Shown here in pieces: positions 1 through 64,000 of a stretch of 64,000 nucleotides of DNA. The stretch comes from Candidatus Krumholzibacteriota bacterium. Lineage in GTDB: Bacteria > Krumholzibacteriota > Krumholzibacteriia > Krumholzibacteriales > Krumholzibacteriaceae. The stretch covers positions 1 to 64,000 of the forward strand of contig JAUWCL010000003.1 of assembly GCA_030609325.1 (NCBI GenBank), read 5' to 3'. Each line of letters starts with the position of its first letter. Positions within the stretch are counted from its first letter, which is position 1. A model generated the notes under the pieces. The model was not told the DNA's origin. It did not search any database and saw only the letters and a list, made by a program, of their open reading frames with translations. Position numbers and translations under genes: made by a program.

Positions 1-1
1 G

Positions 2-385
2 AAAGAGAGGCCGGAATCCGGGCTGGATTTACATAAACGGCGTGGAAGTCCCGGGGAGAGTGGGAAAGAGGCGCCGAAACGCCGGCCTCTGAAGCGTCCG
101 CAGAAGCCATCTGTACCCCCGCAGAAGCGGGAAGAGTCGCGATATATTCCCCGGTCTGTGCGCGATGAGGTCTACGCCAGGGACAGGGGGCGGTGTACGT
201 TTGTGGCGCCCGGGGGAAAGCGGTGCAGCTCGACGTGGGACCTGCAGATAGACCACATCGTCCCATTTGCAAGGGGCGGGGATAACTCACCGGGTAACCT
301 GAGGCTGCTATGCGCGAAGCATAACCGGCTGGAGGCCAAAAGAGCTTTCGGGGAAAAGCACATGGAACAGTTCTGCGATCCATGA
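2..385 (+). CDS. HNH endonuclease, C-terminal part (5' end outside window)
   Basis: The frame is open from the left edge, so only about 127 C-terminal residues are seen. A basic, proline-rich linker (about residues 1-50) leads into RYIPRSVRDEVYARD and then an HNH fold: GRCTF, a Cys in KRCSS, IDHIVPFARGG, then NLRLLCAKHN. The D-H, N and H-N residues of the HNH beta-beta-alpha metal site and the flanking cysteines are all present. The pattern matches the family of HNH proteins with a long variable N-terminus and a C-terminal RY(I/V)P-x-VR-x-x-V-x-x-RD...HN block. An internal GTG at 158 is not a credible start because it falls inside that conserved block. Whether the missing N-terminus carries a DUF or is broken cannot be seen. 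Confidence 0.75.
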   Translation, partial: KERPESGLDLHKRRGSPGESGKEAPKRRPLKRPQKPSVPPQKREESRYIPRSVRDEVYARDRGRCTFVAPGGKRCSSTWDLQIDHIVPFARGGDNSPGNLRLLCAKHNRLEAKRAFGEKHMEQFCDP

Positions 386-403
386 AGCCGTTTGATCCGT
401 GAA

Positions 404-449
404 AAACCCGGCTGCCGGATCTCGGATATCTCCAGGACCGGGTTTCCTT
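404..449 (+). terminator. Possible terminator after the HNH gene
   Basis: AAACCCGG at 404-411 can pair with CCGGGTTT at 438-445 around a 26-nt loop region, followed by a mixed T-rich stretch (TTTCCTTT). The stem is perfect over 8 bp but the T-tract is interrupted and the loop is long, so this is only a candidate. Confidence 0.4.
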
Positions 450-530
450 TAAATCTATTTACTCAAAAGAGACACGTACTAGCAAAAACACGGAGCGAAA
501 GGGGTTTACTAACGGGGCGTGTCGAGTATA

Positions 531-536
531 TATAAT
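531..536 (+). promoter_or_regulatory. Candidate -10 box for the DUF885-like lipoprotein
   Basis: A perfect TATAAT lies at 531-536 in a locally AT-rich patch. No good -35 hexamer is seen at 16-18 bp. Transcription would begin near 543, which leaves a leader of about 55 nt before the ATG at 599 and rules out the GTG at 539 as a start. Confidence 0.35.
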
Positions 537-598
537 AAGTGTCCGGGCGGGGATCCCCGATGGCGGAATCCTGCCGGCCCTCTGATGAAAGCATCGAT

Positions 599-2260
599 AT
601 GAAGCGAACGGCCAGAACTGCCGCAACGGTTTCGCTGATCATCATCGCTTCCCTGGCGGGATGCGGCGAACGCTCGGCCGTGGATATCTCCAGGGAAGCG
701 TTCGACTCGATAGCGGACGACGCGGTGTCCTTTTACGTCAGCATGCATCCGCTGCGCGCCTCGAGGCTCGGACTCGAAAGCGCCGATTCACTCCTGTTCA
801 CATTCTCTCCCACCGAAATAGAGCATGCGATGACGGTCATGGACACGCTGATGGCGGCTATCTCGGTCCTCCCGGCGGACGACCTGGACGACGGCCGCAT
901 CGACGAATCAATCCTGCTCAGCGACTGGATGAAGGGCGAGCGCTTCGCATTCACGCAGTCGCGAACCTGTCTCGACAATCCTCTTCTCTACTGCTGGATG
1001 ATCGAGGAAGCGCTGATGGGCATACCCGCAAGGCCCTGGCCGCCCGCCGACGGCGAGCGGCGGGCCTGGGCGGCGCGCATCAGTCTCCTTCCGGTCCTCG
1101 TAGAGAACGCATCGACACTTCTGAAGAAACCGGGAGGCATCCGTCTCGAGGAGGCGGCCAGACGGCTCGAAATCCTCTCCGGCAGAATGCCTCTCCTCGC
1201 GCAGATGGCGGAGCAGCGGTACGGCGAACCGGTCGCCGAGCTCGAGCCGGCCCGCGGAGCCGTCCAGAGGTACAGGGAGATCGTCGACGGCCTTCTCGAG
1301 ATCAGGACGAGCGGCAGACTGATAATGGGGATGGAAGAGCTCTCGCGAATCCTGAAATATTCCGAACATCTCGACTTCGACTCGGCAAAGATGATCGCCG
1401 AGGCCGAGAAGATCACGAGACGACTTTCCAGGCAGATCGCGCCTGCGGGCGTAGCCGTGACCGATCCGGGGGAAGAGAACGTCGAGGTGTCCGTAGAGCT
1501 GGCGGATTCCCTCTTGGGCGGAATCGAGGACGGATTGTCCTCGAGACGGACCTTCGGCAGAAAGAAGAGGCCGCGCTCGCCGGTGGCCGGATACGAAGAG
1601 ACATGGAGACCGCTGAGGGTGCCGGTAAATCCCTACCTGACACTCCCTGTCATCCCCGAGAGAAAGATAGGATGGGCCTTCGGCCCCGGGGAGCGCCGCG
1701 ACTGCGTTCCCACGGTCTACGTTCCTGCCGGATGGGAGTTCACCCTCGACCGTCTGGTCTACGAGCTTCTGCTCTCTTCCTCGCCGATGTCTTCTCCCGA
1801 CAGAAAGATGTGCGGGGACGACTCGCCCTTCAGGATGATATTCGGTTCGGAGACATTCAGATACGCGTGGGAAGCCCACAATTCGAGCAACCTGACGGGA
1901 CTGATCCCCGAACGGAGGATGCAGCTGAACAGACTTCATACCACTGAACGCGTGACCGCCCTCGCGAGGATGATCCTCGTCTTCCGGCTGCATTCGGGAA
2001 AATACACTGCCGAGGCGGCGAGGGAGTACCTCAGAGAGGTCACCCCGCTCGACGGGAAGCAGATCGACCGGGAAGTGATGCATGCCACGGTCTCCCCCAT
2101 TTCAGCGTTCGAGGGAATAGCGATCATGACAGCCGAATCGATGGTCAAGAAAGCGACAGTTGACCGGACGGGAGGAAAACCCAGGGAGAAGGTCAGGAAG
2201 CTTCTTCTCGAAGCGGCCGGCATGCCCCCCTACCTCCTGATGCAAAGGATGCCCTTCTGA
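599..2260 (+). CDS. DUF885-like lipoprotein lacking the usual metal ligands
   Basis: The 553-residue protein starts at the ATG at 599. A hydrophobic segment then ends in the lipobox L-A-G-C (Cys about residue 22), so it is a predicted lipoprotein. The upstream in-frame GTG at 539 and ATG at 560 would bury the signal peptide. The helical body has the feel of DUF885: a start motif like YVSMHPLRASRLG, DGRIDESIL, NPLLYCW, and a C-terminal AREYLREVTPL...EVMHATVSPISAFE block. In DUF885 proteins a HEG-x-PGHH-type site and an EGWALYAE-type site bind metal. Here the corresponding stretches read VYELLLSSSPMSSPD and FRYAWEAHN, so the histidines are gone. It may be a non-catalytic paralogue. Family assignment is from recalled motifs, not a search. 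The DUF4097 gene follows 47 bp downstream. Confidence 0.6.
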   Translation: MKRTARTAATVSLIIIASLAGCGERSAVDISREAFDSIADDAVSFYVSMHPLRASRLGLESADSLLFTFSPTEIEHAMTVMDTLMAAISVLPADDLDDGRIDESILLSDWMKGERFAFTQSRTCLDNPLLYCWMIEEALMGIPARPWPPADGERRAWAARISLLPVLVENASTLLKKPGGIRLEEAARRLEILSGRMPLLAQMAEQRYGEPVAELEPARGAVQRYREIVDGLLEIRTSGRLIMGMEELSRILKYSEHLDFDSAKMIAEAEKITRRLSRQIAPAGVAVTDPGEENVEVSVELADSLLGGIEDGLSSRRTFGRKKRPRSPVAGYEETWRPLRVPVNPYLTLPVIPERKIGWAFGPGERRDCVPTVYVPAGWEFTLDRLVYELLLSSSPMSSPDRKMCGDDSPFRMIFGSETFRYAWEAHNSSNLTGLIPERRMQLNRLHTTERVTALARMILVFRLHSGKYTAEAAREYLREVTPLDGKQIDREVMHATVSPISAFEGIAIMTAESMVKKATVDRTGGKPREKVRKLLLEAAGMPPYLLMQRMPF

Positions 2261-2307
2261 AACAATATCAGCGTTGTAACGTAATCAGATACATACGGAG
2301 GTGTCTG

Positions 2308-3309
2308 ATGAATCGAACGAAGATCTTCTGCGCCGCGGCAGCGGCGCTGCTCCTCGCAACGGCCGTTCCCGCCGCGGGCGGGGAGATAGTGCGTGATTTT
2401 AGCGAGAGTTTCGAGGTAGAGCGCGGCTGGGCGCTGAGGTTGAGGCACGGTGACGGAGACGTCACGATAATACCGTGGGACAGGAACGTCGTCGAGATCA
2501 CCATCCACTACCACGCCGAGCACAAGGGCTTCGGTGACGACTCGAAACATGATTTCACGGTTGAGTTCGAGGAAAAGAACGGCGTGATAGAGGTGACGGG
2601 CAGGGAATCGAAGAGCGGGTTCATGGGCCTGCAGATTTTCATCCTCAAGGAATACACATACACCATATCGGCGCCCCGCTATCTCGAGCTCGACATCCAG
2701 GGGGACGACGGCAACATCGACATCGAGAAGTGGAGCGGCCGGATAGAGATCAGGCTCGACGACGGCGAGATCAGCCTCTACGGATGCGGGCCGGAAAAGA
2801 CGAGGATAAAGACGGGAGACGGAGACATCTCACTCGACGGCCACTTGGGCTCCATCGATATCATCGGGGACGACGGACACCTCGATGTGAACCGCGGAAA
2901 GTTCAATGACTGCCGCATCCATCTTGATGACGGCGATATACGGGTCCGCGATTCGGAAGGCAATTTCTATATCGAGGTCGACGACGGTGACACCGAGCTG
3001 CTCCGCATCAAGACAAACGTGATGGATCTCAAATCCCAGGACGGGGATTTCGATATAGAACTCCTGAAGACGGGCAAGCTCGACCTCGAGATAAAAACCG
3101 ACGACGGAGACATCGATCTGAGCTTGCAGAGCGGCATATCGGCGTCGTTCACGATAGACATCGACGACGGCAGGATACGCACCGATCTGCCTTCGGCGAA
3201 GGATGTGCAGAAAGGAAACCACTGGATGTCCGGAAAGCTGGGCAGCGGAAAGGGCAGGATCAGGATCCGCACGACCGACGGATCAGTGATGCTCCGTGAA
3301 ATAAGGTAG
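2308..3309 (+). CDS. Exported DUF4097-type DDG-repeat protein (putative adhesin)
   Basis: The 333-residue protein starts at the ATG at 2308 after GGAGG at good spacing. It opens with a Sec signal peptide ending near AVPAAGG. From about residue 45 it consists of short beta-strand repeats of roughly 18-25 residues. Each turns on a (G/D)DG motif (GDGDVT, GDDGNID, LDDGEIS, TGDGDIS, GDDGHLD, LDDGDIR, VDDGDTE, SQDGDFD, TDDGDID, IDDGRIR). This is the signature of DUF4097/DUF4098 putative adhesins, expected to form a right-handed parallel beta structure in the periplasm or at the surface. Its partner and ligand are unknown. It probably shares a transcript with the preceding lipoprotein gene. Confidence 0.75.
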   Translation: MNRTKIFCAAAAALLLATAVPAAGGEIVRDFSESFEVERGWALRLRHGDGDVTIIPWDRNVVEITIHYHAEHKGFGDDSKHDFTVEFEEKNGVIEVTGRESKSGFMGLQIFILKEYTYTISAPRYLELDIQGDDGNIDIEKWSGRIEIRLDDGEISLYGCGPEKTRIKTGDGDISLDGHLGSIDIIGDDGHLDVNRGKFNDCRIHLDDGDIRVRDSEGNFYIEVDDGDTELLRIKTNVMDLKSQDGDFDIELLKTGKLDLEIKTDDGDIDLSLQSGISASFTIDIDDGRIRTDLPSAKDVQKGNHWMSGKLGSGKGRIRIRTTDGSVMLREIR

Positions 3310-3372
3310 CTTTCGGAACCGGAGCGGACCGACGGATCTCCCCTGACACGGGGCCGGCGGGAGAACCTTCGA

Positions 3373-5085
3373 TCAGAAAGGCGCCCCGTCGGTCCTGTAT
3401 TCTATCTTCCCCGCGAGAACGGTCGCGATCACCTCTATCCCGGGGATATCACCCGGTTCAGACTTCATCAGATCCGCTCCCAGTATGGTCAGATCGGCCA
3501 GCTTCCCCTTCTCGATCGAGCCCCTCTCCTTCTCCTGGCCGGCAGCCCAGGCGGCGTCGAGAGTATAGGCCCTGACCGCTTCCTCGACAGTGAGCCGCTG
3601 CCCCGGCATCCAGCCGCCCGCGGGCCTGCCGTCGAGATCCTGCCTAGTCACGGCAGCGTATATCCCCAGCAACGGATCTATCGACTCGACGGGATAATCG
3701 GAACCGCCCGGTATCCGCGATCCGGCATCCATCAGGGACCTCCAGGCGTAGGCTCCCTCGATGCGGTCATCCCCGACCCTGTCGCCGACCCACGGCATGT
3801 CCGAAGTGCAGTGTATGAACTGCATCGAGGGGATCACACCGAGGGAGGCGAACCTTCCGATATCCGCCGGGGAGAGTATCTGCGCGTGCTCGATGCGATG
3901 CCGGAGGCCGCTGCCGGGCTCCTCCCCGAGCACCTTCTCGTAGATATCGAGTACGACACGGTTGGCCCTGTCTCCGATGGCGTGGGTCGCGACCTGGAAC
4001 CCGCTTCTGTGGCAGGCAAGCATCTTATCGTATAGTACCCTGGGATCGGTGACGATTATGCCCCTGTTTCCCGGATCGTCGGAGTAATCCTCGAGCATCG
4101 CAGCGCTTCTCGCCCCGAGCGATCCGTCCCCGTAGAACTTCACCCCCACCAGCGAGAACATGCCGCCGGCGAAATCCTCGACAGACCCGGCGGTGAGCAT
4201 GGAGTCGAGATCGTCCGCGTCTCCGTCGTAATACGCCGTGATCCTGAACGGAAGCTCCCCCGCCTCGTAGAGCTCCCTGTATATCCCCGCCGTCTCGCTG
4301 CCGATCCCCATCTCGTGCGTCCCGGTAAGGCCGGCGGCGAGGCAGGCATGCGCGGCCGAGATCATCAGTTTCTTCTTCTCTTCCGGCGTGAGCGCGGGGA
4401 CGACGTCCCGCACGAGCGGGATTGCCCCATCGAGCAGGATCCCGGTCGGCTCGCCGGCGGTGTCCCTCTCGATCTTGCCGCCGTCCGGGTCGGGAGTATC
4501 GCGTCCTACCCCCGCCGCCTCGAGAGCCTTTGAATTGGCTATCGCCGCATGCCCGCAGACCCTCGTAAGCAGCACCGGGTTGTCGGGGCTGACCGCGTCG
4601 AGGTCTCTCCTGTGCGGAAAATCCTTCTTCTCCCAGTCGTTCTGGTCCCAGCCCCTGCCGGTGATCCATCTGCCCCGATCGGCCGCGGCGACCCCGGCCG
4701 CCGCCAGATCTCTGACCTGCCCGAAAGAGACTGTCCCTGTCAGGTCGAGTGCTGCCCTGCCGGCCGCATATCCGACGAAATGCGCGTGGGCATCGACAAG
4801 CCCGGGGATCACCGTCATACCGTGCAGATCGTATTTCACCACTTCAGGCCCCGCCGCGGCCAGCGCCTCGTCCGTACCGCCGACGAAGATGATCCTTCCC
4901 CCTCCGACCGCGACCGCCTCTGCAACGGGGTTGTTCTCGTCCATCGTGTATATCCTGCCATTGTAGAATACGGCCTCCATCGCTCCGTCCCGTTCCTCAC
5001 CCGTCATGACGTCTCCCTGAAGGGCATGGATCGCCGCTGATACGACGAGAACTGACGCCGCGAGCGCGGCAATGTCTCTGCGCAT
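3373..5085 (-). CDS. Exported amidohydrolase, YtcJ-like (amidohydrolase family 3)
   Basis: This is a zinc-dependent amidohydrolase of the YtcJ/AepA type, 570 residues. The start is the ATG at 5085, preceded by AAGGAG at normal spacing. It is followed by a signal peptide (MRRDIAALAASVLVVSAAIHA), so the enzyme is exported. Longer readings upstream would hide that signal. Visible family marks are the metal-binding DAHAH after GLV, GRGWDQNDW, IEHAQIL for a third metal ligand, GSDYPVE with the catalytic Asp, and the closing DLTILGADL plus TVLAGKIEY of the beta-sandwich. The substrate is unknown, since the family acts on varied amides and cyclic compounds. It lies 46 bp downstream of the beta-helix gene and probably shares its transcript. 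Confidence 0.85.
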   Translation of the reverse strand: MRRDIAALAASVLVVSAAIHALQGDVMTGEERDGAMEAVFYNGRIYTMDENNPVAEAVAVGGGRIIFVGGTDEALAAAGPEVVKYDLHGMTVIPGLVDAHAHFVGYAAGRAALDLTGTVSFGQVRDLAAAGVAAADRGRWITGRGWDQNDWEKKDFPHRRDLDAVSPDNPVLLTRVCGHAAIANSKALEAAGVGRDTPDPDGGKIERDTAGEPTGILLDGAIPLVRDVVPALTPEEKKKLMISAAHACLAAGLTGTHEMGIGSETAGIYRELYEAGELPFRITAYYDGDADDLDSMLTAGSVEDFAGGMFSLVGVKFYGDGSLGARSAAMLEDYSDDPGNRGIIVTDPRVLYDKMLACHRSGFQVATHAIGDRANRVVLDIYEKVLGEEPGSGLRHRIEHAQILSPADIGRFASLGVIPSMQFIHCTSDMPWVGDRVGDDRIEGAYAWRSLMDAGSRIPGGSDYPVESIDPLLGIYAAVTRQDLDGRPAGGWMPGQRLTVEEAVRAYTLDAAWAAGQEKERGSIEKGKLADLTILGADLMKSEPGDIPGIEVIATVLAGKIEYRTDGAPF

Positions 5086-5131
5086 GATTCGCTCCTTCTG
5101 CTTTCGGGGTTGATGAGATCGCGTGAAATGA

Positions 5132-5626
5132 TCAGCGATGCATCTTCTTGATGGCGCCCCAGCTCGTCTCCTCCACTGCGGTACCCGTGCATCCGGGCAA
5201 CTGGGTATACGCTCCCACATCGACGCCGCAGTCTATGATGTTGCAGTACCAGTACATGCCCGCGCTGTTCTCGATCGATATCCCCCTGGCGAACTCCCTG
5301 AATTCGAACCCGAGAAGGTTCGACGTCATGTTGACGTTCCTGAACGTGATACCCGTCCCCTGGCGGTAGCTCGAGGATGTGATCACCGGAGTGCCGTTCA
5401 GATTCTGGAAATTGATATTCTTGCCTTCGACGAGGAGGTCGTCCTCGCCGTAGTAACCACCCCATACGACGACGCGGTCTTCTGAAACGGCCATGTCTAT
5501 CGCGGCCTGGATCGTCGGGGCGTCGCCGCTCCCGTCGGCCTTTACCTCATAGGTAGCCGTCTGCACCGCGGCGGCGCCGTGAAGGAGGATAGATGTCAGC
5601 AGAGCGATTACGAAATACCTGGCCAC
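5132..5626 (-). CDS. Short secreted beta-helix (pectate-lyase-like) protein
   Basis: A 164-residue protein starting at GTG 5626 after GAGGTGA. A signal peptide (RYFVIALLTSILLHGAAA) precedes GSGDAPTIQAAIDMA, the classic entry motif of single-stranded right-handed beta-helix proteins. Repeats with N-rich turns follow (GKNINFQNLNG, ITFRNVNMT, ISIENSAG). It is far shorter than pectin lyases or esterases and shows no catalytic set, so a structural or binding role is more likely. The end (EETSWGAIKKMHR) looks like a detached terminal tag rather than part of the helix. A strong promoter sits just upstream, divergent from the rhomboid gene. Confidence 0.65.
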   Translation of the reverse strand: MARYFVIALLTSILLHGAAAVQTATYEVKADGSGDAPTIQAAIDMAVSEDRVVVWGGYYGEDDLLVEGKNINFQNLNGTPVITSSSYRQGTGITFRNVNMTSNLLGFEFREFARGISIENSAGMYWYCNIIDCGVDVGAYTQLPGCTGTAVEETSWGAIKKMHR

Positions 5627-5651
5627 CTTTTATCACCTCGCAGAAAAAAAT

Positions 5652-5680
5652 AGCATATCACTGCTGCCCGGTCGAGTCAA
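5652..5680 (-). promoter_or_regulatory. Sigma70-type promoter for the beta-helix gene
   Basis: On the minus strand, TTGACT (5680-5675) and TATGCT (5657-5652) are 17 bp apart. The start point would be near 5645, about 20 nt before the GTG at 5626. Confidence 0.55.
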
Positions 5681-5698
5681 AATCGGACACATGGTGTC

Positions 5699-5727
5699 TT
5701 GCCCGTGAGAGGGCTTTTCGTTATTAT
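5699..5727 (+). promoter_or_regulatory. Sigma70-type promoter for the rhomboid gene
   Basis: TTGCCC (5699-5704) and TATTAT (5722-5727) are separated by exactly 17 bp, with the start expected near 5734, about 30 nt before the ATG at 5763. The same -35 variant, TTGCCC, recurs before the GWxTD gene at 30105. Confidence 0.6.
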
Positions 5728-5762
5728 CCATTGAGAAGTTCGCAAGATTCGAACCGCAAGGA

Positions 5763-6620
5763 ATGGAAATGTACGGTAACAGGGATTATTCGAGCTATCA
5801 GAGACGCGGCAGCCCCCTGGACAGCGTCGTCATGCGCCTGATCATAGCCAATGTCGTGGTGTTCATCCTCCAGAATCTTCCGGTCGGGGTGCAGATAACG
5901 AATTATCTCGTACTTACGCCGAGGCTCGTACTGACCCGCGGCTACGTCTGGCAGATGCTCACCTACATGTTCCTCCACGACCCCAACGGTCTCATCAGGC
6001 ACCTCGGCCTGAACATGTTCATTATCTGGATATTCGGACGGACCCTCGAGCAGGTCTGGGGAAGCGGCCGTTTTCTGAGGTTCTACTTCGCCTGCGGTTT
6101 CGGCGGCGCCGTATTCAGCTTCATATTCGCCTACAACACACCCGTTCTGGGAGCCTCTGCGGCGGCCTACGGCATCCTGCTGGCGTACGCGATCATGTTC
6201 CCCAACCGGCGGCTGCTGCTCTATTTCGTCTTCCCCATCAAGGCCCGCACACTCGCCATAGCGCTCGTCGTGATCTCGCTCGTCATGGGGATCCGCGGTA
6301 CGGGAAATATCGCCCACTTCGCCCACCTCGGCGGCATGGCAGCCGCCCTGATCATGATGCGTGGCGAGTACCAGCTCAGATGTCTCCGCAACTTCATCAG
6401 GGACAGTTTCCCGAAGATCCCGGTGAAAATAAGCTTCGACCGCGACAAGCAGGGCTCCTCCAGCGGCCGGATGGAATCCAGTGCGGAGAAAATCGACTCG
6501 ATCCTCGACAAGATCTCCGAGAAGGGGTACGAGAACCTCTCCGAGACGGAGCGGCGCATCCTCGAAAACTACTCCGAGAAGGAGCGCGACCACGGCAACG
6601 ACTCCGACACCCTCCACTGA
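5763..6620 (+). CDS. Rhomboid-family intramembrane serine protease
   Basis: The 285-residue membrane protein has six predicted hydrophobic segments. Rhomboid residues are intact: HLGLN (His80, Asn84) for the oxyanion site, GASA with the nucleophile Ser132, and AHLGG with catalytic His188. So it should be an active protease cutting substrates within the inner membrane. After the membrane domain comes a charged C-terminal tail with KIDSILDKISEKGYENL and ETERRILENYS, the small conserved module (DUF6576-like) found at the end of many bacterial rhomboids. The start is the ATG at 5763; a second ATG lies two codons on. It is transcribed alone from its own promoter, divergent from the beta-helix gene. 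Substrates are unknown. Confidence 0.9.
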   Translation: MEMYGNRDYSSYQRRGSPLDSVVMRLIIANVVVFILQNLPVGVQITNYLVLTPRLVLTRGYVWQMLTYMFLHDPNGLIRHLGLNMFIIWIFGRTLEQVWGSGRFLRFYFACGFGGAVFSFIFAYNTPVLGASAAAYGILLAYAIMFPNRRLLLYFVFPIKARTLAIALVVISLVMGIRGTGNIAHFAHLGGMAAALIMMRGEYQLRCLRNFIRDSFPKIPVKISFDRDKQGSSSGRMESSAEKIDSILDKISEKGYENLSETERRILENYSEKERDHGNDSDTLH

Positions 6621-6729
6621 CCCTCATCTCTCCCGTTGTTCTATCTATTGTTATCTCGGGGCATTATATATGCGGATGGGTGGGAGAGGGTATCTGGTTG
6701 TCGGGGCGGGGTGGTAGATAAATATGAAG

Positions 6730-6793
6730 AGCCGGTTTTTCCTGGAGAAACCCTCGGTGCCTCCGGGGTTTCGAAAGGAAATGCCGGCTTCGT
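6730..6793. terminator. Large imperfect stem-loop between converging genes
   Basis: AGCCGG at 6730-6735 pairs with CCGGCT ending near 6792, and TTTCC, GAAACCC and an inner CGG/CCG arm pair in register towards the centre. Together they make a long hairpin with small internal loops. It lies just past the stop of the DUF4446 gene and downstream of the converging rhomboid gene. Neither side has a clean T-tract, so it may terminate both transcripts or protect their 3' ends. Confidence 0.4.
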
Positions 6794-7291
6794 CTAGTCT
6801 TCAAGCGACCGCAAAGCGTAAGCCAGCGCCTCGGTCTCCTCGTCCCCGAGCTCGCGCTCCGGCTCACCGTTCTTGACCTCGATGGCGTAACCCCGCGTCG
6901 AGTTCCTTCCGACGAGATTCGTCAGCATGAACCCGTTCTTCTCCCCGGTCAGTATGCAGATCGAGTAGCTCTGATTGCCGCCGATGTCCTCGAAGGCGTT
7001 GTATTTCACCATCCCGATCCCCTTGAAGCATCCCTCGAGCTTCCCGAGTATCACCTTCAGATCCTCTCCATGCCCCCTTATGAACTCGCGGTTTTCATCG
7101 ACTCCCTTGAGGAGGAACTGAAGCGAGCTCTCGGTGCCGATATCATCGTACAGTCCGGCCATCTCGCTGAAAGGACTCTTCATGCGCTTCATCTGAACGG
7201 CCAGGACGATTACCGCCGCGACCGCGGCGATGCCCAATATCAGGGCGGCCGGCAGGAGTATATTCGCGTTTGCCTCAATGTAAGCGTTCAT
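6794..7291 (-). CDS. DUF4446 family membrane protein
   Basis: The 165-residue protein starts at the ATG at 7291, preceded by AAGGTGG; readings from further upstream would run back into the tRNA-Leu gene. An N-terminal transmembrane helix (LLPAALILGIAAVAAVIVLAV) is followed by a helical, probably coiled-coil stretch and a small C-terminal domain. That domain contains MVKYNAFEDIGGNQSYSI, NGFMLTNLVGR and GYAIEVKNG, the hallmarks of DUF4446. In Firmicutes these genes sit near the parAB/noc region, but no biochemical role is established. Here it ends the housekeeping array, after tRNA-Leu and its terminator, so it may have separate expression. Confidence 0.85.
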   Translation of the reverse strand: MNAYIEANANILLPAALILGIAAVAAVIVLAVQMKRMKSPFSEMAGLYDDIGTESSLQFLLKGVDENREFIRGHGEDLKVILGKLEGCFKGIGMVKYNAFEDIGGNQSYSICILTGEKNGFMLTNLVGRNSTRGYAIEVKNGEPERELGDEETEALAYALRSLED

Positions 7292-7395
7292 GTTACCGGT
7301 AACCACCTTCGCACCAGAGGTCCAGAGATACTGAAGCGTAAAACAGCGCGCGGGAAGGTGTAAAGAATTATTCACCCGGTCTGCGCACCAGTCCC

Positions 7396-7422
7396 AAAAA
7401 AAAGGAGGCGCATGCGGCCTCC
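7396..7422 (-). terminator. Intrinsic terminator after tRNA-Leu
   Basis: Read on the minus strand, GGAGGC (7422-7417) pairs with GCCTCC (7409-7404) across a 7-nt loop, followed directly by eight T residues (7403-7396). This is a classic rho-independent terminator placed just after the tRNA gene. Confidence 0.8.
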
Positions 7423-7433
7423 GTCTGTTCAAA

Positions 7434-7517
7434 TGCCGAGGGCGGGACTCGAACCCGCACAGGTTTTCACCCACTACCCCCTCAAAGTAGCGTGTCTACC
7501 AGTTCCACCACCTCGGC
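7434..7517 (-). tRNA. tRNA-Leu (anticodon GAG)
   Basis: The 84-nt minus-strand gene folds as a class II tRNA. The acceptor GCCGAGG (7517-7511) pairs with CCTCGGC (7441-7435), with discriminator A at 7434. The D-arm contains GGTAGAC, and the anticodon stem CTACT/GGTAG encloses the loop TTGAGGG with GAG at positions 34-36. A long variable arm follows, then GGTTCGAGTCC as the T-arm loop region. CCA is not encoded. It lies 17 nt downstream of secG and is probably cut from the same transcript. Confidence 0.95.
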
Positions 7518-7534
7518 AATATGTCCGAATGTCT

Positions 7535-7948
7535 CTATTGCGGAGGATCCTGCTGCCCGGCAGGTTCTCCCTCCGGCGCCGTCTCCTGCTGCTGGCCCGC
7601 CGCGGGAACGTTTCCGATGACGTCATCGATGTCCTTACGCTCCTCGGGGACCATGCCACCCCACTCCTGGCGCTGCGCGGCCTTTCTCAGTGCGCTCTCG
7701 GCCTCCTGCCCTCCCCTTCCGGCGGACAGGAACGCCAGCGACAACGAGGTGCACATGAATATGACGGCCAGATACGTCGTGGCCTTGCTGAGGAAGGTGG
7801 CGGTCTCCCGCCCGCCGAGGATGGCCTGGCCTCCCCCGCCGCCGAAGGCGCCGGACAGGCCGCCGCCCTTGCTCGATTGCATCAGCACGGCGACGATAAG
7901 CAACACGCAGGTAATGACGTGTATTATCACAAACACGTTAAACAGCAT
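7535..7948 (-). CDS. secG: Preprotein translocase subunit SecG
   Basis: SecG is the small accessory subunit of the SecYEG channel. The 137-residue protein has two membrane helices (from LFNVFVIIHVITCVLLIVAVL and YLAVIFMCTSLSLAFL). Between them is the diagnostic MQSSKGGGLSGAFGGGG loop and FLSKATTYLA. The C-terminal tail is long, hydrophilic and rich in Gln, Glu and Pro. It follows tpiA by 93 bp and precedes tRNA-Leu. The order tpiA-secG-tRNA-Leu is very common in bacteria, which supports the call. Confidence 0.95.
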   Translation of the reverse strand: MLFNVFVIIHVITCVLLIVAVLMQSSKGGGLSGAFGGGGGQAILGGRETATFLSKATTYLAVIFMCTSLSLAFLSAGRGGQEAESALRKAAQRQEWGGMVPEERKDIDDVIGNVPAAGQQQETAPEGEPAGQQDPPQ

Positions 7949-8041
7949 TCAACACCAGCCCTTTTCAAAAGAGTAGTGTAATAAATAATGGGGTGTCAGT
8001 CAAATGATTTGTGCCGCCCTTCGGTAGCGGGAAGGGACTGT

Positions 8042-8797
8042 TCAGGCGGGAAATACGATGCCAAGAAACGACTCCCGGTCCAGCGACGCGCCGCCGACGA
8101 GAGCCCCGTCGATATCCTCCATGGCGAGAAGTTCGGCGGCGTTTCCGGGCTTCACGCTCCCACCGTAGAGGATCGGCGTCTCTCCGGCGACCGGCGCTCC
8201 GAATATCTCCGCGAGGACGCCGCGGATAACGGCGTGCATCGCTCCCGCATCGTCCGGGGTAGCGGTCTTTCCCGTGCCGATGGCCCAGACGGGCTCGTAG
8301 GCAATCACGGTACTGTCCATATCGTCACCGGAAAGGCCCTCGAGGCCCTGCCCGATCTGTTCCGTGACGACCGTGGAGGCCATGCCGCTCATTCTCTCGT
8401 CGAGGGTCTCCCCGACGCAGTAAATCGGGCAAAGGCCGCCGGAAAGGGCCGCCCGCAACTTTTTCGCCAGAATGTCCGCCCCTTCTCCGATCACGTGGCG
8501 CCTCTCCGAGTGTCCCACCAGGACGTACCGGCAGCCGAGGCTGAGTATCATCCCGGCCGATATCTCGCCGGTAAAGGCACCTTTTTCCTCGTACCAGAGA
8601 TCCTGCACACCTGTCATTATCCGGCTGCCCTCGACGGCTTCCGCGACCGCGGGAAGGGTGGTGAAAGGAGGTATCAGGACGACCTCGCATGCCGGCTCCC
8701 TGCCCTCGAGGCCCGCGGCGATATCCTTCGCCAGTGAGGCGCCCTCGATGTGGTCCATGTTCATCTTCCAGTTGCCGGCTGTTATCGTCCTTCTCAC
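8042..8797 (-). CDS. tpiA: Triose-phosphate isomerase
   Basis: The cytosolic enzyme interconverts dihydroxyacetone phosphate and glyceraldehyde 3-phosphate. At 251 residues it is full length. Active-site residues are all present: Lys11 in NWKMN, His96 in GHSERR, Glu168 in YEPVWAIGTG, and the phosphate-binding GGSV near the C-terminus. It is third in the order gap-pgk-tpiA-secG, lying 31 bp after pgk, which is typical of a glycolytic operon. Confidence 0.98.
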   Translation of the reverse strand: MRRTITAGNWKMNMDHIEGASLAKDIAAGLEGREPACEVVLIPPFTTLPAVAEAVEGSRIMTGVQDLWYEEKGAFTGEISAGMILSLGCRYVLVGHSERRHVIGEGADILAKKLRAALSGGLCPIYCVGETLDERMSGMASTVVTEQIGQGLEGLSGDDMDSTVIAYEPVWAIGTGKTATPDDAGAMHAVIRGVLAEIFGAPVAGETPILYGGSVKPGNAAELLAMEDIDGALVGGASLDRESFLGIVFPA

Positions 8798-8828
8798 TCC
8801 AATCCTCCCATTTCCTGATATCCGGCGC

Positions 8829-10028
8829 TCAGGCGTCGCTCAGGGCCTCTACTCCGGGAAGCGCCTTACCCTCGAGCAGCTCGAGCGAGGCGCCTCCTCC
8901 GGTCGAGACGTGCGTCACCTTTTCCTTGAAGTGCAGCCTCGCGAGCGCGGAGACGCTGTCGCCCCCGCCCACCACCGATGTCGCGCCTTCCGCCGTCGCA
9001 TCGACTATGGCGCGGGCTATTCCCTTCGTACCCTCGGCGTAGTTCGACATCTCGAATATCCCCATCGGGCCGTTCCAGAAGATCGTCTTCGCTTTCATCA
9101 GCTCGTCGCGGAAGGCATCGACAGTCTTCCTGCCTATATCGACGCCGACCCATCCCTCGGGAATGTCGCCGGTCGACACGGTCCTGTGCTCCGCGTCGTT
9201 GTCGATCTCCCTCGCCACAACACAGTCGACCGGAAGAAATATCCTCTTCCCGTCACCGCTTCCCGCCTTCGCCATCGTCTCGCGGCACATGTTCATATAC
9301 GACTCGTCGAGAAGGGAATCGCCGATCTCGAGGCCGAGCGCTTTGAAGAATGTGAACGCCATCCCGCCGCCGACGAGGATCCGGTCGACCTTCTCGAGCA
9401 GGTTCCTGATAAGCCCGATCTTTCCCGAAACCTTGGCCCCGCCGAGAAGAGCCACAAATGGCCTGTCCGGATCGGTCAGCAGGCCGTCGAGGGTCGTGAG
9501 CTCCTTTTCCATCAGCATCCCCGCCACACACTCGTCGAAGTAGTGCGTGACGCCCTCGGTGGAGGCGTGAGCCCTGTGAGCGGTCCCGAACGCGTCGTTC
9601 ACATAGATGTCGCCGTACCCGGAGAGCTTCCGCGCAAACTCCGGGTCGTTCGATGTCTCCTCCTCGTAGAAACGGAGGTTCTCGAGCAGCAGTATCTCCC
9701 CGTGGGCCAGCGCGGAGGCCATCTCGAGGGCCTGGTCGCCAATGCAGTCCTCGGTGAACCTGATCGGATGATGGACGAGCTCGGCGAGCCTGTATGCCAC
9801 GACCTTCAGGCTCATCGAGGGAATGCGCTTACCCCTGGGCCTTCCGAGATGAGACATCAGGACGAGGGAAGCTCCCTGTTCCGCAATATAATCGATACCC
9901 GGCAGAGCGGCCCGGATGCGGGTGTCGTCGTCGACGTCGCCGTCCTTCGTCAACGGCACGTTGAAATCGACGCGCATCAGCACCTTCCTGCCCTCGAGCT
10001 CCACATCCCTCAGGGTCTTCTTTCTCAA
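8829..10028 (-). CDS. pgk: Phosphoglycerate kinase (TTG start)
   Basis: This enzyme makes ATP and 3-phosphoglycerate from 1,3-bisphosphoglycerate. I place the start at TTG 10028: GGAGG lies 6 nt upstream, and the resulting N-terminus (RKKTLRDVELEGRKVLMRVDFNVP) and 399-residue length match the family. An upstream GTG at 10121 would overlap gap and add 31 residues with no homology. Seen in order: VDFNVP, SHLGRPRG, ENLRFY, NDAFGTAHRAHAS, GGAKVSGKI, WNGPMG and GGGDSV, that is both substrate and nucleotide sites. It follows gap by 26 bp. Confidence 0.97.
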   Translation of the reverse strand: MRKKTLRDVELEGRKVLMRVDFNVPLTKDGDVDDDTRIRAALPGIDYIAEQGASLVLMSHLGRPRGKRIPSMSLKVVAYRLAELVHHPIRFTEDCIGDQALEMASALAHGEILLLENLRFYEEETSNDPEFARKLSGYGDIYVNDAFGTAHRAHASTEGVTHYFDECVAGMLMEKELTTLDGLLTDPDRPFVALLGGAKVSGKIGLIRNLLEKVDRILVGGGMAFTFFKALGLEIGDSLLDESYMNMCRETMAKAGSGDGKRIFLPVDCVVAREIDNDAEHRTVSTGDIPEGWVGVDIGRKTVDAFRDELMKAKTIFWNGPMGIFEMSNYAEGTKGIARAIVDATAEGATSVVGGGDSVSALARLHFKEKVTHVSTGGGASLELLEGKALPGVEALSDA

Positions 10029-10054
10029 CGGTCTCCTCCAGTCTTCCCGGCACT

Positions 10055-11095
<1,041 letters not shown>

Positions 11096-11105
11096 TTACG
11101 ACGCG

Positions 11106-12035
11106 TCAGCCGCCGAACGCCTTGCCGACGCTCCCGAAAAGTTTCATCTTTGCCTTTACTACCTCGAAGACGGCGTCCCTCGCAGCTCCGAGGTACTTGC
11201 GCGGATCTATGTTCTCCGGCTTCCCGGCAAACGACTTGCGCACATATGCGGTGAAAGCGATCCTCATGTCGGTGTCTATATTCACCTTTGCCGCGCCGCG
11301 CCTGACCGCCTCGGATATCGCCTCGTCGGGAACGCCCTTCGCGGCGCCTATCTTCGCCCCGAACTCGTTGGCGATCGCCACATGCTCCTGGTTCACGCCG
11401 GAGGCTCCGTGCAGGACGAGCGGCACGGGAACGACGGCAGCGATCTCGCTGAGCCTGTCCATCGCGAGCTTCGCCTCTCCCTTGAACTTGTACGCCCCGT
11501 GCGATGTACCTACGGCCACGGCGAGCGAATCGACCCCCGTCTTCTCGACAAACTCGGCCGCCTCGCCTGGATCGGTAAAGATCGCGTCCTGTTCGGAGAC
11601 CGAGACATTGTCCTCGATGCCGGCCAGCCTTCCGAGCTCCCCCTCGACCGATACACCGGCCGGCCGCGCTTTCTCGACGACCTCGCGGGTCACAGCCATG
11701 TTCTCTTCGAATGACAGGTTCGAACCGTCGATCATGACCGACGTGAATCCCCCGTCTATACAGCGCTTGATGATCTCCATGTCCTGTCCATGATCGAGGT
11801 GAAGGGAGATCTCGATGTTCAGATTGTCGGAGACAGTCCTGACCATCGAGACGAGATTCTCGAAACCGGCGTATTTGACGGCGCCCTGCGAGACAGCAAG
11901 TATGGCCGGGCTGTCCAGCTCCACGGCCGCAGATGTGATCGCCTGGACGAATTCGAGGTTATTGATATTGAAGGCTCCGACGGCGTAGGATCCCGCCTTC
12001 GCCCTGTCAAGCAGCACCTTGTTTGTTACGAGCAA
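11106..12035 (-). CDS. fba: Fructose-bisphosphate aldolase, class II (TTG start)
   Basis: A zinc-dependent aldolase splitting fructose 1,6-bisphosphate, 309 residues. The start is TTG at 12035 behind GGGAGGG at 4 nt. The fold begins correctly with LVTNKVLLDRAKAGSYAVGAFNINN. Metal and catalytic residues are visible: Asp81-His82 in LDHGQD, Glu133 in EGELG, His179 in GTSHGAYKF, His209 in LHGASG, and NIDTDMR near the C-terminus for phosphate. This is the short class IIB-like form. It heads the glycolytic part of the array, 38 bp after the comF-like gene. Confidence 0.96.
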   Translation of the reverse strand: MLVTNKVLLDRAKAGSYAVGAFNINNLEFVQAITSAAVELDSPAILAVSQGAVKYAGFENLVSMVRTVSDNLNIEISLHLDHGQDMEIIKRCIDGGFTSVMIDGSNLSFEENMAVTREVVEKARPAGVSVEGELGRLAGIEDNVSVSEQDAIFTDPGEAAEFVEKTGVDSLAVAVGTSHGAYKFKGEAKLAMDRLSEIAAVVPVPLVLHGASGVNQEHVAIANEFGAKIGAAKGVPDEAISEAVRRGAAKVNIDTDMRIAFTAYVRKSFAGKPENIDPRKYLGAARDAVFEVVKAKMKLFGSVGKAFGG

Positions 12036-12073
12036 TTCGCCCTCCCGTGCGCTTAGTAATAGATCTTTCCTGC

Positions 12074-12769
12074 CTATTCAAGCACATGGCAATCGGGGCG
12101 TTCAACCTTATTTTTTCCGGGCCTCGCCCGGCCGGCGCAGAGAACGGTCACGGAGGTCGGCCCGGCCCCGGAAAGAGCACGGCAACAAGCCAGAACGGTC
12201 TCGCCCGTGGTCACAAGGTCGTCTACCAGCACCACGTCCCTACCCCGGATCTGGCCGGCCGATCTGAGATGGAAAGCGCCGGAGACGTTGTTCTTCCTGC
12301 TCCCCCGGTCGAGGCTCGACTGCGCCATCGTTCTTCTCATCCTTCCGAGCGCCCTGTGGCGAAGCGGGATCCCCGTCCGCCGGGAGACTTCGGCGGCGAG
12401 CAGCCCGGCCTGGTCGTACCCCCTGCGCGCCAGCCTGGTCCAGTGCAGGGGCACCGGGACGATCACGGCGTCGCCTGTCTTCCCGGAATGCGCCTCGAGA
12501 GCGACGGCCATCTCCCTGCCCATCCAGCCCACGACCGCCGTCCCGCCCTCGAACTTCAGAAATCTAATAAGGTCGATGAGAACGTCGCCGGTGAAAAAGG
12601 GTGAGATCACCTGCGGTGAGCAGGATTCCGGCAACCGGCCTGCCGCCTCTGCCCGGACGAGCCTGTCGCGGCAGAGGCCGCATACGAGGCTGCCGCCCGT
12701 GAAGGATCCGCAGGAAACGCATGTGCGTGGAAATATACAATCGAGCATAAAACGGCAGAATCCCCTCAC
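12074..12769 (-). CDS. ComF-family phosphoribosyltransferase-like protein
   Basis: The protein has an N-terminal zinc ribbon (CVSCG, then CGLC about 15 residues on). A type I PRTase fold follows with VPVPLHWTRLARRGYDQA, a basic QSSLDR element, and the PRPP loop DVVLVDDLVTTGET. In naturally competent bacteria ComF takes part in DNA uptake, but homologues occur widely without that role. No other com genes are nearby. Three GTG codons run in tandem at 12775, 12772 and 12769. The GGAGG at 12781-12777 is 7 nt from the third, so I use 12769; the ATG seven codons later is less likely. It lies 42 bp after lgt. Confidence 0.85.
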   Translation of the reverse strand: MRGFCRFMLDCIFPRTCVSCGSFTGGSLVCGLCRDRLVRAEAAGRLPESCSPQVISPFFTGDVLIDLIRFLKFEGGTAVVGWMGREMAVALEAHSGKTGDAVIVPVPLHWTRLARRGYDQAGLLAAEVSRRTGIPLRHRALGRMRRTMAQSSLDRGSRKNNVSGAFHLRSAGQIRGRDVVLVDDLVTTGETVLACCRALSGAGPTSVTVLCAGRARPGKNKVERPDCHVLE

Positions 12770-12811
12770 CACCACACCTCCACCTTCCGGCCGGCCGGAA
12801 AGCCTTCACCA

Positions 12812-13585
12812 TCAGGCCGCGCGCGCCGGTCTCGCCCGTCCGACGGCGAGATAAACGGCTCCGAACAGAATCAGCAGGATGCTTATCATCTGGTTGTCCG
12901 TCAGGCCTCCGGCGACGATGGCCGAGTCCTCGTAGAAACGGAAGAAATCGACGATGAACCTCGCGATGCCGTACAGGATGCAGAGCCAGGCGAAGAGGAA
13001 ACCGTCGAAGCGCTCCTTCCTGTCGAGCAGTATGAGTATCACGAATATGACAAGCCCGTAGAGCGAAGAGTATATCTGGGTCGGATGGATCGGGACTCCC
13101 GCATGATAGTGTCCGGCGGGCGATCCGGCGGGAAAAACGACCCCGGTCGGACAGGACGTCGGATTTCCGAAGCAGCAGCCGCTGAGAAAACACCCCCATC
13201 TCGTGACGAATACGCCCGCCGCGATCGAAGGAGCACCGATGTCGGCCATGCGGAAGAACGATATCTTCTTTATCCTGAGGTACACGATCGCACCCGCCAC
13301 GGCGAGAAGGAGGCCGCCGTAAAACGTAGCACCTCCCTGCCAGATGGCAACGATGTCCACGATACTGCTGAAATTGTCCCTGTGTGTCAGGATGTAGAGG
13401 CCCCGCGAGCCGATCACCGCTCCGAGGACAAGGATGATGCTGAGATCGTAGACGATGTCGGGTTCTATCCCCCTCCTGCCGGCGCGCCTGGCAGCGATCA
13501 CTATCCCGACCAGAAAACTCAGCGCCAGCATGAAACCGTACGAGTATATCTTGAGTATTCCCAGGTCTATCAGAACCGGATGCAT
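12812..13585 (-). CDS. lgt: Prolipoprotein diacylglyceryl transferase
   Basis: This inner-membrane enzyme transfers diacylglycerol from phosphatidylglycerol to the lipobox Cys of lipoproteins. Of 257 residues, most form about seven membrane helices. The family core is present: YSYGFMLALSF, GSRGLYI, the WQGGATFYGGLL stretch, RWGCFLSGCCFGNPT, and the conserved HPTQIYSS. Several lipoproteins in this window (at 599 and 28717) would be its substrates. It follows the pmbA-like gene by 9 bp. Confidence 0.97.
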   Translation of the reverse strand: MHPVLIDLGILKIYSYGFMLALSFLVGIVIAARRAGRRGIEPDIVYDLSIILVLGAVIGSRGLYILTHRDNFSSIVDIVAIWQGGATFYGGLLLAVAGAIVYLRIKKISFFRMADIGAPSIAAGVFVTRWGCFLSGCCFGNPTSCPTGVVFPAGSPAGHYHAGVPIHPTQIYSSLYGLVIFVILILLDRKERFDGFLFAWLCILYGIARFIVDFFRFYEDSAIVAGGLTDNQMISILLILFGAVYLAVGRARPARAA

Positions 13586-13594
13586 CGTCCTCTC

Positions 13595-14911
13595 CTATCT
13601 GCCGCTCACGCTCAACCCGTCGACCAGCACGGGGGGCGAGCCGACCTGCCCGGCGAACCGGATTCCGCTTCCCGTCGCAACCATCCCCTCGAGAAGCGAC
13701 ACGACGTTTCCGCTTATCGTCATCTCGCAGACCGCTCTCTCCTTCTCCCCGCCGCGGACCTCGAATCCGGTTATCCCGACGGAAAAATCCCCCGAGATCG
13801 GATCGGCGGTATGCATTCCCATCACATCCTGAATATATATACCATTCCCGAGAGATTCGACAAGTTCATCCGCATCGGCCGTTCCCGGGCCGACGAAGAG
13901 ATTCGTCGGCCTGGGAACGGGTATGCTCTTGAACGAGCCACGGAAAGCGTTGCCCGCAGTCCCCCGCCCGGTTTTTCTCACCGAATAGCTGTTGTGCAGG
14001 AATCCCTCCAGCACGCCCCCGGAAACGAGCTCCCTTCTGATGGAGGGAACTCCCTCGTCGTCGAACGGAGCGTTGAAACACCCGCCGGCGAGAAAGGGAT
14101 CGTCGATCAGCGTGAAGACGTCCGACGCCACCTGCCCGCCGAGCCTGCCGCGGAAGACCGAGGATCTCCTGACCACCATCTCGGCGGACAGGACCTCACC
14201 GAGCAGGGAGAGGACCTCGGTAAACGCGAGGGCATCGAATACTACGGCGTATCTTCCAGTCGGCATCGGTTTACCCCCGAGCAGCCCCGCCGCCCTTCCA
14301 CCCGCTTCGATACCGGTCTTCCGAAAATCGAGCATGCCGGGCAACGGAGCCTGGGCGTACGACCACCCGGACCTGACCTCTCCATCCGAAGCGGCTGCCG
14401 CACCGATCGAGCAGGAGCAGTAACCCCCGCACCTCGTCCTGAGGAAACCCCTCGTCCCGGCGACGCAGATCATATATGTCACCTCGGAGTACGACGCCCC
14501 CTCGCTCCCCTTGATCCTCCTGTCGACTGCAAGCGTTGCCTCCTCCATAGCGAGGGCGCCCTCTATCTTTATCTCCGCCGACGTATCGCGCGGATACTGC
14601 TTCTTCTCTCCGGCAGGCGCTTCCCGGCCGTCTCCGCCGGCAAGTACGTCGGCGTCCGCCCGGTCTCCCGAAGCCGCGTTGGATTCCGCCTCGCTGAGAA
14701 GGGCGGCGAGCCCCTCGTCGGAAAGATCGCACGTCCACGCGAACCCGACCCTGCCACCGCTAGCGGCCCTCATGCCGAGGCCCGTTTCCTTCGCCCGGTC
14801 GATCGACTCGACTTCTCCGCCGAAGACCTCGACCTGGAAGCTTTCAGCGTCCTCGCCGTAGATCTCGCATTCGAGCCCCCTGCCGGCGGCCATATCGAGA
14901 ACCCTCTGCAC
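13595..14911 (-). CDS. TldD/PmbA (TldE) family protein
   Basis: The family forms TldD-TldE metalloprotease heterodimers that degrade unfolded peptides and process small ribosomal peptides. TldD carries the HExxxH zinc site and TldE/PmbA does not. No HExxxH is seen here, so this is the PmbA/TldE-like half. Visible marks are ETGLGMRAASGGRVGFAWT near the N-terminus, GRYAVVFDALAFTEVL, DDEGVPSIRRELV, and the GNGIYIQDVMGMHTADPISGDFS block. No tldD partner lies within the window. The GTG at 14911 is 18 nt from the only AGGAGGA; a CTG four codons upstream is far better placed (see findings). Confidence 0.88.
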   Translation of the reverse strand: MQRVLDMAAGRGLECEIYGEDAESFQVEVFGGEVESIDRAKETGLGMRAASGGRVGFAWTCDLSDEGLAALLSEAESNAASGDRADADVLAGGDGREAPAGEKKQYPRDTSAEIKIEGALAMEEATLAVDRRIKGSEGASYSEVTYMICVAGTRGFLRTRCGGYCSCSIGAAAASDGEVRSGWSYAQAPLPGMLDFRKTGIEAGGRAAGLLGGKPMPTGRYAVVFDALAFTEVLSLLGEVLSAEMVVRRSSVFRGRLGGQVASDVFTLIDDPFLAGGCFNAPFDDEGVPSIRRELVSGGVLEGFLHNSYSVRKTGRGTAGNAFRGSFKSIPVPRPTNLFVGPGTADADELVESLGNGIYIQDVMGMHTADPISGDFSVGITGFEVRGGEKERAVCEMTISGNVVSLLEGMVATGSGIRFAGQVGSPPVLVDGLSVSGR

Positions 14912-14935
14912 GATCTCTTTCAGGCTGGTTCCTCC

Positions 14936-16204
14936 TCAATACTCGTAAAAACTCGATCCGAAATTCAGAAGCACCCCGATGAAGAAGCAGCTCACCAGCA
15001 TCGAGCTGCCCCCGTAGCTCAGGAAGGGTATGGGAAGACCCGTTACAGGCGCAAGCCCGATCGTCATGCCGATGTTTACGGCCACGTGAAAGGTGAAATA
15101 CGAGCAGATGCCGATGATGGCCAGTGAGGCGAACCTGCTCTTGACCTTGGTGGCAAGGTAGAGGCCGCGTACGATTATGACCGAGAAAAGGATGATTACG
15201 CTGATCGCGCCGATATACCCCGCCTCCTCCGACAGGACCGAATATACAAAGTCGCTGTGCCGCTCGGGAAGAAAGGCAAGAAGCTTCTGGGTCCCTCTCA
15301 GAAATCCCTTGCCGAGAAAGCCGCCCGAGCCTACGGCCACTTTCGACTGGTATACCTGCCATCCCGAACCGAGGATGTCCGACTCGGGCATGAGAAAGGC
15401 GAAGATCCTCCGCTGCTGGTAAGGTTTGAGACACTCGATCAGGGTCGGGATCACGAGCATGACGGAGAGATTCACCGCTATGAGGAAGATACTCTGGAAG
15501 ATTTTTTCCCGCCGCCTGTACGCGATTATCAGGATCCCGACGAAGAAGACCAGCAGGAGGACCGGATAGCTGTCGCTCTGAAGAACGCTCTGACTGTAGA
15601 CAGTGAGGAAGGCGCTGACCACCGGGCTGAGGATCAGGATCATCAATCCCTCGTCGAGGCCCCGCCAGAAGAGGATCAGCAGCAGAAGAGCCGGATATAC
15701 GAGCGCCGTTCCGAGATCGGGCTGCTTGACGGTGAGCAGGAACGGGACTAGGGTCATCGCGGTGGCGGCGGCGAGAATCCTCAGTTTGTTGGGATCGTGT
15801 CTCTTTTCGGCGAAAAACCGCGCGAGAAGAAATACCAGGGCGACCTTCATCACCTCGCTCGGCTGGAACCGGAACCCTCCTATCACTATCCACCTGCTCG
15901 ATCCCTTGGCCGCCCCCATCAGAAGCACAACGACGAGCATGATAAGTACCATGAAGTAGAATATCACGGCGCCCCCCTCATAATTCCTGAAGGGGATGCA
16001 GTAGGCGAGGGCCATGACACCCAGGCCGATTACGCTCCATATGACCTGCCTCTGGAAAAACCTCATGTTCCCGCTCTCGAATGTCTCGCTGAGTTCGGCG
16101 GGAACGTGCCCGACCGAATAGAGATTGAGCAGGCCGATCCCGATCAGGAGCACGGTCGACATCAGGACGAGCCAGTCGAGATTCTGCAGCGACCTGTCGC
16201 TCAT
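14936..16204 (-). CDS. rodA: RodA, SEDS-family peptidoglycan polymerase
   Basis: RodA polymerises glycan strands from lipid II in the elongasome, together with PBP2. The 422-residue protein has about ten membrane helices. SEDS features are visible: SSRWIVIGGFRFQPSEVMK, the KQPDLGTALV motif containing the catalytic Asp region, LGSGWQVYQSKVAVGSGG, ERHSDFVYSVLSEEAG, and the final PFLSYGGSSM. Its ATG at 16204 overlaps the mrdA stop by 4 bp (ATGA), indicating translational coupling with its transpeptidase partner. Confidence 0.97.
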   Translation of the reverse strand: MSDRSLQNLDWLVLMSTVLLIGIGLLNLYSVGHVPAELSETFESGNMRFFQRQVIWSVIGLGVMALAYCIPFRNYEGGAVIFYFMVLIMLVVVLLMGAAKGSSRWIVIGGFRFQPSEVMKVALVFLLARFFAEKRHDPNKLRILAAATAMTLVPFLLTVKQPDLGTALVYPALLLLILFWRGLDEGLMILILSPVVSAFLTVYSQSVLQSDSYPVLLLVFFVGILIIAYRRREKIFQSIFLIAVNLSVMLVIPTLIECLKPYQQRRIFAFLMPESDILGSGWQVYQSKVAVGSGGFLGKGFLRGTQKLLAFLPERHSDFVYSVLSEEAGYIGAISVIILFSVIIVRGLYLATKVKSRFASLAIIGICSYFTFHVAVNIGMTIGLAPVTGLPIPFLSYGGSSMLVSCFFIGVLLNFGSSFYEY

Positions 16205-18048
16205 CGTCCCCCCTCCCCGGCGGTCCCCATCACGGGGACGGGATTGAAATAGGCCGAAAATATCTTTCTTGCCAGCGGAGCCGCTATTGCGCCTCCATGG
16301 CCGGCATGCTCGAGGATTATCGCAAGCGCTATCTCTGGATCTCCGGCGGGTGCGTAGGCCACGAACATGGCATGATCATCACCGTGCGGGTTCTGAGCCG
16401 TCCCCGTCTTCCCGCAGACGGCCGTGCCGGGTATCGCGGCGGCCCGGCCCGTTCCGGTCTTTCCCGCGACCACCGCCTGCATCGATCCCTGCATGAATCT
16501 CAGCAGCTTCATGTCTATCTGAGACACTTTCTGCGGGGTCTCGTCAAAACTGAATATCACTCTGCCCTCTGAATCCTCGATCCTGTCGACGATGTGAGGC
16601 TTGATCCTCTTTCCGCCGTTGGCTATCATCGCGACCATCTGACAGAGCTGAATCGGCGTCGCCAGGACGTCGCCCTGTCCGATCGAGTAGTTGAGCAGAT
16701 GTCCCCTCGTCCACTTGCCTTTTCCAAACTTCCTGTCGTAGTAAGCCTTGTCGGGAAGGATACCCCTCGCCTCGCTCGGCAGGTCGATCCCCGTCTTCCT
16801 GCCAAAGCCGAAAAGCCTTCCTGCATAGGCGAACTCGTCGGCCTTGAGCCTCTCGGCGAGCTGGTAAAAATAGACGTCGCAGGAGTTGATGATCGCCTCT
16901 AAGAGATCTGACGAACCGTGACCCTCGGACTTCCAGCAGCGGAAGTACCTGTTGCCGCACTGGTAGCCGCCGTAGCAGGGCTGCAACCTCTCGGAGATCG
17001 AGATCGCGCGGGTCGTCACGCCGGCGTAGGCGACGATCATCTTGAACGTCGACGCGGGGGGATACGTAGCCTGCACGGTCCTGTTGAAGAGGGGCTTGTC
17101 GGGATCCTCGTGGAGCAGCCGCCAGTCCTCCGTGCTTATGCCTCCGATGAAGACGTTTGGATTGTAGCCGGGCCTGCTCACCGCGGCGAGGACGGCGCCG
17201 TTGCGCGGGTCCATGATGACGACGGCCCCCTTGTTCCATTCGAACGCCGCCTCGACCACTCTCTGCAGGTCGAGGTCGATCGTCAAATATACGTCGTGTC
17301 CCGGAACCGGAGGCCTCGATTCGACACGGCCCTCGAGCTGCTCGTTCTCCACCAGCCCGACATGTTCTCCTATCCGTGTCCCCTCGGCACTGATCTCGAT
17401 GATCCTGACGCCGTACTGCCCCCTGAGGAACTCCTCATAGATATACTCGATGCCCGTCCTGCCGATAATGTCGCCCCTGCGCAGATCGCCCGACTCCTTC
17501 AGCTCGGTATCCGAGACCTCGCCGGTATAGCCGAGAAGGTGCGCGGCCAGCTTTTCCTCGGGATACTGCCTCCTGTGTTTCATCTCGAGCCTGAAGAAGG
17601 GGAAGAGGGCCCTGTTCTCGGTCAGAATCGAGATCTGTCCCTTGCCTGCAGCCTGGACGACCGTCATCTCCCGCCCGTCGGGATATTTCTCGATCCATTC
17701 GGCGAGCAACGGTGCGAGGTCTTCTTCGTCGATCCCGAGCCATCTGCACGCGAGGCTGAGCCGGTCCTCCCTGCCCGGGATCCTGTTCGGGAGGATGCTG
17801 ATCTGGTAGACGGGAACGTTGACCACAAGCTTCGATCCGTCGAACGACCTGATCAGCCCCCTCGGGGCGGGGATGTCCTCCTTCTGTATCCTGTTCGAGA
17901 GGGCCAGCCTGCTGTAATGATCTTTCTGGAATACCTGGAGATAGAAGAGCCTCAGCGCCAGCACGATCAGGGCGCCGGCGAGAATGACGAGCAGTATGGT
18001 ACGCCTTCTCTCGAGAAGCCTCTCGCTGCAGACGTCAATACCTGTCAC
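16201..18048 (-). CDS. mrdA: Penicillin-binding protein 2 (elongation transpeptidase)
   Basis: A class B PBP of 615 residues that cross-links peptidoglycan during cell elongation. One N-terminal membrane anchor (TILLVILAGALIVLALRLFYL) precedes the pedestal domain with IPAPRGLI and RTGIEYIYEEFLRG. The transpeptidase domain has the nucleophile Ser333 in STFK, SCD at 389-391 for the second motif, and KTG at 547-549 in GKTGTAQ. An extra KTG at 530-532 (AGKTGTGRAA) lies one turn upstream. The GTG start at 18048 overlaps mreD by 14 bp. It is followed by rodA, its partner. Confidence 0.97.
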   Translation of the reverse strand: MTGIDVCSERLLERRRTILLVILAGALIVLALRLFYLQVFQKDHYSRLALSNRIQKEDIPAPRGLIRSFDGSKLVVNVPVYQISILPNRIPGREDRLSLACRWLGIDEEDLAPLLAEWIEKYPDGREMTVVQAAGKGQISILTENRALFPFFRLEMKHRRQYPEEKLAAHLLGYTGEVSDTELKESGDLRRGDIIGRTGIEYIYEEFLRGQYGVRIIEISAEGTRIGEHVGLVENEQLEGRVESRPPVPGHDVYLTIDLDLQRVVEAAFEWNKGAVVIMDPRNGAVLAAVSRPGYNPNVFIGGISTEDWRLLHEDPDKPLFNRTVQATYPPASTFKMIVAYAGVTTRAISISERLQPCYGGYQCGNRYFRCWKSEGHGSSDLLEAIINSCDVYFYQLAERLKADEFAYAGRLFGFGRKTGIDLPSEARGILPDKAYYDRKFGKGKWTRGHLLNYSIGQGDVLATPIQLCQMVAMIANGGKRIKPHIVDRIEDSEGRVIFSFDETPQKVSQIDMKLLRFMQGSMQAVVAGKTGTGRAAAIPGTAVCGKTGTAQNPHGDDHAMFVAYAPAGDPEIALAIILEHAGHGGAIAAPLARKIFSAYFNPVPVMGTAGEGGR

Positions 18049-18535
18049 CTGAGCGCACCATCCTTCTCGGTAGTATATCGATGATCTGCATGACGAGCAC
18101 CGCGAGCAGCGCGGTGTACGCGGCAGACAGGATCGAGTAGCGGAAGAATGCGAAGATCACCTCGGTCGGATCGAACGAAATCGCGATATTGAGCGTGATG
18201 ATGTCGTTGATCAGGCAGGCGACGAAGACGAGCAGCCCCTTGAAGAGGATGTTGTCCGGAAGGTAATCCCTCCCGTATCTGGCTATGCCGTATCCGACAA
18301 TCGATTTGGCCAGTGCGTTCATCCCCAGGAACGAGGCGTTGCCGAGGTCCTGGAGAAAACCGAGCAGGAAACCGGCGATGATGCCGACTATCGGTTTCCT
18401 GTCGATGACGAGCACGACGAGCATGACCATTATCAGATCGGGCGAGGCCCCGGCCGCCGTGACGTTGTGAACGACGGTGACCTGGAGGATGAAAACGATG
18501 AACGAGGCGAGCACGATCCTCAATACGTACGTCAC
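18035..18535 (-). CDS. mreD: Rod shape-determining protein MreD
   Basis: A 166-residue inner-membrane protein with about five hydrophobic helices and little else. It is recognised by size, by the motif ASPDLIMVMLVVLVIDRKPIVGIIAGF followed by GFLQDLG, and above all by its place between mreC and mrdA. MreD links MreB filaments to the elongasome. The GTG start at 18535 overlaps the mreC stop by 4 bp (GTGA), and GGAGGTGG lies upstream. Confidence 0.93.
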   Translation of the reverse strand: MTYVLRIVLASFIVFILQVTVVHNVTAAGASPDLIMVMLVVLVIDRKPIVGIIAGFLLGFLQDLGNASFLGMNALAKSIVGYGIARYGRDYLPDNILFKGLLVFVACLINDIITLNIAISFDPTEVIFAFFRYSILSAAYTALLAVLVMQIIDILPRRMVRSGDRY

Positions 18536-19425
18536 TGCTCACCACCTCCCCCACCGCCGTCCTTTTCATCATCGTCCGCATTTTCTTCCTCCCGCCTGCT
18601 CTTCTCCAGCTCGAGCCAGGCCTCACCGCCTTCCCAGTCCCTGCCGCCGATGACGATGAAGACTTCCTCGAGCTTGTTCAGGTCGGTCATGCATACGATG
18701 CCGACCCTGCGCGAGAGCTCGGTCTTCTCATCGGCGACCTGGAAGACGGTGCCGACCGGAAATCCCCCGGGAAAGACCCTGCCGAACCCCGAGGTGATGA
18801 GGGTGTCCCCCGGGAGGACGTCCTCTTCCTTGCCGACGTAGTCGAGGCTGAAGAGATTTCCCCTCTCCCATGCGAGCACACCTACCACCCTGCTTCGTTT
18901 CACGAGGCAGCTGACCAAAACAGACTTGTTGTTGAGGAGAAGGACGCGCGACGAGGAGGAAAACACCTGCGTCACGCGGCCGGCCAGCCCCTTGTAGCCT
19001 ACGACCGGCATGCCTGGGAGCACACCGGAGCCGGAACCGCGGTCGACCGTTATCGAATGATGGAACCTGCTCGACGACCTGGCGATCACGTCGCACGGCA
19101 TGAACTCGTAGAACGAGTCCTTCCTGAAGCCGAGCAGCTCTCTCAGCCGGTTTCTCTCGTCCCTGAACTGGGTCAGCCTCTCGTTCTCGTGGCTGAGCGA
19201 GACTACGAGCCCGCGGAGCCTGTCGTTTTCCGCGCTCAGTTCCTCGACGCTGATAAAGTAATCATCCGCCCTGCCGACCGGGTAGAGAAGGAAGGAGCTT
19301 ATCGACCTCACGGCCGATATCTTGCTGTCCTCGGGCCTGGTGAGCATAAACACCGAAAGGGCTATCGCGGCGGCAAGAACCGTTTTTTCGAGATGTCGGT
19401 CGAAAAGAAATGAAAAGATCTGCAT
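18532..19425 (-). CDS. mreC: Rod shape-determining protein MreC
   Basis: MreC is the bitopic elongasome protein that activates PBP2/RodA. I place the start at ATG 19425, two bases after the mreB stop; longer readings would overlap mreB. The order is a short cytosolic part (MQIFSFLFDRHLEK), one membrane helix, a coiled coil (EELSAENDRLRGLV...HENERLTQFRDERNRLRELLGF), then the double beta-barrel with ITVDRGSGSGVLPGMPVVG and GDTLITSGFGRVFPGGFPVG. The end is unusual: an acidic tail followed by a run of six glycines. Confidence 0.95.
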   Translation of the reverse strand: MQIFSFLFDRHLEKTVLAAAIALSVFMLTRPEDSKISAVRSISSFLLYPVGRADDYFISVEELSAENDRLRGLVVSLSHENERLTQFRDERNRLRELLGFRKDSFYEFMPCDVIARSSSRFHHSITVDRGSGSGVLPGMPVVGYKGLAGRVTQVFSSSSRVLLLNNKSVLVSCLVKRSRVVGVLAWERGNLFSLDYVGKEEDVLPGDTLITSGFGRVFPGGFPVGTVFQVADEKTELSRRVGIVCMTDLNKLEEVFIVIGGRDWEGGEAWLELEKSRREEENADDDEKDGGGGGGEQ

Positions 19426-19427
19426 AC

Positions 19428-20462
19428 CTACAACCGGGAGCTCTTCATTATGATGCCTTCGAACTGGTGGATGTTCCCAAGCACCTTGCCGGTGCCGAGC
19501 ACGACGCACGTCAACGGATCCTCGACGACGTTTATCGGAAGGTTGGTCTCTTCCTTGAGAAGGACATCGACGCCCCTGAGCAGCGAACCGCCGCCCGTCA
19601 TCACTATTCCCCTGTCGACGATGTCGGCCGCGAGCTCGGGCGGGGTCTGCTCAAGCGCGGTCTTGAGCGCGACGACGATCTGGCTCATCGGCTCGGCGAG
19701 CGCCTCGCGGATCTCCACGCTGGAGATGCGCAGAGTCTTGGGGATACCGGAGACGAGGTCTCTGCCCTTGATCTCCATCTCCTCTTCCGTCCCGAGGTTG
19801 GTAGCCGATCCGATGACCATCTTGACGTGCTCGGCCGTCTGGTCGCCGATCAGAAGGTTGTAAGCCTTCTTGATGTGCTGGACGATCACCTCGTCCATCT
19901 TGTCGCCGCCCACGCGTATCGATATGTCGGTCACTATCCCGTTGAGCGCTATAACGGCGATCTCCGTCGTACCTCCGCCGATATCTATGACCATGTTCCC
20001 CGACGGCTTGTCGACGGGAAGCCCCACCCCGATCGCCGCGGCGATCGGCTCGGAGATGAGGTATACTTCCCTCGCGCCGGCGTTCTGCGCCGAATCTATG
20101 ACGGCCCTGCGCTCTACCTCGGTGATCCCCGAGGGAACGCTTATGACTATACGCGGCCTTATGAAGAACCTCTTTTTCTGCGACTTGCGGATGAACTCGC
20201 GGAGCATCACCTCTGTGATCTCGAAATCGGCGATAACACCGTCCTTCATCGGCCTTATCGCCGCAATGTGGTCGGGCGTCTTGCCGAGCATCGACTTCGC
20301 CTCGAGACCCACCGCGTAGATTTTCCTCGTCTTCTGGTCGATCGCGACCACCGAGGGTTCGTTGAGGACGATGCCGCTGCCTTTGAGGTATACGAGGGTG
20401 TTCGCCGTACCGAGGTCTATCGCGATATCATTGGAGAAATATGTGCTGATTCGCCCTAACAC
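19428..20462 (-). CDS. mreB: Actin-like shape protein MreB
   Basis: The 344-residue actin homologue assembles membrane-bound filaments that orient cell-wall synthesis. Nucleotide-binding motifs are clear: DLGTANTLVYLKG (phosphate 1), VIDIGGGTTEIAVIAL (phosphate 2), GIVMTGGGSLLRG (adenosine), plus PSGITEVERRAV and EPIAAAIG. The start is GTG at 20462, 15 bp after radC. It heads mreBCD-mrdA-rodA. Compared with the usual N-terminus (an amphipathic helix before the first strand) this one is short: MLGRISTYFSNDIAIDLG. Confidence 0.98.
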   Translation of the reverse strand: MLGRISTYFSNDIAIDLGTANTLVYLKGSGIVLNEPSVVAIDQKTRKIYAVGLEAKSMLGKTPDHIAAIRPMKDGVIADFEITEVMLREFIRKSQKKRFFIRPRIVISVPSGITEVERRAVIDSAQNAGAREVYLISEPIAAAIGVGLPVDKPSGNMVIDIGGGTTEIAVIALNGIVTDISIRVGGDKMDEVIVQHIKKAYNLLIGDQTAEHVKMVIGSATNLGTEEEMEIKGRDLVSGIPKTLRISSVEIREALAEPMSQIVVALKTALEQTPPELAADIVDRGIVMTGGGSLLRGVDVLLKEETNLPINVVEDPLTCVVLGTGKVLGNIHQFEGIIMKSSRL

Positions 20463-20477
20463 TTCCGTCCCTTTCTT

Positions 20478-21158
20478 TCAGGATGTAACAAGACCCCTCT
20501 CCCGCATGCTGACGAAACCGTCACCTCCGATGATGATGTGATCGACCAGGTCGATCCCCATCAACTCCCCGCATCTCGCGAAACGTACCGTAAGATCGGT
20601 ATCCTCCCTGCTCGGCTCGGGATTACCGGTAGGGTGGTTGTGAACGATTATGATCCCCGCCGCGCTCGCCACCACCGCTTCCTTGAAGATCTCGCGCGGA
20701 TGTACGAGCGCCGCGTTCAGGGAGCCTATCGCCACCGTGACGATCTTTAGAATGCCGTTCTTGGTATTCAGAAGGACCGCCTTGAAATGCTCCCTGTCGA
20801 GGCCCTTCATCTCCGGGATCAGCAGCGACGCCACGTCCTCCGGGCAGCGGACCTTCCGGACGGTCCTTTCCTTCTCCTCGACGAGGCTTCTCCTGCCCAG
20901 CTCGAACGACGCCTTCAGCCGGAAGGCGCCCGCCTTCCCGATACCGGGGAAGGAAAGCAGCTCCTCGATCCTCGCCCCGCCGAGTCCGGCAAGGTCGCCG
21001 TAGCGTTCGACGAGCTCCTGCGCCACAGATACGCTCGACCTCGTTCCGAGTCTCCCCATGACGAGGGCGAGAAGCTCCGTATCGGCGATCCGCCCGAATC
21101 CCCTGAGATACCCCCTCGACCTGACCACGTCGAGAGGATTGATATTTTCGTCCTTCAC
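20478..21158 (-). CDS. radC: RadC/JAB-domain protein
   Basis: The 226-residue protein has an N-terminal helix-hairpin-helix region (GLGGARIEELLSFPGIGKAGA, residues 60-78). The JAB/MPN+ metalloprotein domain follows. Its metal site is intact as HNHPTG (His173, His175) with Asp186 in SREDTD. RadC was once thought a repair protein, but its role is uncertain and may concern replication-fork or recombination events. The start is GTG at 21158 with only a weak GGGGTGGTG ahead. It lies directly upstream of mreB, a conserved arrangement in several phyla. Confidence 0.95.
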   Translation of the reverse strand: MKDENINPLDVVRSRGYLRGFGRIADTELLALVMGRLGTRSSVSVAQELVERYGDLAGLGGARIEELLSFPGIGKAGAFRLKASFELGRRSLVEEKERTVRKVRCPEDVASLLIPEMKGLDREHFKAVLLNTKNGILKIVTVAIGSLNAALVHPREIFKEAVVASAAGIIIVHNHPTGNPEPSREDTDLTVRFARCGELMGIDLVDHIIIGGDGFVSMRERGLVTS

Positions 21159-21210
21159 ACCACACCACCCCTCATTCCCTGCTGCAAGGTATCAGAACAC
21201 CGATAACCGT

Positions 21211-22455
21211 TCAAGATTTTTCGCCGCCGCGAGCCTCTCTCCGCCCGAGCCTCCAGATCTCGCCGTCGGCGAAGTCGGCCCAGCTGTCGTCCGGATAGTA
21301 TTTTACGATCTTCTCATAGCATTCCACGGCCCTGTCCGGGCGATCGAGACGCCTTTCGTATATCCCCGCCATCCTCAGCAGGATAAAAGGCGTATCGGGC
21401 GAGAATGGATACCTGAGGGCGAAATTCTCGTATGCGGCCAGCGACAGGCTGAATTTCATCGCTCTCTCCATCCCGAACGCGAGGTCGAGGTGCAGGCTCT
21501 CGTCGAGAGTGAAGCCCTTGATCGAGCGCATCGCCCCGGAGAGGACCTCCTCGGCCTCTCCCCTGTCGCCGGCGTCCAGATGCCTGGAAACGGCCTCTGA
21601 GTAGTGAAATCTCGCGAGGCCGGTCTCTCCCCCACAGAGACAGGCCCTTGCCGTCTCGGCGTGGACCCGCGCGTCGTCCGGCCTCCTCTCAAGATACTCG
21701 AGATACTCGGCATGGGCTGCGAAGAATTCCGACCTGGCAAATGCGCGGCGAGCGACTGCAAGCCGCTTCTCGGCCCTCGCGGCGGGAAGCGACCCGAAGA
21801 GGAGCGCGAGGACGACCCCCGCTCCGAATCCCCCGACGTGGACGCCGTAGGCGATGCCGGCGCTGTCCATCCCGTACTGCACCGCCGCGTAGGCGCCCTG
21901 GTATGCAAACCAGCATACGATGGCAATGACGGCGGGTATGAACCTGCGTCCGACCCTGTTCACGGCCTGGAGGGGCATGAATACCCAGTAAGCGACCTCT
22001 ATCCTCGCATAGTAGAGCCTGACCATGAACGCCCCGAGCAGCCCCGAGGTCGCTCCGGAAGCCCCGATGACACCGTAAACGAGGAATCGGGGGGCGAGCC
22101 AGCCAACGAGCCAGGCGTGCACCCAGGCCCCCGCCATGGCTGTCAGGGCAAATACCGCGAAGAACCTGCCGGGGCCGTACCTGTCTTCGAGCGCCCGCCC
22201 GAATATGACGAGGTAAACCATGTTTCCGATCAGGTGGATCCAGCCCATGTGGAGGAATACGTAGCTCAGAGAGGTCGGCAGTATCGGCGCCGAAGGCAGG
22301 AATACGAGGTTGGAAAGATTCCACACCCGCCCAACGGGTCCGTATTTATATAAAACAAAGAGGATTACGCACATCGCGGCGAGGAAATACGTGATAACCG
22401 GCGTCCTGCGCGACCTGACGTCGAGCCCCGTAGGGAAATAGTAGAAGAAATACAA
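21211..22455 (-). CDS. Rhomboid protease with C-terminal TPR-like region
   Basis: The 414-residue protein combines an N-terminal six- or seven-helix rhomboid domain with a soluble helical C-terminus. Catalytic features are intact: HLIGN (His74, Asn78), GASGATSG with Ser133 as nucleophile, and YGVHVGG with His206. From about residue 240 helical repeats follow (FFAAHAEYLEYLERRPDDARVHAETA, ENFALRYPFSPDTPFILLRMAGIYERR, AVECYEKIVKYYPDDSWADFA), which read as tetratricopeptide repeats for binding partners. I choose the TTG at 22455, with AAAGGCG 4 nt ahead, because homology begins at SRRTPVITY. Readings from 22617 would run into the porin terminator. Confidence 0.8.
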   Translation of the reverse strand: MYFFYYFPTGLDVRSRRTPVITYFLAAMCVILFVLYKYGPVGRVWNLSNLVFLPSAPILPTSLSYVFLHMGWIHLIGNMVYLVIFGRALEDRYGPGRFFAVFALTAMAGAWVHAWLVGWLAPRFLVYGVIGASGATSGLLGAFMVRLYYARIEVAYWVFMPLQAVNRVGRRFIPAVIAIVCWFAYQGAYAAVQYGMDSAGIAYGVHVGGFGAGVVLALLFGSLPAARAEKRLAVARRAFARSEFFAAHAEYLEYLERRPDDARVHAETARACLCGGETGLARFHYSEAVSRHLDAGDRGEAEEVLSGAMRSIKGFTLDESLHLDLAFGMERAMKFSLSLAAYENFALRYPFSPDTPFILLRMAGIYERRLDRPDRAVECYEKIVKYYPDDSWADFADGEIWRLGRREARGGEKS

Positions 22456-22572
22456 ATCGGCGCCTTTCTGCTGTACGGCCCGTTCGAATGCAATTAACAG
22501 ACCACCGGAGGCGCCGGAAGAACATTGAAGGGATATTCGGGGAAAAAGTTGTTGCGCCCTGCCGGGCGCACT

Positions 22573-22605
22573 AAAAAAAAGCGGGAGGCCGCTGGGGCCT
22601 CCCGC
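22573..22605 (-). terminator. Intrinsic terminator of the porin-like gene
   Basis: On the minus strand GCGGGAGGCC (22605-22596) pairs perfectly over 10 bp with GGCCTCCCGC (22590-22581) around a 5-nt loop, followed by eight T residues (22580-22573). It sits 26 bp past the stop of the gene at 22631. Confidence 0.9.
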
Positions 22606-22630
22606 CTGTCGTTTCAACAGATGTCCGGAC

Positions 22631-23881
22631 CTAGAAGGAGTAGGTCGCGGAGATCATGCCGATCGGGGCGCCGGAATTGTCGCCGTCTTCGGGACTGAAA
22701 CCGGTCAGCCAGTAACCCATCGAGAAGGGGACTTCCTTGTTGAGCAGCAGATCGATGTCGAAATCGCCCACGTGGAATCCCAGACCGAGGTACCAGTTGA
22801 ACGGAGCCCAGGTGTACTTGCCTTCTTCGCTCGTGACTTCGTCCTCGTACTTGTAATCGGCCTTAATCAGGGCCTTGTCGCAACCGGCGCGGAAGGTCAG
22901 CCAGTCCTTGACGTCGCTCTCGAGACCGAAAACGAATCCGGGCATGATCGTCATCTTCTCTTCCTCGCTGCCGGCGTCGCTGCCGCACTCGGCGGGCTCG
23001 CCCTTGTAGAGGCCGTACGGCTCGATGCCGACGATGATCAGGTTGTCATCGTTGACATTGATGTTGGCCGCCAGGCCGAAGTCGAGCTGGAAGGCCTTGA
23101 CTCCCCAGCAGTCGGTGTCGGCATAGAAGCCCGACTCGTTCGACTTGAGGCTGAGGGTCCCAAACTTGTAGCTGAAGTATGGCACCCAGGTGATGACGTC
23201 GGTCCACTCGTAGAACATGCGCGCCCGAAAGCCCATGATGTTCTTCGAATCGGCCTCGATTACCTCGTCGAAGCCCATCACCTCGTAGGTATAGCCTACC
23301 GAGGTGTAGTCGAAAGCGAGGTCCATGCAGGTCTCATCGTTGAGTTCCCAGCGAAGGCCGAAGCCGAGGGTCGTGTAGCTTATGTAGTCCTCGTCCTTCT
23401 CGCCGTCCACGTCATAATAGTAGCCCTGATCGGCGCGCTCGATGCGGATACCGATGTCGATCGTCTCGAACTCCGTGGCCCACATGATGTTCCATTTGTT
23501 GTAGACGTTCTCGCTGAAGTCGGTGTATCCCCAGGGACCCGCCCAGCTCATGTTGTTCGGGCCGTAGGTGTACTCCTCCCACCACATGCCGAGGACACCG
23601 AACCTGTTGTCCTCGCCAAGGCCGTAGGTAAGGCCGAACCTGGCGGTCATGTTGTTGTCATACCATCCCCTGTTTTCGCCATGCTTGACCACGTCGTAGT
23701 AGCCGGCGGTGATCGTCACCAGGTTGGCGTACGAGGCGAGTGTGGCAGGCCACATGAATACGTTCGAGTCGTCCTCGATGAAGGGAGCCGTCATCGGGCC
23801 GAGCGCCCTGACGCGGGTCTCCGAAGCGAACGCGGGCATAGCGACCGCGATAATCAGAATAGCCAGTACTAACTTTTTCAT
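22631..23881 (-). CDS. Outer-membrane beta-barrel (porin-like) protein
   Basis: A 416-residue protein starting at ATG 23881 behind AGGAGG at ideal spacing. A short Sec signal peptide (KKLVLAILIIAVAMPAFA) is followed by alternating amphipathic strands rich in Tyr, Trp, Gly, Asp and Glu. The protein ends in TYSF with a terminal Phe, as expected for Bam-inserted barrels. Sixteen or so strands seem possible. A Cys-containing acidic loop (ECGSDAGSEEEK) is likely extracellular. I recognise no named family; the opening ETRVRALGPMTAPFIEDDSNVFMWPATLASY is a plausible conserved plug. It stands alone between its own promoter, a long leader and a strong terminator, which suggests high and controlled expression. 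Confidence 0.75.
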   Translation of the reverse strand: MKKLVLAILIIAVAMPAFASETRVRALGPMTAPFIEDDSNVFMWPATLASYANLVTITAGYYDVVKHGENRGWYDNNMTARFGLTYGLGEDNRFGVLGMWWEEYTYGPNNMSWAGPWGYTDFSENVYNKWNIMWATEFETIDIGIRIERADQGYYYDVDGEKDEDYISYTTLGFGLRWELNDETCMDLAFDYTSVGYTYEVMGFDEVIEADSKNIMGFRARMFYEWTDVITWVPYFSYKFGTLSLKSNESGFYADTDCWGVKAFQLDFGLAANINVNDDNLIIVGIEPYGLYKGEPAECGSDAGSEEEKMTIMPGFVFGLESDVKDWLTFRAGCDKALIKADYKYEDEVTSEEGKYTWAPFNWYLGLGFHVGDFDIDLLLNKEVPFSMGYWLTGFSPEDGDNSGAPIGMISATYSF

Positions 23882-24173
23882 TTTAACCTCCTGCAGGATC
23901 CTCCCTCTCGGGGAGATCTTCAGGAATCTGTGTTCTATCTCACCGCGCTCTTTGCGCGGATATGTTCCCTGTTGATTCCGACCTGTCGCCTCATAGACGA
24001 CTTCTGTTTGCTGGTATCGGGGCTCCTCTCTTCCTCGCGTTCAAACTCTCGTAACCTGCGGCCATGCCCGCAGGCCAGCTTGAATACTTGGGATCCAGGC
24101 GTTTTATAAATGCTCGAGCTGTCCGAAATTACCCCCTTCCAGAACCCCCGAACACACCTTGCCGTATATTTGG
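23882..24173 (-). other. Long structured leader of the porin-like gene
   Basis: If the promoter at 24180-24207 is used, the mRNA has about 290 nt of leader with no convincing gene. It contains three GC stems: CCTGCGG/CCGCAGG with a 6-nt loop (24055-24074), CCGCGC/GCGCGG with a 5-nt loop (23943-23959), and an imperfect GATC-CTCCC/GGGGAG-ATC stem (23897-23918) that ends shortly before the ribosome-binding site. This could be a post-transcriptional control region. I do not recognise a known riboswitch. Confidence 0.4.
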
Positions 24174-24179
24174 GCGAAA

Positions 24180-24207
24180 ACTAAACCAATAACAAAAATC
24201 TTGTCAA
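24180..24207 (-). promoter_or_regulatory. Candidate promoter of the porin-like gene
   Basis: On the minus strand a perfect TTGACA (24207-24202) is followed after 16 bp by TTTAGT (24185-24180), within an AT-rich island (24173-24262) that contrasts with the GC-rich surroundings. The same island holds an 8-bp hairpin TTGTTTTT/AAAAACAA (24226-24245) just upstream. The -10 is weak, so the exact start is uncertain. Confidence 0.45.
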
Positions 24208-24285
24208 CATGTTTTTAACATTTTTTTGTTTTTCCCAAAAAACAAGTAACGGGGATAACTCAATATTCGGCGTCGACAGCCACGT

Positions 24286-25302
24286 TCAAACGGAGGGATC
24301 GGCGAGCAGATCGCGGGAGAAGAGGTAGATCCGGGCGATCTTCTTCTCATATGCCGGATCGCCCTCGAGCAGGCTGTTGATACGCACATCACCGTACGAA
24401 TGGATGAACCTGCCCCCGCCGAGGGAGATGGCAACGTGGGTGCTACGCCCCCCTTCGCCGAAGAAGAGAAGGGCTCCCTCGGGGATCTCCCGGAGACCGT
24501 CCTCCTCGACCGGGCTGCCCGTGGCCGCCTGCTGATCGGCGTCCCTCTGCGTCTCTATCCCTTCCATCCTGAAGACCCGCTTGACGAGACCGCTGCAGTC
24601 GAATCCCTTGGCCGACGTCCCGCCCCATACGTATGGTATTCCGAGGAAGCGCCTTGCCCTTTCCAGCACCGCCTCCCTTGCCGGCGGGCCGGCAGGAAGA
24701 TTCTCCAGCGATTCGGTCTCGAGGAAACCCGACCTCCCCCCGGGGAGCTCGACTTTCGTATAATCCCCCGTCGTTTCACCAGTTACAACTTTCGTCCCGG
24801 CCGTTATATCTGAAACAGGAAGGCTCCCCGCCTTCGGCTCGGACAGTACGTACGTCACGCTGGCCCCGACCATGGCCCCGGCCCGCTCCCCGTACGAGGC
24901 GGCCGTTTCCCGCGGGAAATCGCCTGCGCTCCACGACCGGACCCAGCCGTGATACCCGTCGTCGAGCATGACGAGGTACCAGTCTCCCCTCGTGTCGAGG
25001 CGGGTCATCGTCTCGCCCATGATCGCCTGGGTGAGCAGTTCGGAGGAATGCTCCGGCTCGCGCCGGACGTCGACGACGCTCGATGTGGACCAGAGCATGC
25101 CGGCCGACAAGGAGCCGGCGAGTTCGACCGTCACACCGGCCTGCAGGGAAAGCTCATTGAATACCTCGGGCCGGCTTACGGTCACGTGGAACCTTCCGCC
25201 GGAGTCAGTGACGACCTTCGACCACGAGGTCCTCCAGTCGAGCCCCTGCCTCTTCTCCGTTCCGGCGATCTCCTCACTGATCCTGGCCGCGGAATCTCTC
25301 AT
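24286..25302 (-). CDS. SH3b-NlpC/P60 cysteine peptidase, YkfC-like, cytosolic
   Basis: A 338-residue protein starting at ATG 25302, 6 nt after GGGAGGT; no signal peptide is present. Two SH3b-like modules (about residues 70-125 and 140-200) precede an NlpC/P60 domain with Cys236 in FDCSGL, His289 in THVAISLGGG and His301 in IHSYGD. The three-domain layout, the lack of a signal and the Cys-His-His spacing (53 and 12 residues) match YkfC as I recall it, a gamma-D-glutamyl-diamino-acid endopeptidase that cuts imported murein peptides in the cytosol. Tyr117 in DGYHGWV may match the YkfC Tyr that recognises the free L-Ala end. It ends the operon with dppB, dppC and a binding protein, just as ykf genes follow dpp in Bacillus. 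Confidence 0.85.
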   Translation of the reverse strand: MRDSAARISEEIAGTEKRQGLDWRTSWSKVVTDSGGRFHVTVSRPEVFNELSLQAGVTVELAGSLSAGMLWSTSSVVDVRREPEHSSELLTQAIMGETMTRLDTRGDWYLVMLDDGYHGWVRSWSAGDFPRETAASYGERAGAMVGASVTYVLSEPKAGSLPVSDITAGTKVVTGETTGDYTKVELPGGRSGFLETESLENLPAGPPAREAVLERARRFLGIPYVWGGTSAKGFDCSGLVKRVFRMEGIETQRDADQQAATGSPVEEDGLREIPEGALLFFGEGGRSTHVAISLGGGRFIHSYGDVRINSLLEGDPAYEKKIARIYLFSRDLLADPSV

Positions 25303-25306
25303 ATCA

Positions 25307-26212
25307 TTACCTCCCACCCTTCCATGGAACCAGCCTCCGCGGGTCCAGGGCGTCCCTCATGCCGTCCCCAACGAGGTTTATCGAGCAAATCACGAGTGTC
25401 AGGACCAGGCCCGGGAGGATCGTCAGCCACGGCGCCGTGCGCATCAGCGGTATCCCCCGCGCGATCATCCCTCCCCAGCTCGGATCGGGAGGCTGGATAC
25501 CGAGGCCGAGGAAGCTGAGGCTCGACTCGGCCATGATCATCATCCCCAACCCCAGCGTGAATACCACTATGAGCGGGGACAGGCATTGCGGAAGTATATA
25601 CCTTACAATTAGTTTAAGATGACTCGCCCCGGCGGCCCTCGCCGCCTGGACGTAATCGCGGCCCCTGACCGAGAGGACCTGGGCGCGCACGAGCCTCGCC
25701 ATTGCGGCCCACCCGACAACCCCGAGAGCGGCGCTGAGGGCCCAGACTCCGGGAGTGACGACAGCCATGATCGCGATCAGGAGCAGGAGGGTCGGGAAGG
25801 CGAACGTGATATCGGCCAGCCTCATGATGAACCCGTCGGGCTTGCCGCCGAAATATCCGGCGACCGTACCGGCAAGCAGGCCGAGGATCAGGGAAAGCGT
25901 CCGAGCCGCCAGTCCCACGCCGAGCGACACCCTTCCCCCGTAAAGGACCCTCGAGAGGACGTCCCGCCCGAATGCGTCGGTGCCGAAAAGATGCTCCGCC
26001 GACGGGGGCTGAAGGGAGGCGGAGAGTTCCATCTCGACAGGATCAAAGCGGGTAAGCAGCCCGGGCATGAGAGTGGCGGCCGCGATCGCGGCGAGAACGA
26101 CCAGCCCCGCGACAGCCGCGCGGTTGAAAACGAACCTTGCCGCCGCCCTCTTCGACTCTCTCCTCCGCCTCCGCCTCACAGCACATTTTTTCATGTTCGC
26201 CGCGGCCGCCAC
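25307..26212 (-). CDS. dppC: Peptide ABC transporter permease, DppC/OppC type
   Basis: Inner-membrane permease of 301 residues. A basic N-terminal stretch precedes the first helix (AAVAGLVVLAAIAAATLMPG). The family landmarks LFGTDAFGRDVLSRVLYGGRVSL and the EAA coupling loop (RDYVQAARAAGASHLKLIVRYILP) are present. LSFLGLGIQPPDPSWGGMI and NLVGDGMRDALDPR follow. The GTG at 26212 overlaps the dppB stop by one base; an ATG six codons in is an alternative start. Together with dppB it would form the pore for a periplasmic-binding-protein-dependent peptide importer. No ATPase gene is in this operon. Confidence 0.93.
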   Translation of the reverse strand: MAAAANMKKCAVRRRRRRESKRAAARFVFNRAAVAGLVVLAAIAAATLMPGLLTRFDPVEMELSASLQPPSAEHLFGTDAFGRDVLSRVLYGGRVSLGVGLAARTLSLILGLLAGTVAGYFGGKPDGFIMRLADITFAFPTLLLLIAIMAVVTPGVWALSAALGVVGWAAMARLVRAQVLSVRGRDYVQAARAAGASHLKLIVRYILPQCLSPLIVVFTLGLGMMIMAESSLSFLGLGIQPPDPSWGGMIARGIPLMRTAPWLTILPGLVLTLVICSINLVGDGMRDALDPRRLVPWKGGR

Positions 26213-27150
26213 TATTCCTCGACCCCCTCTCCGCGTATCCGGGGGTCTATGAATCCGTAACTTATATCAACGATGAGGTTTACAAAAACGAAGAGGATCG
26301 CCATGAATAACACGGCGCCCTGGATGACGGGGAAATCCCTCCTCAGTATCGACTGCACTATAAGCCTCCCGAGCCCGGGCCACCCGAATATCGACTCGGT
26401 CAGGACCGAGCCGCTAAGATAGCTCCCGAAATCGGTCCCGACGATCGTCACGACCGGGATCAGAGCGTTTCTGAAGACGTGCTTTCCCATTACGGCCCTC
26501 TCGCCGAGACCCTTCGCCCGGGCGGTCCTGACGAAATCCTCCGATCCCGCATCGAGGAACCCCGCCCTGGTCACCCGCGCCACGGTCGCCATCGAGGCGA
26601 AGGAAAGCGTCAGAGCCGGCAGAACGAGGTGCCTGATCGAGCCTCCCCCGTACCCCGACGGGGGAAGGATCTCGAGCCTGATGGCAAAGAGGTGAATCAG
26701 CAGCAGCCCCAGCCAGAATACGGGGATCGACACTCCGACGAGGGTGAGTGCCATCAATGACTTTCCCGCCCAGGGTATGCGTCCCGAGCCGGCGAGGGCT
26801 CCGGCCGCTATACCCCCGGCCACGGCGATGAGCATCGCCGCCCCCGCGAGGGTGAGGGTACGGGGAAACCTCTCCCTTATCGTCTCTATCACGGGCCTTC
26901 CCGTGACGAACGACCTGCCGAGGTCAAACCTCGCGACCCGGCCGAGGTAATCGATATAGCGGAGCGCGAGGGGGCGATCGAGCCCGAGCTCTCCGCGGAG
27001 GCGCTCGAGAGTCTCCTCATCGTATCTCTCGCCGACGAGGGAGAGCACCGGATCGCCAGGAATGACGTACATTATTATAAACGTTACAGTTACGACTCCG
27101 AAGAGGATCGGTATCAGCAGGATGAGCCTTCTGGCTATGAATCTTCCCAT
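26212..27150 (-). CDS. dppB: Peptide ABC transporter permease, DppB/OppB type
   Basis: A 312-residue inner-membrane permease. Recognisable parts are the N-terminal helix (RLILLIPILFGVVTVTFIIM) with PGDPV, GRSFVTGRPV, and the EAA loop SEDFVRTARAKGLGERAVMGKHVFRNALIPVV. FGWPGLGRLIVQSILRRDFPVIQG and the ending DPRIRG follow. It pairs with dppC. The start is ATG at 27150, 16 bp after the binding-protein stop, and its stop overlaps the dppC start. Confidence 0.95.
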   Translation of the reverse strand: MGRFIARRLILLIPILFGVVTVTFIIMYVIPGDPVLSLVGERYDEETLERLRGELGLDRPLALRYIDYLGRVARFDLGRSFVTGRPVIETIRERFPRTLTLAGAAMLIAVAGGIAAGALAGSGRIPWAGKSLMALTLVGVSIPVFWLGLLLIHLFAIRLEILPPSGYGGGSIRHLVLPALTLSFASMATVARVTRAGFLDAGSEDFVRTARAKGLGERAVMGKHVFRNALIPVVTIVGTDFGSYLSGSVLTESIFGWPGLGRLIVQSILRRDFPVIQGAVLFMAILFVFVNLIVDISYGFIDPRIRGEGVEE

Positions 27151-27166
27151 AGTACTCCGGCGCCGT

Positions 27167-28717
27167 CTATCTCAGCGACACCCCTGTGAACCTCTGACCG
27201 TTGAATATCACAGGTATCTCATACCCCTCGAGCCGGTGCGACACCACCTCGTACCTGACGGGAAACCACAGAAATATCCAGGGAGCGGCCTTCATCACCC
27301 TTTTCTCCGCTTCCGCGTACATCTCCCACCTCGCCGCCGGATCACTCACGCCCGAGGCGATGTCGAGGATCGAATCGACAGCAGCATCGGCAAATCCGGC
27401 CCTGTTCCCCCCTCCACCCCTGTTTTCCGAGTGAAAGAGGGGCACGAGGAAATTGCCCGCCTCGGGATAGTCGGCGAACCAGTCGAGATAGAACGCGTCG
27501 GGCGTCCCCCTGTCGACCGCCTGCTTGAAGGCGCTCCACTCGCGGGTGACTATCTTCACCTCGATACCCGCCCGGGCGAGGAACCCCTGCACGCTCTCGA
27601 GGATCCGGCCCGACTCGGGATTCTCCCTCTGCCATATCTCCATGGAGAACCCGTCGGGGTAGCCGGCCTCCTCGAGAAGCTGCACGGCCCCTTCCGGATC
27701 GTACCGGTAGAGAGGCCCTGGAAGGGGAGATTCCCTGAGCCCCGCGGGAATGACTCCTGTCGCCTTCTCCGCCGCTCCGAAGAGGAGGTGCCCGATCACC
27801 GATTCGACGTCGATCGCCATATTGAGGGCCCTCCGCACACGGGGATCGTCAAAGGGCGGTTTTTCGTTGTTCAGACCGATGTATACGATCCTCAGCTCAG
27901 ACCTTCTCAGTAGTCTCACGCCCGCCGAGCGCCAGAGCTCGAGCTCCGCCGGGGGGATCTCGAGGACATCGAGGTTTCCCACCTCGAACTCGGCGATCCT
28001 CGTCATCGTCTCCGGGATGAGCCTGATGCTGATCCTCGGCACTCCGGAACCTGCTTCGGGGTTGAACAGGTTCCTCTCGAGGACGATCACATCACCGGAA
28101 TTCCACGAGACGAGCCGCCACGGCCCGCTCCCCGTCGGCTTCCTCCCGTAATCCCTGCCGAGTGAATCGGCAGCAACGGGGGAGACGATCCCTGCGGCGG
28201 GCATGGCGAGCAGGCTGAGAAAGTGGGCCGCGGGATTCCCGAGCCTTATGACAAGCGTGGAATCGTCCCTTGCCTCGATCGAGCACCCGCCGGCGCGGCC
28301 GGTGTGAAAGTCAGGCGCCCCCGCAACCGGCTCGAGTACCCACCACCTCGGAGAGGCCGTCCAGGGCGCGACGAGCCTCGTCAGGGACCGCTCCACGTCG
28401 AACGCCGTCACGGGATCACCGTCGCTGAACCTGCTCCCGGCGATGTGAAATACATACTCAAGCCCGTCCCGGGAGATGGTCCATCTGCGGGCGAGATCGG
28501 GCGCGACGGATCCGTCCGGCTCAAACCTGACGATGTTCGAATGTATCAGGGAGCTGACCCAGCCGGAGGAATAGTCTACGGCGAAAGCGGGATCGAGATT
28601 GGTCGGTTCGGTCTGCAGGGCGAGCCTGAGAGCAGGAGGCCCTTCCCCACCACCGCACGAAACAATCAGCAGGGCGGATATGAAAGAGGCGGTGATAGAC
28701 AGAAAACGTCTGATCAT
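27167..28717 (-). CDS. Peptide-binding lipoprotein (SBP family 5)
   Basis: The 516-residue extracytoplasmic solute-binding protein of the DppA/OppA/MppA family delivers peptides to DppBC. The signal peptide ends in the lipobox I-V-S-C (Cys21), so it is lipid-anchored. Family 5 marks are EPTNLDPAFAVD, LARRWTISRDGLEYVFHI, FSDGDPVTAFDVERSLTR, GSGPWRLVSW, and the second lobe with NNEKPPFDDPRVRRALNMAID. The YkfC-like peptidase two genes on suggests the ligand is a murein tripeptide or related peptide, but this is inferred from context only. It starts 7 bp after the GWxTD gene. Confidence 0.92.
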   Translation of the reverse strand: MIRRFLSITASFISALLIVSCGGGEGPPALRLALQTEPTNLDPAFAVDYSSGWVSSLIHSNIVRFEPDGSVAPDLARRWTISRDGLEYVFHIAGSRFSDGDPVTAFDVERSLTRLVAPWTASPRWWVLEPVAGAPDFHTGRAGGCSIEARDDSTLVIRLGNPAAHFLSLLAMPAAGIVSPVAADSLGRDYGRKPTGSGPWRLVSWNSGDVIVLERNLFNPEAGSGVPRISIRLIPETMTRIAEFEVGNLDVLEIPPAELELWRSAGVRLLRRSELRIVYIGLNNEKPPFDDPRVRRALNMAIDVESVIGHLLFGAAEKATGVIPAGLRESPLPGPLYRYDPEGAVQLLEEAGYPDGFSMEIWQRENPESGRILESVQGFLARAGIEVKIVTREWSAFKQAVDRGTPDAFYLDWFADYPEAGNFLVPLFHSENRGGGGNRAGFADAAVDSILDIASGVSDPAARWEMYAEAEKRVMKAAPWIFLWFPVRYEVVSHRLEGYEIPVIFNGQRFTGVSLR

Positions 28718-28724
28718 CGGCCGG

Positions 28725-30056
28725 TCAGATACTCCTCGTATCGTAGAGCATGTAGAGCCCGGATCCCATCGAATCCTTGAATATGAAAGCGATCCCTTTG
28801 GAATAGTAGTACCAGATCTTCAGCCTGCTGCCGAGAGTCCATCCATCGCGGTCGACCGTATTGTCGGGCGGGCCGTATCTGATATAGATCCTTCCCATGT
28901 CGGTCTTCCAGCCCGGACCGTGCGAACCGAAGTTCTCCAGAGTGAATCTCACCCGGCGCAGAAACTCGCTCAACGCTTCGTTGATGTCGGTTGTCCTTGT
29001 CGGATCCTTCGATTTCCAGTACCTGTTCCACTCGTCTATCCGCTCTTCGGGGGAAACGTTGCGAAGCCGCTCGATATCGTCGTCTTCGACCATGTAGCCG
29101 AGCAGCTCGAGCGTATCCTCGAAACACCCGCTGAACATCGCCCTCCCGAGCAGCATGGTAAAGCTGCCTGTCCTGACGACCTTCTTCGTCGAGTTGGGTA
29201 TCGAAACGGCCGCGGTGATCTCGTAAAAGCCGAGGGGCAGGTCGTCGACGTTCATCTCTATGCAGAACATGCCCCGGCCCTTTCTGTCCACCTCGAAGGT
29301 CTGCCTCGTATATGCCTTGATGTGCTTTCTGGAATCCCGCACCCTGACTGTCACTTCCATCCCCCTGCCCGTTCTGTTTTTCATGGGGGAGAGTACGATC
29401 CAGCTCATCCGGATCCATCCCTCGAAACCGATGAAGACCTCGCCGGCAAGCGGCCTGAAACCGTCGGGGATCTCGCTCGAGCAGACGGAGAAAGACAGCT
29501 CCCCGGGGGGAGGTTTGCGGCCCCTTCCGGGATCGCCGGGAGTGGAGAAGACCGGATCGGACATCTCGAAGAGCCCGTGCTCCATGCCGTATAGCCTGAC
29601 TTCGACGCGGCGCTCATACTTCAGCGAGGTCTTTACCACCTCGATGATCACCCTCAGGTCGTATTTTCCCGAGCCCATGGGGATCTTCTTCGTCACCTCG
29701 GAGAGCATACCGGCGCTGCGGGTCATCTTGTAGTCCAGAACGTTCACCGTCTTCTCGATGACCTCGCCGCGGACCCTTTCGCCCTCGTCGTCATGTATCT
29801 CGATATATATCCTGTAGTCGGCAACGTAGCCTGAAGGCCGGCGGAAAAAGACGAGGCGCCTGTAATCGATCGCCGTGCTGACGACGAGCAGGACGTTCCC
29901 CTCGGCATCGATGCTCTGCCCCGCGGAAAGCTCGAACGGCCTTTTGACCGACCTGGTCGTCACCTGCGCCGCAGCGTCGCTCACGGTCGACGGCCCGAGC
30001 GATATGGCCGTCGCGGCCAGAAGCAGCGACGTTATTGCAACAAATCCCCTTCGCAT
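28725..30056 (-). CDS. GWxTD-domain exported protein
   Basis: The 443-residue protein starts at ATG 30056 behind AGGAGG. A signal peptide (residues 1-30) is followed by beta-rich domains of unknown type. These contain repeated patterns like YRIYIEIHDDEGERV, GKYDLRVIIEVVKT and LPLGFYEITAAV. A C-terminal GWxTD domain follows, with EERIDEWNRYWKSKDPT leading to GWKTD (382-386) and GRIYIRYGPPD. The domain is named for its motif and has no established function. It occurs in several FCB-related and acidobacterial lineages. Here it is the first gene of an operon with a peptide-binding lipoprotein, dppBC and a murein-type peptidase, so an envelope role connected to peptide uptake is possible. Confidence 0.8.
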   Translation of the reverse strand: MRRGFVAITSLLLAATAISLGPSTVSDAAAQVTTRSVKRPFELSAGQSIDAEGNVLLVVSTAIDYRRLVFFRRPSGYVADYRIYIEIHDDEGERVRGEVIEKTVNVLDYKMTRSAGMLSEVTKKIPMGSGKYDLRVIIEVVKTSLKYERRVEVRLYGMEHGLFEMSDPVFSTPGDPGRGRKPPPGELSFSVCSSEIPDGFRPLAGEVFIGFEGWIRMSWIVLSPMKNRTGRGMEVTVRVRDSRKHIKAYTRQTFEVDRKGRGMFCIEMNVDDLPLGFYEITAAVSIPNSTKKVVRTGSFTMLLGRAMFSGCFEDTLELLGYMVEDDDIERLRNVSPEERIDEWNRYWKSKDPTRTTDINEALSEFLRRVRFTLENFGSHGPGWKTDMGRIYIRYGPPDNTVDRDGWTLGSRLKIWYYYSKGIAFIFKDSMGSGLYMLYDTRSI

Positions 30057-30075
30057 CTTTACCTCCTACATGATA

Positions 30076-30105
30076 CATTATAGCCATCATGGGGCGGAGC
30101 GGGCA
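30076..30105 (-). promoter_or_regulatory. Promoter of the GWxTD-SBP-dppBC operon
   Basis: On the minus strand TTGCCC (30105-30100) and a perfect TATAAT (30081-30076) are 18 bp apart. Transcription would start near 30069, giving a very short leader of about 12 nt that still includes the AGGAGG. This makes the GWxTD gene the head of a new operon rather than the tail of the efflux operon. Confidence 0.6.
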
Positions 30106-30121
30106 AGTTTTATGAGTTACG

Positions 30122-30138
30122 TCCGGCGGCGCGCCGGA
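30122..30138 (-). terminator. GC-rich hairpin after the second ABC permease
   Basis: TCCGGCG and CGCCGGA form a perfect 7-bp stem with a 3-nt loop, 11 bp past the permease stop and just before the promoter of the next operon. No T-tract follows, so it may act as a weak or factor-assisted terminator. Confidence 0.4.
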
Positions 30139-30149
30139 AAGGCGACGGG

Positions 30150-31430
30150 TTATTCGTAGTGCAGGGCCTTTATCGGGTCCATCCTCGCGGCCCTGTTGGC
30201 CGGATAGAGGCCGAAGATCAGGCCGATCGAAGCGGAGAAAACGAACGCGACGACTATCCAGATCAGCGGGACAGAGTATGGGAACCTGATCAGCCTCGCC
30301 ACCCCTCTCGCCGCCAGAAGCCCGAGAAATATCCCGATCAGCCCTCCCGTCCCGGTCAGGGTCGCTGCCTCGATGAGGAACTGCTGCATGATGTCGGTCC
30401 TCCTCGCTCCCATGGCCATCCTGATGCCGACTTCGCGAGTCCTCTCGCTGACCGATATGAGCATGATATTCATCACGCCGATTCCACCCACCATCAGCCC
30501 TATCGACGAGATCACTACAAGCACGAGGCTTATGTAGGTGGTTATGCTCGCCAGCATCTCCCTGAAGCCCTCGGACGTCGTGATGTAGAAATCGTTCTCC
30601 TCGCCGGGACCCAGCTTCCTCGAGGCCCGCAGGAGGGCGTGGACCTCCTCGACCCCCTCCTCGAGCTCGTACTCCGGCTTTATCGTGATCCCCATCTGGT
30701 AATCGTCGAAACGGTCCCCGAGATCTTTCTCGTACGTCGTGTACGGGACCACGGCGTAGTTGTCGCTGATGCCTCCGAGGATACTCCCCCTCGTCGCCAT
30801 CGCTCCGACCACTTCGTACTGGTGATTGTCGATCTTGATCCACTTGCCGATCGGATCGCGGTGGGGAAAGAGGTCCTTCGCCGGTCCGAAACCGAGTACG
30901 ATCACGCGCCTGCTGCGATCGGCCTCGAACTCGGTATAGAACCTGCCGTGCTCGATAGTGATGCTGTACATATGCCCGAAGTTATGCGTAGACCCGACGA
31001 CCTGTATGAGGTTCGTCCGTTCTCCTTCGTACCGCAGGACACGCATCCTTCCCTGCGGGTCGATATTGAGGTCGACACGCTCACAGCTGCCGCAGTTCTC
31101 CTCGAGGAACTTCACGTCCCTTATCGAGAGCTGCTTGCGCCTCAGGAGGTCCCGCCTGTCCCGGCCACCACCCATCGGGTCGAACCGGGAGATAAAGAGA
31201 TATGGCCTGTTGGCCGAGACGACGTCCTTCTGTACCCGTTTGCCGAGACCCGACATGACGGTGACCATGGCAAGCACGGTCGTCACGCCGATCGCCACAC
31301 CGACTATGAGCAGACCCGAGCGCATCCTGTGAGTGCGGATCACCTCGACGGCCTGCCGGAAGTTCTCCTTCCAGACCTGACCCTTTCCTTCGCGGGCCCT
31401 TTCTATTGTTCCGTCAGCCGCCATCCTCAT
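30150..31430 (-). CDS. MacB-type ABC permease, second copy (no ATPase domain)
   Basis: A 426-residue FtsX/MacB-fold permease with four membrane helices. Helix 1 follows RTHRMRSGLLIVGVAIGVTTVL. A large periplasmic domain (about 60-290) comes next. The C-terminal block contains GGIGVMNIMLISVSERTREVGIRMAMGARRTDI and the last helix, ending in LYPANRAARMDPIKALHYE. It lies 2 bp after the first permease gene and differs clearly from it in the periplasmic part. The pair probably forms a heterodimer driven by the separate ATPase at 34025. The start may be either of two close ATGs (31430 or 31424). Confidence 0.9.
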   Translation of the reverse strand: MRMAADGTIERAREGKGQVWKENFRQAVEVIRTHRMRSGLLIVGVAIGVTTVLAMVTVMSGLGKRVQKDVVSANRPYLFISRFDPMGGGRDRRDLLRRKQLSIRDVKFLEENCGSCERVDLNIDPQGRMRVLRYEGERTNLIQVVGSTHNFGHMYSITIEHGRFYTEFEADRSRRVIVLGFGPAKDLFPHRDPIGKWIKIDNHQYEVVGAMATRGSILGGISDNYAVVPYTTYEKDLGDRFDDYQMGITIKPEYELEEGVEEVHALLRASRKLGPGEENDFYITTSEGFREMLASITTYISLVLVVISSIGLMVGGIGVMNIMLISVSERTREVGIRMAMGARRTDIMQQFLIEAATLTGTGGLIGIFLGLLAARGVARLIRFPYSVPLIWIVVAFVFSASIGLIFGLYPANRAARMDPIKALHYE

Positions 31431-31431
31431 C

Positions 31432-32661
31432 CTACTCGTAATGCAGAGCGACCACCGGATCGAGGTTCGCCGCCTTGCTTGCCGGATACGTCCCGAAGAC
31501 GAGACCTATGAAAAACGTCACGATGAGCCCCGCCGCTATCGACCAGGGGGCGATCACATACGGCAGCGGGGAGATTATCGAGATGATCGCCGCGATCGTG
31601 AAGCCGATAAGTATCCCCAGGACGCCACCGATCAGCGACAGGGTGACCGCCTCTACGATGAACTGCCAGACGATGTTCGACTTCCTCGCGCCGAGGGCCT
31701 TCCTCAGGCCGATCTCCTTCGTCCGCTCGGTGACGGAAACGAGCATGACGTTCATCAGCACGACACCGCCGACCACGAGTGCGATCGACACTACGAATAT
31801 CAGGGCGTTGAATATCGAGGTCGATATCTTCTCCCAGAGCGAGATGAGATTCTCCGAGGTAACGATTGCGAAATCGTTCTCCTCCATCGGCCTGAGCCCG
31901 TGCCTGATCCTCATAGCCATCGTCGCCTCGTCGACGGCCTGCTGGAGGAGCGTTATGTCGGCCGCCTTGACCTTGATGTCGATCGAGGTCCTCGAACCAT
32001 ATACCTTGAGGAAGGTATTGATCGGGATGTATACGAACCTGTTTCTCGATTCCCCGAGGACGGTACCGAGGTCCTCTACTGCTCCTATGACGGTAAAATG
32101 CTTTCTTCCGATCTTGATCCTCGCCCCGAGCGGGTCGCGCCCGGGGAAGAGTCTCGTATAGACCTCCCAGCCGAGCACCGCCACGTTCGTCGACTTCTGG
32201 TCCTCGAGCCGCGAGAAATGCCTCCCCAGGAAAAGGGGAGCGTCGTCGATCATCGGATATTCCTCAGACCTTCCCTTGATCGCTATCCTGTCGACCCACT
32301 CGTCGCGAAAGCTCACCTGATCCTCGCCGCGCGCCGCCGCCCCGACATACGAGGCTGACGGGATCTTGTCGCGCAGATAGTCGACATCGCCGAGCCTGAT
32401 CCTCGGGTTGCGCGCAAGAGCCTCGAGAAAGGCGTCGAGATCGGTGATCGCCTCGAAGAAGTTGATTCGCTCGATATCGAAGACGTTGCTCCCCTCACCG
32501 GCGACCTCCTCCTTGACGTAAGAGTCTATGCCGCCGATGAGCGACACCACGGCGATGACCGACATCGTCCCGACGATATTGCCGAGAAGCGTGAGGAATG
32601 TGCGTAGCTTGTTCTCACGCAGCGCCCTGAGGGCGATATTCATTCCCTGAAATATAAGCAT
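31432..32661 (-). CDS. MacB-type ABC permease, first copy (no ATPase domain)
   Basis: A 409-residue permease with the MacB/LolC topology. Helix 1 follows LRALRENKLRTFLTLLGNIVGTMSV. The MacB periplasmic core domain comes next. The FtsX block contains GGVVLMNVMLVSVTERTKEIGLRKALGARKSNIVWQF, and the protein ends in TYPASKAANLDPVVALHYE. Such proteins do not pump across the inner membrane but couple ATP hydrolysis to periplasmic movement (mechanotransmission). It starts 7 bp after the macA-like gene and is followed by a second permease, so the usual homodimer may here be a heterodimer. Confidence 0.92.
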   Translation of the reverse strand: MLIFQGMNIALRALRENKLRTFLTLLGNIVGTMSVIAVVSLIGGIDSYVKEEVAGEGSNVFDIERINFFEAITDLDAFLEALARNPRIRLGDVDYLRDKIPSASYVGAAARGEDQVSFRDEWVDRIAIKGRSEEYPMIDDAPLFLGRHFSRLEDQKSTNVAVLGWEVYTRLFPGRDPLGARIKIGRKHFTVIGAVEDLGTVLGESRNRFVYIPINTFLKVYGSRTSIDIKVKAADITLLQQAVDEATMAMRIRHGLRPMEENDFAIVTSENLISLWEKISTSIFNALIFVVSIALVVGGVVLMNVMLVSVTERTKEIGLRKALGARKSNIVWQFIVEAVTLSLIGGVLGILIGFTIAAIISIISPLPYVIAPWSIAAGLIVTFFIGLVFGTYPASKAANLDPVVALHYE

Positions 32662-32668
32662 GGCCCGC

Positions 32669-33922
32669 TCACTTCTTCGCGGCCTTCCTCGTGATCTTGA
32701 CCCTCTGCCCGTCCTTGAGGTCCCTGATCGCCCTGTAGTTGCCGCTTACCACCTTGTCGCCCTTCTCGAGGCCGGATACGACCTCGAAGTGAGTCTGTCC
32801 GGAGACGCCGATCTTTATCCGCCTGAACTCGGCCCTGCCATCGACCACGACGAATACGCCCTCGACATCGCTGCTCTCTTTATCCTTTTTCGCTGCCGTA
32901 GAGTCAGCTGTAGCCGAGTCGGTTTTCGCAGCGTACCCCTTTAAGTCCTTTTCCCGCCTTACCGTCAGGCTCTGGATCGGGATGGCGAGCGCGTTTTCGG
33001 CCCGCGCGGCGATTATCTCCGAATCGGCCGAAAGACCCGGCCTGACGTTGAGAATCGTATCTAAAACGGTGATGACGACCTTGAAATCGACGCCCTGCCG
33101 CCCCGATACCGAGGAGGACAGTGTCGGGCTGTTGCCGACCTCCGTCACGATGCCGGAATACGAGGTGTCGGGAAAGGCATCCAGGGTGACCTTGGCGGAC
33201 TGTCCCATCTCGATGCTGACCACCTCGGTCTCGTCGACCTCGACCTCCGCCTCGATGGTGGAGAGGTCTGCTATCGTCATCAGCACGGTCCCGGGATTGT
33301 TCAGCGTTCCCATGATCGCGATCTCGCCCTCCTCGATGTTGAGGCGCGTGACGATGCCGGCCATCTCGGCCTCGATCGTCACCTCCTGGAGGTTGTGCCT
33401 GGCGCTGGAGAGCTGCGCCTCCTGCTGTCTGACAAGCTGCCGGGCAGATTCGAGGCTGGATGCGCCGACGTCGCGGGCGGTCTTCGCATCGTCGACCTCC
33501 TTGTCGGTGAGGTATCCCTGAGCAAACAGCCTCTCCGCTCTCCTGAGGTCGCTCTTGTACTGCTCCAGCTGGTACCTCGCCTGGCGCTCGCCGGCCTTCG
33601 CCGATTCCACAGCCGCCTCCAGCCGGTCCACGGTGGTCTCGAGCTGTATCGGGTCGATCTGGATGAGGAACTGCCCCTGCTCGACGTAGTCCCCTTCCTT
33701 GACCGCGACTCTGGTAACCTTGCCGATGCTCGAGGCGCTGATGTCGATCTGCCGCTTCGGCTTGATGCTTCCCGAGGCGGATATGATCATCTCAAGATCC
33801 TTACGGCCCACTTCCTCCACCTGGACCGTGAGCTCCTTGCCGCCCTTGGCCTTGAGGTTGATCAGCACGAGCACGAGCACCACCACGACGACACCGATGG
33901 CTATCCAGTGCTTCCTGGTCAT
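32669..33922 (-). CDS. Periplasmic adaptor protein (MacA/HlyD family)
   Basis: The 417-residue membrane fusion protein links the permease to a TolC channel. After one N-terminal anchor (WIAIGVVVVVLVLVLINL) comes a first half-lipoyl motif (SASGSIKPKRQIDISASSIGKVTRVAVKEGDYVEQGQ). A long coiled-coil hairpin (about 70-170) follows, then the second half-lipoyl (EMAGIVTRLNIEEGEIA), a beta-barrel and the membrane-proximal domain. A short, Ser/Asp/Lys-rich insert near residue 340 (TDSATADSTAAKKDKESSD) is an unusual linker. The start is ATG 33922 behind AGGAGGAG. It belongs to the tolC-ATPase-macA-permease operon. Confidence 0.93.
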   Translation of the reverse strand: MTRKHWIAIGVVVVVLVLVLINLKAKGGKELTVQVEEVGRKDLEMIISASGSIKPKRQIDISASSIGKVTRVAVKEGDYVEQGQFLIQIDPIQLETTVDRLEAAVESAKAGERQARYQLEQYKSDLRRAERLFAQGYLTDKEVDDAKTARDVGASSLESARQLVRQQEAQLSSARHNLQEVTIEAEMAGIVTRLNIEEGEIAIMGTLNNPGTVLMTIADLSTIEAEVEVDETEVVSIEMGQSAKVTLDAFPDTSYSGIVTEVGNSPTLSSSVSGRQGVDFKVVITVLDTILNVRPGLSADSEIIAARAENALAIPIQSLTVRREKDLKGYAAKTDSATADSTAAKKDKESSDVEGVFVVVDGRAEFRRIKIGVSGQTHFEVVSGLEKGDKVVSGNYRAIRDLKDGQRVKITRKAAKK

Positions 33923-34024
33923 CTCTCCTCCTGGTTTTTTTACCGCTTGCGTTTCCGAAAGACCCTGCGATCAGAGCGGATCGGGGCTTTCTACAGGATC
34001 ATTGCCGCCCTGCAGGAAGGGCCG

Positions 34025-34705
34025 TCAGCCCGTCCTGACGTCCGATTCTATCTTTCCGTCGAGGAGCCTTATCACGCGCCTGGTGTATTCGGCGATATGC
34101 TTCTCGTGAGTCACCATCACTATCGTGTTGCCGGCCTGGTGGATCTTGTCGAAGAGCGACATGATCTCGATGCCCGTCTTGCTGTCGAGGTTTCCCGTCG
34201 GTTCGTCGGCGAGTATGATCGACGGCCTGTTGACCATCGCCCTGGCGATGGCCACCCTCTGGCGCTGTCCTCCGGACAGCTCGTTCGGCCTGTGCTTCGC
34301 CCTGTCGGTGAGACCGACCGATTCGAGCACCTCCTCGGCCCTTCTGCGGCGCTCGTCGGCCGGGATCCCGCCGTATATCAGGGGCAGCTCGACGTTCTGC
34401 GCCGCGGTAGCCCTGGGAAGCAGATTGAACGTCTGGAAGACGAATCCTATCTCCCTGTTCCTGATCCTGGCCAGCTCGTCGTCGCTGAGGTTGCTGACCT
34501 CTTTGCCGTTGAGCCAGTAGTCGCCCGCCGACGGCGTATCGAGGCATCCGAGCAGGTTCATGAAGGTCGACTTCCCCGAGCCCGAAGGACCCATGATCGC
34601 GACGTATTCGTTCCTTTCGATCTCGAGATCGATCCCCGCGACCGCCTCTATCTTCTGTATCCCGACCTCGTATATCTTCTTGACCCCGCTGACCTTTATC
34701 AGCAT
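34025..34705 (-). CDS. ABC transporter ATPase, MacB/LolD type
   Basis: A 226-residue cytosolic ATPase that powers the adjoining permease pair. Walker A is GPSGSGKST, the signature is LSGGQRQR, and Walker B is [12 protein letters not shown]. The MacB/LolD-specific [19 protein letters not shown] is present. I place the start at ATG 34705 ([15 protein letters not shown]), one base after the tolC-like stop. GGAGGG lies upstream inside the tolC-like gene. The longer reading from 34771 would overlap that gene by 65 bp with no homology. Confidence 0.95.
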
Positions 34706-34706
34706 C

Positions 34707-36077
34707 TCATTCTCCCTCCAACCCGGCCCTGAGCCTCGATTCCCTGCCGGTCGCCCTGTCGAGGTCGGCAACGGCGATGAGGTAGTCGCACTTCGCGTCG
34801 ATTACAACCGCCTTTGCCTCGGTAAGGGCCACCTGGGCCGCGATCGTTTCGAGCATCGTCCCAGCGCCCACCCTGTACCTCTCCTCTGCGAGCCGCACGT
34901 CTTCCTGCGCCTGCTCGACCGTCTCCGTGGCGACCGCAACCCGCTCGATCGCCTCGTTGATGACTATGATGAGGCTCTTGATCTCCCTGACGGCGTTGAG
35001 CTTGCTCTTCTCGAGCTGGTACTCGGATATCCTGTGATCCGCCTTTGCCGTCTTGACGTTGGCGCTTGTGAAGAACCTGTCGAAGACGTTGATCCGCATG
35101 TAGGCGGTGATGTTCCAGGAATACTCTTCCCTGAAGAAATTGAGGTTCTCGGCCATCCCCCGGTCGCTCCAGAAATATCCGAAGTTCGCGCCGAATATCG
35201 GCAGCCATCCGCTCTTGGCAACCCTCACACCGGCGTCCGCCCCCTCGAGGTAGGCCCGGAGCCCCCTGAGGTCAGATCTGTTCTGCATCGCGAAGTCGAT
35301 CTCGGTGAAGGGATCGGGATTGATCATGTTCATCACAAGCGCCGTGTCGACACCCAGATCGGAGTAGTCGTCTATGTTGAGGACCGCTATCAGGTCCTCA
35401 CGGGCAAGCTCCACCTGGTTCTTCGCCCTTATCAGGTCGAGCTTCGTGTTCGAGTGACGCACCTTCGCCTTCAGGACGTCGGCCAGCGTGCCGGAGCCGA
35501 CCTCGAGCAGCGCCTCGGTCCTGTCGAGGCTCTGCCTCGCCTGGTCGACGCTCTCATCGGCAACGACTGTCAGCCTCTTGAATCTGACGAGGTTGTAGTA
35601 GGCCCGGATGACGGTGGCCGTTATCATGTCGTAGTTGTACTGAAGCTCTTCCTTCGCTCCTTCGCGGTTCCGCTTCGCCTGTCTGAGCCCCGCGTAGTTG
35701 GCTCCGCCGTCCCAGAGGACGATGTCGGAGCCGATACGGAATGCGTAGTCCTCGTAACCGAATCCCTGCTGCTGCACCGGGCGGCCCGAATCGTCGATCA
35801 ATACGGAAGACGGGCCGTAGTACCGGTGGCCGGCGTAGAAATCGAGCTGCAGATCGGGCAGGAGGTTCCCGTAGCCGCAGAGCACGTTACTCTCCGATTT
35901 CTTGAGCGACTGCCGCGCCATCCCCATGTCGGGATTGTTCACGAGCGCGATATCGATACACTCCCTCAGCGACAGGATCCTCCCCGCGGAAAACGCCCCG
36001 GATACCGCCGTCGAGATCATGATTACCGCGCTCACTGCAATTACGGAGAGCGACATTCCTCTTTTTGCTCTAAACAT
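34707..36077 (-). CDS. TolC-family outer-membrane channel
   Basis: The 456-residue outer-membrane efflux protein begins with a signal peptide (through about residue 31). Two similar halves of coiled-coil helices follow, with [26 protein letters not shown] opening the first. [22 protein letters not shown] and [26 protein letters not shown] occur in the later part. It should trimerise into a tunnel docked on the MacA-like adaptor. It is the first gene of the efflux operon; no good -10 was found upstream although a TTGACA occurs at 36193-36188. Confidence 0.92.
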
Positions 36078-36244
36078 CGTAGAAGCCTTTCCTTGCGTTA
36101 CGGACTGTGAAACCGGTTACTCTGTAAAACGATACACTCAACTGATACGAATATTCGGACCCTAAGTTTCAATCAAGAGTTACCTTGTGTCAACATATCC
36201 CTGACAGATGGCTGTCAGGTCCTCCCCACTCCCGCAGAGGGGGC

Positions 36245-36275
36245 AAAAAAAAGGCCCGGCGATCAAGTCCGGGCC
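36245..36275 (-). terminator. Intrinsic terminator of the exbBD-tonB operon
   Basis: On the minus strand GGCCCGG (36275-36269) pairs with CCGGGCC (36259-36253) around a 9-nt loop, followed by eight T residues (36252-36245). It lies 25 bp past the tonB stop. Confidence 0.88.
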
Positions 36276-36300
36276 TCGTAATCTCTTTATTCGCAACTCA

Positions 36301-36933
36301 TCAGTTGCCGTGCAGCTTGAATCTGATCGGGACGGCCATACTGGCCCTCACCGGAACCGTCCTCTGCTTCGCAGGCCTGAAGAGGAACTTCCTCGCCGCC
36401 GCGACGGCCGCTTTCTCCATTGCAGGCGTCACGTCGGACTGGATGACCGAGGCGCTCTCCACCTTGCCGTCCTTTCCGACTACCACTCTCAGCAGTACCG
36501 TACCCTCGATACCGGCCTGTCTCGCCAGGGCGGGATAGCTCGGCGGGATGTACTTGATCAGCTGGGGCGGTTCGTCGAACGCGTAGAACTCCGAAGCCGA
36601 CTCGGACGGGGGCGGAGGCGGAGGCGGAAGGTTCTCGATGCGATCGAAACTCGTCGGGGCGATCTCGGTCTCCTCGTCCACTTCCTCGCCCTCCTCGGCG
36701 GCGATCGGGACCACGGGCTGGTCGATCTCCTTTGGAGGAGGCGGAAGCTCGAAGTCCTCGGCCGTATCGATCACGATGAACTCCTGTTCCTTCAGCACGT
36801 AAGGCTTGAATTCGAAGTGGGGTGAAAAGTAGATACCGACGAAATGCAGAACGAGCGTCGCGTAGAGCGAGTTTCGCAGATACCTGTTGTACCCCGCCTT
36901 GAATTTCTGGTTTGCAACAGCGACAACGGCCAC
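36301..36933 (-). CDS. tonB: TonB-family energy transducer
   Basis: The 210-residue protein spans from the inner membrane to outer-membrane receptors. A short cytosolic N-terminus and one helix (NSLYATLVLHFVGIYF) are followed by acidic and proline-rich linkers (ELPPPPKEI, NLPPPPPPPS). The C-terminal TonB domain is present with PPSYPALARQAGIEGTVLLRVVVGKDGKVESASVIQS and FLFRPAKQ. The start is GTG at 36933. It is the last gene of exbB-exbD-exbD-tonB and should serve the TonB-dependent receptor at 43950. The periplasmic linker is short for a TonB, about 95 residues. Confidence 0.93.
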   Translation of the reverse strand: MAVVAVANQKFKAGYNRYLRNSLYATLVLHFVGIYFSPHFEFKPYVLKEQEFIVIDTAEDFELPPPPKEIDQPVVPIAAEEGEEVDEETEIAPTSFDRIENLPPPPPPPSESASEFYAFDEPPQLIKYIPPSYPALARQAGIEGTVLLRVVVGKDGKVESASVIQSDVTPAMEKAAVAAARKFLFRPAKQRTVPVRASMAVPIRFKLHGN

Positions 36934-36955
36934 GAAGGCCCCCTTTTCCGATTAT

Positions 36956-37363
36956 CTACTCTTCATCACCGACTGAGACGAATGTCACGTTTACGGCGTT
37001 CGCTTCCTTCAGCTGGTCCATTATGCGGGAAACCAGTTCATATTTCGTCCGCCTGTCGACGTTGAAGGCGACGATGAGGCTCCTGTTCTCCTCGAACCGT
37101 TTCGATACCACAGCGTCGATCAGCTCGACCTGTACCAGCTTGTCGTTGATGCTGACCCTGCTGAACCGGTCGGCCCAGATATTTATGAGCTTCTCCCGAT
37201 CGAGCTGCGCGCCCGTTTCGGCCCGCGGCAGGGAGATCGGAAGTCCCTCTTCCATCTTGAAGATCGTCGTAACCATGAAGAAGATCAACAGGAGGAAGAT
37301 GATATCGGCCATCGACCCTGTCGGAATCGAACTCTGAACACCCTGTTTCTTTGTAATCTTCAA
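36956..37363 (-). CDS. exbD: ExbD/TolR-type proton-channel subunit, second copy
   Basis: A 135-residue protein with a short cytosolic N-terminus, one membrane helix and a periplasmic domain. The channel Asp is present (Asp20 in SMADIIFLLLIFFMV). The periplasmic part includes ENRSLIVAFNVDRRTKYELVSRIMDQLKEA, typical of ExbD/TolR. It lies 15 bp after the first exbD and 22 bp before tonB. Two non-identical ExbD proteins with one ExbB may form a heterodimeric stator plug. Confidence 0.93.
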   Translation of the reverse strand: MKITKKQGVQSSIPTGSMADIIFLLLIFFMVTTIFKMEEGLPISLPRAETGAQLDREKLINIWADRFSRVSINDKLVQVELIDAVVSKRFEENRSLIVAFNVDRRTKYELVSRIMDQLKEANAVNVTFVSVGDEE

Positions 37364-37378
37364 GGCGTCTCTCCTCTG

Positions 37379-37786
37379 TTAACCGCTCTTCATCGTCCTC
37401 AGCGATATCCTCTCGGCGTTGGCGAGCCTCAGCTCATCGAGGATGTCGATCATCACGGCATATTCGGCGTCGGGATGCGTCTCGATGACGACGACCAGCT
37501 TGGGGTTGGCGATGAGCTTGTTCTCGACGATCTGCCTGAGATCACTGAGCCCTACCGGTCCCGTACCCCTGATGACGATCGATCCGTTGGCAAACGCCTG
37601 GATCGTGAGAACGTTGTCCCTCTTTAGCTTTACCGACTTGGACTGCTGCCCCGGAAGGGCCATCGGCAGTCCCCTCTCGACCGCGAACATCGTGCTCACC
37701 AGGAAGAAGATGAGCAGAAGAAAGTTGATGTCCGACATCGAGGCGGTGCTGAAATCGGAGCTGACCTTGCTTCTCTTCTTGATCAT
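37379..37786 (-). CDS. exbD: ExbD/TolR-type proton-channel subunit, first copy
   Basis: A 135-residue ExbD homologue. The single helix carries the conserved Asp19 (SMSDINFLLLIFFLV). The periplasmic domain contains GLSDLRQIVENKLIANPKLVVVIETHPDAEYAVMIDILDELRLA. It differs from the second copy through most of its length but keeps the same size and layout, suggesting an old duplication with specialised partners. It lies 20 bp after exbB. Confidence 0.93.
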   Translation of the reverse strand: MIKKRSKVSSDFSTASMSDINFLLLIFFLVSTMFAVERGLPMALPGQQSKSVKLKRDNVLTIQAFANGSIVIRGTGPVGLSDLRQIVENKLIANPKLVVVIETHPDAEYAVMIDILDELRLANAERISLRTMKSG

Positions 37787-37806
37787 TTTCTGTTACTCCG
37801 GACGGG

Positions 37807-38667
37807 TTACTGGCCCATACCCATCTCAATGAGCTCGTTGACGAGCTCGGCCGAGGCCTCCTCCATCTCGAGAACGAATCTGTCGATCTGGGAGACGAAG
37901 AACGAATGGCCGATACTCGCCGGAATGGCAATAATAAGACCGGTCGCCGTGGTGATGAGCGCCTCCTCGATACCGGAGGCCACCACCTTCGCGCTGACCT
38001 GCTCGGCCGCCGCGATAGCGGCGAACGCGCTGATCATTCCGGATACCGTTCCGAGGAACCCGAGGAGCGGAGCGACCTGCGCGACGGTAGCGATCGCGAC
38101 CAGTCCCCTCTCGAGGAACGAGGTCTCGATACTGCCCGCCGTCTCGATAGCCTCTTTCACCGCGTCGGGACCGCGGCCCGCCCGGAGCAGGCCGGAGTGG
38201 AGCACCGCGGCGATCGGACCCCTCGTCCTCTCGCAGACACGCATCGCTCCATCGACGCCTTCCGAACGTATCGCCGAAAGCACGTCGGACATCAGTTTTC
38301 TGATGTTGACGCGGGCGCGCGACAGGGTCACGAGCCTCTCGATGATAAAGACGACGCCGATGATCGACGCTAAAAGCAGGGCGTGCATGAAGTTTCCGCC
38401 CTGGGTGTACTTCGCACCGATACCGCTGTGCTTGAGGTTGTAAAGAACGACGCCGAGCCTCTTCTTCTCAGCCATATCCTTGACAGCCTTTGCGACCACC
38501 ATCGAGTCTTTCTTTGCGGTGGCCAGTGAATCGGTCTCGGCCTGGACGGTGAATTCAGACTCAACGGTCTCCTCGACTTCCTGGGCCACAACGGCGACGG
38601 AAGCGAATGCGACGAGGAGAACCGATATGAGAAGAATCGACCTGACCGAAGAGTTTGTCTTTACCAT
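37807..38667 (-). CDS. exbB: ExbB/TolQ-type proton-channel subunit with N-terminal extension
   Basis: A 286-residue inner-membrane protein. The ExbB core has three helices (from about residues 93, 195 and 240). The conserved TM2-TM3 part reads GLVAIATVAQVAPLLGFLGTVSGMISAF and EEALITTATGLIIAIPASIGHSFF. Ahead of helix 1 lies a signal-peptide-like segment (through about Ala27) and some 60 polar, acidic residues, so mature protein would begin with a periplasmic domain absent from enterobacterial ExbB. It uses proton motive force to drive TonB. It has its own promoter at 38827-38855. Confidence 0.92.
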   Translation of the reverse strand: MVKTNSSVRSILLISVLLVAFASVAVVAQEVEETVESEFTVQAETDSLATAKKDSMVVAKAVKDMAEKKRLGVVLYNLKHSGIGAKYTQGGNFMHALLLASIIGVVFIIERLVTLSRARVNIRKLMSDVLSAIRSEGVDGAMRVCERTRGPIAAVLHSGLLRAGRGPDAVKEAIETAGSIETSFLERGLVAIATVAQVAPLLGFLGTVSGMISAFAAIAAAEQVSAKVVASGIEEALITTATGLIIAIPASIGHSFFVSQIDRFVLEMEEASAELVNELIEMGMGQ

Positions 38668-38826
38668 GCGACGCGCTCCTTTGGGGATAAACAGTACCTG
38701 TGGCGTACTTTCGTTCAGTTACGGATTTTCCGTTGAAATAGTCGAGAGGCTCAATCTTCACGACCATGTCGGAAGAACTGTTCGGGAAACACGCAAATCA
38801 GCCCGTATCAGCCTCTTAACTGCTGT

Positions 38827-38855
38827 AAAATACTTTATGGAAACCCCCTTGTCAA
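38827..38855 (-). promoter_or_regulatory. Promoter of exbB-exbD-exbD-tonB
   Basis: On the minus strand a perfect TTGACA (38855-38850) and TATTTT (38832-38827) are 17 bp apart. The start is predicted near 38820, about 150 nt before exbB. It lies just past the end of the GWxTD-family gene, so the Exb-Ton genes can be expressed apart from the receptor operon. Confidence 0.6.
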
Positions 38856-38896
38856 CGAAAAATTCTCGGGGCCCGTTCCGGCGCTCTCTATCGGCG

Positions 38897-40408
38897 TCAT
38901 TCCTCCACAAACGACGCGCCGAAGCCCTCGAATTCCTCGGAAGTGCCTACCAGCATGTAGTTTCCGATACCGTCCTTATCGACGAACAGATACCTCATAC
39001 CGGCCTCACCCATCATTATCCTGTCCCTTTCGAGCAGCGGATCGCCCCGCATCGAGTACATCCACAGCTCATACCCCCCGGTGTCCATCCCACCACCCCT
39101 GTAGGGCCTCTGAATATTGCTCGTCGTTTCCTTCATCATCGCGTAATCGGTGCCGGGGCCCTTGTAGGTGCTGTGGATGATAACCTTGTACTTGTCCTCG
39201 AGCTTGCCGAGCGTCTCGTTCAGATCGATCCTGTTGAAGGGAACGCTCTCCGAGATTATCTCGTCCGGCGGACCCAGCTTTATATAGAGCTGTCCCCGGA
39301 CTGTAAGCGCGCCCCTCGTACCGCCGCCGGCAAAACTCGCGTCGGCGTACCTTACGCGGTTCTGGAATATTTCGTACAGTTCGTTTACAGCCGTATGCGG
39401 CGTCGGGTCGATCTTCTTCCAGTAGGCGGTCAGCACCCGTTCCTGCTCGCCGATGCTCATCCTGCGGAACTCGGTGAATTCGGAATCGCGGAAGAGGATC
39501 CTCGCCTCGACCAGGACATCCCTCCGCGGCTTCTGCCAGTTGAGCAGCTGCCACGCGACGCTGAATTCCTTCGCCGACGCGGCTCTCAGCGCACCGCCGT
39601 AGAGTACCTCCACCCTGGCCATGTAGTTGCCCGCCGGCCAGGTGTTGACGTCGAACGATCCGAAGATCAGTATCCTGCCGTTCTTTACCGGAACGAGACC
39701 TCTCTTCGAGCCTGCCGTTTCTCCCTTTGAATCGAGGACGGACAGGTAGACGTCGACCGAATCGGGGACATCCCCGTCCGGCATCAGGCCGCTGGCGAAA
39801 AACGACAGGGTATCGTTCTTCAGCCCGTAGATCTGCATCGGATTGGGAACGTATCGTCCGCCGCTCTCGCGACTCCAGATCAGCACCGGATCACTGAGGG
39901 CCACGCGGTCCGGGGAGAAACCGACGATCTCTATCTCAAGATCCTTTATCTCCGAATTGTAATGCTTGCGCTTGACCAGGTCCATAAGTGTCTTTTTGCT
40001 GCGCTGGAGGTCCTCGATCCGGACATCGATCGTGTAGCTTCCCGGATCGACGGAACTGGAATCGGACATGTAGATAAATCCTGAAAGATCATCGATCAGG
40101 GGCTTCGTGTCGCGTTGATCCCTGATCACGAGGCCCTTCTCGTGGATCTTCTCGTCGCCTCGCATAAGCACGAGGGCCACCTTTACCGCGGCCTCGAACG
40201 ATCCGTCCTGTTCCTTGTAGTGGATCTCCTTGACGGGAATGGCGATCTGGAAGAGCCCGAGGGTCCTTCCATTCTCCAGGGGAATGGCGGAGGTGTCGAG
40301 GAAGAACTCGAAATCACCTTCCCCCCTTGCGATCTGCCCTGTTGCTGCCGGCGCCAGCAGCAACAGGACGATCATTGTCATCAGTGTGATGTTTCGCGTT
40401 TCTCTCAT
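38897..40408 (-). CDS. GWxTD-family exported protein with altered motif
   Basis: The 503-residue protein has a signal peptide (MTMIVLLLLAPAATG). N-terminal beta-sandwich regions (GRTLGLFQIAIPVKEIHYKE, SYTIDVRIEDLQRSKKTLMDL) follow, with a middle domain like that of the other GWxTD protein (NMARVEVLYGG-type strands). The C-terminal domain has EQERVLTAYWKKIDPTPHTAVNELYEIFQNRV. Where GWxTD would stand, the sequence reads GALTVRGQLYIKLGPPDEI: the GxxYIxxGPPD core is kept but Gly-Trp-x-Thr-Asp is not. It is the last gene of the receptor operon, 41 bp after the PorV-like gene. The function is unknown. Confidence 0.7.
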   Translation of the reverse strand: MRETRNITLMTMIVLLLLAPAATGQIARGEGDFEFFLDTSAIPLENGRTLGLFQIAIPVKEIHYKEQDGSFEAAVKVALVLMRGDEKIHEKGLVIRDQRDTKPLIDDLSGFIYMSDSSSVDPGSYTIDVRIEDLQRSKKTLMDLVKRKHYNSEIKDLEIEIVGFSPDRVALSDPVLIWSRESGGRYVPNPMQIYGLKNDTLSFFASGLMPDGDVPDSVDVYLSVLDSKGETAGSKRGLVPVKNGRILIFGSFDVNTWPAGNYMARVEVLYGGALRAASAKEFSVAWQLLNWQKPRRDVLVEARILFRDSEFTEFRRMSIGEQERVLTAYWKKIDPTPHTAVNELYEIFQNRVRYADASFAGGGTRGALTVRGQLYIKLGPPDEIISESVPFNRIDLNETLGKLEDKYKVIIHSTYKGPGTDYAMMKETTSNIQRPYRGGGMDTGGYELWMYSMRGDPLLERDRIMMGEAGMRYLFVDKDGIGNYMLVGTSEEFEGFGASFVEE

Positions 40409-40449
40409 AACAGACCGGGCCTCAGGCGGCCCGGCGCCCTCCCCTCAGC

Positions 40450-41394
40450 CTAGTAACTGAAATTGAGGGTGAAGCGGTGAGCCTGCCCAAGAAAACCAAG
40501 GTCCTCCCAAGCGTAATCGAAACCGATATCGGAAGTCTGGCTCGTGTCGAACCTGAATCCGACTCCCCACGCGAGACCCTGCGTATCGTAACCGATGTTG
40601 TATCCGGAACGCAGGTAGAAAAACTCGTTGAATCCGTACTCGAACCCTACGTTCATCCTCTCCTTGTTGTCGGCAGGATGGGTGAACTCTCCGGCCGCGA
40701 GCAGAGCATGAGCGCCTCTCCTGTAGGCATCCACGCTGAGGCCCAACTTGAAAAGGAGCGGCATCTTCGAGGCCCGGTCATCGAAGTCGACCTCTGCGCC
40801 GAAACTCTGAATCATCATGCCGAGCTTCATACCCCGGATACCGATCCGGTAGATGAAGCCGCCGTCGAACGCTATCGTCTGGACGCTCTTGTCGGCCAGG
40901 CCCATATGGATAAAATGTGCCGTGATACCGGCGGAGAACCTGTCGGTGAACCACATCGCGTACGACAGGCCGAAAGACATGTCGCCGGCGTCGAAGTACC
41001 GGTTCGTCCCCTCAGGCATATAGATCGTGCGCTCGAGCTGGGGATCCATCGTCAAGGCCCTCGCACTGATCCCCCAGGTTCCGGGGAGATACGGAGTGGA
41101 AAACGTCGCACCGACGAAATAGATGTCGACGTCAGCCGGCCACGTGACCGAATTGAGAGTCACCTGTGTCCTTGTCTGCGCGACTATACCGGCCGGGTTC
41201 CAGTAGATCGCGGTAGCACCGTCGGCGACCGCCGTATACGCGCTACCCATTCCGACCGCCCTCGCCGAGACGCCGATCTTCAGAAACGGGGCCGCGTATG
41301 TGCCCACCTTTTCGAACGGCTTGGTCCCGCCGTAAGCGATGCCGGGCGCCAGCATCATCACCACGACCAACCCGAGAAACACCTTGCGAAACAT
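40450..41394 (-). CDS. PorV/PorQ-family outer-membrane protein
   Basis: The 314-residue protein starts at ATG 41394 behind AGGAGGT; the upstream GTG at 41427 would precede the signal peptide (FRKVFLGLVVVMMLAPGIAYG). The family opening is clear: FLKIGVSARAVGMGSAYTAVADGATAIYWNPAG, a FadL-like barrel start shared by PorV and PorQ. Beta strands follow to the end (RFTLNFSY). In Bacteroidetes PorV carries T9SS cargo to the surface. In other FCB-type genomes its role is open. It lies between a FlgD-tailed secreted protein and a GWxTD-family protein, which suggests it helps that cargo reach or stay at the surface. Confidence 0.85.
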   Translation of the reverse strand: MFRKVFLGLVVVMMLAPGIAYGGTKPFEKVGTYAAPFLKIGVSARAVGMGSAYTAVADGATAIYWNPAGIVAQTRTQVTLNSVTWPADVDIYFVGATFSTPYLPGTWGISARALTMDPQLERTIYMPEGTNRYFDAGDMSFGLSYAMWFTDRFSAGITAHFIHMGLADKSVQTIAFDGGFIYRIGIRGMKLGMMIQSFGAEVDFDDRASKMPLLFKLGLSVDAYRRGAHALLAAGEFTHPADNKERMNVGFEYGFNEFFYLRSGYNIGYDTQGLAWGVGFRFDTSQTSDIGFDYAWEDLGFLGQAHRFTLNFSY

Positions 41395-41427
41395 CACCAG
41401 ACCTCCTGAAATTGATCTCACCGTCAT

Positions 41428-43914
41428 TTATCTGATAATCACGAACTTTCCGATAGTCCTGTTGAACTCGCCGTCGTCCGGCTCCACCGAGAAGAGGTAG
41501 ACGCCGCTGGTCACATTCTGACCGTTGCGGGATACCAGATCCCATCTCAGCGTACCCCGTCCCCCCGAGCCGTCGTGGTACAGCTCCTCGACGAGATCGC
41601 CGGAGAGCGTATATATCCTGACCGTGCTCCTGCATGCGGGCAGATTTCTGAACTCGACTTTGATGCCGGTCGGGTCGTCCATATTGGGTTCGAGACTCCA
41701 CGGCGCCATCGATTCCGTTGTTGCCGGATTGGGCACGACGTACACCTCGTCGTCCAGGTATTCCTCCGTCGCCTGAGCGTCGGAGAGAGGCACCGCGTAC
41801 TGGAAATTCGACGACGGATCACCGTACTTGTTGGGCTTGACCGGCGTACCATCGATCAGCAGGTGATCGTAAGCCGTGATGCTGTAGAAATAGTGCATGC
41901 CGTTATGCACGTCCCTGTCGTCGAACTGGTAGTACTGCAGTCCGCCCTCGAAGCCGAGGTTGTGCCTCGCGAGCGACTCGAGTGTGTCGCACTGGAGATT
42001 GCTCATCCCGGGCGGGCAGGGAACAGTATCGAGCGGATAGTACCAGAGGTTCTCCTCGAAGTATGCTATCAGCTCATCCTTCTTGTTGTCGTCGAGATCC
42101 TTGAGAGGCTCGTATTCCCATCCTCCCTCGGATACCGGTTTCTTGAAATCGTGGTCGGGCAGAATGCTGTTGATCAGGTCCCTCTCTTCGAGGAGCTGCC
42201 ACAGCTCTCTTGCCGGTCCGCTGAGCACCGAGGTGCCGAGGGGCCTTTTCCATCCGTCGGCCCTCCAGATCCTGTATCCCTCGAAGTCTAACTCGAGCGT
42301 CGAGACGTCCGGGGTGACCTCGCTGAAATTGTCCCAGAGGAGGACGATCCTGTGGTCGTAGGGAAGGATCCTCATGTTCGGTGGAGGCGGCGCCGAACCT
42401 ACGAGCCAGTGGACGTTGGTCTCCTTGCCACCCACACCGGTCTGATAATCTTCGAAGACCGCATCGCCCTTCGGGCAATCCGATTCCCAGAGATCTATCT
42501 CCTCGAAGCAATCGTTGTTTATCCAGAGGATTTCGCCCCTGGCCGCTGCCAGGAGCTCGAGATCGGCGTCGCACGAATCGGGATCGATACCGCTTACCGG
42601 TCCGTGTAACGGCGTCTCCCTGCCGAGGACTCCCGTCTGGGGGTTACCGTCGATATCAAACCAGTTGCCCTGGTACGCCATCGCCGCGCTCGCCGCAGAG
42701 GCAAGCATGCCCTCGAGGCCCTCGCCCATGACGAACGCTACCTGGAGTGTCATCGTGCTGTCGGGAAGCAGCTCTCGGAAGGGGCCTGTGGCCATCAGCA
42801 TCCTGTAATCGCGCGGGACTTCAGCGTTACGGTCCTCGCTTCCCTTGCTCATCAGCTCGTAACGCTGGTAATCGTTCGTCGGGTCGCCGCCGTTCTCATA
42901 GGGCTGATCACCCGAGAAGTTCTGGTACGACGTAATACCGACCTTCTTCGGCGCGTTGTCGCCGAGCGGATCGATATCGTGGCCGAGGAAGATGATGCCG
43001 AGGTAGCCTGTCGTCATCCCCTCGTCGCCGTCCTTGTCGTAGAAGTAGGCGACGCTCATCCTCACCGGCACCTGCCTCTCGCCCTTCTGCGCGCAGCGGA
43101 TTCCCTTCCAGAGACCGGTGCAGTCGTCCATCCAGTACTGCTCGCGGTCGCGCGGGCCGGCGTCGCCGTCGGCGAAGAAACCGACGTAGACATCCTCGAT
43201 GATATCGGAGCCGTAGTTCATGATCTTGTACTCGATGCCGACGAAGTCGTAGAACTGCTCCTCTTCCCACTGGTAGCTCTCCTGCCTCACGAACAGGTGA
43301 AGGGGAGTATGCTCGGGGTAGACCTGGACGGCGTTCGCCTCATCATCGGTGTACCAGCAGGTGAACATCTGCTTGCCGATCGCGGCGAAATCCTCGTCGA
43401 TCTTCCCGTCGCCGTCGTCGTCCTCGCCGTTCTGCCAGTCCTCATCGACCAAACCGTCCTTGTCGTCGTCGGCGGGGCTCGGCAGCCTCGCTCCGTTCTG
43501 GATACCTTCGAATGCCGTGTAGATCTTCGCGTTCGGGTCCTCCGTCCCGGGGGGCCTGAGCTCGATCTGGTACGCGCCGGTCGAAACGACGGGGATACCG
43601 CCCTTTCTCGCCCCGATCCATAGTCCGGCGATGTAAAGGTATTCCACGCCCGAGTTGGCCGGCCACTGCGCCGAGGGATACTCGGCCGTCGGCCAGTTCG
43701 AGCCGGGATACGACCCGAAGCAGCCCCAGTTGCATACATGCATCTGGAGGTTCCCGACATTATGTATGCCGGTCCCGTCGAACACCCAGATCTGATCGAG
43801 CTGCTTGAGTTTGTCGCTCCACTCCCTGTCTTCCTTCCTGGCAGAAGCCGGAGAATGAAGCAGGAAGATCAGAACCGCAGCAAGAGCGATCAGCATGCAT
43901 CCCTTGCGTATCAT
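41428..43914 (-). CDS. Large secreted protein with FlgD/Por-type C-terminal domain
   Basis: The 828-residue protein starts at ATG 43914 behind GGAGGT, followed by a signal peptide (MLIALAAVLIFLLHSPASA). The N-terminal half contains GVEYLYIAGLWIGARKGG and two acidic calcium-type loops, DDDKDGLVDED and DDDGDGKIDED (about 149-176). Then comes a large beta-rich region with YDFVGIEYKIMNYGSD and FFADGDAGPRD, and a fibronectin-like stretch (NMRILPYDHRIVLLWDN...FEGYRIWRADGW). The end is a FlgD-like/T9SS-type domain: VYVVPNPA, VRIYTLSGDLVEEL, GTLRWDLVSRNGQNVTSGVYLFSV and KFVIIR. No catalytic motif is recognised. It sits between the receptor gene (35 bp before) and the PorV-like gene (33 bp after), so it is probably displayed at the cell surface and works with the receptor. 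Confidence 0.75.
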   Translation of the reverse strand: MIRKGCMLIALAAVLIFLLHSPASARKEDREWSDKLKQLDQIWVFDGTGIHNVGNLQMHVCNWGCFGSYPGSNWPTAEYPSAQWPANSGVEYLYIAGLWIGARKGGIPVVSTGAYQIELRPPGTEDPNAKIYTAFEGIQNGARLPSPADDDKDGLVDEDWQNGEDDDGDGKIDEDFAAIGKQMFTCWYTDDEANAVQVYPEHTPLHLFVRQESYQWEEEQFYDFVGIEYKIMNYGSDIIEDVYVGFFADGDAGPRDREQYWMDDCTGLWKGIRCAQKGERQVPVRMSVAYFYDKDGDEGMTTGYLGIIFLGHDIDPLGDNAPKKVGITSYQNFSGDQPYENGGDPTNDYQRYELMSKGSEDRNAEVPRDYRMLMATGPFRELLPDSTMTLQVAFVMGEGLEGMLASAASAAMAYQGNWFDIDGNPQTGVLGRETPLHGPVSGIDPDSCDADLELLAAARGEILWINNDCFEEIDLWESDCPKGDAVFEDYQTGVGGKETNVHWLVGSAPPPPNMRILPYDHRIVLLWDNFSEVTPDVSTLELDFEGYRIWRADGWKRPLGTSVLSGPARELWQLLEERDLINSILPDHDFKKPVSEGGWEYEPLKDLDDNKKDELIAYFEENLWYYPLDTVPCPPGMSNLQCDTLESLARHNLGFEGGLQYYQFDDRDVHNGMHYFYSITAYDHLLIDGTPVKPNKYGDPSSNFQYAVPLSDAQATEEYLDDEVYVVPNPATTESMAPWSLEPNMDDPTGIKVEFRNLPACRSTVRIYTLSGDLVEELYHDGSGGRGTLRWDLVSRNGQNVTSGVYLFSVEPDDGEFNRTIGKFVIIR

Positions 43915-43949
43915 CGTTGGGACCTCCAATATCTCTCCACAGATTTTTC

Positions 43950-46900
43950 CTAGAACTCGAACCCGAAGCCTATTCGCCATTGTCTGTGCGAGGCCCAGAT
44001 CGTAGGATCATTCACCGGTGTGAAATCATCGATGCCGTCCTCGTCAAGATCCTGGAGGTACGCTCCCCCGAAGTTCCCCGTCTCGGTGAGATAGGAACCT
44101 CCGTCCATCCTGGCATTGACCATGCGGGGGCCGGCGCCGGGAGCCGTACCGAAGGGCAGGAGCACGTCATCGTCGAGCAGGTTCCTGCCCTCGAAGAACA
44201 GCGTCAGCTCCTGTCCATATATGTTGAACTTCTTCCTCCCCTGAAAGTTGATAACGTGTGTCTGGTCGAGCCTGCTCGAGTTCTCCCACAACGGGTCCTG
44301 GCGCCTGGCGAACCTGTCGACCGGCGTCCAGGGCAGCCCGCTTCCGAACGAGTAGACGACCGTGGCACCCCATTTGTTCTCGTCCTGCAGCCTGACCGTG
44401 ACGTTCAGCGTGTGGCGCTGATCCCAGTCGAGGGGCATCTCCTGCGTAGGCAGGTGGGACAGCCCCTGGGCCGTGACGCCGAAGTTCGCGTCGGAGGCGA
44501 CGCCATCGGCAAACGACCACGTGTAGGAGATATCGCCGCCGATGTGGTGGCTGAGACGCTTGTTGACCGAGAACTCCATTCCTCGCGAGCTCGCGTATGT
44601 CCTGTTGATATAGCGGTAGCCCTGGATACCGAGGTCCTCGTCGGTAACCCTTGTCGACGAGATCAGCCCGTAGATATCCTTGTTGAACACCACGAAGTTC
44701 GCCGCGACCGTCTCGGTGAACTGGTGCGATACGCCGACCTGGTACGAGACGGTGAGCTCCTCGTCGAGATCCGGGTTGCCGAGTACACCGGTCCCGGAGA
44801 TCATGTCCTGCGTGCGGAACAGGTAGGTCCTGCTCGGCCACTGGGTGAACCTTCCGTAATGGAAGTGGAACTTGTCCTTGTCGGTTATCGGGAACGCGAA
44901 GCCGAGACGCGGGCTGATCTGGAACTTGTACTTCTCGACGTCGGCATCGATCTCCGACGAGTTGATCAGGATGTCTGTGTTGTTTCCCGGCGAGAAGAAG
45001 TCGAATCTGATTCCCGCGTTTACTACCATTCCCTGGTACTCCCACTTGTCCTGGACGTAGTAGGATGCCTCGGGGTTGAAGTTATGGAATATGTTCGCGC
45101 TCGTCCCGATCATGTAGCTGCCGTCCTCAAGACGCCTCACGCTGCCCGGGGAGTTGATCGCCCTGTCCTCGAGATCGTTGTATATGAACTGTATTCCGGT
45201 CTTGAATATGTGCCCGTACCACTGCTGGGACGTGATGTCGGCCTTCAGCGTGTAGATGACCGAGCTGCGGTCCTGGTAGTACGGGTAATCGTAACAGTCG
45301 ACGAAGTACGGATACTCCGGATCGGTGTACCAGATCGAGTTGCTCACGCCGCTTAGCATGAACACGCCGCTGGGCAGTATCGCCGGCTTTCCGGCCACGA
45401 GGAATTCCTGCGGGTTCTTCATCTCACCCGTCACGGGATCCTTGACCGATACGGTCCTGTCGAACTGCGAACGACTGAGGTTGATCGTGTACAGCAGGTT
45501 GTCGTTGACATTGTGGTTCAGCGCCAGCTTGACGTTGAGGTTGTTGCTGATGCCGACGTTGGTCCGCTCGGCCGAGTTGAAGTAGACGTAGCTCGAGTCG
45601 TCCCTGAAGTAGCTGAACTCCGAGTCGGGATTCTGGAATCCCTCGAAGAGAACCTTGTTTTGTATGTCTTCCTGTCCTTCGGCGTTGAAGACCTTCTCTT
45701 CCCAGATGACCTCGATCTCTTCGCCGTAGATGTTATCCACCAGTCTTGCGTAGAAGTTGTCGTACCTGATTATAAAAGCGCCGGCATCCGGGTTGTTCGG
45801 ATCGCGCACCTTCGTGTAGATCGTGATCGGGTAGATCGTGCGGCGCCTCTCCTCGAGGGAGCCGGGATAGTAACCGATCCTCATATCCTCGAGTTCCGCC
45901 TCTGACTTCTCGATCCACGGACCGTGATAGACCGAGACGTACGGACCGAAGGCCCTCGCGTCGTCGGCGAGGCTTTCGCGGCTGGGCCGCAGCGTCGTAA
46001 ATCTATATATTTTCTGGACGTATCCCTCGATGTTCCAGTTGTTGGTAAATCCATGGGAGCGGGAGTGCGAATAGATCGCCTCACCGATCAGCTTCATCCC
46101 CGGCTTGACCTGCCAGGCAAGCTTTCCCTGGACGTTGTACGACTCGGACTGCCTCTGTGCGAAGCTCATGTAGTTCGACAGCGGCGTACTGGCCATATGA
46201 TCGTTTCTGTTCCAGATAGCCCAGTTCTCACCGTCTGTAGTTGTGAACTCGCCCGACACGTAAAACGTGATGTTCCTGACCCCGGTAGGCCCGCCAAAAC
46301 CGAGACTGAACCTGTCATAGTTGGTATATGTCTTGTCCTTGCGGCCAAAATCGTCAGTCATGTACCGGACCTGCCCCTCGAAGGTCCGTCCGCCCTCTCT
46401 CGTGCTGATGTTTACGATAGCCGACTGCGCGTTTCCGTACTCGGCGTCCATCCCCCCGGTAATGACCTCGCTGTCGTCGGTACCGAGCATACCTACCGAG
46501 ATCATCCCGCCTCCGAGAGGATCGTCCACCGGAACGCCGTCGATCTGGAACTGGACCTCGCCGTCGCGTCCGCCTCGCACGTGGAGTTCGTCACCCATCT
46601 TGATGATCCCGCCCTTGAGCGCGATCGCATCGACGATGTCGTCTACCGGGAGCTCCTCGAGCTCGTCCCTCGATACCTTGTGCGCGACTTCGGAGCTCCT
46701 CACATCGATCTGGACCTGTTCGGCCTCGACGACGATCTCCTGCGTCTGGCCCACGATCCGCTCTTCGAGCTTGAAGTCGACCCTCGTGGTCTGGCTGGCA
46801 TCAACCCTGATGCCGGTCTTTTTTTCCGGCTTGTATCCCATCATCATGACCTTGACGGTATACGTGCCGACGGGAACTCCGACGATCGTGAACGTTCCGT

Positions 46901-47093
46901 CGGTCAGGGTCATTCCACCCATCTTGGTGTCGACGATCACTACGTTGGCATAGGGAAGAGGCCTGCCGTTCAATGCTTCCGTCACTCTGCCGCTGATCCT
47001 TCCAGGCTGCGCCGTGGCGGATTGCGCAGCCACGAGGATTATCAGGGCGGGAAGCACAACGGCAAGCAGCCTGAAACGAGAGCGGGCTTTCAT
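43950..47093 (-). CDS. TonB-dependent outer-membrane receptor with CarboxypepD_reg-like domain
   Basis: The 1047-residue protein starts at ATG 47093 behind AAGGAGA. After the signal peptide a carboxypeptidase-regulatory-like domain (about 31-109: GRISGRVTEALNGRPLPYANVVI...TLTDGTFTIVGVPVGTYTVKV) is followed by a TonB-box-like EIVVEA (119-124). The plug domain comes next (VSRDELEELPVDDIVDAIALKGGI, LHVRGGRDGEVQFQIDGVPVDDP), then the 22-strand-type barrel ending in GFGFEF with a terminal Phe. The N-terminal domain is usual in SusC-like and Oar-like receptors. No susD is present; the next gene instead encodes a FlgD-tailed secreted protein. The ligand is unknown. Energy should come from the ExbB-ExbD-TonB set downstream. 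Confidence 0.92.
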   Translation of the reverse strand: MKARSRFRLLAVVLPALIILVAAQSATAQPGRISGRVTEALNGRPLPYANVVIVDTKMGGMTLTDGTFTIVGVPVGTYTVKVMMMGYKPEKKTGIRVDASQTTRVDFKLEERIVGQTQEIVVEAEQVQIDVRSSEVAHKVSRDELEELPVDDIVDAIALKGGIIKMGDELHVRGGRDGEVQFQIDGVPVDDPLGGGMISVGMLGTDDSEVITGGMDAEYGNAQSAIVNISTREGGRTFEGQVRYMTDDFGRKDKTYTNYDRFSLGFGGPTGVRNITFYVSGEFTTTDGENWAIWNRNDHMASTPLSNYMSFAQRQSESYNVQGKLAWQVKPGMKLIGEAIYSHSRSHGFTNNWNIEGYVQKIYRFTTLRPSRESLADDARAFGPYVSVYHGPWIEKSEAELEDMRIGYYPGSLEERRRTIYPITIYTKVRDPNNPDAGAFIIRYDNFYARLVDNIYGEEIEVIWEEKVFNAEGQEDIQNKVLFEGFQNPDSEFSYFRDDSSYVYFNSAERTNVGISNNLNVKLALNHNVNDNLLYTINLSRSQFDRTVSVKDPVTGEMKNPQEFLVAGKPAILPSGVFMLSGVSNSIWYTDPEYPYFVDCYDYPYYQDRSSVIYTLKADITSQQWYGHIFKTGIQFIYNDLEDRAINSPGSVRRLEDGSYMIGTSANIFHNFNPEASYYVQDKWEYQGMVVNAGIRFDFFSPGNNTDILINSSEIDADVEKYKFQISPRLGFAFPITDKDKFHFHYGRFTQWPSRTYLFRTQDMISGTGVLGNPDLDEELTVSYQVGVSHQFTETVAANFVVFNKDIYGLISSTRVTDEDLGIQGYRYINRTYASSRGMEFSVNKRLSHHIGGDISYTWSFADGVASDANFGVTAQGLSHLPTQEMPLDWDQRHTLNVTVRLQDENKWGATVVYSFGSGLPWTPVDRFARRQDPLWENSSRLDQTHVINFQGRKKFNIYGQELTLFFEGRNLLDDDVLLPFGTAPGAGPRMVNARMDGGSYLTETGNFGGAYLQDLDEDGIDDFTPVNDPTIWASHRQWRIGFGFEF

Positions 47094-47484
47094 GTCAATC
47101 TCCTTGTACTTGCCTGTAGCATCTATGCTTGTAAACATGGACCCGTCCCGGGGCATACCGCTAGCACGCCGGGGCGGGAGCAGGTGTGGGGTCTCAAACT
47201 CTCCTCTAATTCCTCACGGATAATATAATTATCCACCCGCACAGTGTCAATCAAATTGCCCCCCGCGGCGGGAAAGGGGGAGCGATTCCCTATCGTCCCT
47301 CCCTGAACGGCCCGGAAAGAAAACCAACTCCTTGCGAAATAACAACATAAACTGAACATTCTTCGAGTGCGTCTTTCGGGTATTCCCTTCAGGTGTGTAC
47401 GGAAAGAATCAGGCGGGGTCTCCGTTGCAGCCCTGTGGAGTGAGTGTACTTTAATATATCCGGAGGAAGCCGGTCAGTCAAACC
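47094..47484 (-). other. 391-bp gap between the V-ATPase and receptor operons
   Basis: This stretch holds the receptor promoter (47222-47250), a leader of about 120 nt and the 3' end region of the ATPase transcript. No gene is supported in it, and no hairpin with a T-tract is seen after atpD. A single TTATCCACC near the promoter resembles a DnaA box but stands alone. Confidence 0.5.
47222..47250 (-). promoter_or_regulatory. Promoter of the receptor-FlgD-PorV-GWxTD operon
   Basis: On the minus strand a perfect TTGACA (47250-47245) and TATATT (47227-47222) are 17 bp apart, the best sigma70-like match in the window. The -10 lies inside the symmetric AT-rich GGATAATTATATTATCC (47219-47235), which could also be a repressor site. 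The start is expected near 47215. Confidence 0.7.
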
Positions 47485-48117
47485 CTATTGCCGTGATTCT
47501 CTCGCCTCGACCATGTCCTTGATCTTCATCAGGCGGACCTGTGTGCTGCGCTCTGCCTCGCTGAGCTTGCTCTCGATCGATCGGATCTGGACCTCGAGGT
47601 CGGGGATGAGGATGTACTCGAGGGCGTTCACCCTGCGGCGCGTCTTCTCCAGTTCGTCGGCGAGCTTGAACAGCCCGTCCTCCGAGGCCGCCAGGTCGAG
47701 CAGCTCCTGGAAGTTGTCGCGGAGCTTTTTAAACGCCACGTCGAGCTCGGGCGAGGTGCCCTGCAGGCTGTATGCGGGATCGCCGTCGGGGATAGTGAAC
47801 GTGAAACGGGGAATCCTGACGTTCATCTCGCTGCGCATGCCCGTCTCGAGCGTGCCCGCCATCGTCGTCAGCGAGAGGGCGTCCTCGAGCCGCTGCCTTC
47901 CGGTGACCGATCGCCCTTTGAGGTAGTGCATCGATATCTCCATGAAGACCTTCTCGAGGCGGCGGCGCAGTTCGGACGTGTCGCGGGCGAGCGCGATGAA
48001 GTTCTGCATCAGCTTCTCCTGCTTGTTCTTCAAGAGCTTGTGTCCCCGCCGGGCGAGCTCGAGCCTGCGCCGCATGCGCAGCAGCATCATCCTGTTCGGG
48101 TTGACCTTTCTCTTCAC
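47485..48117 (-). CDS. atpD: V/A-type ATPase subunit D (central stalk)
   Basis: The 210-residue, almost all-helical protein forms the rotor shaft inside the A3B3 head. The N-terminal helix starts with [34 protein letters not shown] and the C-terminal helix with [31 protein letters not shown], both diagnostic of subunit D. The middle ([10 protein letters not shown]...) is the protruding part. The start is GTG 48117, overlapping the atpB stop by 4 bp (GTGA). It is the last gene of the operon. Confidence 0.96.
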
Positions 48118-49568
48118 TCGACGCCTTCTTTCTGCACGGCGTCACCGGCCGCGGCGGCCGGCGCCTCGTCATCGTCCGCCTTCCGGGGGAGGTACTTCTC
48201 GATCATGTCGTCCTTGATCCTCTTGATCTCGGTCCTGGGGATCATCGTCAGCAGGTCCCAGCCGATCGACAGGGTCTCTTCGATCGTGCGGTTCTCATCG
48301 AGCGCCTGCCTGACGAAACGGTCCTCGAACTTCTCGCCCATCTTCATGAACGCCCTGTCGGTGTCGGTCAGCGCGGCCTCGCCGAGCACCACGGCGAGCT
48401 CCTCGATCTCCTTGCTCCTCGCGTAGGAGGAGAAGAGCTGGTTCGCTATCTGCGGATGGTCCTCGCGAGTCCTGCCCTCGCCGATACCTTTGTCCCTCAG
48501 CCTCGAGAGGCTCGGCAGGACGTTGATCGGCGGGTAGATCCCCTTGCGGTGCAGCACGCGGTCGAGGATCACCTGTCCCTCGGTGATGTACCCCGTAAGG
48601 TCGGGTATCGGATGCGTCTTGTCGTCGTCGGGCATCGAGAGGACGGGGATCTGGGTGATCGATCCCTCGAGCACCTCTCCCTCCTTCTCGCCCTTTAGCA
48701 GGCCGGCCCGCTCGTAGATCGTCGCGAGATCGGTGTAGAGATAACCGGGATAGCCGCGCCTGCCGGGGATCTCCTTCCTCGCGACCGACACCTCGCGGAG
48801 CGCCTCGCAGTAGTTCGTCATGTCGGTGAGGATGACAAGCACGTGCATCCCCTTCTCGAAGGCGAGGTACTCGGCTGCCGTCAGCGCGGCGCGCGGCGTC
48901 GCGATACGCTCGATCGTCGGGTCGTTGGCGAGATTGATGAAGAGGACCACCCTCTCCATCGCGCCGGTCTCCTGGAAATCACGGATGAAGTAGTTCGCCT
49001 CCTCGAAGGTGATGCCCATAGCGGCGAAGACGATGGCGAATGCCGCCTCCCTTCCGGGGACAGTCGCCTGCCTGGCGATCTGCGCGGCGAGCTCGGAGTG
49101 CGGAAGGCCGAAGCCCGAGAAAATCGGGAGTTTCTGCCCGCGCACAAGCGTATTGAGGCCGTCGATCGCCGAAATACCGGTCTGGATGAACTCCTGCGGA
49201 TAGACGCGCGCATACGGGTTTATCGGATCGCCGTTGATGTCGAGCCTCTTCTCGGGGATGATCGCCGGGCCGTCGTCGATCGGCATGCCCAGCCCGTTGA
49301 AGATCCTCCCGAGAATGTCGGGCGATACGGAGAGCTCGAGGCTCCTGCCGAGGAAGCGGACCTTCGTCCGGGCAATGTCGACGCCTCTCGTCCCCTCGAA
49401 CAGCTGGACGAGGACCCTGTTGCGGTTGACCTCGAGGACCTTGCCCCGCCGCTGCTCTCCGCCGGGAAGCTCGACCTCGACGAGCTCCTCTACCGTCGCG
49501 TGATCGACGTCGTCGAGAAATATCAGCGGTCCGACGATCTCTTCGATAGTGTTGTACTCTGTTACCAT
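48114..49568 (-). CDS. atpB: V/A-type ATPase subunit B (regulatory)
   Basis: The non-catalytic nucleotide-binding subunit, 484 residues, alternates with A in the hexameric head. Landmarks are [29 protein letters not shown] at the start, [59 protein letters not shown], and [39 protein letters not shown] and [21 protein letters not shown] follow. As expected for B, no intact P-loop is present. The C-terminus is acidic and Ala-rich. The start is ATG 49568, one base after the atpA stop. Confidence 0.97.
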
Positions 49569-49569
49569 G

Positions 49570-51357
49570 TCACTCAGCCTCCCCGGCCCTGTTCTCGGTC
49601 ATGCTGCCGGCTATCTGTGTCGTGATGTCGCCGAAAATCGCGTCGAACCCGGCGAGATCGTCTTCCTTGATATACTTCATCCTCGCAATCTTCTCCCTGA
49701 CGGGGAGCTCGAGCAACTTGCGAAGGGGCGCCTTCTTCTCGATGGCGCGCTCGCACGCCCTGTGGAGCTCGACGATCACCTTGAGCATGAGGAACTGTTT
49801 ATTGAGTCTCGTGTACGCGTCGTCCGGATCGAACGCCGACTGGTGAAGGAAATCCTCCCTGATATGTTTCGATGTCTCGAGAACGATCCTGTCGCTCGAC
49901 GAGAGCGAGTCGACGCCTACGAGCCGTACGAGCTCCTTGAGCTCGGCCTCCTTCTGGAGCAGGCTCATAGCGGTGGTCCGGACATCTTCCCATTCCTCTT
50001 CGACCTCGCTGCGGAAATACTCGCGGAGGTTGTCATGGTAGAGCGAGTAGCTCGACAGCCACCCGATCGCGGGGAAGTGCCTCTCGAACGCGAGCTGGTC
50101 CTCGAGCGACCAGAAGACCTTGACTACCTTGAGCGTCGCCTGGACCACCGGGTCGGATAGGTCCCCTCCCGGCGGTGATACGGCGCCGATGACGCTGAGC
50201 GTTCCCTGGCGCTCATCGCTCCCGCTGCAGACTACCTTTCCCGAGCGCTCGTAGAACTCGGCGAGCCTCGACGGGAGATACGCGGGATACCCTTCCTCGC
50301 CGGGCATCTCCTCGAGGCGTCCGGACATCTCCCTCATCGCCTCGGCCCATCTCGACGTAGAGTCGGCTAGTACAGCGATGTCGTATCCCATGTCCCTGTA
50401 GTACTCGGCAATCGTGATACCTGTATAGACCGACGCCTCGCGCGCCGCGACGGGCATGTTCGACGTGTTGGCGATAAGCACTGTCCTCTCCATCAGGGGT
50501 CGTCCCGTTTTCGGATCGATCAGTTGGGGGAATTCCTGGAGCACGTCGGTCATCTCGTTCCCGCGCTCCCCGCATCCGACGTAGACTATGATGTTCGCGT
50601 CGGACCACTTGGCGAGCTGGTGCTGGATTACAGTCTTGCCCGCACCGAAGGGACCGGGAACGGTAGCCGTTCCGCCCTGGCTTATCGGGAAGAACATGTC
50701 GATCACCCTCTGGCCGGTGACAAGCGGCTTGACGGGAAGGATCTTCCTCGCGATCGGGCGGGGGGTCCTCACCGGCCAGCGGTGGATCATCCTCACCTCC
50801 TGTACCTCTCCGTCCGCCTCGATCTCGGCGATGACGTCCTCGATCGTGCAGGTGCCCTTCTCCGGTTTTCTCTTCAGGATGCCGCCCTTCAAGGTCGGGG
50901 GCACCATCACCCTGTGCATGATCAGCTCGGTCTCCTTCACCTCGCCGAGGGTATCGCCGACCATTATCTCGTCGCCTTCCTTCAGGTCGGGATTCGGGAT
51001 GAAGTCGAACCTGCGCTTGCTGTCGAGGCCCGGCACGTTGATCCCGCGGGTGATGAAATGGCCCACCTGGCCGTAGATGATGTTGAGCGGGCGCTGTATG
51101 CCGTCGTATATCGATTCGAGGAGCCCCGGCCCGAGATCGATGCTCAGCGACTGGCCGGTCGTCACGACCTTCTCCCCCGGTCCGAGCCCCGAGGTGTCCT
51201 CGTAGACCTGGATGTACGCCTGGTCGCCGTGCAACTCGATGATCTCGCCGATCAGCTCGCGGTCGCTGACGCGGGCGACCTCGAACATCCTCGCTTCTCC
51301 CATCCCCTCGGCGACGATGAGGGGACCCGAGATCTTCACTATTCTTCCATCGGACAT
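49570..51357 (-). CDS. atpA: V/A-type ATPase subunit A (catalytic)
   Basis: The catalytic subunit, 595 residues, hydrolyses or makes ATP in the soluble head. The start [14 protein letters not shown] matches the family. The non-homologous insert of A subunits lies at about 110-200 ([31 protein letters not shown]). The P-loop is GPFGAGKTV with Lys241, followed by [60 protein letters not shown] provides the Walker B region and the conserved Ser/Arg. AAGGAG precedes the ATG at 51357. Confidence 0.98.
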
Positions 51358-51376
51358 CTCGTGCCTTTCTCCTTGT

Positions 51377-51724
51377 TTAATCCGGTCCGGACAGGTCCTG
51401 TCCGACGGCCTTTATCACCGCGTAACGTATCTCCTCGAAGGCGACGCCCTCGGAATGCGGTATCCCGTCCTTCCATACCGCTCCGTGTATCGCCGGGATA
51501 ATACTGACCACGGGGAAGACCCTCTGCGATCTCTTCCTTATCAGTTTCTTGTACTTGTGGAAGACTTCCTCGGTAACAAAGATAATCCTGAACTTCCTCT
51601 CTACGATCTCGAGGAACTGCTGCTCTGTCAGCTCCCCGCCATGGGTCTCGTACGTCACGCATCCGAGTGCCCGGAAGTACTCTATCGAATCCTCGTTACC
51701 GATCACCGCGATGTTATCGGCCAT
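51377..51724 (-). CDS. atpF: V/A-type ATPase subunit F
   Basis: A small Rossmann-like subunit of 115 residues that binds the central stalk D. It reads NIAVIGNEDSIEYFRALGC at the start and RIIFVTEEVFHKYKKLIRKRSQRVFPVVSIIPAIHG in the middle, both typical of subunit F. It lies between C and A, as in the standard gene order. Confidence 0.95.
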   Translation of the reverse strand: MADNIAVIGNEDSIEYFRALGCVTYETHGGELTEQQFLEIVERKFRIIFVTEEVFHKYKKLIRKRSQRVFPVVSIIPAIHGAVWKDGIPHSEGVAFEEIRYAVIKAVGQDLSGPD

Positions 51725-51746
51725 CGCCGCTCCCTTCTAACACGCG

Positions 51747-52709
51747 TCAGGACAGCAGTGTCTCGACGCTCTCCGCTATATCATCCTCGGGCAGGTTGTT
51801 TATCCTGCCCGTGATTATAGTCCTCAGTATCCGGCCGTTTCTCTGCCTGAGCTCGATGTGGTACAGCAGAGGCATGACGTCGAAGAAACGCGACCGGCTG
51901 CCGCCGACAAGGTCCAGCAGCACGGAGTCAAGGGCCGTGTCGATCTTCCACGCCTCCATCTCCCTGTCGAACCCCCTGGCCGGCAGCCCCCGCCACTCCG
52001 TCGATCCGAGGAAGGAGAGAAAATCCTCGAACGGCTCGGAGTAGAGGCTTTCGAATCTCGACGCCTCGATCGTCCCGCCTGCTATCCAGATGTCGGCGGG
52101 GTCTCCCTTTCGCAGCCCCGTCATCCGGAGCCTCGCGAAACTCTTTATGTTGGCCCTGTCGATCTTCAATCTTACCCAGTGCCGCGCTTCCTCCGAAGGC
52201 GCAGCGCCGAGCAGATACTGCCATTTCGCACGCTCGCCCTCGCGGTCGAGCCCGTCGGGCAACTCCTTCTCCAGAGGCTTCACCAGGGCATCATAAAGAT
52301 CCTTCAGATACTCCGGAAGAAGCAACGGATCGCCGCTGTCGGCGGCCGTCTCCACCAGCTCGGGCCGGGTGAGCCCGAACGGGAGGAGTACCGGTTTCGC
52401 GCCGAGCATCTTCCCCTTGAGGGCCAGGACGTAGTTGTCGAAATCGCGGCCGGCCCGCAGGAACTCCGTCACCGGCCCGTCGCCGAGAACCGAGGAAAAG
52501 AGATCGTAGAGCGAGGCCATGTCCGCCTCGATCCCTATCTCGAAATCGTGAAGCGCGTCGACCCCTTCGAATCCGGGGTAATGCTCCCTCATCCCGGCGA
52601 GCAGCTGGCGCGCGGGCGAGCGCACCATGCGCATGAACCATGCCCTGTCGGGCATGGCCGCCTCGATGGCTCTCAGCCTCGCGACAGCGTATGTATAATC
52701 GACGGCCAA
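51747..52709 (-). CDS. atpC: V/A-type ATPase subunit C (V0 d-like)
   Basis: A 320-residue helical protein joining the central stalk to the membrane ring. It begins YTYAVARLRAIEAAMPDRAWFMRMVRS. Related three-fold helical segments include DNYVLALKGKMLGAKP, DRANIKSFARLRMTG and the ending FFDVMPLLYHIELRQRNGRILRTIITGRINNLPEDDI, the conserved last segment. The start is TTG 52709 with AGAGAGGG just upstream. The call rests on that end motif and on position between E and F. Confidence 0.92.
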   Translation of the reverse strand: MAVDYTYAVARLRAIEAAMPDRAWFMRMVRSPARQLLAGMREHYPGFEGVDALHDFEIGIEADMASLYDLFSSVLGDGPVTEFLRAGRDFDNYVLALKGKMLGAKPVLLPFGLTRPELVETAADSGDPLLLPEYLKDLYDALVKPLEKELPDGLDREGERAKWQYLLGAAPSEEARHWVRLKIDRANIKSFARLRMTGLRKGDPADIWIAGGTIEASRFESLYSEPFEDFLSFLGSTEWRGLPARGFDREMEAWKIDTALDSVLLDLVGGSRSRFFDVMPLLYHIELRQRNGRILRTIITGRINNLPEDDIAESVETLLS

Positions 52710-52724
52710 CGGCCCTCTCTTCCG

Positions 52725-53315
52725 TTACTGCTGGAACAGGATCGCCGAGACCTCGGGCTCGATCCTGTCCATGACCTGGTCGAACACCGTGGAGAGCGAC
52801 AGGTCGACCACCCGTCTGCCCTCCCTCAATACGACTCCCCACTCGAAGGATCCCTCTGCAGCGGCGATCGTGAACCTTCCGCCGCCGGGGTATTTCTTAT
52901 TAAGCTTCTTCAGGAAATCCGACGAGAGCAGGGATGTCTGCCCGGCGGCCGGCACGATCTCCTCTGCGCCGGAGACCGCCCTTGAGATCACCAGGGCGCG
53001 GATGAGCGAGAGGTATTCTTCGCCCGAAAGCGCGGCGATAGTCTTTCTCGCTTCACCGTACAGTTCCGAGAGGATCTCGCGTTTCCTGACCAGGGTCGCC
53101 TTCCGAAGCTCGAGCTGCTCGCTGACGAGAAGCCTGCGCTTCTCCTCGGCCGCTTTCTTCCCGGCCCTCGTGTGCAGGTCAGCCTCGAGCTCCTTCGCCC
53201 TTCGGGCATAGCGGGCGGACAGGGCCGCCGCTTCCTCACTGGCGCGCACGAGCGCCGCCTCGACGGCGACCAGCGAGTCTTCGTCTATCTTGCTCAATAT
53301 CTTCTCGATCGACAT
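52725..53315 (-). CDS. atpE: V/A-type ATPase subunit E (peripheral stalk)
   Basis: A 196-residue peripheral-stalk subunit. I place the start at ATG 53315 (MSIEKILSKIDEDS); the reading from 53417 would overlap the K gene. A long charged coiled coil (through about residue 95, AALVRASEEAAALSARYARRAKELEADL) is followed by a globular domain with SDFLKKLNKKYPGGGRFTIAAAEGSFEWGVVLREGRRVVDLSLSTVFDQVMDRIEPEVSAILF, the subunit E C-terminal head. It pairs with the H/G subunit. Confidence 0.92.
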   Translation of the reverse strand: MSIEKILSKIDEDSLVAVEAALVRASEEAAALSARYARRAKELEADLHTRAGKKAAEEKRRLLVSEQLELRKATLVRKREILSELYGEARKTIAALSGEEYLSLIRALVISRAVSGAEEIVPAAGQTSLLSSDFLKKLNKKYPGGGRFTIAAAEGSFEWGVVLREGRRVVDLSLSTVFDQVMDRIEPEVSAILFQQ

Positions 53316-53349
53316 GACGTATCTTCCGTTCGTGTTGCAGGCGATGACC

Positions 53350-53841
<492 letters not shown>

Positions 53842-55806
53842 TCAGTCGGAATCCTTGAGTACCGAATACTTTCTCTCGCTCCTGAAGGGTTTGAACTCCT
53901 CTCCCCCGCCCTGGAAGAACTTCCCGAAGAACTCGAGGTACTGCAGCCTCGCCGAATGGACGAAGGAGCCGAGGGTGTTTACGGCAAGATTGAACGCGTG
54001 GCCGCCGATGAGTATGACGACCATCACCACGTAGCCGATGTAGTACGGCATCCCCTTGACCATCACCGCGATATCGTTGACGGCAAGGGCGATAGCGCTC
54101 GTCGCCAGTCCGAGGGCCAGCAGGCGGGCGTAAGAGAGGACATCTCCGAAGTAGCCGACGACGTCGTAGAACTTCACCAGCCCGCCGAAAAACTTCATGA
54201 CGGGGGATTTCTGCTTTCTGCCGCCCGTGACGAAAATCACAGCCGCCACGGCGACTGATACATACGTAGCGCCGCGCAGGACCGAAGGCGAAACCTGCCC
54301 ACCGAGTATTCCGGCGTATCCGAGCGGAGCGAGCGCGGCGATGAATACAATCCAGGCGAGATCGTCAAAGAGGGCGTCGGCGACCAGCCCCGCCCTGAGA
54401 TTCGCCCTCATCCTCACCCCGATCCCGAAGAGAATATGGACGATCCCGATGAAGAACGAGATGTTCAGCATCTTCATCGGTTCCTCGAGAGGATCGATCA
54501 GAACGAAGGGCCGCAGCCATCCGGGAAAAGAGTCGATGCCGAGGCCGAAGATCCCCCCGGCGATTATGCCGACAACCGCGGTAACCAGTCCGCCGGCGAA
54601 GAGGAGGTTGAACAGCTTTCTCACACCGCCCTTCGGCTTGAACTTCAGCAGGGCTAACGAGGAGAGCGCCGCCAGAGTGAGACCGTATCCGGCGTCGGTC
54701 AGACACATCGCGAAGAAGAGGATGAAGAAGGGCGCGAGCAGCGGGGTCGGATCGTCCTCCCTGTAGCCCGGCCTGCCGTAGAGGGTCGTGACGAACTCGC
54801 ACGGCCTTGTGACGGCAATGTTGTCGAGGTGGATCGGCGGCTCCTCGTCGTCGAGCGGCTCCCTGAACGATACCTCGACCTCGCCGAATCTCTCGCCAAG
54901 CTCCCTGACGAGCCAGGGCCTGTCGAGCGCCCTTACCCATCCCTCTATCAGGAAGGTCGAGTCGGTCGTCGACATGCGGTTATCGACCTCCTCGAGGCCG
55001 ATCTCTTCCCTGTAATAATCGGACAGTATCCGCAGATCGTCGCTCGAGCCTGCGAGGCGCTTCGCCTCTTCATCCGATTCGCCGGCATCCCTTTCGTATT
55101 CCGGCCAGCTCGCCTTTTCCTTCTCTATGATCTCCGAAGGCGTTCCCTCGAGCCCTTCGAAGGAGCTCATCGAACCGCCTCTCTCCTTGAGCATGACACC
55201 GAGTTCCTCGGTGTCGCCGTCCGATACGATCACGGCGACGTACCTCCTGCCCCCCGTGGAAGCGGCAGTCTCGAGGACGGCAAGCGGAAAAGCCTCCACT
55301 GCATCTTCGAGGATGCCGGCGGCTGTCTTTTCGGGGAAGGACCAGAACTCGACGGTGTAGTCCCCCGCGCGCAGAGCCTCCATCGGGACGTCGAGTCCCT
55401 TCCAGGGCTCGAGAAACGAGACAAGGCCCCTGCTCCGGGCCAGGTCGTCCCTCGCCGACCGCGAGTCTGCCTGCAGGCCTGCACAGTGGTCCGAAAACTC
55501 CATGACAGAGACCCGCCGGGCAAGCTCGACCGACTCCTCGTCACTCGTCCCGAGTGGGCCGGCGGAGACTCTCTCGAAGAAGGATCTCGGTGTCTCGTAC
55601 GCGGAGAGGAATTCGAGTGCATTCTCGGCGTTCTCCAGGCCGGCCTCGAGATCCCTGGAGGGCTCGAACGCAGCGGCCTCGGCACCACCACCCGCCTCCG
55701 AAGCGGCGACCTCTACCACGCCCCTGACGCGCAGGTACTTCTTGAGATCATCCTTGATGGAAGAATGCCCCAGCAGCTGCATCTTCAACATGCGGCTGAC
55801 AGCCAA
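53842..55806 (-). CDS. ntpI: V/A-type ATPase subunit I (a-like)
   Basis: The 654-residue stator subunit supplies the ion half-channels. The N-terminal cytosolic arm (residues 1-330) carries coiled coils. The C-terminal part has about eight helices, with PTPLLAPFFILFFAMCLTDAGYGL, FPGWLRPFVLIDPLEEPMKMLNISFFIGIVHILFGIGVRMRANL, DVLSYARLLALGLATSAIA and GHAFNLAVNTLGSFVHSARLQYLEFFGKFF, the last two blocks being the most conserved in the family. The start is TTG 55806 behind GGGAGGA. It follows the H/G subunit by 21 bp. Confidence 0.96.
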   Translation of the reverse strand: MAVSRMLKMQLLGHSSIKDDLKKYLRVRGVVEVAASEAGGGAEAAAFEPSRDLEAGLENAENALEFLSAYETPRSFFERVSAGPLGTSDEESVELARRVSVMEFSDHCAGLQADSRSARDDLARSRGLVSFLEPWKGLDVPMEALRAGDYTVEFWSFPEKTAAGILEDAVEAFPLAVLETAASTGGRRYVAVIVSDGDTEELGVMLKERGGSMSSFEGLEGTPSEIIEKEKASWPEYERDAGESDEEAKRLAGSSDDLRILSDYYREEIGLEEVDNRMSTTDSTFLIEGWVRALDRPWLVRELGERFGEVEVSFREPLDDEEPPIHLDNIAVTRPCEFVTTLYGRPGYREDDPTPLLAPFFILFFAMCLTDAGYGLTLAALSSLALLKFKPKGGVRKLFNLLFAGGLVTAVVGIIAGGIFGLGIDSFPGWLRPFVLIDPLEEPMKMLNISFFIGIVHILFGIGVRMRANLRAGLVADALFDDLAWIVFIAALAPLGYAGILGGQVSPSVLRGATYVSVAVAAVIFVTGGRKQKSPVMKFFGGLVKFYDVVGYFGDVLSYARLLALGLATSAIALAVNDIAVMVKGMPYYIGYVVMVVILIGGHAFNLAVNTLGSFVHSARLQYLEFFGKFFQGGGEEFKPFRSERKYSVLKDSD

Positions 55807-55827
55807 CTTCGTTCCTCCCGGTCTCGA

Positions 55828-56145
55828 TCAGATGCCCTGTCTGAAGATGCGGATGATGAGCTCCAGCGCCTTGTCCCTTTTGCGTCCGGCCGCCTCGTCG
55901 AGCGCCGTAGACACCTTCGCGCTCTCTGCCCGGAGCGCCTCGATTTCTTTCTCGGCCTCCTGCTTCGCCCCGGCCGTCATCGAGCGCCTCAGCTCGTTCC
56001 CGCTTATCTTCGTATCCTCGATCAGCTTCTCGCCCTCGGCGCGCGTCTTCTCGAGAAGAAGCTCTGCTTCCCTCGCGGTCTCCTCGAGACGCCTGCGCGC
56101 CTCTCCTTCCTTCGCGCGGATGGCATCGAGATGCTTTTCGACCAT
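55828..56145 (-). CDS. V/A-type ATPase subunit H/G (peripheral stalk)
   Basis: A 105-residue protein, nearly all a charged coiled coil (RAKEGEARRRLEETAREAELLLEKTRAEGEKLIEDTK...), ending in KALELIIRIFRQGI. I place the start at ATG 56145 with CGGGAG upstream; the longer reading from 56292 adds Pro/Gly-rich sequence unlike the family. It forms the peripheral stalk with E. As first gene of the operon it matches the order H-I-K-E-C-F-A-B-D of other bacterial and archaeal sets. Confidence 0.85.
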   Translation of the reverse strand: MVEKHLDAIRAKEGEARRRLEETAREAELLLEKTRAEGEKLIEDTKISGNELRRSMTAGAKQEAEKEIEALRAESAKVSTALDEAAGRKRDKALELIIRIFRQGI

Positions 56146-56462
56146 GATATGCTCCCGTTTGTTTTCGATGGTTTTTCCGGGTCCGCCATCGGGCCCCGGA
56201 AATTCGTCCCTGAGCGGCGCACCCCGGCACCGTAAATCAGGGGTTGATATATTAATACATTCGGGATGCCGTCCCAAGTAAAATACAGCCATTCCCGGAA
56301 AAATCCGGATCGCTGCAGAACCTGAAACCCCGTTTCTTCAGAACGGACAGCCAGCTCAGCCCCGCCTGCGCGGCGTCGAGCACGAGGAACTCGAATCATC
56401 GCCCCTCTCCTTTTCTGAGGCCATATTGTACACCATGCCGGCCGGACATTCGAAAACAACCC

Positions 56463-56491
56463 TTTACAAGATCGCGAATCCCGCGTATACT
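56463..56491 (+). promoter_or_regulatory. Promoter of the TrpR-like gene
   Basis: TTTACA (56463-56468) and TATACT (56486-56491) are exactly 17 bp apart, each 5 of 6 to consensus. The predicted start near 56498 falls inside the dyad that begins at 56492, so a bound protein would block initiation. The leader to the GTG at 56700 would be about 200 nt. Confidence 0.6.
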
Positions 56492-56528
56492 GTTTCTATC
56501 AATAGAAACAGTTTCTATTGATAGAAAC
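56492..56528. promoter_or_regulatory. Perfect 37-bp dyad, probable operator
   Basis: GTTTCTATCAATAGAAAC (56492-56509), a single A (56510), then GTTTCTATTGATAGAAAC (56511-56528). The second is the exact reverse complement of the first, and each is itself an 8-bp inverted repeat around a 2-bp centre; the first extends to 10-bp arms (56490-56511). The two centres are 19 bp apart. The position over the start site of the TrpR-like gene suggests a tandem repressor site. Confidence 0.75.
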
Positions 56529-56699
56529 AAACGCGGTGCCACCTGATATCCAGAACCTTGATATCGGAGTCACATTACCGCTATGGCTCAAAGGGCCGTT
56601 CGCACCCCTCCGGATGATACGGCTCTCCCAGGTCCCGTCATATGCGAGTGCCTGCAGCGGAACGGTGGCTCCGATTTCTCTTCCATGGAGGCCGGAGAG

Positions 56700-56975
56700 G
56701 TGAAAGTAACAGACAGGCTTGTACGGGTCTTCTGCTCCATAGACGATCCGCGGACGATGAAGAAGTTCATGAAGGAGCTCTTCAGCCCCTCCGAGATTGA
56801 GGATATCTCCAAGCGATGGAAGGTCATGGAAATGCTCAAGCGCGGTGTTTCCCAGCGCTCTATCGCCACGAAGCTCGGCGTGAGCCTCTGCAAGATCACC
56901 AGGGGATCGAAGATGCTGAAGACCGGCGGATCTGTAACGAACCGTATTCTCGATGAGCAGACCGCGAGGCGCTGA
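56700..56975 (+). CDS. TrpR-family transcriptional regulator
   Basis: A 91-residue protein starting at GTG 56700, 8 nt after GGAGG. The TrpR fold is clear: helices around DDPRTMKKFMKELFSPSEIEDISKRWKVMEML, then the helix-turn-helix KRGVSQRSIATKLGVSLCKITRGSKMLK, where SQR...LG...ITRGS..LK matches the E. coli Trp repressor closely as recalled. Whether it binds tryptophan cannot be told, and no trp genes are in the window. Earlier starts at 56583 or 56685 lack a ribosome-binding site. The dyad at its promoter suggests self-repression. Its stop lies 11 bp from the end of converging oppF. Confidence 0.85.
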   Translation: MKVTDRLVRVFCSIDDPRTMKKFMKELFSPSEIEDISKRWKVMEMLKRGVSQRSIATKLGVSLCKITRGSKMLKTGGSVTNRILDEQTARR

Positions 56976-56986
56976 ACGGCGCCGAT

Positions 56987-57949
56987 CTAATCCACATGCA
57001 GCCAGCACGCAGCGCATCGCCCGGGCGAGACTTCCCTGAGCCGCGGGGTTTCCGCACTGCAGCGGCCGAACGCCTTCGGGCACCTCGTATGGAACGCGCA
57101 CCCCGCAGGGATGTCGACGGGACTCGGCACGTCGCCGCTTATCGCCACCCTCACCCTGTCACCCGGCTTCGCCGAGGGGATCGACGCGAGCAGCCCCTCT
57201 GTGTATGGATGAAGGGGTGAAGAAAAAAGTTCCACCGCCGGACCGGACTCGACGATCCGGCCGAGGTACATCACCGAGATACGGTCACTCACATGCTCGA
57301 CGACGCCGAGATCATGCGCGACGAAGAGATAGGTAAGTCCGAGATCGCTCTGGAGGTCGGCGAGGAGATTGATTATCTGTGCCTGGACCGATACGTCCAG
57401 CGCGGAGACAGGCTCGTCGGCCACGACGATGTCCGGTTCCACGGCCAGGGCCCGCGCTATCCCTATCCTCTGCCTCTGCCCTCCCGAGAACTCGTGCGGG
57501 TACCTCGAATACGCCGTCCGCGGAAGCCCGACCTTGTCGAGAAGCTCGCCGACCCGCCTTTCCACATCGGCGCCCCTTGCCAGTTTGTGTATCTTTATAC
57601 CCTCCGCGATCGTGCTGCCCGCAGTCAGCCTCGGGTTGAGGGAGGAGTACGGGTCCTGGAAGATCATCTGGATCTTCCTGCGCGCCCTGCGCAGTTCCCT
57701 GCCCCTGAGGGCGAAAAAATCGGTCCCGTCTATCTCGAGCGTCCCTTCGGTCGGCTCCTCGAGCCTGAGGAGCAGGCGCGCCAGTGTACTCTTGCCGCAG
57801 CCCGATTCTCCGACCAGCCCGAGGGTCATTCCCTTTCTGAGCTCGATATCGACGCCGTCGACCGCCCTGACCAGCTGCCTGCCTCGCAGGAAAAGCCCTC
57901 CCTGGCTCCTGTAGTACTTCTTCAGCCCCTTCGCGACAAGAATACTCAT
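56987..57949 (-). CDS. oppF: Peptide ABC transporter ATPase, OppF/DppF type
   Basis: A 320-residue ATPase. The start is ATG 57949, overlapping the oppD stop by 4 bp (ATGA). Walker A is GESGCGKST, the Q-loop is [11 protein letters not shown], the signature is [15 protein letters not shown], and Walker B is [19 protein letters not shown]. The Opp C-terminal extension has [12 protein letters not shown] and a four-cysteine cluster ([15 protein letters not shown], then CAACWL). The earlier [15 protein letters not shown] is typical of the F subunit. No binding protein is encoded in this operon. Confidence 0.95.
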
Positions 57950-58923
57950 CCGTCGCCCCCCTCGCAGAGCCAGCACCTCGCCAGGCGGCCGCCGGGAAGA
58001 TCGAAGAGCGGAGGTTCTGTGGCACATTTTTCGAATCTCGCCTGGCACCGGTCGCTGAACCTGCATCCTTCGGGGAGATCGAGCGGATCGGGTACGTTGC
58101 CGGGGATCATCGGCAATCTCTCGAGTCTCCGGCCGAGCCTCGGGAGCGAATCGATGAGCCCCTTCGTGTACGGGTGCGCCGGCGAACCGAAGAGCTCCTC
58201 CACCGGCGATTCCTCGACCACTGCCCCCGCGTACATCACGACGACCCGGTCGACCATCTGCGCGACGACGGCCAGATCGTGCGTGATGAGAAGGATCGCC
58301 ATGTTCCTGCCAACGCGCAGCTCGGCGAGGAGCTCGATGATCTGAGCCTGGACCGAGACATCGAGCGCCGTCGACGGCTCATCGGCGATAAGGAGCTTCG
58401 GCTGGCAGCTGAGCGCCATCGCGATCATCACCCTCTGCCTCATTCCCCCGCTCATCTGGTGGGGATAGCTGCTGTAGCGCTTCTCCGGATCGGGCATCCT
58501 GACGAGCCGGAGCATCTCGATTGTTTTTTCCTTCGACTTCCGGCGGCCGAGCTTCTGGTGGAGGGCTATCGCCTCCCTTATCTGCTCTCCACAGGTGAAG
58601 ACGGGATTGAGGCTGCTCAGCGGCTCCTGGAAGATAATCGATATCTCGTTGCCCCTGACCTTCCTCATCTCCTTCTCGCTCAGACCGAGGAGGTCCCTCC
58701 CCTCGAAGAGGATGCTCCCTCCCTCGATCCGTCCGGGGGGATCGGTCACCAGTCTCATTATCGAGAGGGCCGTAACGCTTTTGCCGCATCCCGACTCGCC
58801 GACCAGCCCGACCGTCTCTCCGCGCCCGACGGTGAAGCTCACGCCGTCTACCGCCCTGGCCGTCCCGGCTTCTGTGCGGAATACCGTTCTCAGATCCTCT
58901 ATCTTCAGGAGCTCTTCCGGCAT
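57946..58923 (-). CDS. oppD: Peptide ABC transporter ATPase, OppD/DppD type
   Basis: A 325-residue ATPase pairing with OppF. It reads [22 protein letters not shown], Walker [22 protein letters not shown], signature [15 protein letters not shown] and Walker [20 protein letters not shown]. The C-terminal part has [15 protein letters not shown] and Cys-rich [15 protein letters not shown]. The MSGGMRQRV form and the Thr in EPSTALD are typical of D subunits. It lies 16 bp after oppC and overlaps oppF. Confidence 0.96.
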
Positions 58924-58939
58924 ATTCCTCCTCTGCCCT

Positions 58940-59797
58940 CTATGTGAACTGCACCGGGTCGAACGAGTCTCTCAGGCCATCGCCGAGGAGATTGTACCCG
59001 ACCACTGTAACAACAATCGCCAGACCGGGAAAGGTCGAAACCCACCAGGCGTCGAGCAGCACCTCGCGTCCCTCGTAGACCATCTGCCCCCAGCTCGGCG
59101 TCGGGGGCGGGACGCCGAGGCCGAGAAAGCTCAGGGCCGCCTCGACGAGTATGATCAGGCCTATCTTCAGCGTCGCCGAAACAATTATCACGGTGAGAAC
59201 ATTGGGGATGAGATGACGAAGAACGATACGCCTGCTCCCCGCTCCGAGCGCCTCGACCGCACTGACAAACTCCCTGCCCCTCAGTGACAGGATCTGCCCG
59301 CGCACCAGGCGGGCCGTGCCCATCCATCCCGTCGCGCCGAGCAGGATCGTAACGAGCAGGAAGCTCCTCGAGAAGAGGGCTATGCACGTCAGCATCAGGA
59401 AGAGCCTCGGGATCGACATCAGCGCGTCGACCATCCTCATCAGCACGGCATCGACGATCCCGCCGGTATACCCTGCGACCGATCCTACTATCGAGCCGAG
59501 GACGACGGATATCGTAACGGCAAGGAAGCTCACCGTCAGCGATATCCTCGAGCCGTAGATCAACCTCGTCAGGACATCGCGCCCGAACTTGTCGGTGCCG
59601 AGGGGATGCTCCCTCGACGGCGGCTGGTGCCTCATCTCCGGCAGGTCGCCGTGGGAGACGGGATCGTACGGAGTCAGCACAGGGGCGAATATCGCGACGA
59701 GATAGAGCGCAAGGACCGTAACCGCTGCAGCCATCGCCAGAGGGTTTTTCCGGAACCTCGCCCATCCGGCCGACCAGAGGGACCTGCCTCCGCTCAT
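58940..59797 (-). CDS. oppC: Peptide ABC transporter permease, OppC type
   Basis: A 285-residue permease. [21 protein letters not shown] is the first helix, followed by [23 protein letters not shown]. The EAA loop is [45 protein letters not shown] and [13 protein letters not shown] complete the pattern. Its ATG at 59797 overlaps the oppB stop by 4 bp. Confidence 0.95.
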
Positions 59798-60777
59798 CGC
59801 TCCCCCTCCTCTCCGGAAAATGCGATCCTCGGATCGAGGAGCGCATAACCGAGATCAGCGAGGAGATTGCCCAGGATGACCATCACCGAGACGATGAAGT
59901 TGATCGCGAGGATAACGGGGTAATCCCTCGTGAATATCGACTCGACCATCAGCGATCCCATCCCGGGCCACGAGAATATCTTCTCCGTCACGACAGAGCC
60001 GCCGAGCAGGAACGGAATGCTCAGGCCGACGATCGTCACGATCGGTATCGCCGCGTTCCGGAAAGCGTGCTTCATCAGCACCGTACCCTCGGAGAGCCCC
60101 TTGGCGCGGGCCGTACGGACGTAATCGCGCCGCAGCTCGTCGAGCATACTGCCCCTCATGTAACGGGCCATGCCCGCCGCCGACGCCACTCCGAGCACGA
60201 ACGCCGGCAGGATGAGGTGGGCCGCCCTGTTGCGGAAGAGCTCCAGGGCGCCGAGGCTCAAGGCATCGATCGACTGCATGTGGGAAGACGGCAGCCAGCC
60301 GAGCTTCAGCGAGAAGAGCATTATCAGCATCAGGGCCAGCCAGAATGACGGGATCGAATATACGACGAGGGCGGCGAGCGTACCGACGCGGTCGAAGAGA
60401 GAGTTCTTCTTCGCCGCGGACGTGACCCCCAGGGCCACGCCGAGGATCATGTATACGGCCAGTGCCGCGACAGTCAGGCGCAGCGTGTTGGGAACGGCCC
60501 CGGCAAGAAGCTCCGAGACGGGGCGGTTGTACCTCAGGCTGATCCCGAAATCCCCCCGGGCGAAGTTCGAGATCCACCTCGCATACTGTTCCGGCACACT
60601 GCGGTCGAGGCCGAACTGCCTCCGCATCATCTCGACCGTCTCCGGGTCCATCTCCGGATCGTCGTACCTCGCCATGGGGTCGCCCGGAGCGAGATGCAGG
60701 AGAAAGAACGTGATGGTCAGGACCAGCCAGACGAGGAGGATCGACTGCCCGAGCCTTCCCGCGAAGTACCGCGCCAT
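59794..60777 (-). CDS. oppB: Peptide ABC transporter permease, OppB type
   Basis: A permease of 327 residues. It begins MARYFAGRLGQSILLVWLVLTITFFLL with PGDP soon after. It contains GDFGISLRYNRPV, the EAA loop RRDYVRTARAKGLSEGTVLMKHAFRNAAIPIV and FSWPGMGSLMVESIFTRDYPVI. I use the ATG at 60777, which shares its A with the TGA of the lipoate-ligase gene; a GTG one codon earlier is possible. The coupling to a metabolic gene upstream is unusual. Confidence 0.95.
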   Translation of the reverse strand: MARYFAGRLGQSILLVWLVLTITFFLLHLAPGDPMARYDDPEMDPETVEMMRRQFGLDRSVPEQYARWISNFARGDFGISLRYNRPVSELLAGAVPNTLRLTVAALAVYMILGVALGVTSAAKKNSLFDRVGTLAALVVYSIPSFWLALMLIMLFSLKLGWLPSSHMQSIDALSLGALELFRNRAAHLILPAFVLGVASAAGMARYMRGSMLDELRRDYVRTARAKGLSEGTVLMKHAFRNAAIPIVTIVGLSIPFLLGGSVVTEKIFSWPGMGSLMVESIFTRDYPVILAINFIVSVMVILGNLLADLGYALLDPRIAFSGEEGER

Positions 60778-61571
60778 CACCGTTCCACCTTTCCGGCATA
60801 AAACTCGGTCGCCTTCTCCGCCGCCGCTCCTTCAATCGCGGCCCGGACGGCTTCCGTAAGGACAAGCTCCTCCGGCTCCCCGCCGAAGCGCTCGCCGAAC
60901 CGATCCACTATGTGGCCGCGCAGCTCCTTTTCCTTTCCGGGTTCCCCCGTCTCGGCCTCGACCGTCGTAATCATCCCGGCAAGTCCCCTCCATCCACCGC
61001 GCAGGTACCGTTCTATCCTCTCGGAGCCGCTGCGGAGCAGTATCGATCCGTGCTGTATGAACGCCCGGCCTGTCCTCCTCTGCGCGCTCCCCGAGATCTT
61101 CCTTCCTCCGGCCGTTATCTCGTGTCTGCTCGTCGAGACGAGGCAGGGTGACGACATCGCGCTCTCACCGCTTCCGTGCCGAACTCCCCCTATCTCCGCT
61201 GTAACGCTGGCGGAACGGAGCGCCGAAACGATCACCCCGGCTATGGCGAGGAAGGTATCGGCAAGCCCCTGCCCGAACGGCGGGCCGAGGGGTGCGGTCA
61301 CCGAATAGGTCAGCTCTCCGTCGTGCAGGAGAGCCCTTCCACCCGTTATTCTCCTGACGACATCGAGCCCGGCCACCGCGGCCGCCGCCATGTCTATCGC
61401 ACATTCCGCATCCTGGTGGTAACCGATCGTTATCGCCGGCGGGCGAAAAGAATAAAGACGAAGCACCGGGGCCCCGCCTTCGTTTTCAGATCTTTTCAGC
61501 AGAAACTCATCGACGGCCATGTTGCTCGCGCCGCTCGCCGGCTTGTCGTCGATCAGGAACCATCCCGCCAT
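60777..61571 (-). CDS. Lipoate-protein ligase family protein (LplA/LipM-like)
   Basis: A 264-residue protein of the biotin/lipoate ligase fold. The family motif RRITGGRALLHDGELTYS binds the acyl/adenylate group. ISGSAQRR with Lys in GRKISGSAQRRTG is the catalytic lysine stretch, and a Cys precedes it in SSPCLVSTSRHE, as in LipM octanoyltransferases. So either lipoate ligation or octanoyl transfer is possible. The likely target is GcvH, since gcvPB lies directly upstream and the start overlaps its stop by one base. GGGGAGG precedes the ATG at 61571. The usual LplA C-terminal domain is reduced. Confidence 0.88.
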   Translation of the reverse strand: MAGWFLIDDKPASGASNMAVDEFLLKRSENEGGAPVLRLYSFRPPAITIGYHQDAECAIDMAAAAVAGLDVVRRITGGRALLHDGELTYSVTAPLGPPFGQGLADTFLAIAGVIVSALRSASVTAEIGGVRHGSGESAMSSPCLVSTSRHEITAGGRKISGSAQRRTGRAFIQHGSILLRSGSERIERYLRGGWRGLAGMITTVEAETGEPGKEKELRGHIVDRFGERFGGEPEELVLTEAVRAAIEGAAAEKATEFYAGKVER

Positions 61572-63025
61572 CAGGCCTCCCCGGGCATGCATTCCTCGCC
61601 GGGCCAGCAGAGCTCCGGGCTGCGGGCCGCAGATGCCTCGTCGAGACGCCTCACCGGCGTCGTCACCGGCGCCTCGTGGAGGATCTCCGGATCCTCTTCG
61701 GCCTCTTTCGCTATCGCCGCCATCACATCGGCGAAATGGTCGAGGGTCTCCTTCTTCTCCGTCTCGACGGGCTCAATCATGAGAGCCTCCTCGACGATAA
61801 GGGGGAAGTAGACCGTCGGGGCGTGAAGGCCGTAGTCGAGGAGACGCTTGGCCACGTCGACCGTCTTCACCCCGAACTTCTTGAGGTTTCTCCCCGATGC
61901 GACGAACTCGTGCATGCATCGGCCGGGATACTTGATATCGTAGTGTGGCTCGACCTTTTTCATCAGGTAATTGGCGTTTATGATCGCGTTCTCCGAGGCC
62001 TCCCTGAGGCCCTCGCCGCCAAGCGCCTTGATGTAGGCATATGCCTTGACGAAAACGTTGAAATTGCCGAACCACGGGTGGACCCTGCCGATCGATTCCC
62101 CGATATCCTCTTTCAGGGAAAACCGGCCGTTCTCCTTTACGATCCTCGGCACTGGAAGCAGCCCGGCGAGATGCTCGCGCACCCCGATCGGCCCCGACCC
62201 GGGTCCGCCCCCGCCGTGCGGGGTGGAGAATGTCTTATGAAGGTTCACGTGCATGATATCAACGCCTATCGCGCCCGGCCTGACGATCCCCAACAGGGCG
62301 TTCATGTTCGCGCCGTCCATATAGATCAGGGCGCCGGCGTCGTGGACGATCCTGATTATCCGCTCGATGTCCCTCTCGAACAGGCCGAGCGTGTTGGGCA
62401 GCGTCAGCATCAGCACGGCCGTGTCGCCGCCCGCCTCTCTCTCGAGCACCTCGGGATCGATGAGCCCCGCTTCGTTCGACGGTATCGTCTTCGGCGTAAA
62501 CCCGCAGATGACGACGCTCGCCGGGTTGGTGCCGTGCGCCGAATCGGGGACGAGAACTGTCTTCCTGTTCTCTCCCATGCGGCGGAACCAGTCCCTCGCG
62601 ATCATCATCCCGGTCAGCTCCCCGTGGGCGCCGGCGACGGGCTGCAGGCTGAACGCGCTCATCCCGCAGATCTCGCAGAGGTCCGACTCGAGCTCGTACA
62701 TCAACTCGAGCGCGCCCTGCACATCCTCCTCCGACTGGAGAGGATGGAGCCCGGTGAACCCGCCGAGTCCCGCCACCTCCTCATTGATTACGGGGTTGTA
62801 CTTCATCGTGCAGCTGCCGAGGGGATACATGCCTTTGTCTATGTGATAGTTCTTCGAGGCAAGCTCGACGAAGTGCCTGATCAGGTCCTGCTCGCCTATG
62901 CGGGGCAGGCCGATCTCTCCGCCGCGCGGACGCGCGAAACCGAGATCCTCGACGGGGCAGTCGTTCGCCGATATGAAGCTTCCGCTCTTTCCGGCCGTGC
63001 CTTTTTCGAATATCGTCGTGCTCAT
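61571..63025 (-). CDS. gcvPB: Glycine dehydrogenase (decarboxylating) subunit 2
   Basis: The PLP-bearing half of a split P-protein of the glycine cleavage system, 484 residues. Key marks are MYPLGSCTMKYNP, PVAGAHGELTGM, PDSAHGTNPASV, and the PLP lysine Lys264 in NLHKTFSTPHGGGGPG. HEFVASGRNLKKFGVKTVDVAKRLLDYGLHAPTVYFPLIV follows near the end. It decarboxylates glycine and passes the aminomethyl group to lipoyl-GcvH. The start at 63025 overlaps the gcvPA stop (ATGA). The terminal 30 or so residues are not conserved. Confidence 0.97.
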   Translation of the reverse strand: MSTTIFEKGTAGKSGSFISANDCPVEDLGFARPRGGEIGLPRIGEQDLIRHFVELASKNYHIDKGMYPLGSCTMKYNPVINEEVAGLGGFTGLHPLQSEEDVQGALELMYELESDLCEICGMSAFSLQPVAGAHGELTGMMIARDWFRRMGENRKTVLVPDSAHGTNPASVVICGFTPKTIPSNEAGLIDPEVLEREAGGDTAVLMLTLPNTLGLFERDIERIIRIVHDAGALIYMDGANMNALLGIVRPGAIGVDIMHVNLHKTFSTPHGGGGPGSGPIGVREHLAGLLPVPRIVKENGRFSLKEDIGESIGRVHPWFGNFNVFVKAYAYIKALGGEGLREASENAIINANYLMKKVEPHYDIKYPGRCMHEFVASGRNLKKFGVKTVDVAKRLLDYGLHAPTVYFPLIVEEALMIEPVETEKKETLDHFADVMAAIAKEAEEDPEILHEAPVTTPVRRLDEASAARSPELCWPGEECMPGEA

Positions 63026-64000
63026 GCCGCACCCCCCTTCCCGGCCGCCAGGTCGCGCAGCAACTCGAGGTCCTTCCTGGTGCGCTTCTCGGTCACCGCC
63101 ACGAGGATCGCATCAGCGCCGAGCGAGGGAAAGTCCTTTCCGAGCGGTATCCCCGCCAGCACGCCGCGTTCTCTCGCCTTCGCGACGAACGCGTCCGCGC
63201 CGCCGGGCACGGTCATGACGAATTCCTGGAAGAAGTTGTCGCCGAACGGCAGGCCTATCCCGCCGGTCTCCGCGAGCATCCTGTAGAGGGTCCTCGCCTT
63301 CGAAGCGCTCTGCAGCGCCACTTCCCTGAAGCCGTCCTCGCCGAGAGTGGCGAGATAGACCGAGGCGGCAAGTGCCACGAGGCCCTCGTTGGTGCAGATG
63401 TTCGAGGTCGCCTTCTCCCTCCTTATATGCTGCTCGCGGGTCTGGAGGGTCATTGTGTACCCCCTGTTCCCGTCGACGTCCACCGCCGCGCTGATCAGGC
63501 GGCCGGGGCATTTCCTGAGGTACGGCGTCTTCGCCGCCAGGAAACCGAGCAGCGGCCCCCCAAAGTTCTGGGCGATACCAAGCGACTGGCCCTCTCCAAC
63601 CACGATGTCGGCGTCGTACTCTCCGGGCGGCTCGATCAACGCGAGCGACACAGGATCAGCGAGGATGACCAGCAGCGCTCCGGCCTCGTGCGCCATACCG
63701 GAAACGGCCCGCGCGTCCTCGATCAGCCCGAAGTAGTTCGGTTGCGCCAGCACGACGGCTGCTGCTTTCCCGGACAGCATCTCCGCAAGCCGGCCCCTGT
63801 CGATCGTGCCGTCGTCACCGAAGGGGACCTCGTCTATGACGACGTCCTTCCCCACCGCGTAGCTATCTAGTACGGCCCGCACCCTCCTGGAGAGCGCGGC
63901 CGGAACGATGATCCGCCCGGTGCGTTTGATCGTAGCGGCCATCAGCATCGCCTCGGCGAGCGCCGTCGAGGCGTCGTACATTGAGGCATTCGCCGCATCC
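63022..64000 (-). CDS. gcvPA: Glycine dehydrogenase (decarboxylating) subunit 1 (N-terminus outside window)
   Basis: About 326 C-terminal residues are present; the frame continues through the right edge (NASMYDASTALAEAMLMA), so the first 110-130 residues are missing. The part seen includes PNYFGLIEDARAVSGMAHEAGALLVI, GEGQSLGIAQNFGGPLLGFLAAK, LRKCPGRLISAAVDVDGNRGYTMTLQTREQHIRREKATSNICTNEGL, all typical of GcvPA. It makes the alpha2beta2 P-protein with GcvPB. The apparent ATG at 63981 is internal. Confidence 0.95.
   Translation of the reverse strand, partial: DAANASMYDASTALAEAMLMAATIKRTGRIIVPAALSRRVRAVLDSYAVGKDVVIDEVPFGDDGTIDRGRLAEMLSGKAAAVVLAQPNYFGLIEDARAVSGMAHEAGALLVILADPVSLALIEPPGEYDADIVVGEGQSLGIAQNFGGPLLGFLAAKTPYLRKCPGRLISAAVDVDGNRGYTMTLQTREQHIRREKATSNICTNEGLVALAASVYLATLGEDGFREVALQSASKARTLYRMLAETGGIGLPFGDNFFQEFVMTVPGGADAFVAKARERGVLAGIPLGKDFPSLGADAILVAVTEKRTRKDLELLRDLAAGKGGAA

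Follow-up and report, generated by a model that had tools for sequence, protein, structure and literature searches.

A candidate self-regulated TrpR-family promoter with a conserved leader in Candidatus Krumholzibacteriota

The closest described systems belong to the TrpR family or to tryptophan-controlled leaders. TrpR of Escherichia coli and other gammaproteobacteria autoregulates through an operator in its own promoter, the gammaproteobacterial consensus being TGTAcTnGTnnACnAgTACA (PMC9413887), and a survey of regulons in Proteobacteria recorded TrpR as absent from those studied outside the gammaproteobacteria (PMC5343134). HisR (also known as YerC) is a member of the same family and is frequently autoregulated through a short palindromic operator, but this operator has a different consensus (cacTTTAnnnnnnTAAAgtg) and the co-repressor is histidine (PMC9413887). 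In Chlamydia trachomatis, trpRBA forms a TrpR-regulated tryptophan salvage unit (PMC6504234, PMC7755916). The leader RNA rnTrpL of Sinorhizobium meliloti arises upstream of trpE(G) through attenuation that involves a leader peptide; it is controlled by tryptophan and also acts in trans (PMC7298713).

Here we present a trpR-like locus in a 64-kb stretch of DNA (the window) from a MAG that, judged by named relatives, belongs to Candidatus Krumholzibacteriota. Its product shares with E. coli TrpR the Pfam Trp_repressor family, the six-helix fold, Arg54 and Arg84, and putative autoregulation through an operator at its own promoter. It differs in the type of operator (GTTTCTAY-NN-RTAGAAAC rather than TGTAcTnGTnnACnAgTACA), in recognition-helix positions 79–81 (L-C-K rather than I-A-T) and in a score below the NCBIfam TrpR equivalog cut-off; unlike in E. 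coli, no trp biosynthesis gene for it to control was found in the genome. The trpR–trpB units of its relatives resemble the C. trachomatis salvage unit, whereas the lineage of the window appears to have lost trpB as well, and a leader RNA precedes trpR. The likeness of this leader to rnTrpL is one of analogy only: it has no leader peptide, and its transcription is proposed to be controlled by TrpR.

Promoter, dyad and trpR-like gene

The promoter spans positions 56463–56491 (+ strand, as for all features below unless stated) and comprises a −35 box, TTTACA (56463–56468), and a −10 box, TATACT (56486–56491), with a 17-bp spacer. CTTTACA is invariant in the window's genome (G000) and in three relatives that also carry a double site (G001, G002 and G004). 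Two palindromic units of 18 bp follow: unit 1, GTTTCTATCAATAGAAAC (that is, GTTTCTAT-CA-ATAGAAAC; 56492–56509), which spans the expected transcription start, and unit 2, GTTTCTATTGATAGAAAC (56511–56528), which repeats unit 1 in inverted orientation. The symmetry takes in the final T of the −10 box, and as a whole the dyad is a perfect inverted repeat whose arms are 19 bp long (56491–56529). An earlier note on this DNA had described the promoter and a 37-bp double-palindrome dyad behind it, both of which are confirmed; the dyad follows the −10 box with no gap, and the operator likewise abuts the −10 box in relatives from many phyla. That such symmetry exceeds chance also held: 0.03 sites with at most three mismatches were expected from shuffles of the window, two with no mismatch were observed in the actual sequence, and the dyad is conserved in relatives. 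This dyad and its sub-parts are the only inverted repeats in the 64 kb with arms longer than 10 bp, and nothing else in the 2.63-Mb genome comes as close to the dyad as the two units of which it consists.

The gene behind this promoter (56700–56975) starts with GTG and encodes a protein of 91 residues. Its assignment as a TrpR-type repressor is borne out by a Pfam PF01371 (Trp_repressor) score of 67.3 bits (gathering cut-off, 27) and by an AF2 model with six helices (pLDDT 91.9), the top PDB matches of which are E. coli TrpR and TrpR-like (HisR) chains (TM-score by query length approximately 0.75–0.85, probability 1.00, best E value 1.8e-3). The score was below the curated cut-off both for the NCBIfam TrpR equivalog TIGR01321 (55.8 against 67.25 bits) and for HisR/YerC TIGR02531 (30.9 against 42.2 bits), and the operator is also unlike TTTAnnnnnnTAAA. 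The start codon, placed by homology, is probably GTG 56700 and not ATG 56583, at which the earlier open reading frame (ORF) began. The latter is unlikely because homologues begin at the residue of the GTG, the 117 preceding bases show no protein conservation, GGAGG lies upstream of the GTG at 56687–56691, and the 91-residue product has a confident fold. The protein is under purifying selection (dN/dS approximately 0.12). In the G002 bin trpR is present twice, as L019 on contig C82 and as L020 on contig C228; the divergence between these copies (dS 0.72) points either to a MAG that combines two strains or to paralogy.

Operator and co-repressor across phyla

We surveyed 80 named loci that share the recognition helix SLCKITRGSK, 77 of which were usable. 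Counting a site when 12 or more of its 16 positions matched and it lay no more than 150 bp upstream of trpR, we found the operator in 48 of the 77, from approximately 10 phyla, against a background of 0.96% of 2,707 windows; close relatives with long leaders score as misses in this count, the site being approximately 205–220 bp upstream in L019, L021 and L027 and beyond the contig end in L020. At some of the operator-negative loci trpR lies close behind another gene, in an operon-like arrangement. The consensus, GTTTCTAY-NN-RTAGAAAC, sits directly behind the −10 box. All Krumholzibacteriota relatives with the upstream region present carry the operator, including every close-relative orthologue at which, according to the earlier note, a missing dyad would have spoken against its reading. 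Self-repression is supported, with a candidate operator placed over the expected transcription start.

At most operator-bearing loci trpR is followed by trpB, as in G011, G013 and G022, which combine trpR–trpB with a single operator and a short leader; trpR–trpB without trpC in this order is probably a unit for indole salvage. In L054, L056, L057, L066, L072, L093 and L097, which come from several phyla, trpR is followed by a second type of TrpB, approximately 30–33% identical to the common one. An E. coli-type operator with GNACT half-sites was not found here, the consensus being different from that published (PMC9413887), in agreement with the earlier remark that the site is unlike the E. 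coli trp operator. Because it differs from the published consensus of both TrpR and HisR, GTTTCTAY-NN-RTAGAAAC looks like a new operator class. A literature search found no paper describing it, which is no proof that none exists.

Judging by these comparisons, tryptophan is the likely co-repressor. The earlier note had suggested that the regulator may sense something else, and a reassignment to a ligand that is neither tryptophan nor an indole would have a documented precedent in HisR, within the same family (PMC9413887). Also in favour of such a change, two pocket positions differ from E. coli (Thr81 to Lys and Ser88 to Met). However, the shared repressor and operator head trpR–trpB units in many phyla, a linkage that makes another ligand distinctly improbable. 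Arg54 and Arg84, the residues that pack against the indole ring in E. coli TrpR, are also kept, being invariant among 80 homologues, although these were gathered with the pattern CKITRGSK, so that constancy within this motif is in part built in by the search.

Second unit and leader RNA

Unit 2 is a possible second operator or, alternatively, the 3′ arm of an RNA hairpin. On the former reading, two TrpR dimers, 19 bp apart as the earlier note proposed, would cooperate on the double palindrome as a tandem operator, and the leader would be an ordinary 5′ untranslated region. Both units are indeed perfect in the window, and four loci from other phyla (L024, L068, L089 and L095) carry a second, weaker operator 51–55 bp from the first, which indicates that the pairing of sites evolved repeatedly and with differing spacing. 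Across the four double-site genomes, however, the core of unit 1 is matched at 12 of 12 positions throughout, whereas that of unit 2 is matched at 12, 10, 11 and 11, and compensatory changes keep the two units complementary: 94% of cells pair across the units and three pairs have changed on both sides, a level reached by 7 of 500 shuffles. A comparable excess of symmetry within the units was not seen in these four genomes. Inner positions of the two units that are not operator bases covary as complements, which binding of a protein does not need, and the structure of the leader (see below) is conserved. We therefore consider a tandem operator rather unlikely. Since its operator core drifts while its complementarity to unit 1 persists, unit 2 looks more like the 3′ arm, mainly, of a predicted 5′-terminal RNA hairpin (56498–56522; pairing in four of four species) than like a second dimer site. 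With transcription assumed to start approximately 7 nt after the −10 box, ten pairs (columns 7–16) are all kept in the four species.

Near-perfect inverted repeats can have one arm corrected from the other, and with only four sequences available the complementarity between units could be a by-product of palindrome mutation (template switching or arm-from-arm correction) and not of selection for an RNA hairpin. This is a serious but less probable alternative, as mismatches between the units occur only upstream of the assumed start or beside the loop, and the transcribed stem contains U–G wobbles in two species, where correction would yield exact complements. We thus retain the hairpin arm as the preferred reading of unit 2.

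The leader between promoter and trpR, approximately 170 nt long in the four double-site genomes, was overlooked by the earlier note. Its conserved part (model R1; 56529–56685) has no Rfam match and contains four elements that are kept in all four species. Hairpin A (GATATC...GATATC; 56545–56565) has a U–A pair that covaries to C–G in G004. Stem B (56566–56672) pairs GGAGTCAC (56566–56573) with GTGGCTCC (56665–56672), with eight of eight pairs in each of the species. Hairpin D (56592–56626) carries an invariant CGCACCCCT in its loop and a pair covarying from G–C to A–U. Right after stem B lies a terminator-like U-rich tract (56674–56683), with 6–7 T in 10 positions in all four. The consensus fold (alifold) has a z-score of −5.15, and none of 300 column shuffles was as good. 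The evidence comes from four genomes, most of them congeneric, and compensatory pairs are few: hairpins A and D have one each, and the 5′ hairpin has three. Folded alone, the G000 leader is unremarkable (z-score −0.6). When 80 genomes of the phylum were searched with the leader model, it found the four trpR-bearing genomes without trpB and three weak matches in ORFs; the matches in G067 and G077 lie within coding sequence that reads as the beta chain of succinyl-CoA synthetase.

A known riboswitch, T-box or attenuator was rejected, the Rfam 15 covariance models giving only chance-level matches. The leader's CGCGGTGCCACCT resembles a T box in reverse complement, for which no antiterminator partner was seen on that strand. 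A leader peptide with Trp codons was also rejected, as the four leaders share no conserved reading frame. These results bear on whether the leader acts in cis to tune trpR, as an attenuator or riboswitch with stem B and the U-rich tract as terminator, and not in trans. Its placement between promoter and gene, and a U-rich tract that follows stem B near the ribosome-binding site, make this a serious possibility; we lean slightly against it because no clear mutually exclusive antiterminator was found, stem B encloses approximately 90 nt, unlike a classic terminator, and both a match to known elements and a conserved leader peptide are absent.

Loss of trp genes and the proposed switch

TrpC was not found in any genome of the order, nor TrpF in G000, nor TrpB in G000, G001, G002 and G004. 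The latter represent the window's genus and one sister genus and are MAGs, 75–95% complete; a joint absence of trpB from all four by chance is unlikely. The double unit and the conserved leader occur in exactly these four trpR-bearing genomes without trpB. The bacterium would thus no longer be able to make tryptophan, yet retains what appears to be a TrpR-type switch.

The ATPase operon had been named as a possible further target, but this is not supported. The V-ATPase operon runs away from trpR on the opposite strand, and in two of the four genomes, the sisters G001 and G002, an intact tag gene (3-methyladenine DNA glycosylase I) separates operon and operator. Because a remnant of tag also persists at this place in the window (56310–56450, − strand), control of the ATPase genes does not look conserved. 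The Opp operon and trpR run towards each other, and no operator was found at the promoter of either operon. In G000, the only clear operator site found is at trpR's own promoter. One-mismatch matches to the core (two of them conserved in the genus) lie inside ORFs in the contexts that were read, for example in pheT and a methyltransferase gene, and near-matches to the 16-base pattern are as numerous as those to a backwards-pattern control. A weak operator-like site, ATTTCTATTGATAGCATC, is conserved ahead of a HupE-like gene in G000 (C30:36563; L003) and G002 (C118:2040; L141); it is at chance level by the control, yet intergenic in both genomes. As no other convincing intergenic operator was found in G000, the visible outputs of the promoter are the leader RNA and TrpR.

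From the sequence and its conservation, the family and fold of the protein, the covariation and the absence of the trp genes searched for, we infer an autoregulated TrpR-family promoter in which unit 1 is the operator, tryptophan the probable co-repressor, and a structured RNA followed by trpR the product left after trpB loss. We consider this scheme likely. A TrpR dimer, probably tryptophan-bound, would cover the transcription start by occupying unit 1 and would block RNA polymerase, and a fall in tryptophan would open the promoter. The TrpR subgroup with the helix SLCKITRGSK would use GTTTCTAY-NN-RTAGAAAC, usually to control trpR–trpB, in many phyla; in the window's lineage, which would also have lost trpB, the promoter would now yield the structured RNA and then trpR. 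The predicted transcript would present, in order, the 5′-terminal hairpin (from the inverted second operator copy), a folded leader of approximately 160 nt, the long stem with its U-rich tract, and the ribosome-binding site. The earlier interpretation is supported in part; it missed the leader RNA, the apparent loss of trpB and the probable GTG start.

More tentatively, after the loss of trpB the promoter may have been turned over to a regulatory RNA of approximately 185 nt, the orphan, self-repressing TrpR becoming a tryptophan switch for an RNA that acts in trans. This is a proposal that we do not ourselves favour over its negation. The small RNA would carry the 5′-terminal hairpin from the duplicated, inverted operator, and its C-rich stretches would be partly exposed. 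With only leader RNA and TrpR as visible outputs, a regulatory role of the leader is attractive but unproven.

That purifying selection still maintains a repressor whose usual target gene has been lost makes the leader RNA, as the output of the switch, a testable idea. For the TrpR family, the candidate operator would add a further cross-phylum operator code, beyond the gammaproteobacteria, that may be tested directly against the changed residues 79–81.
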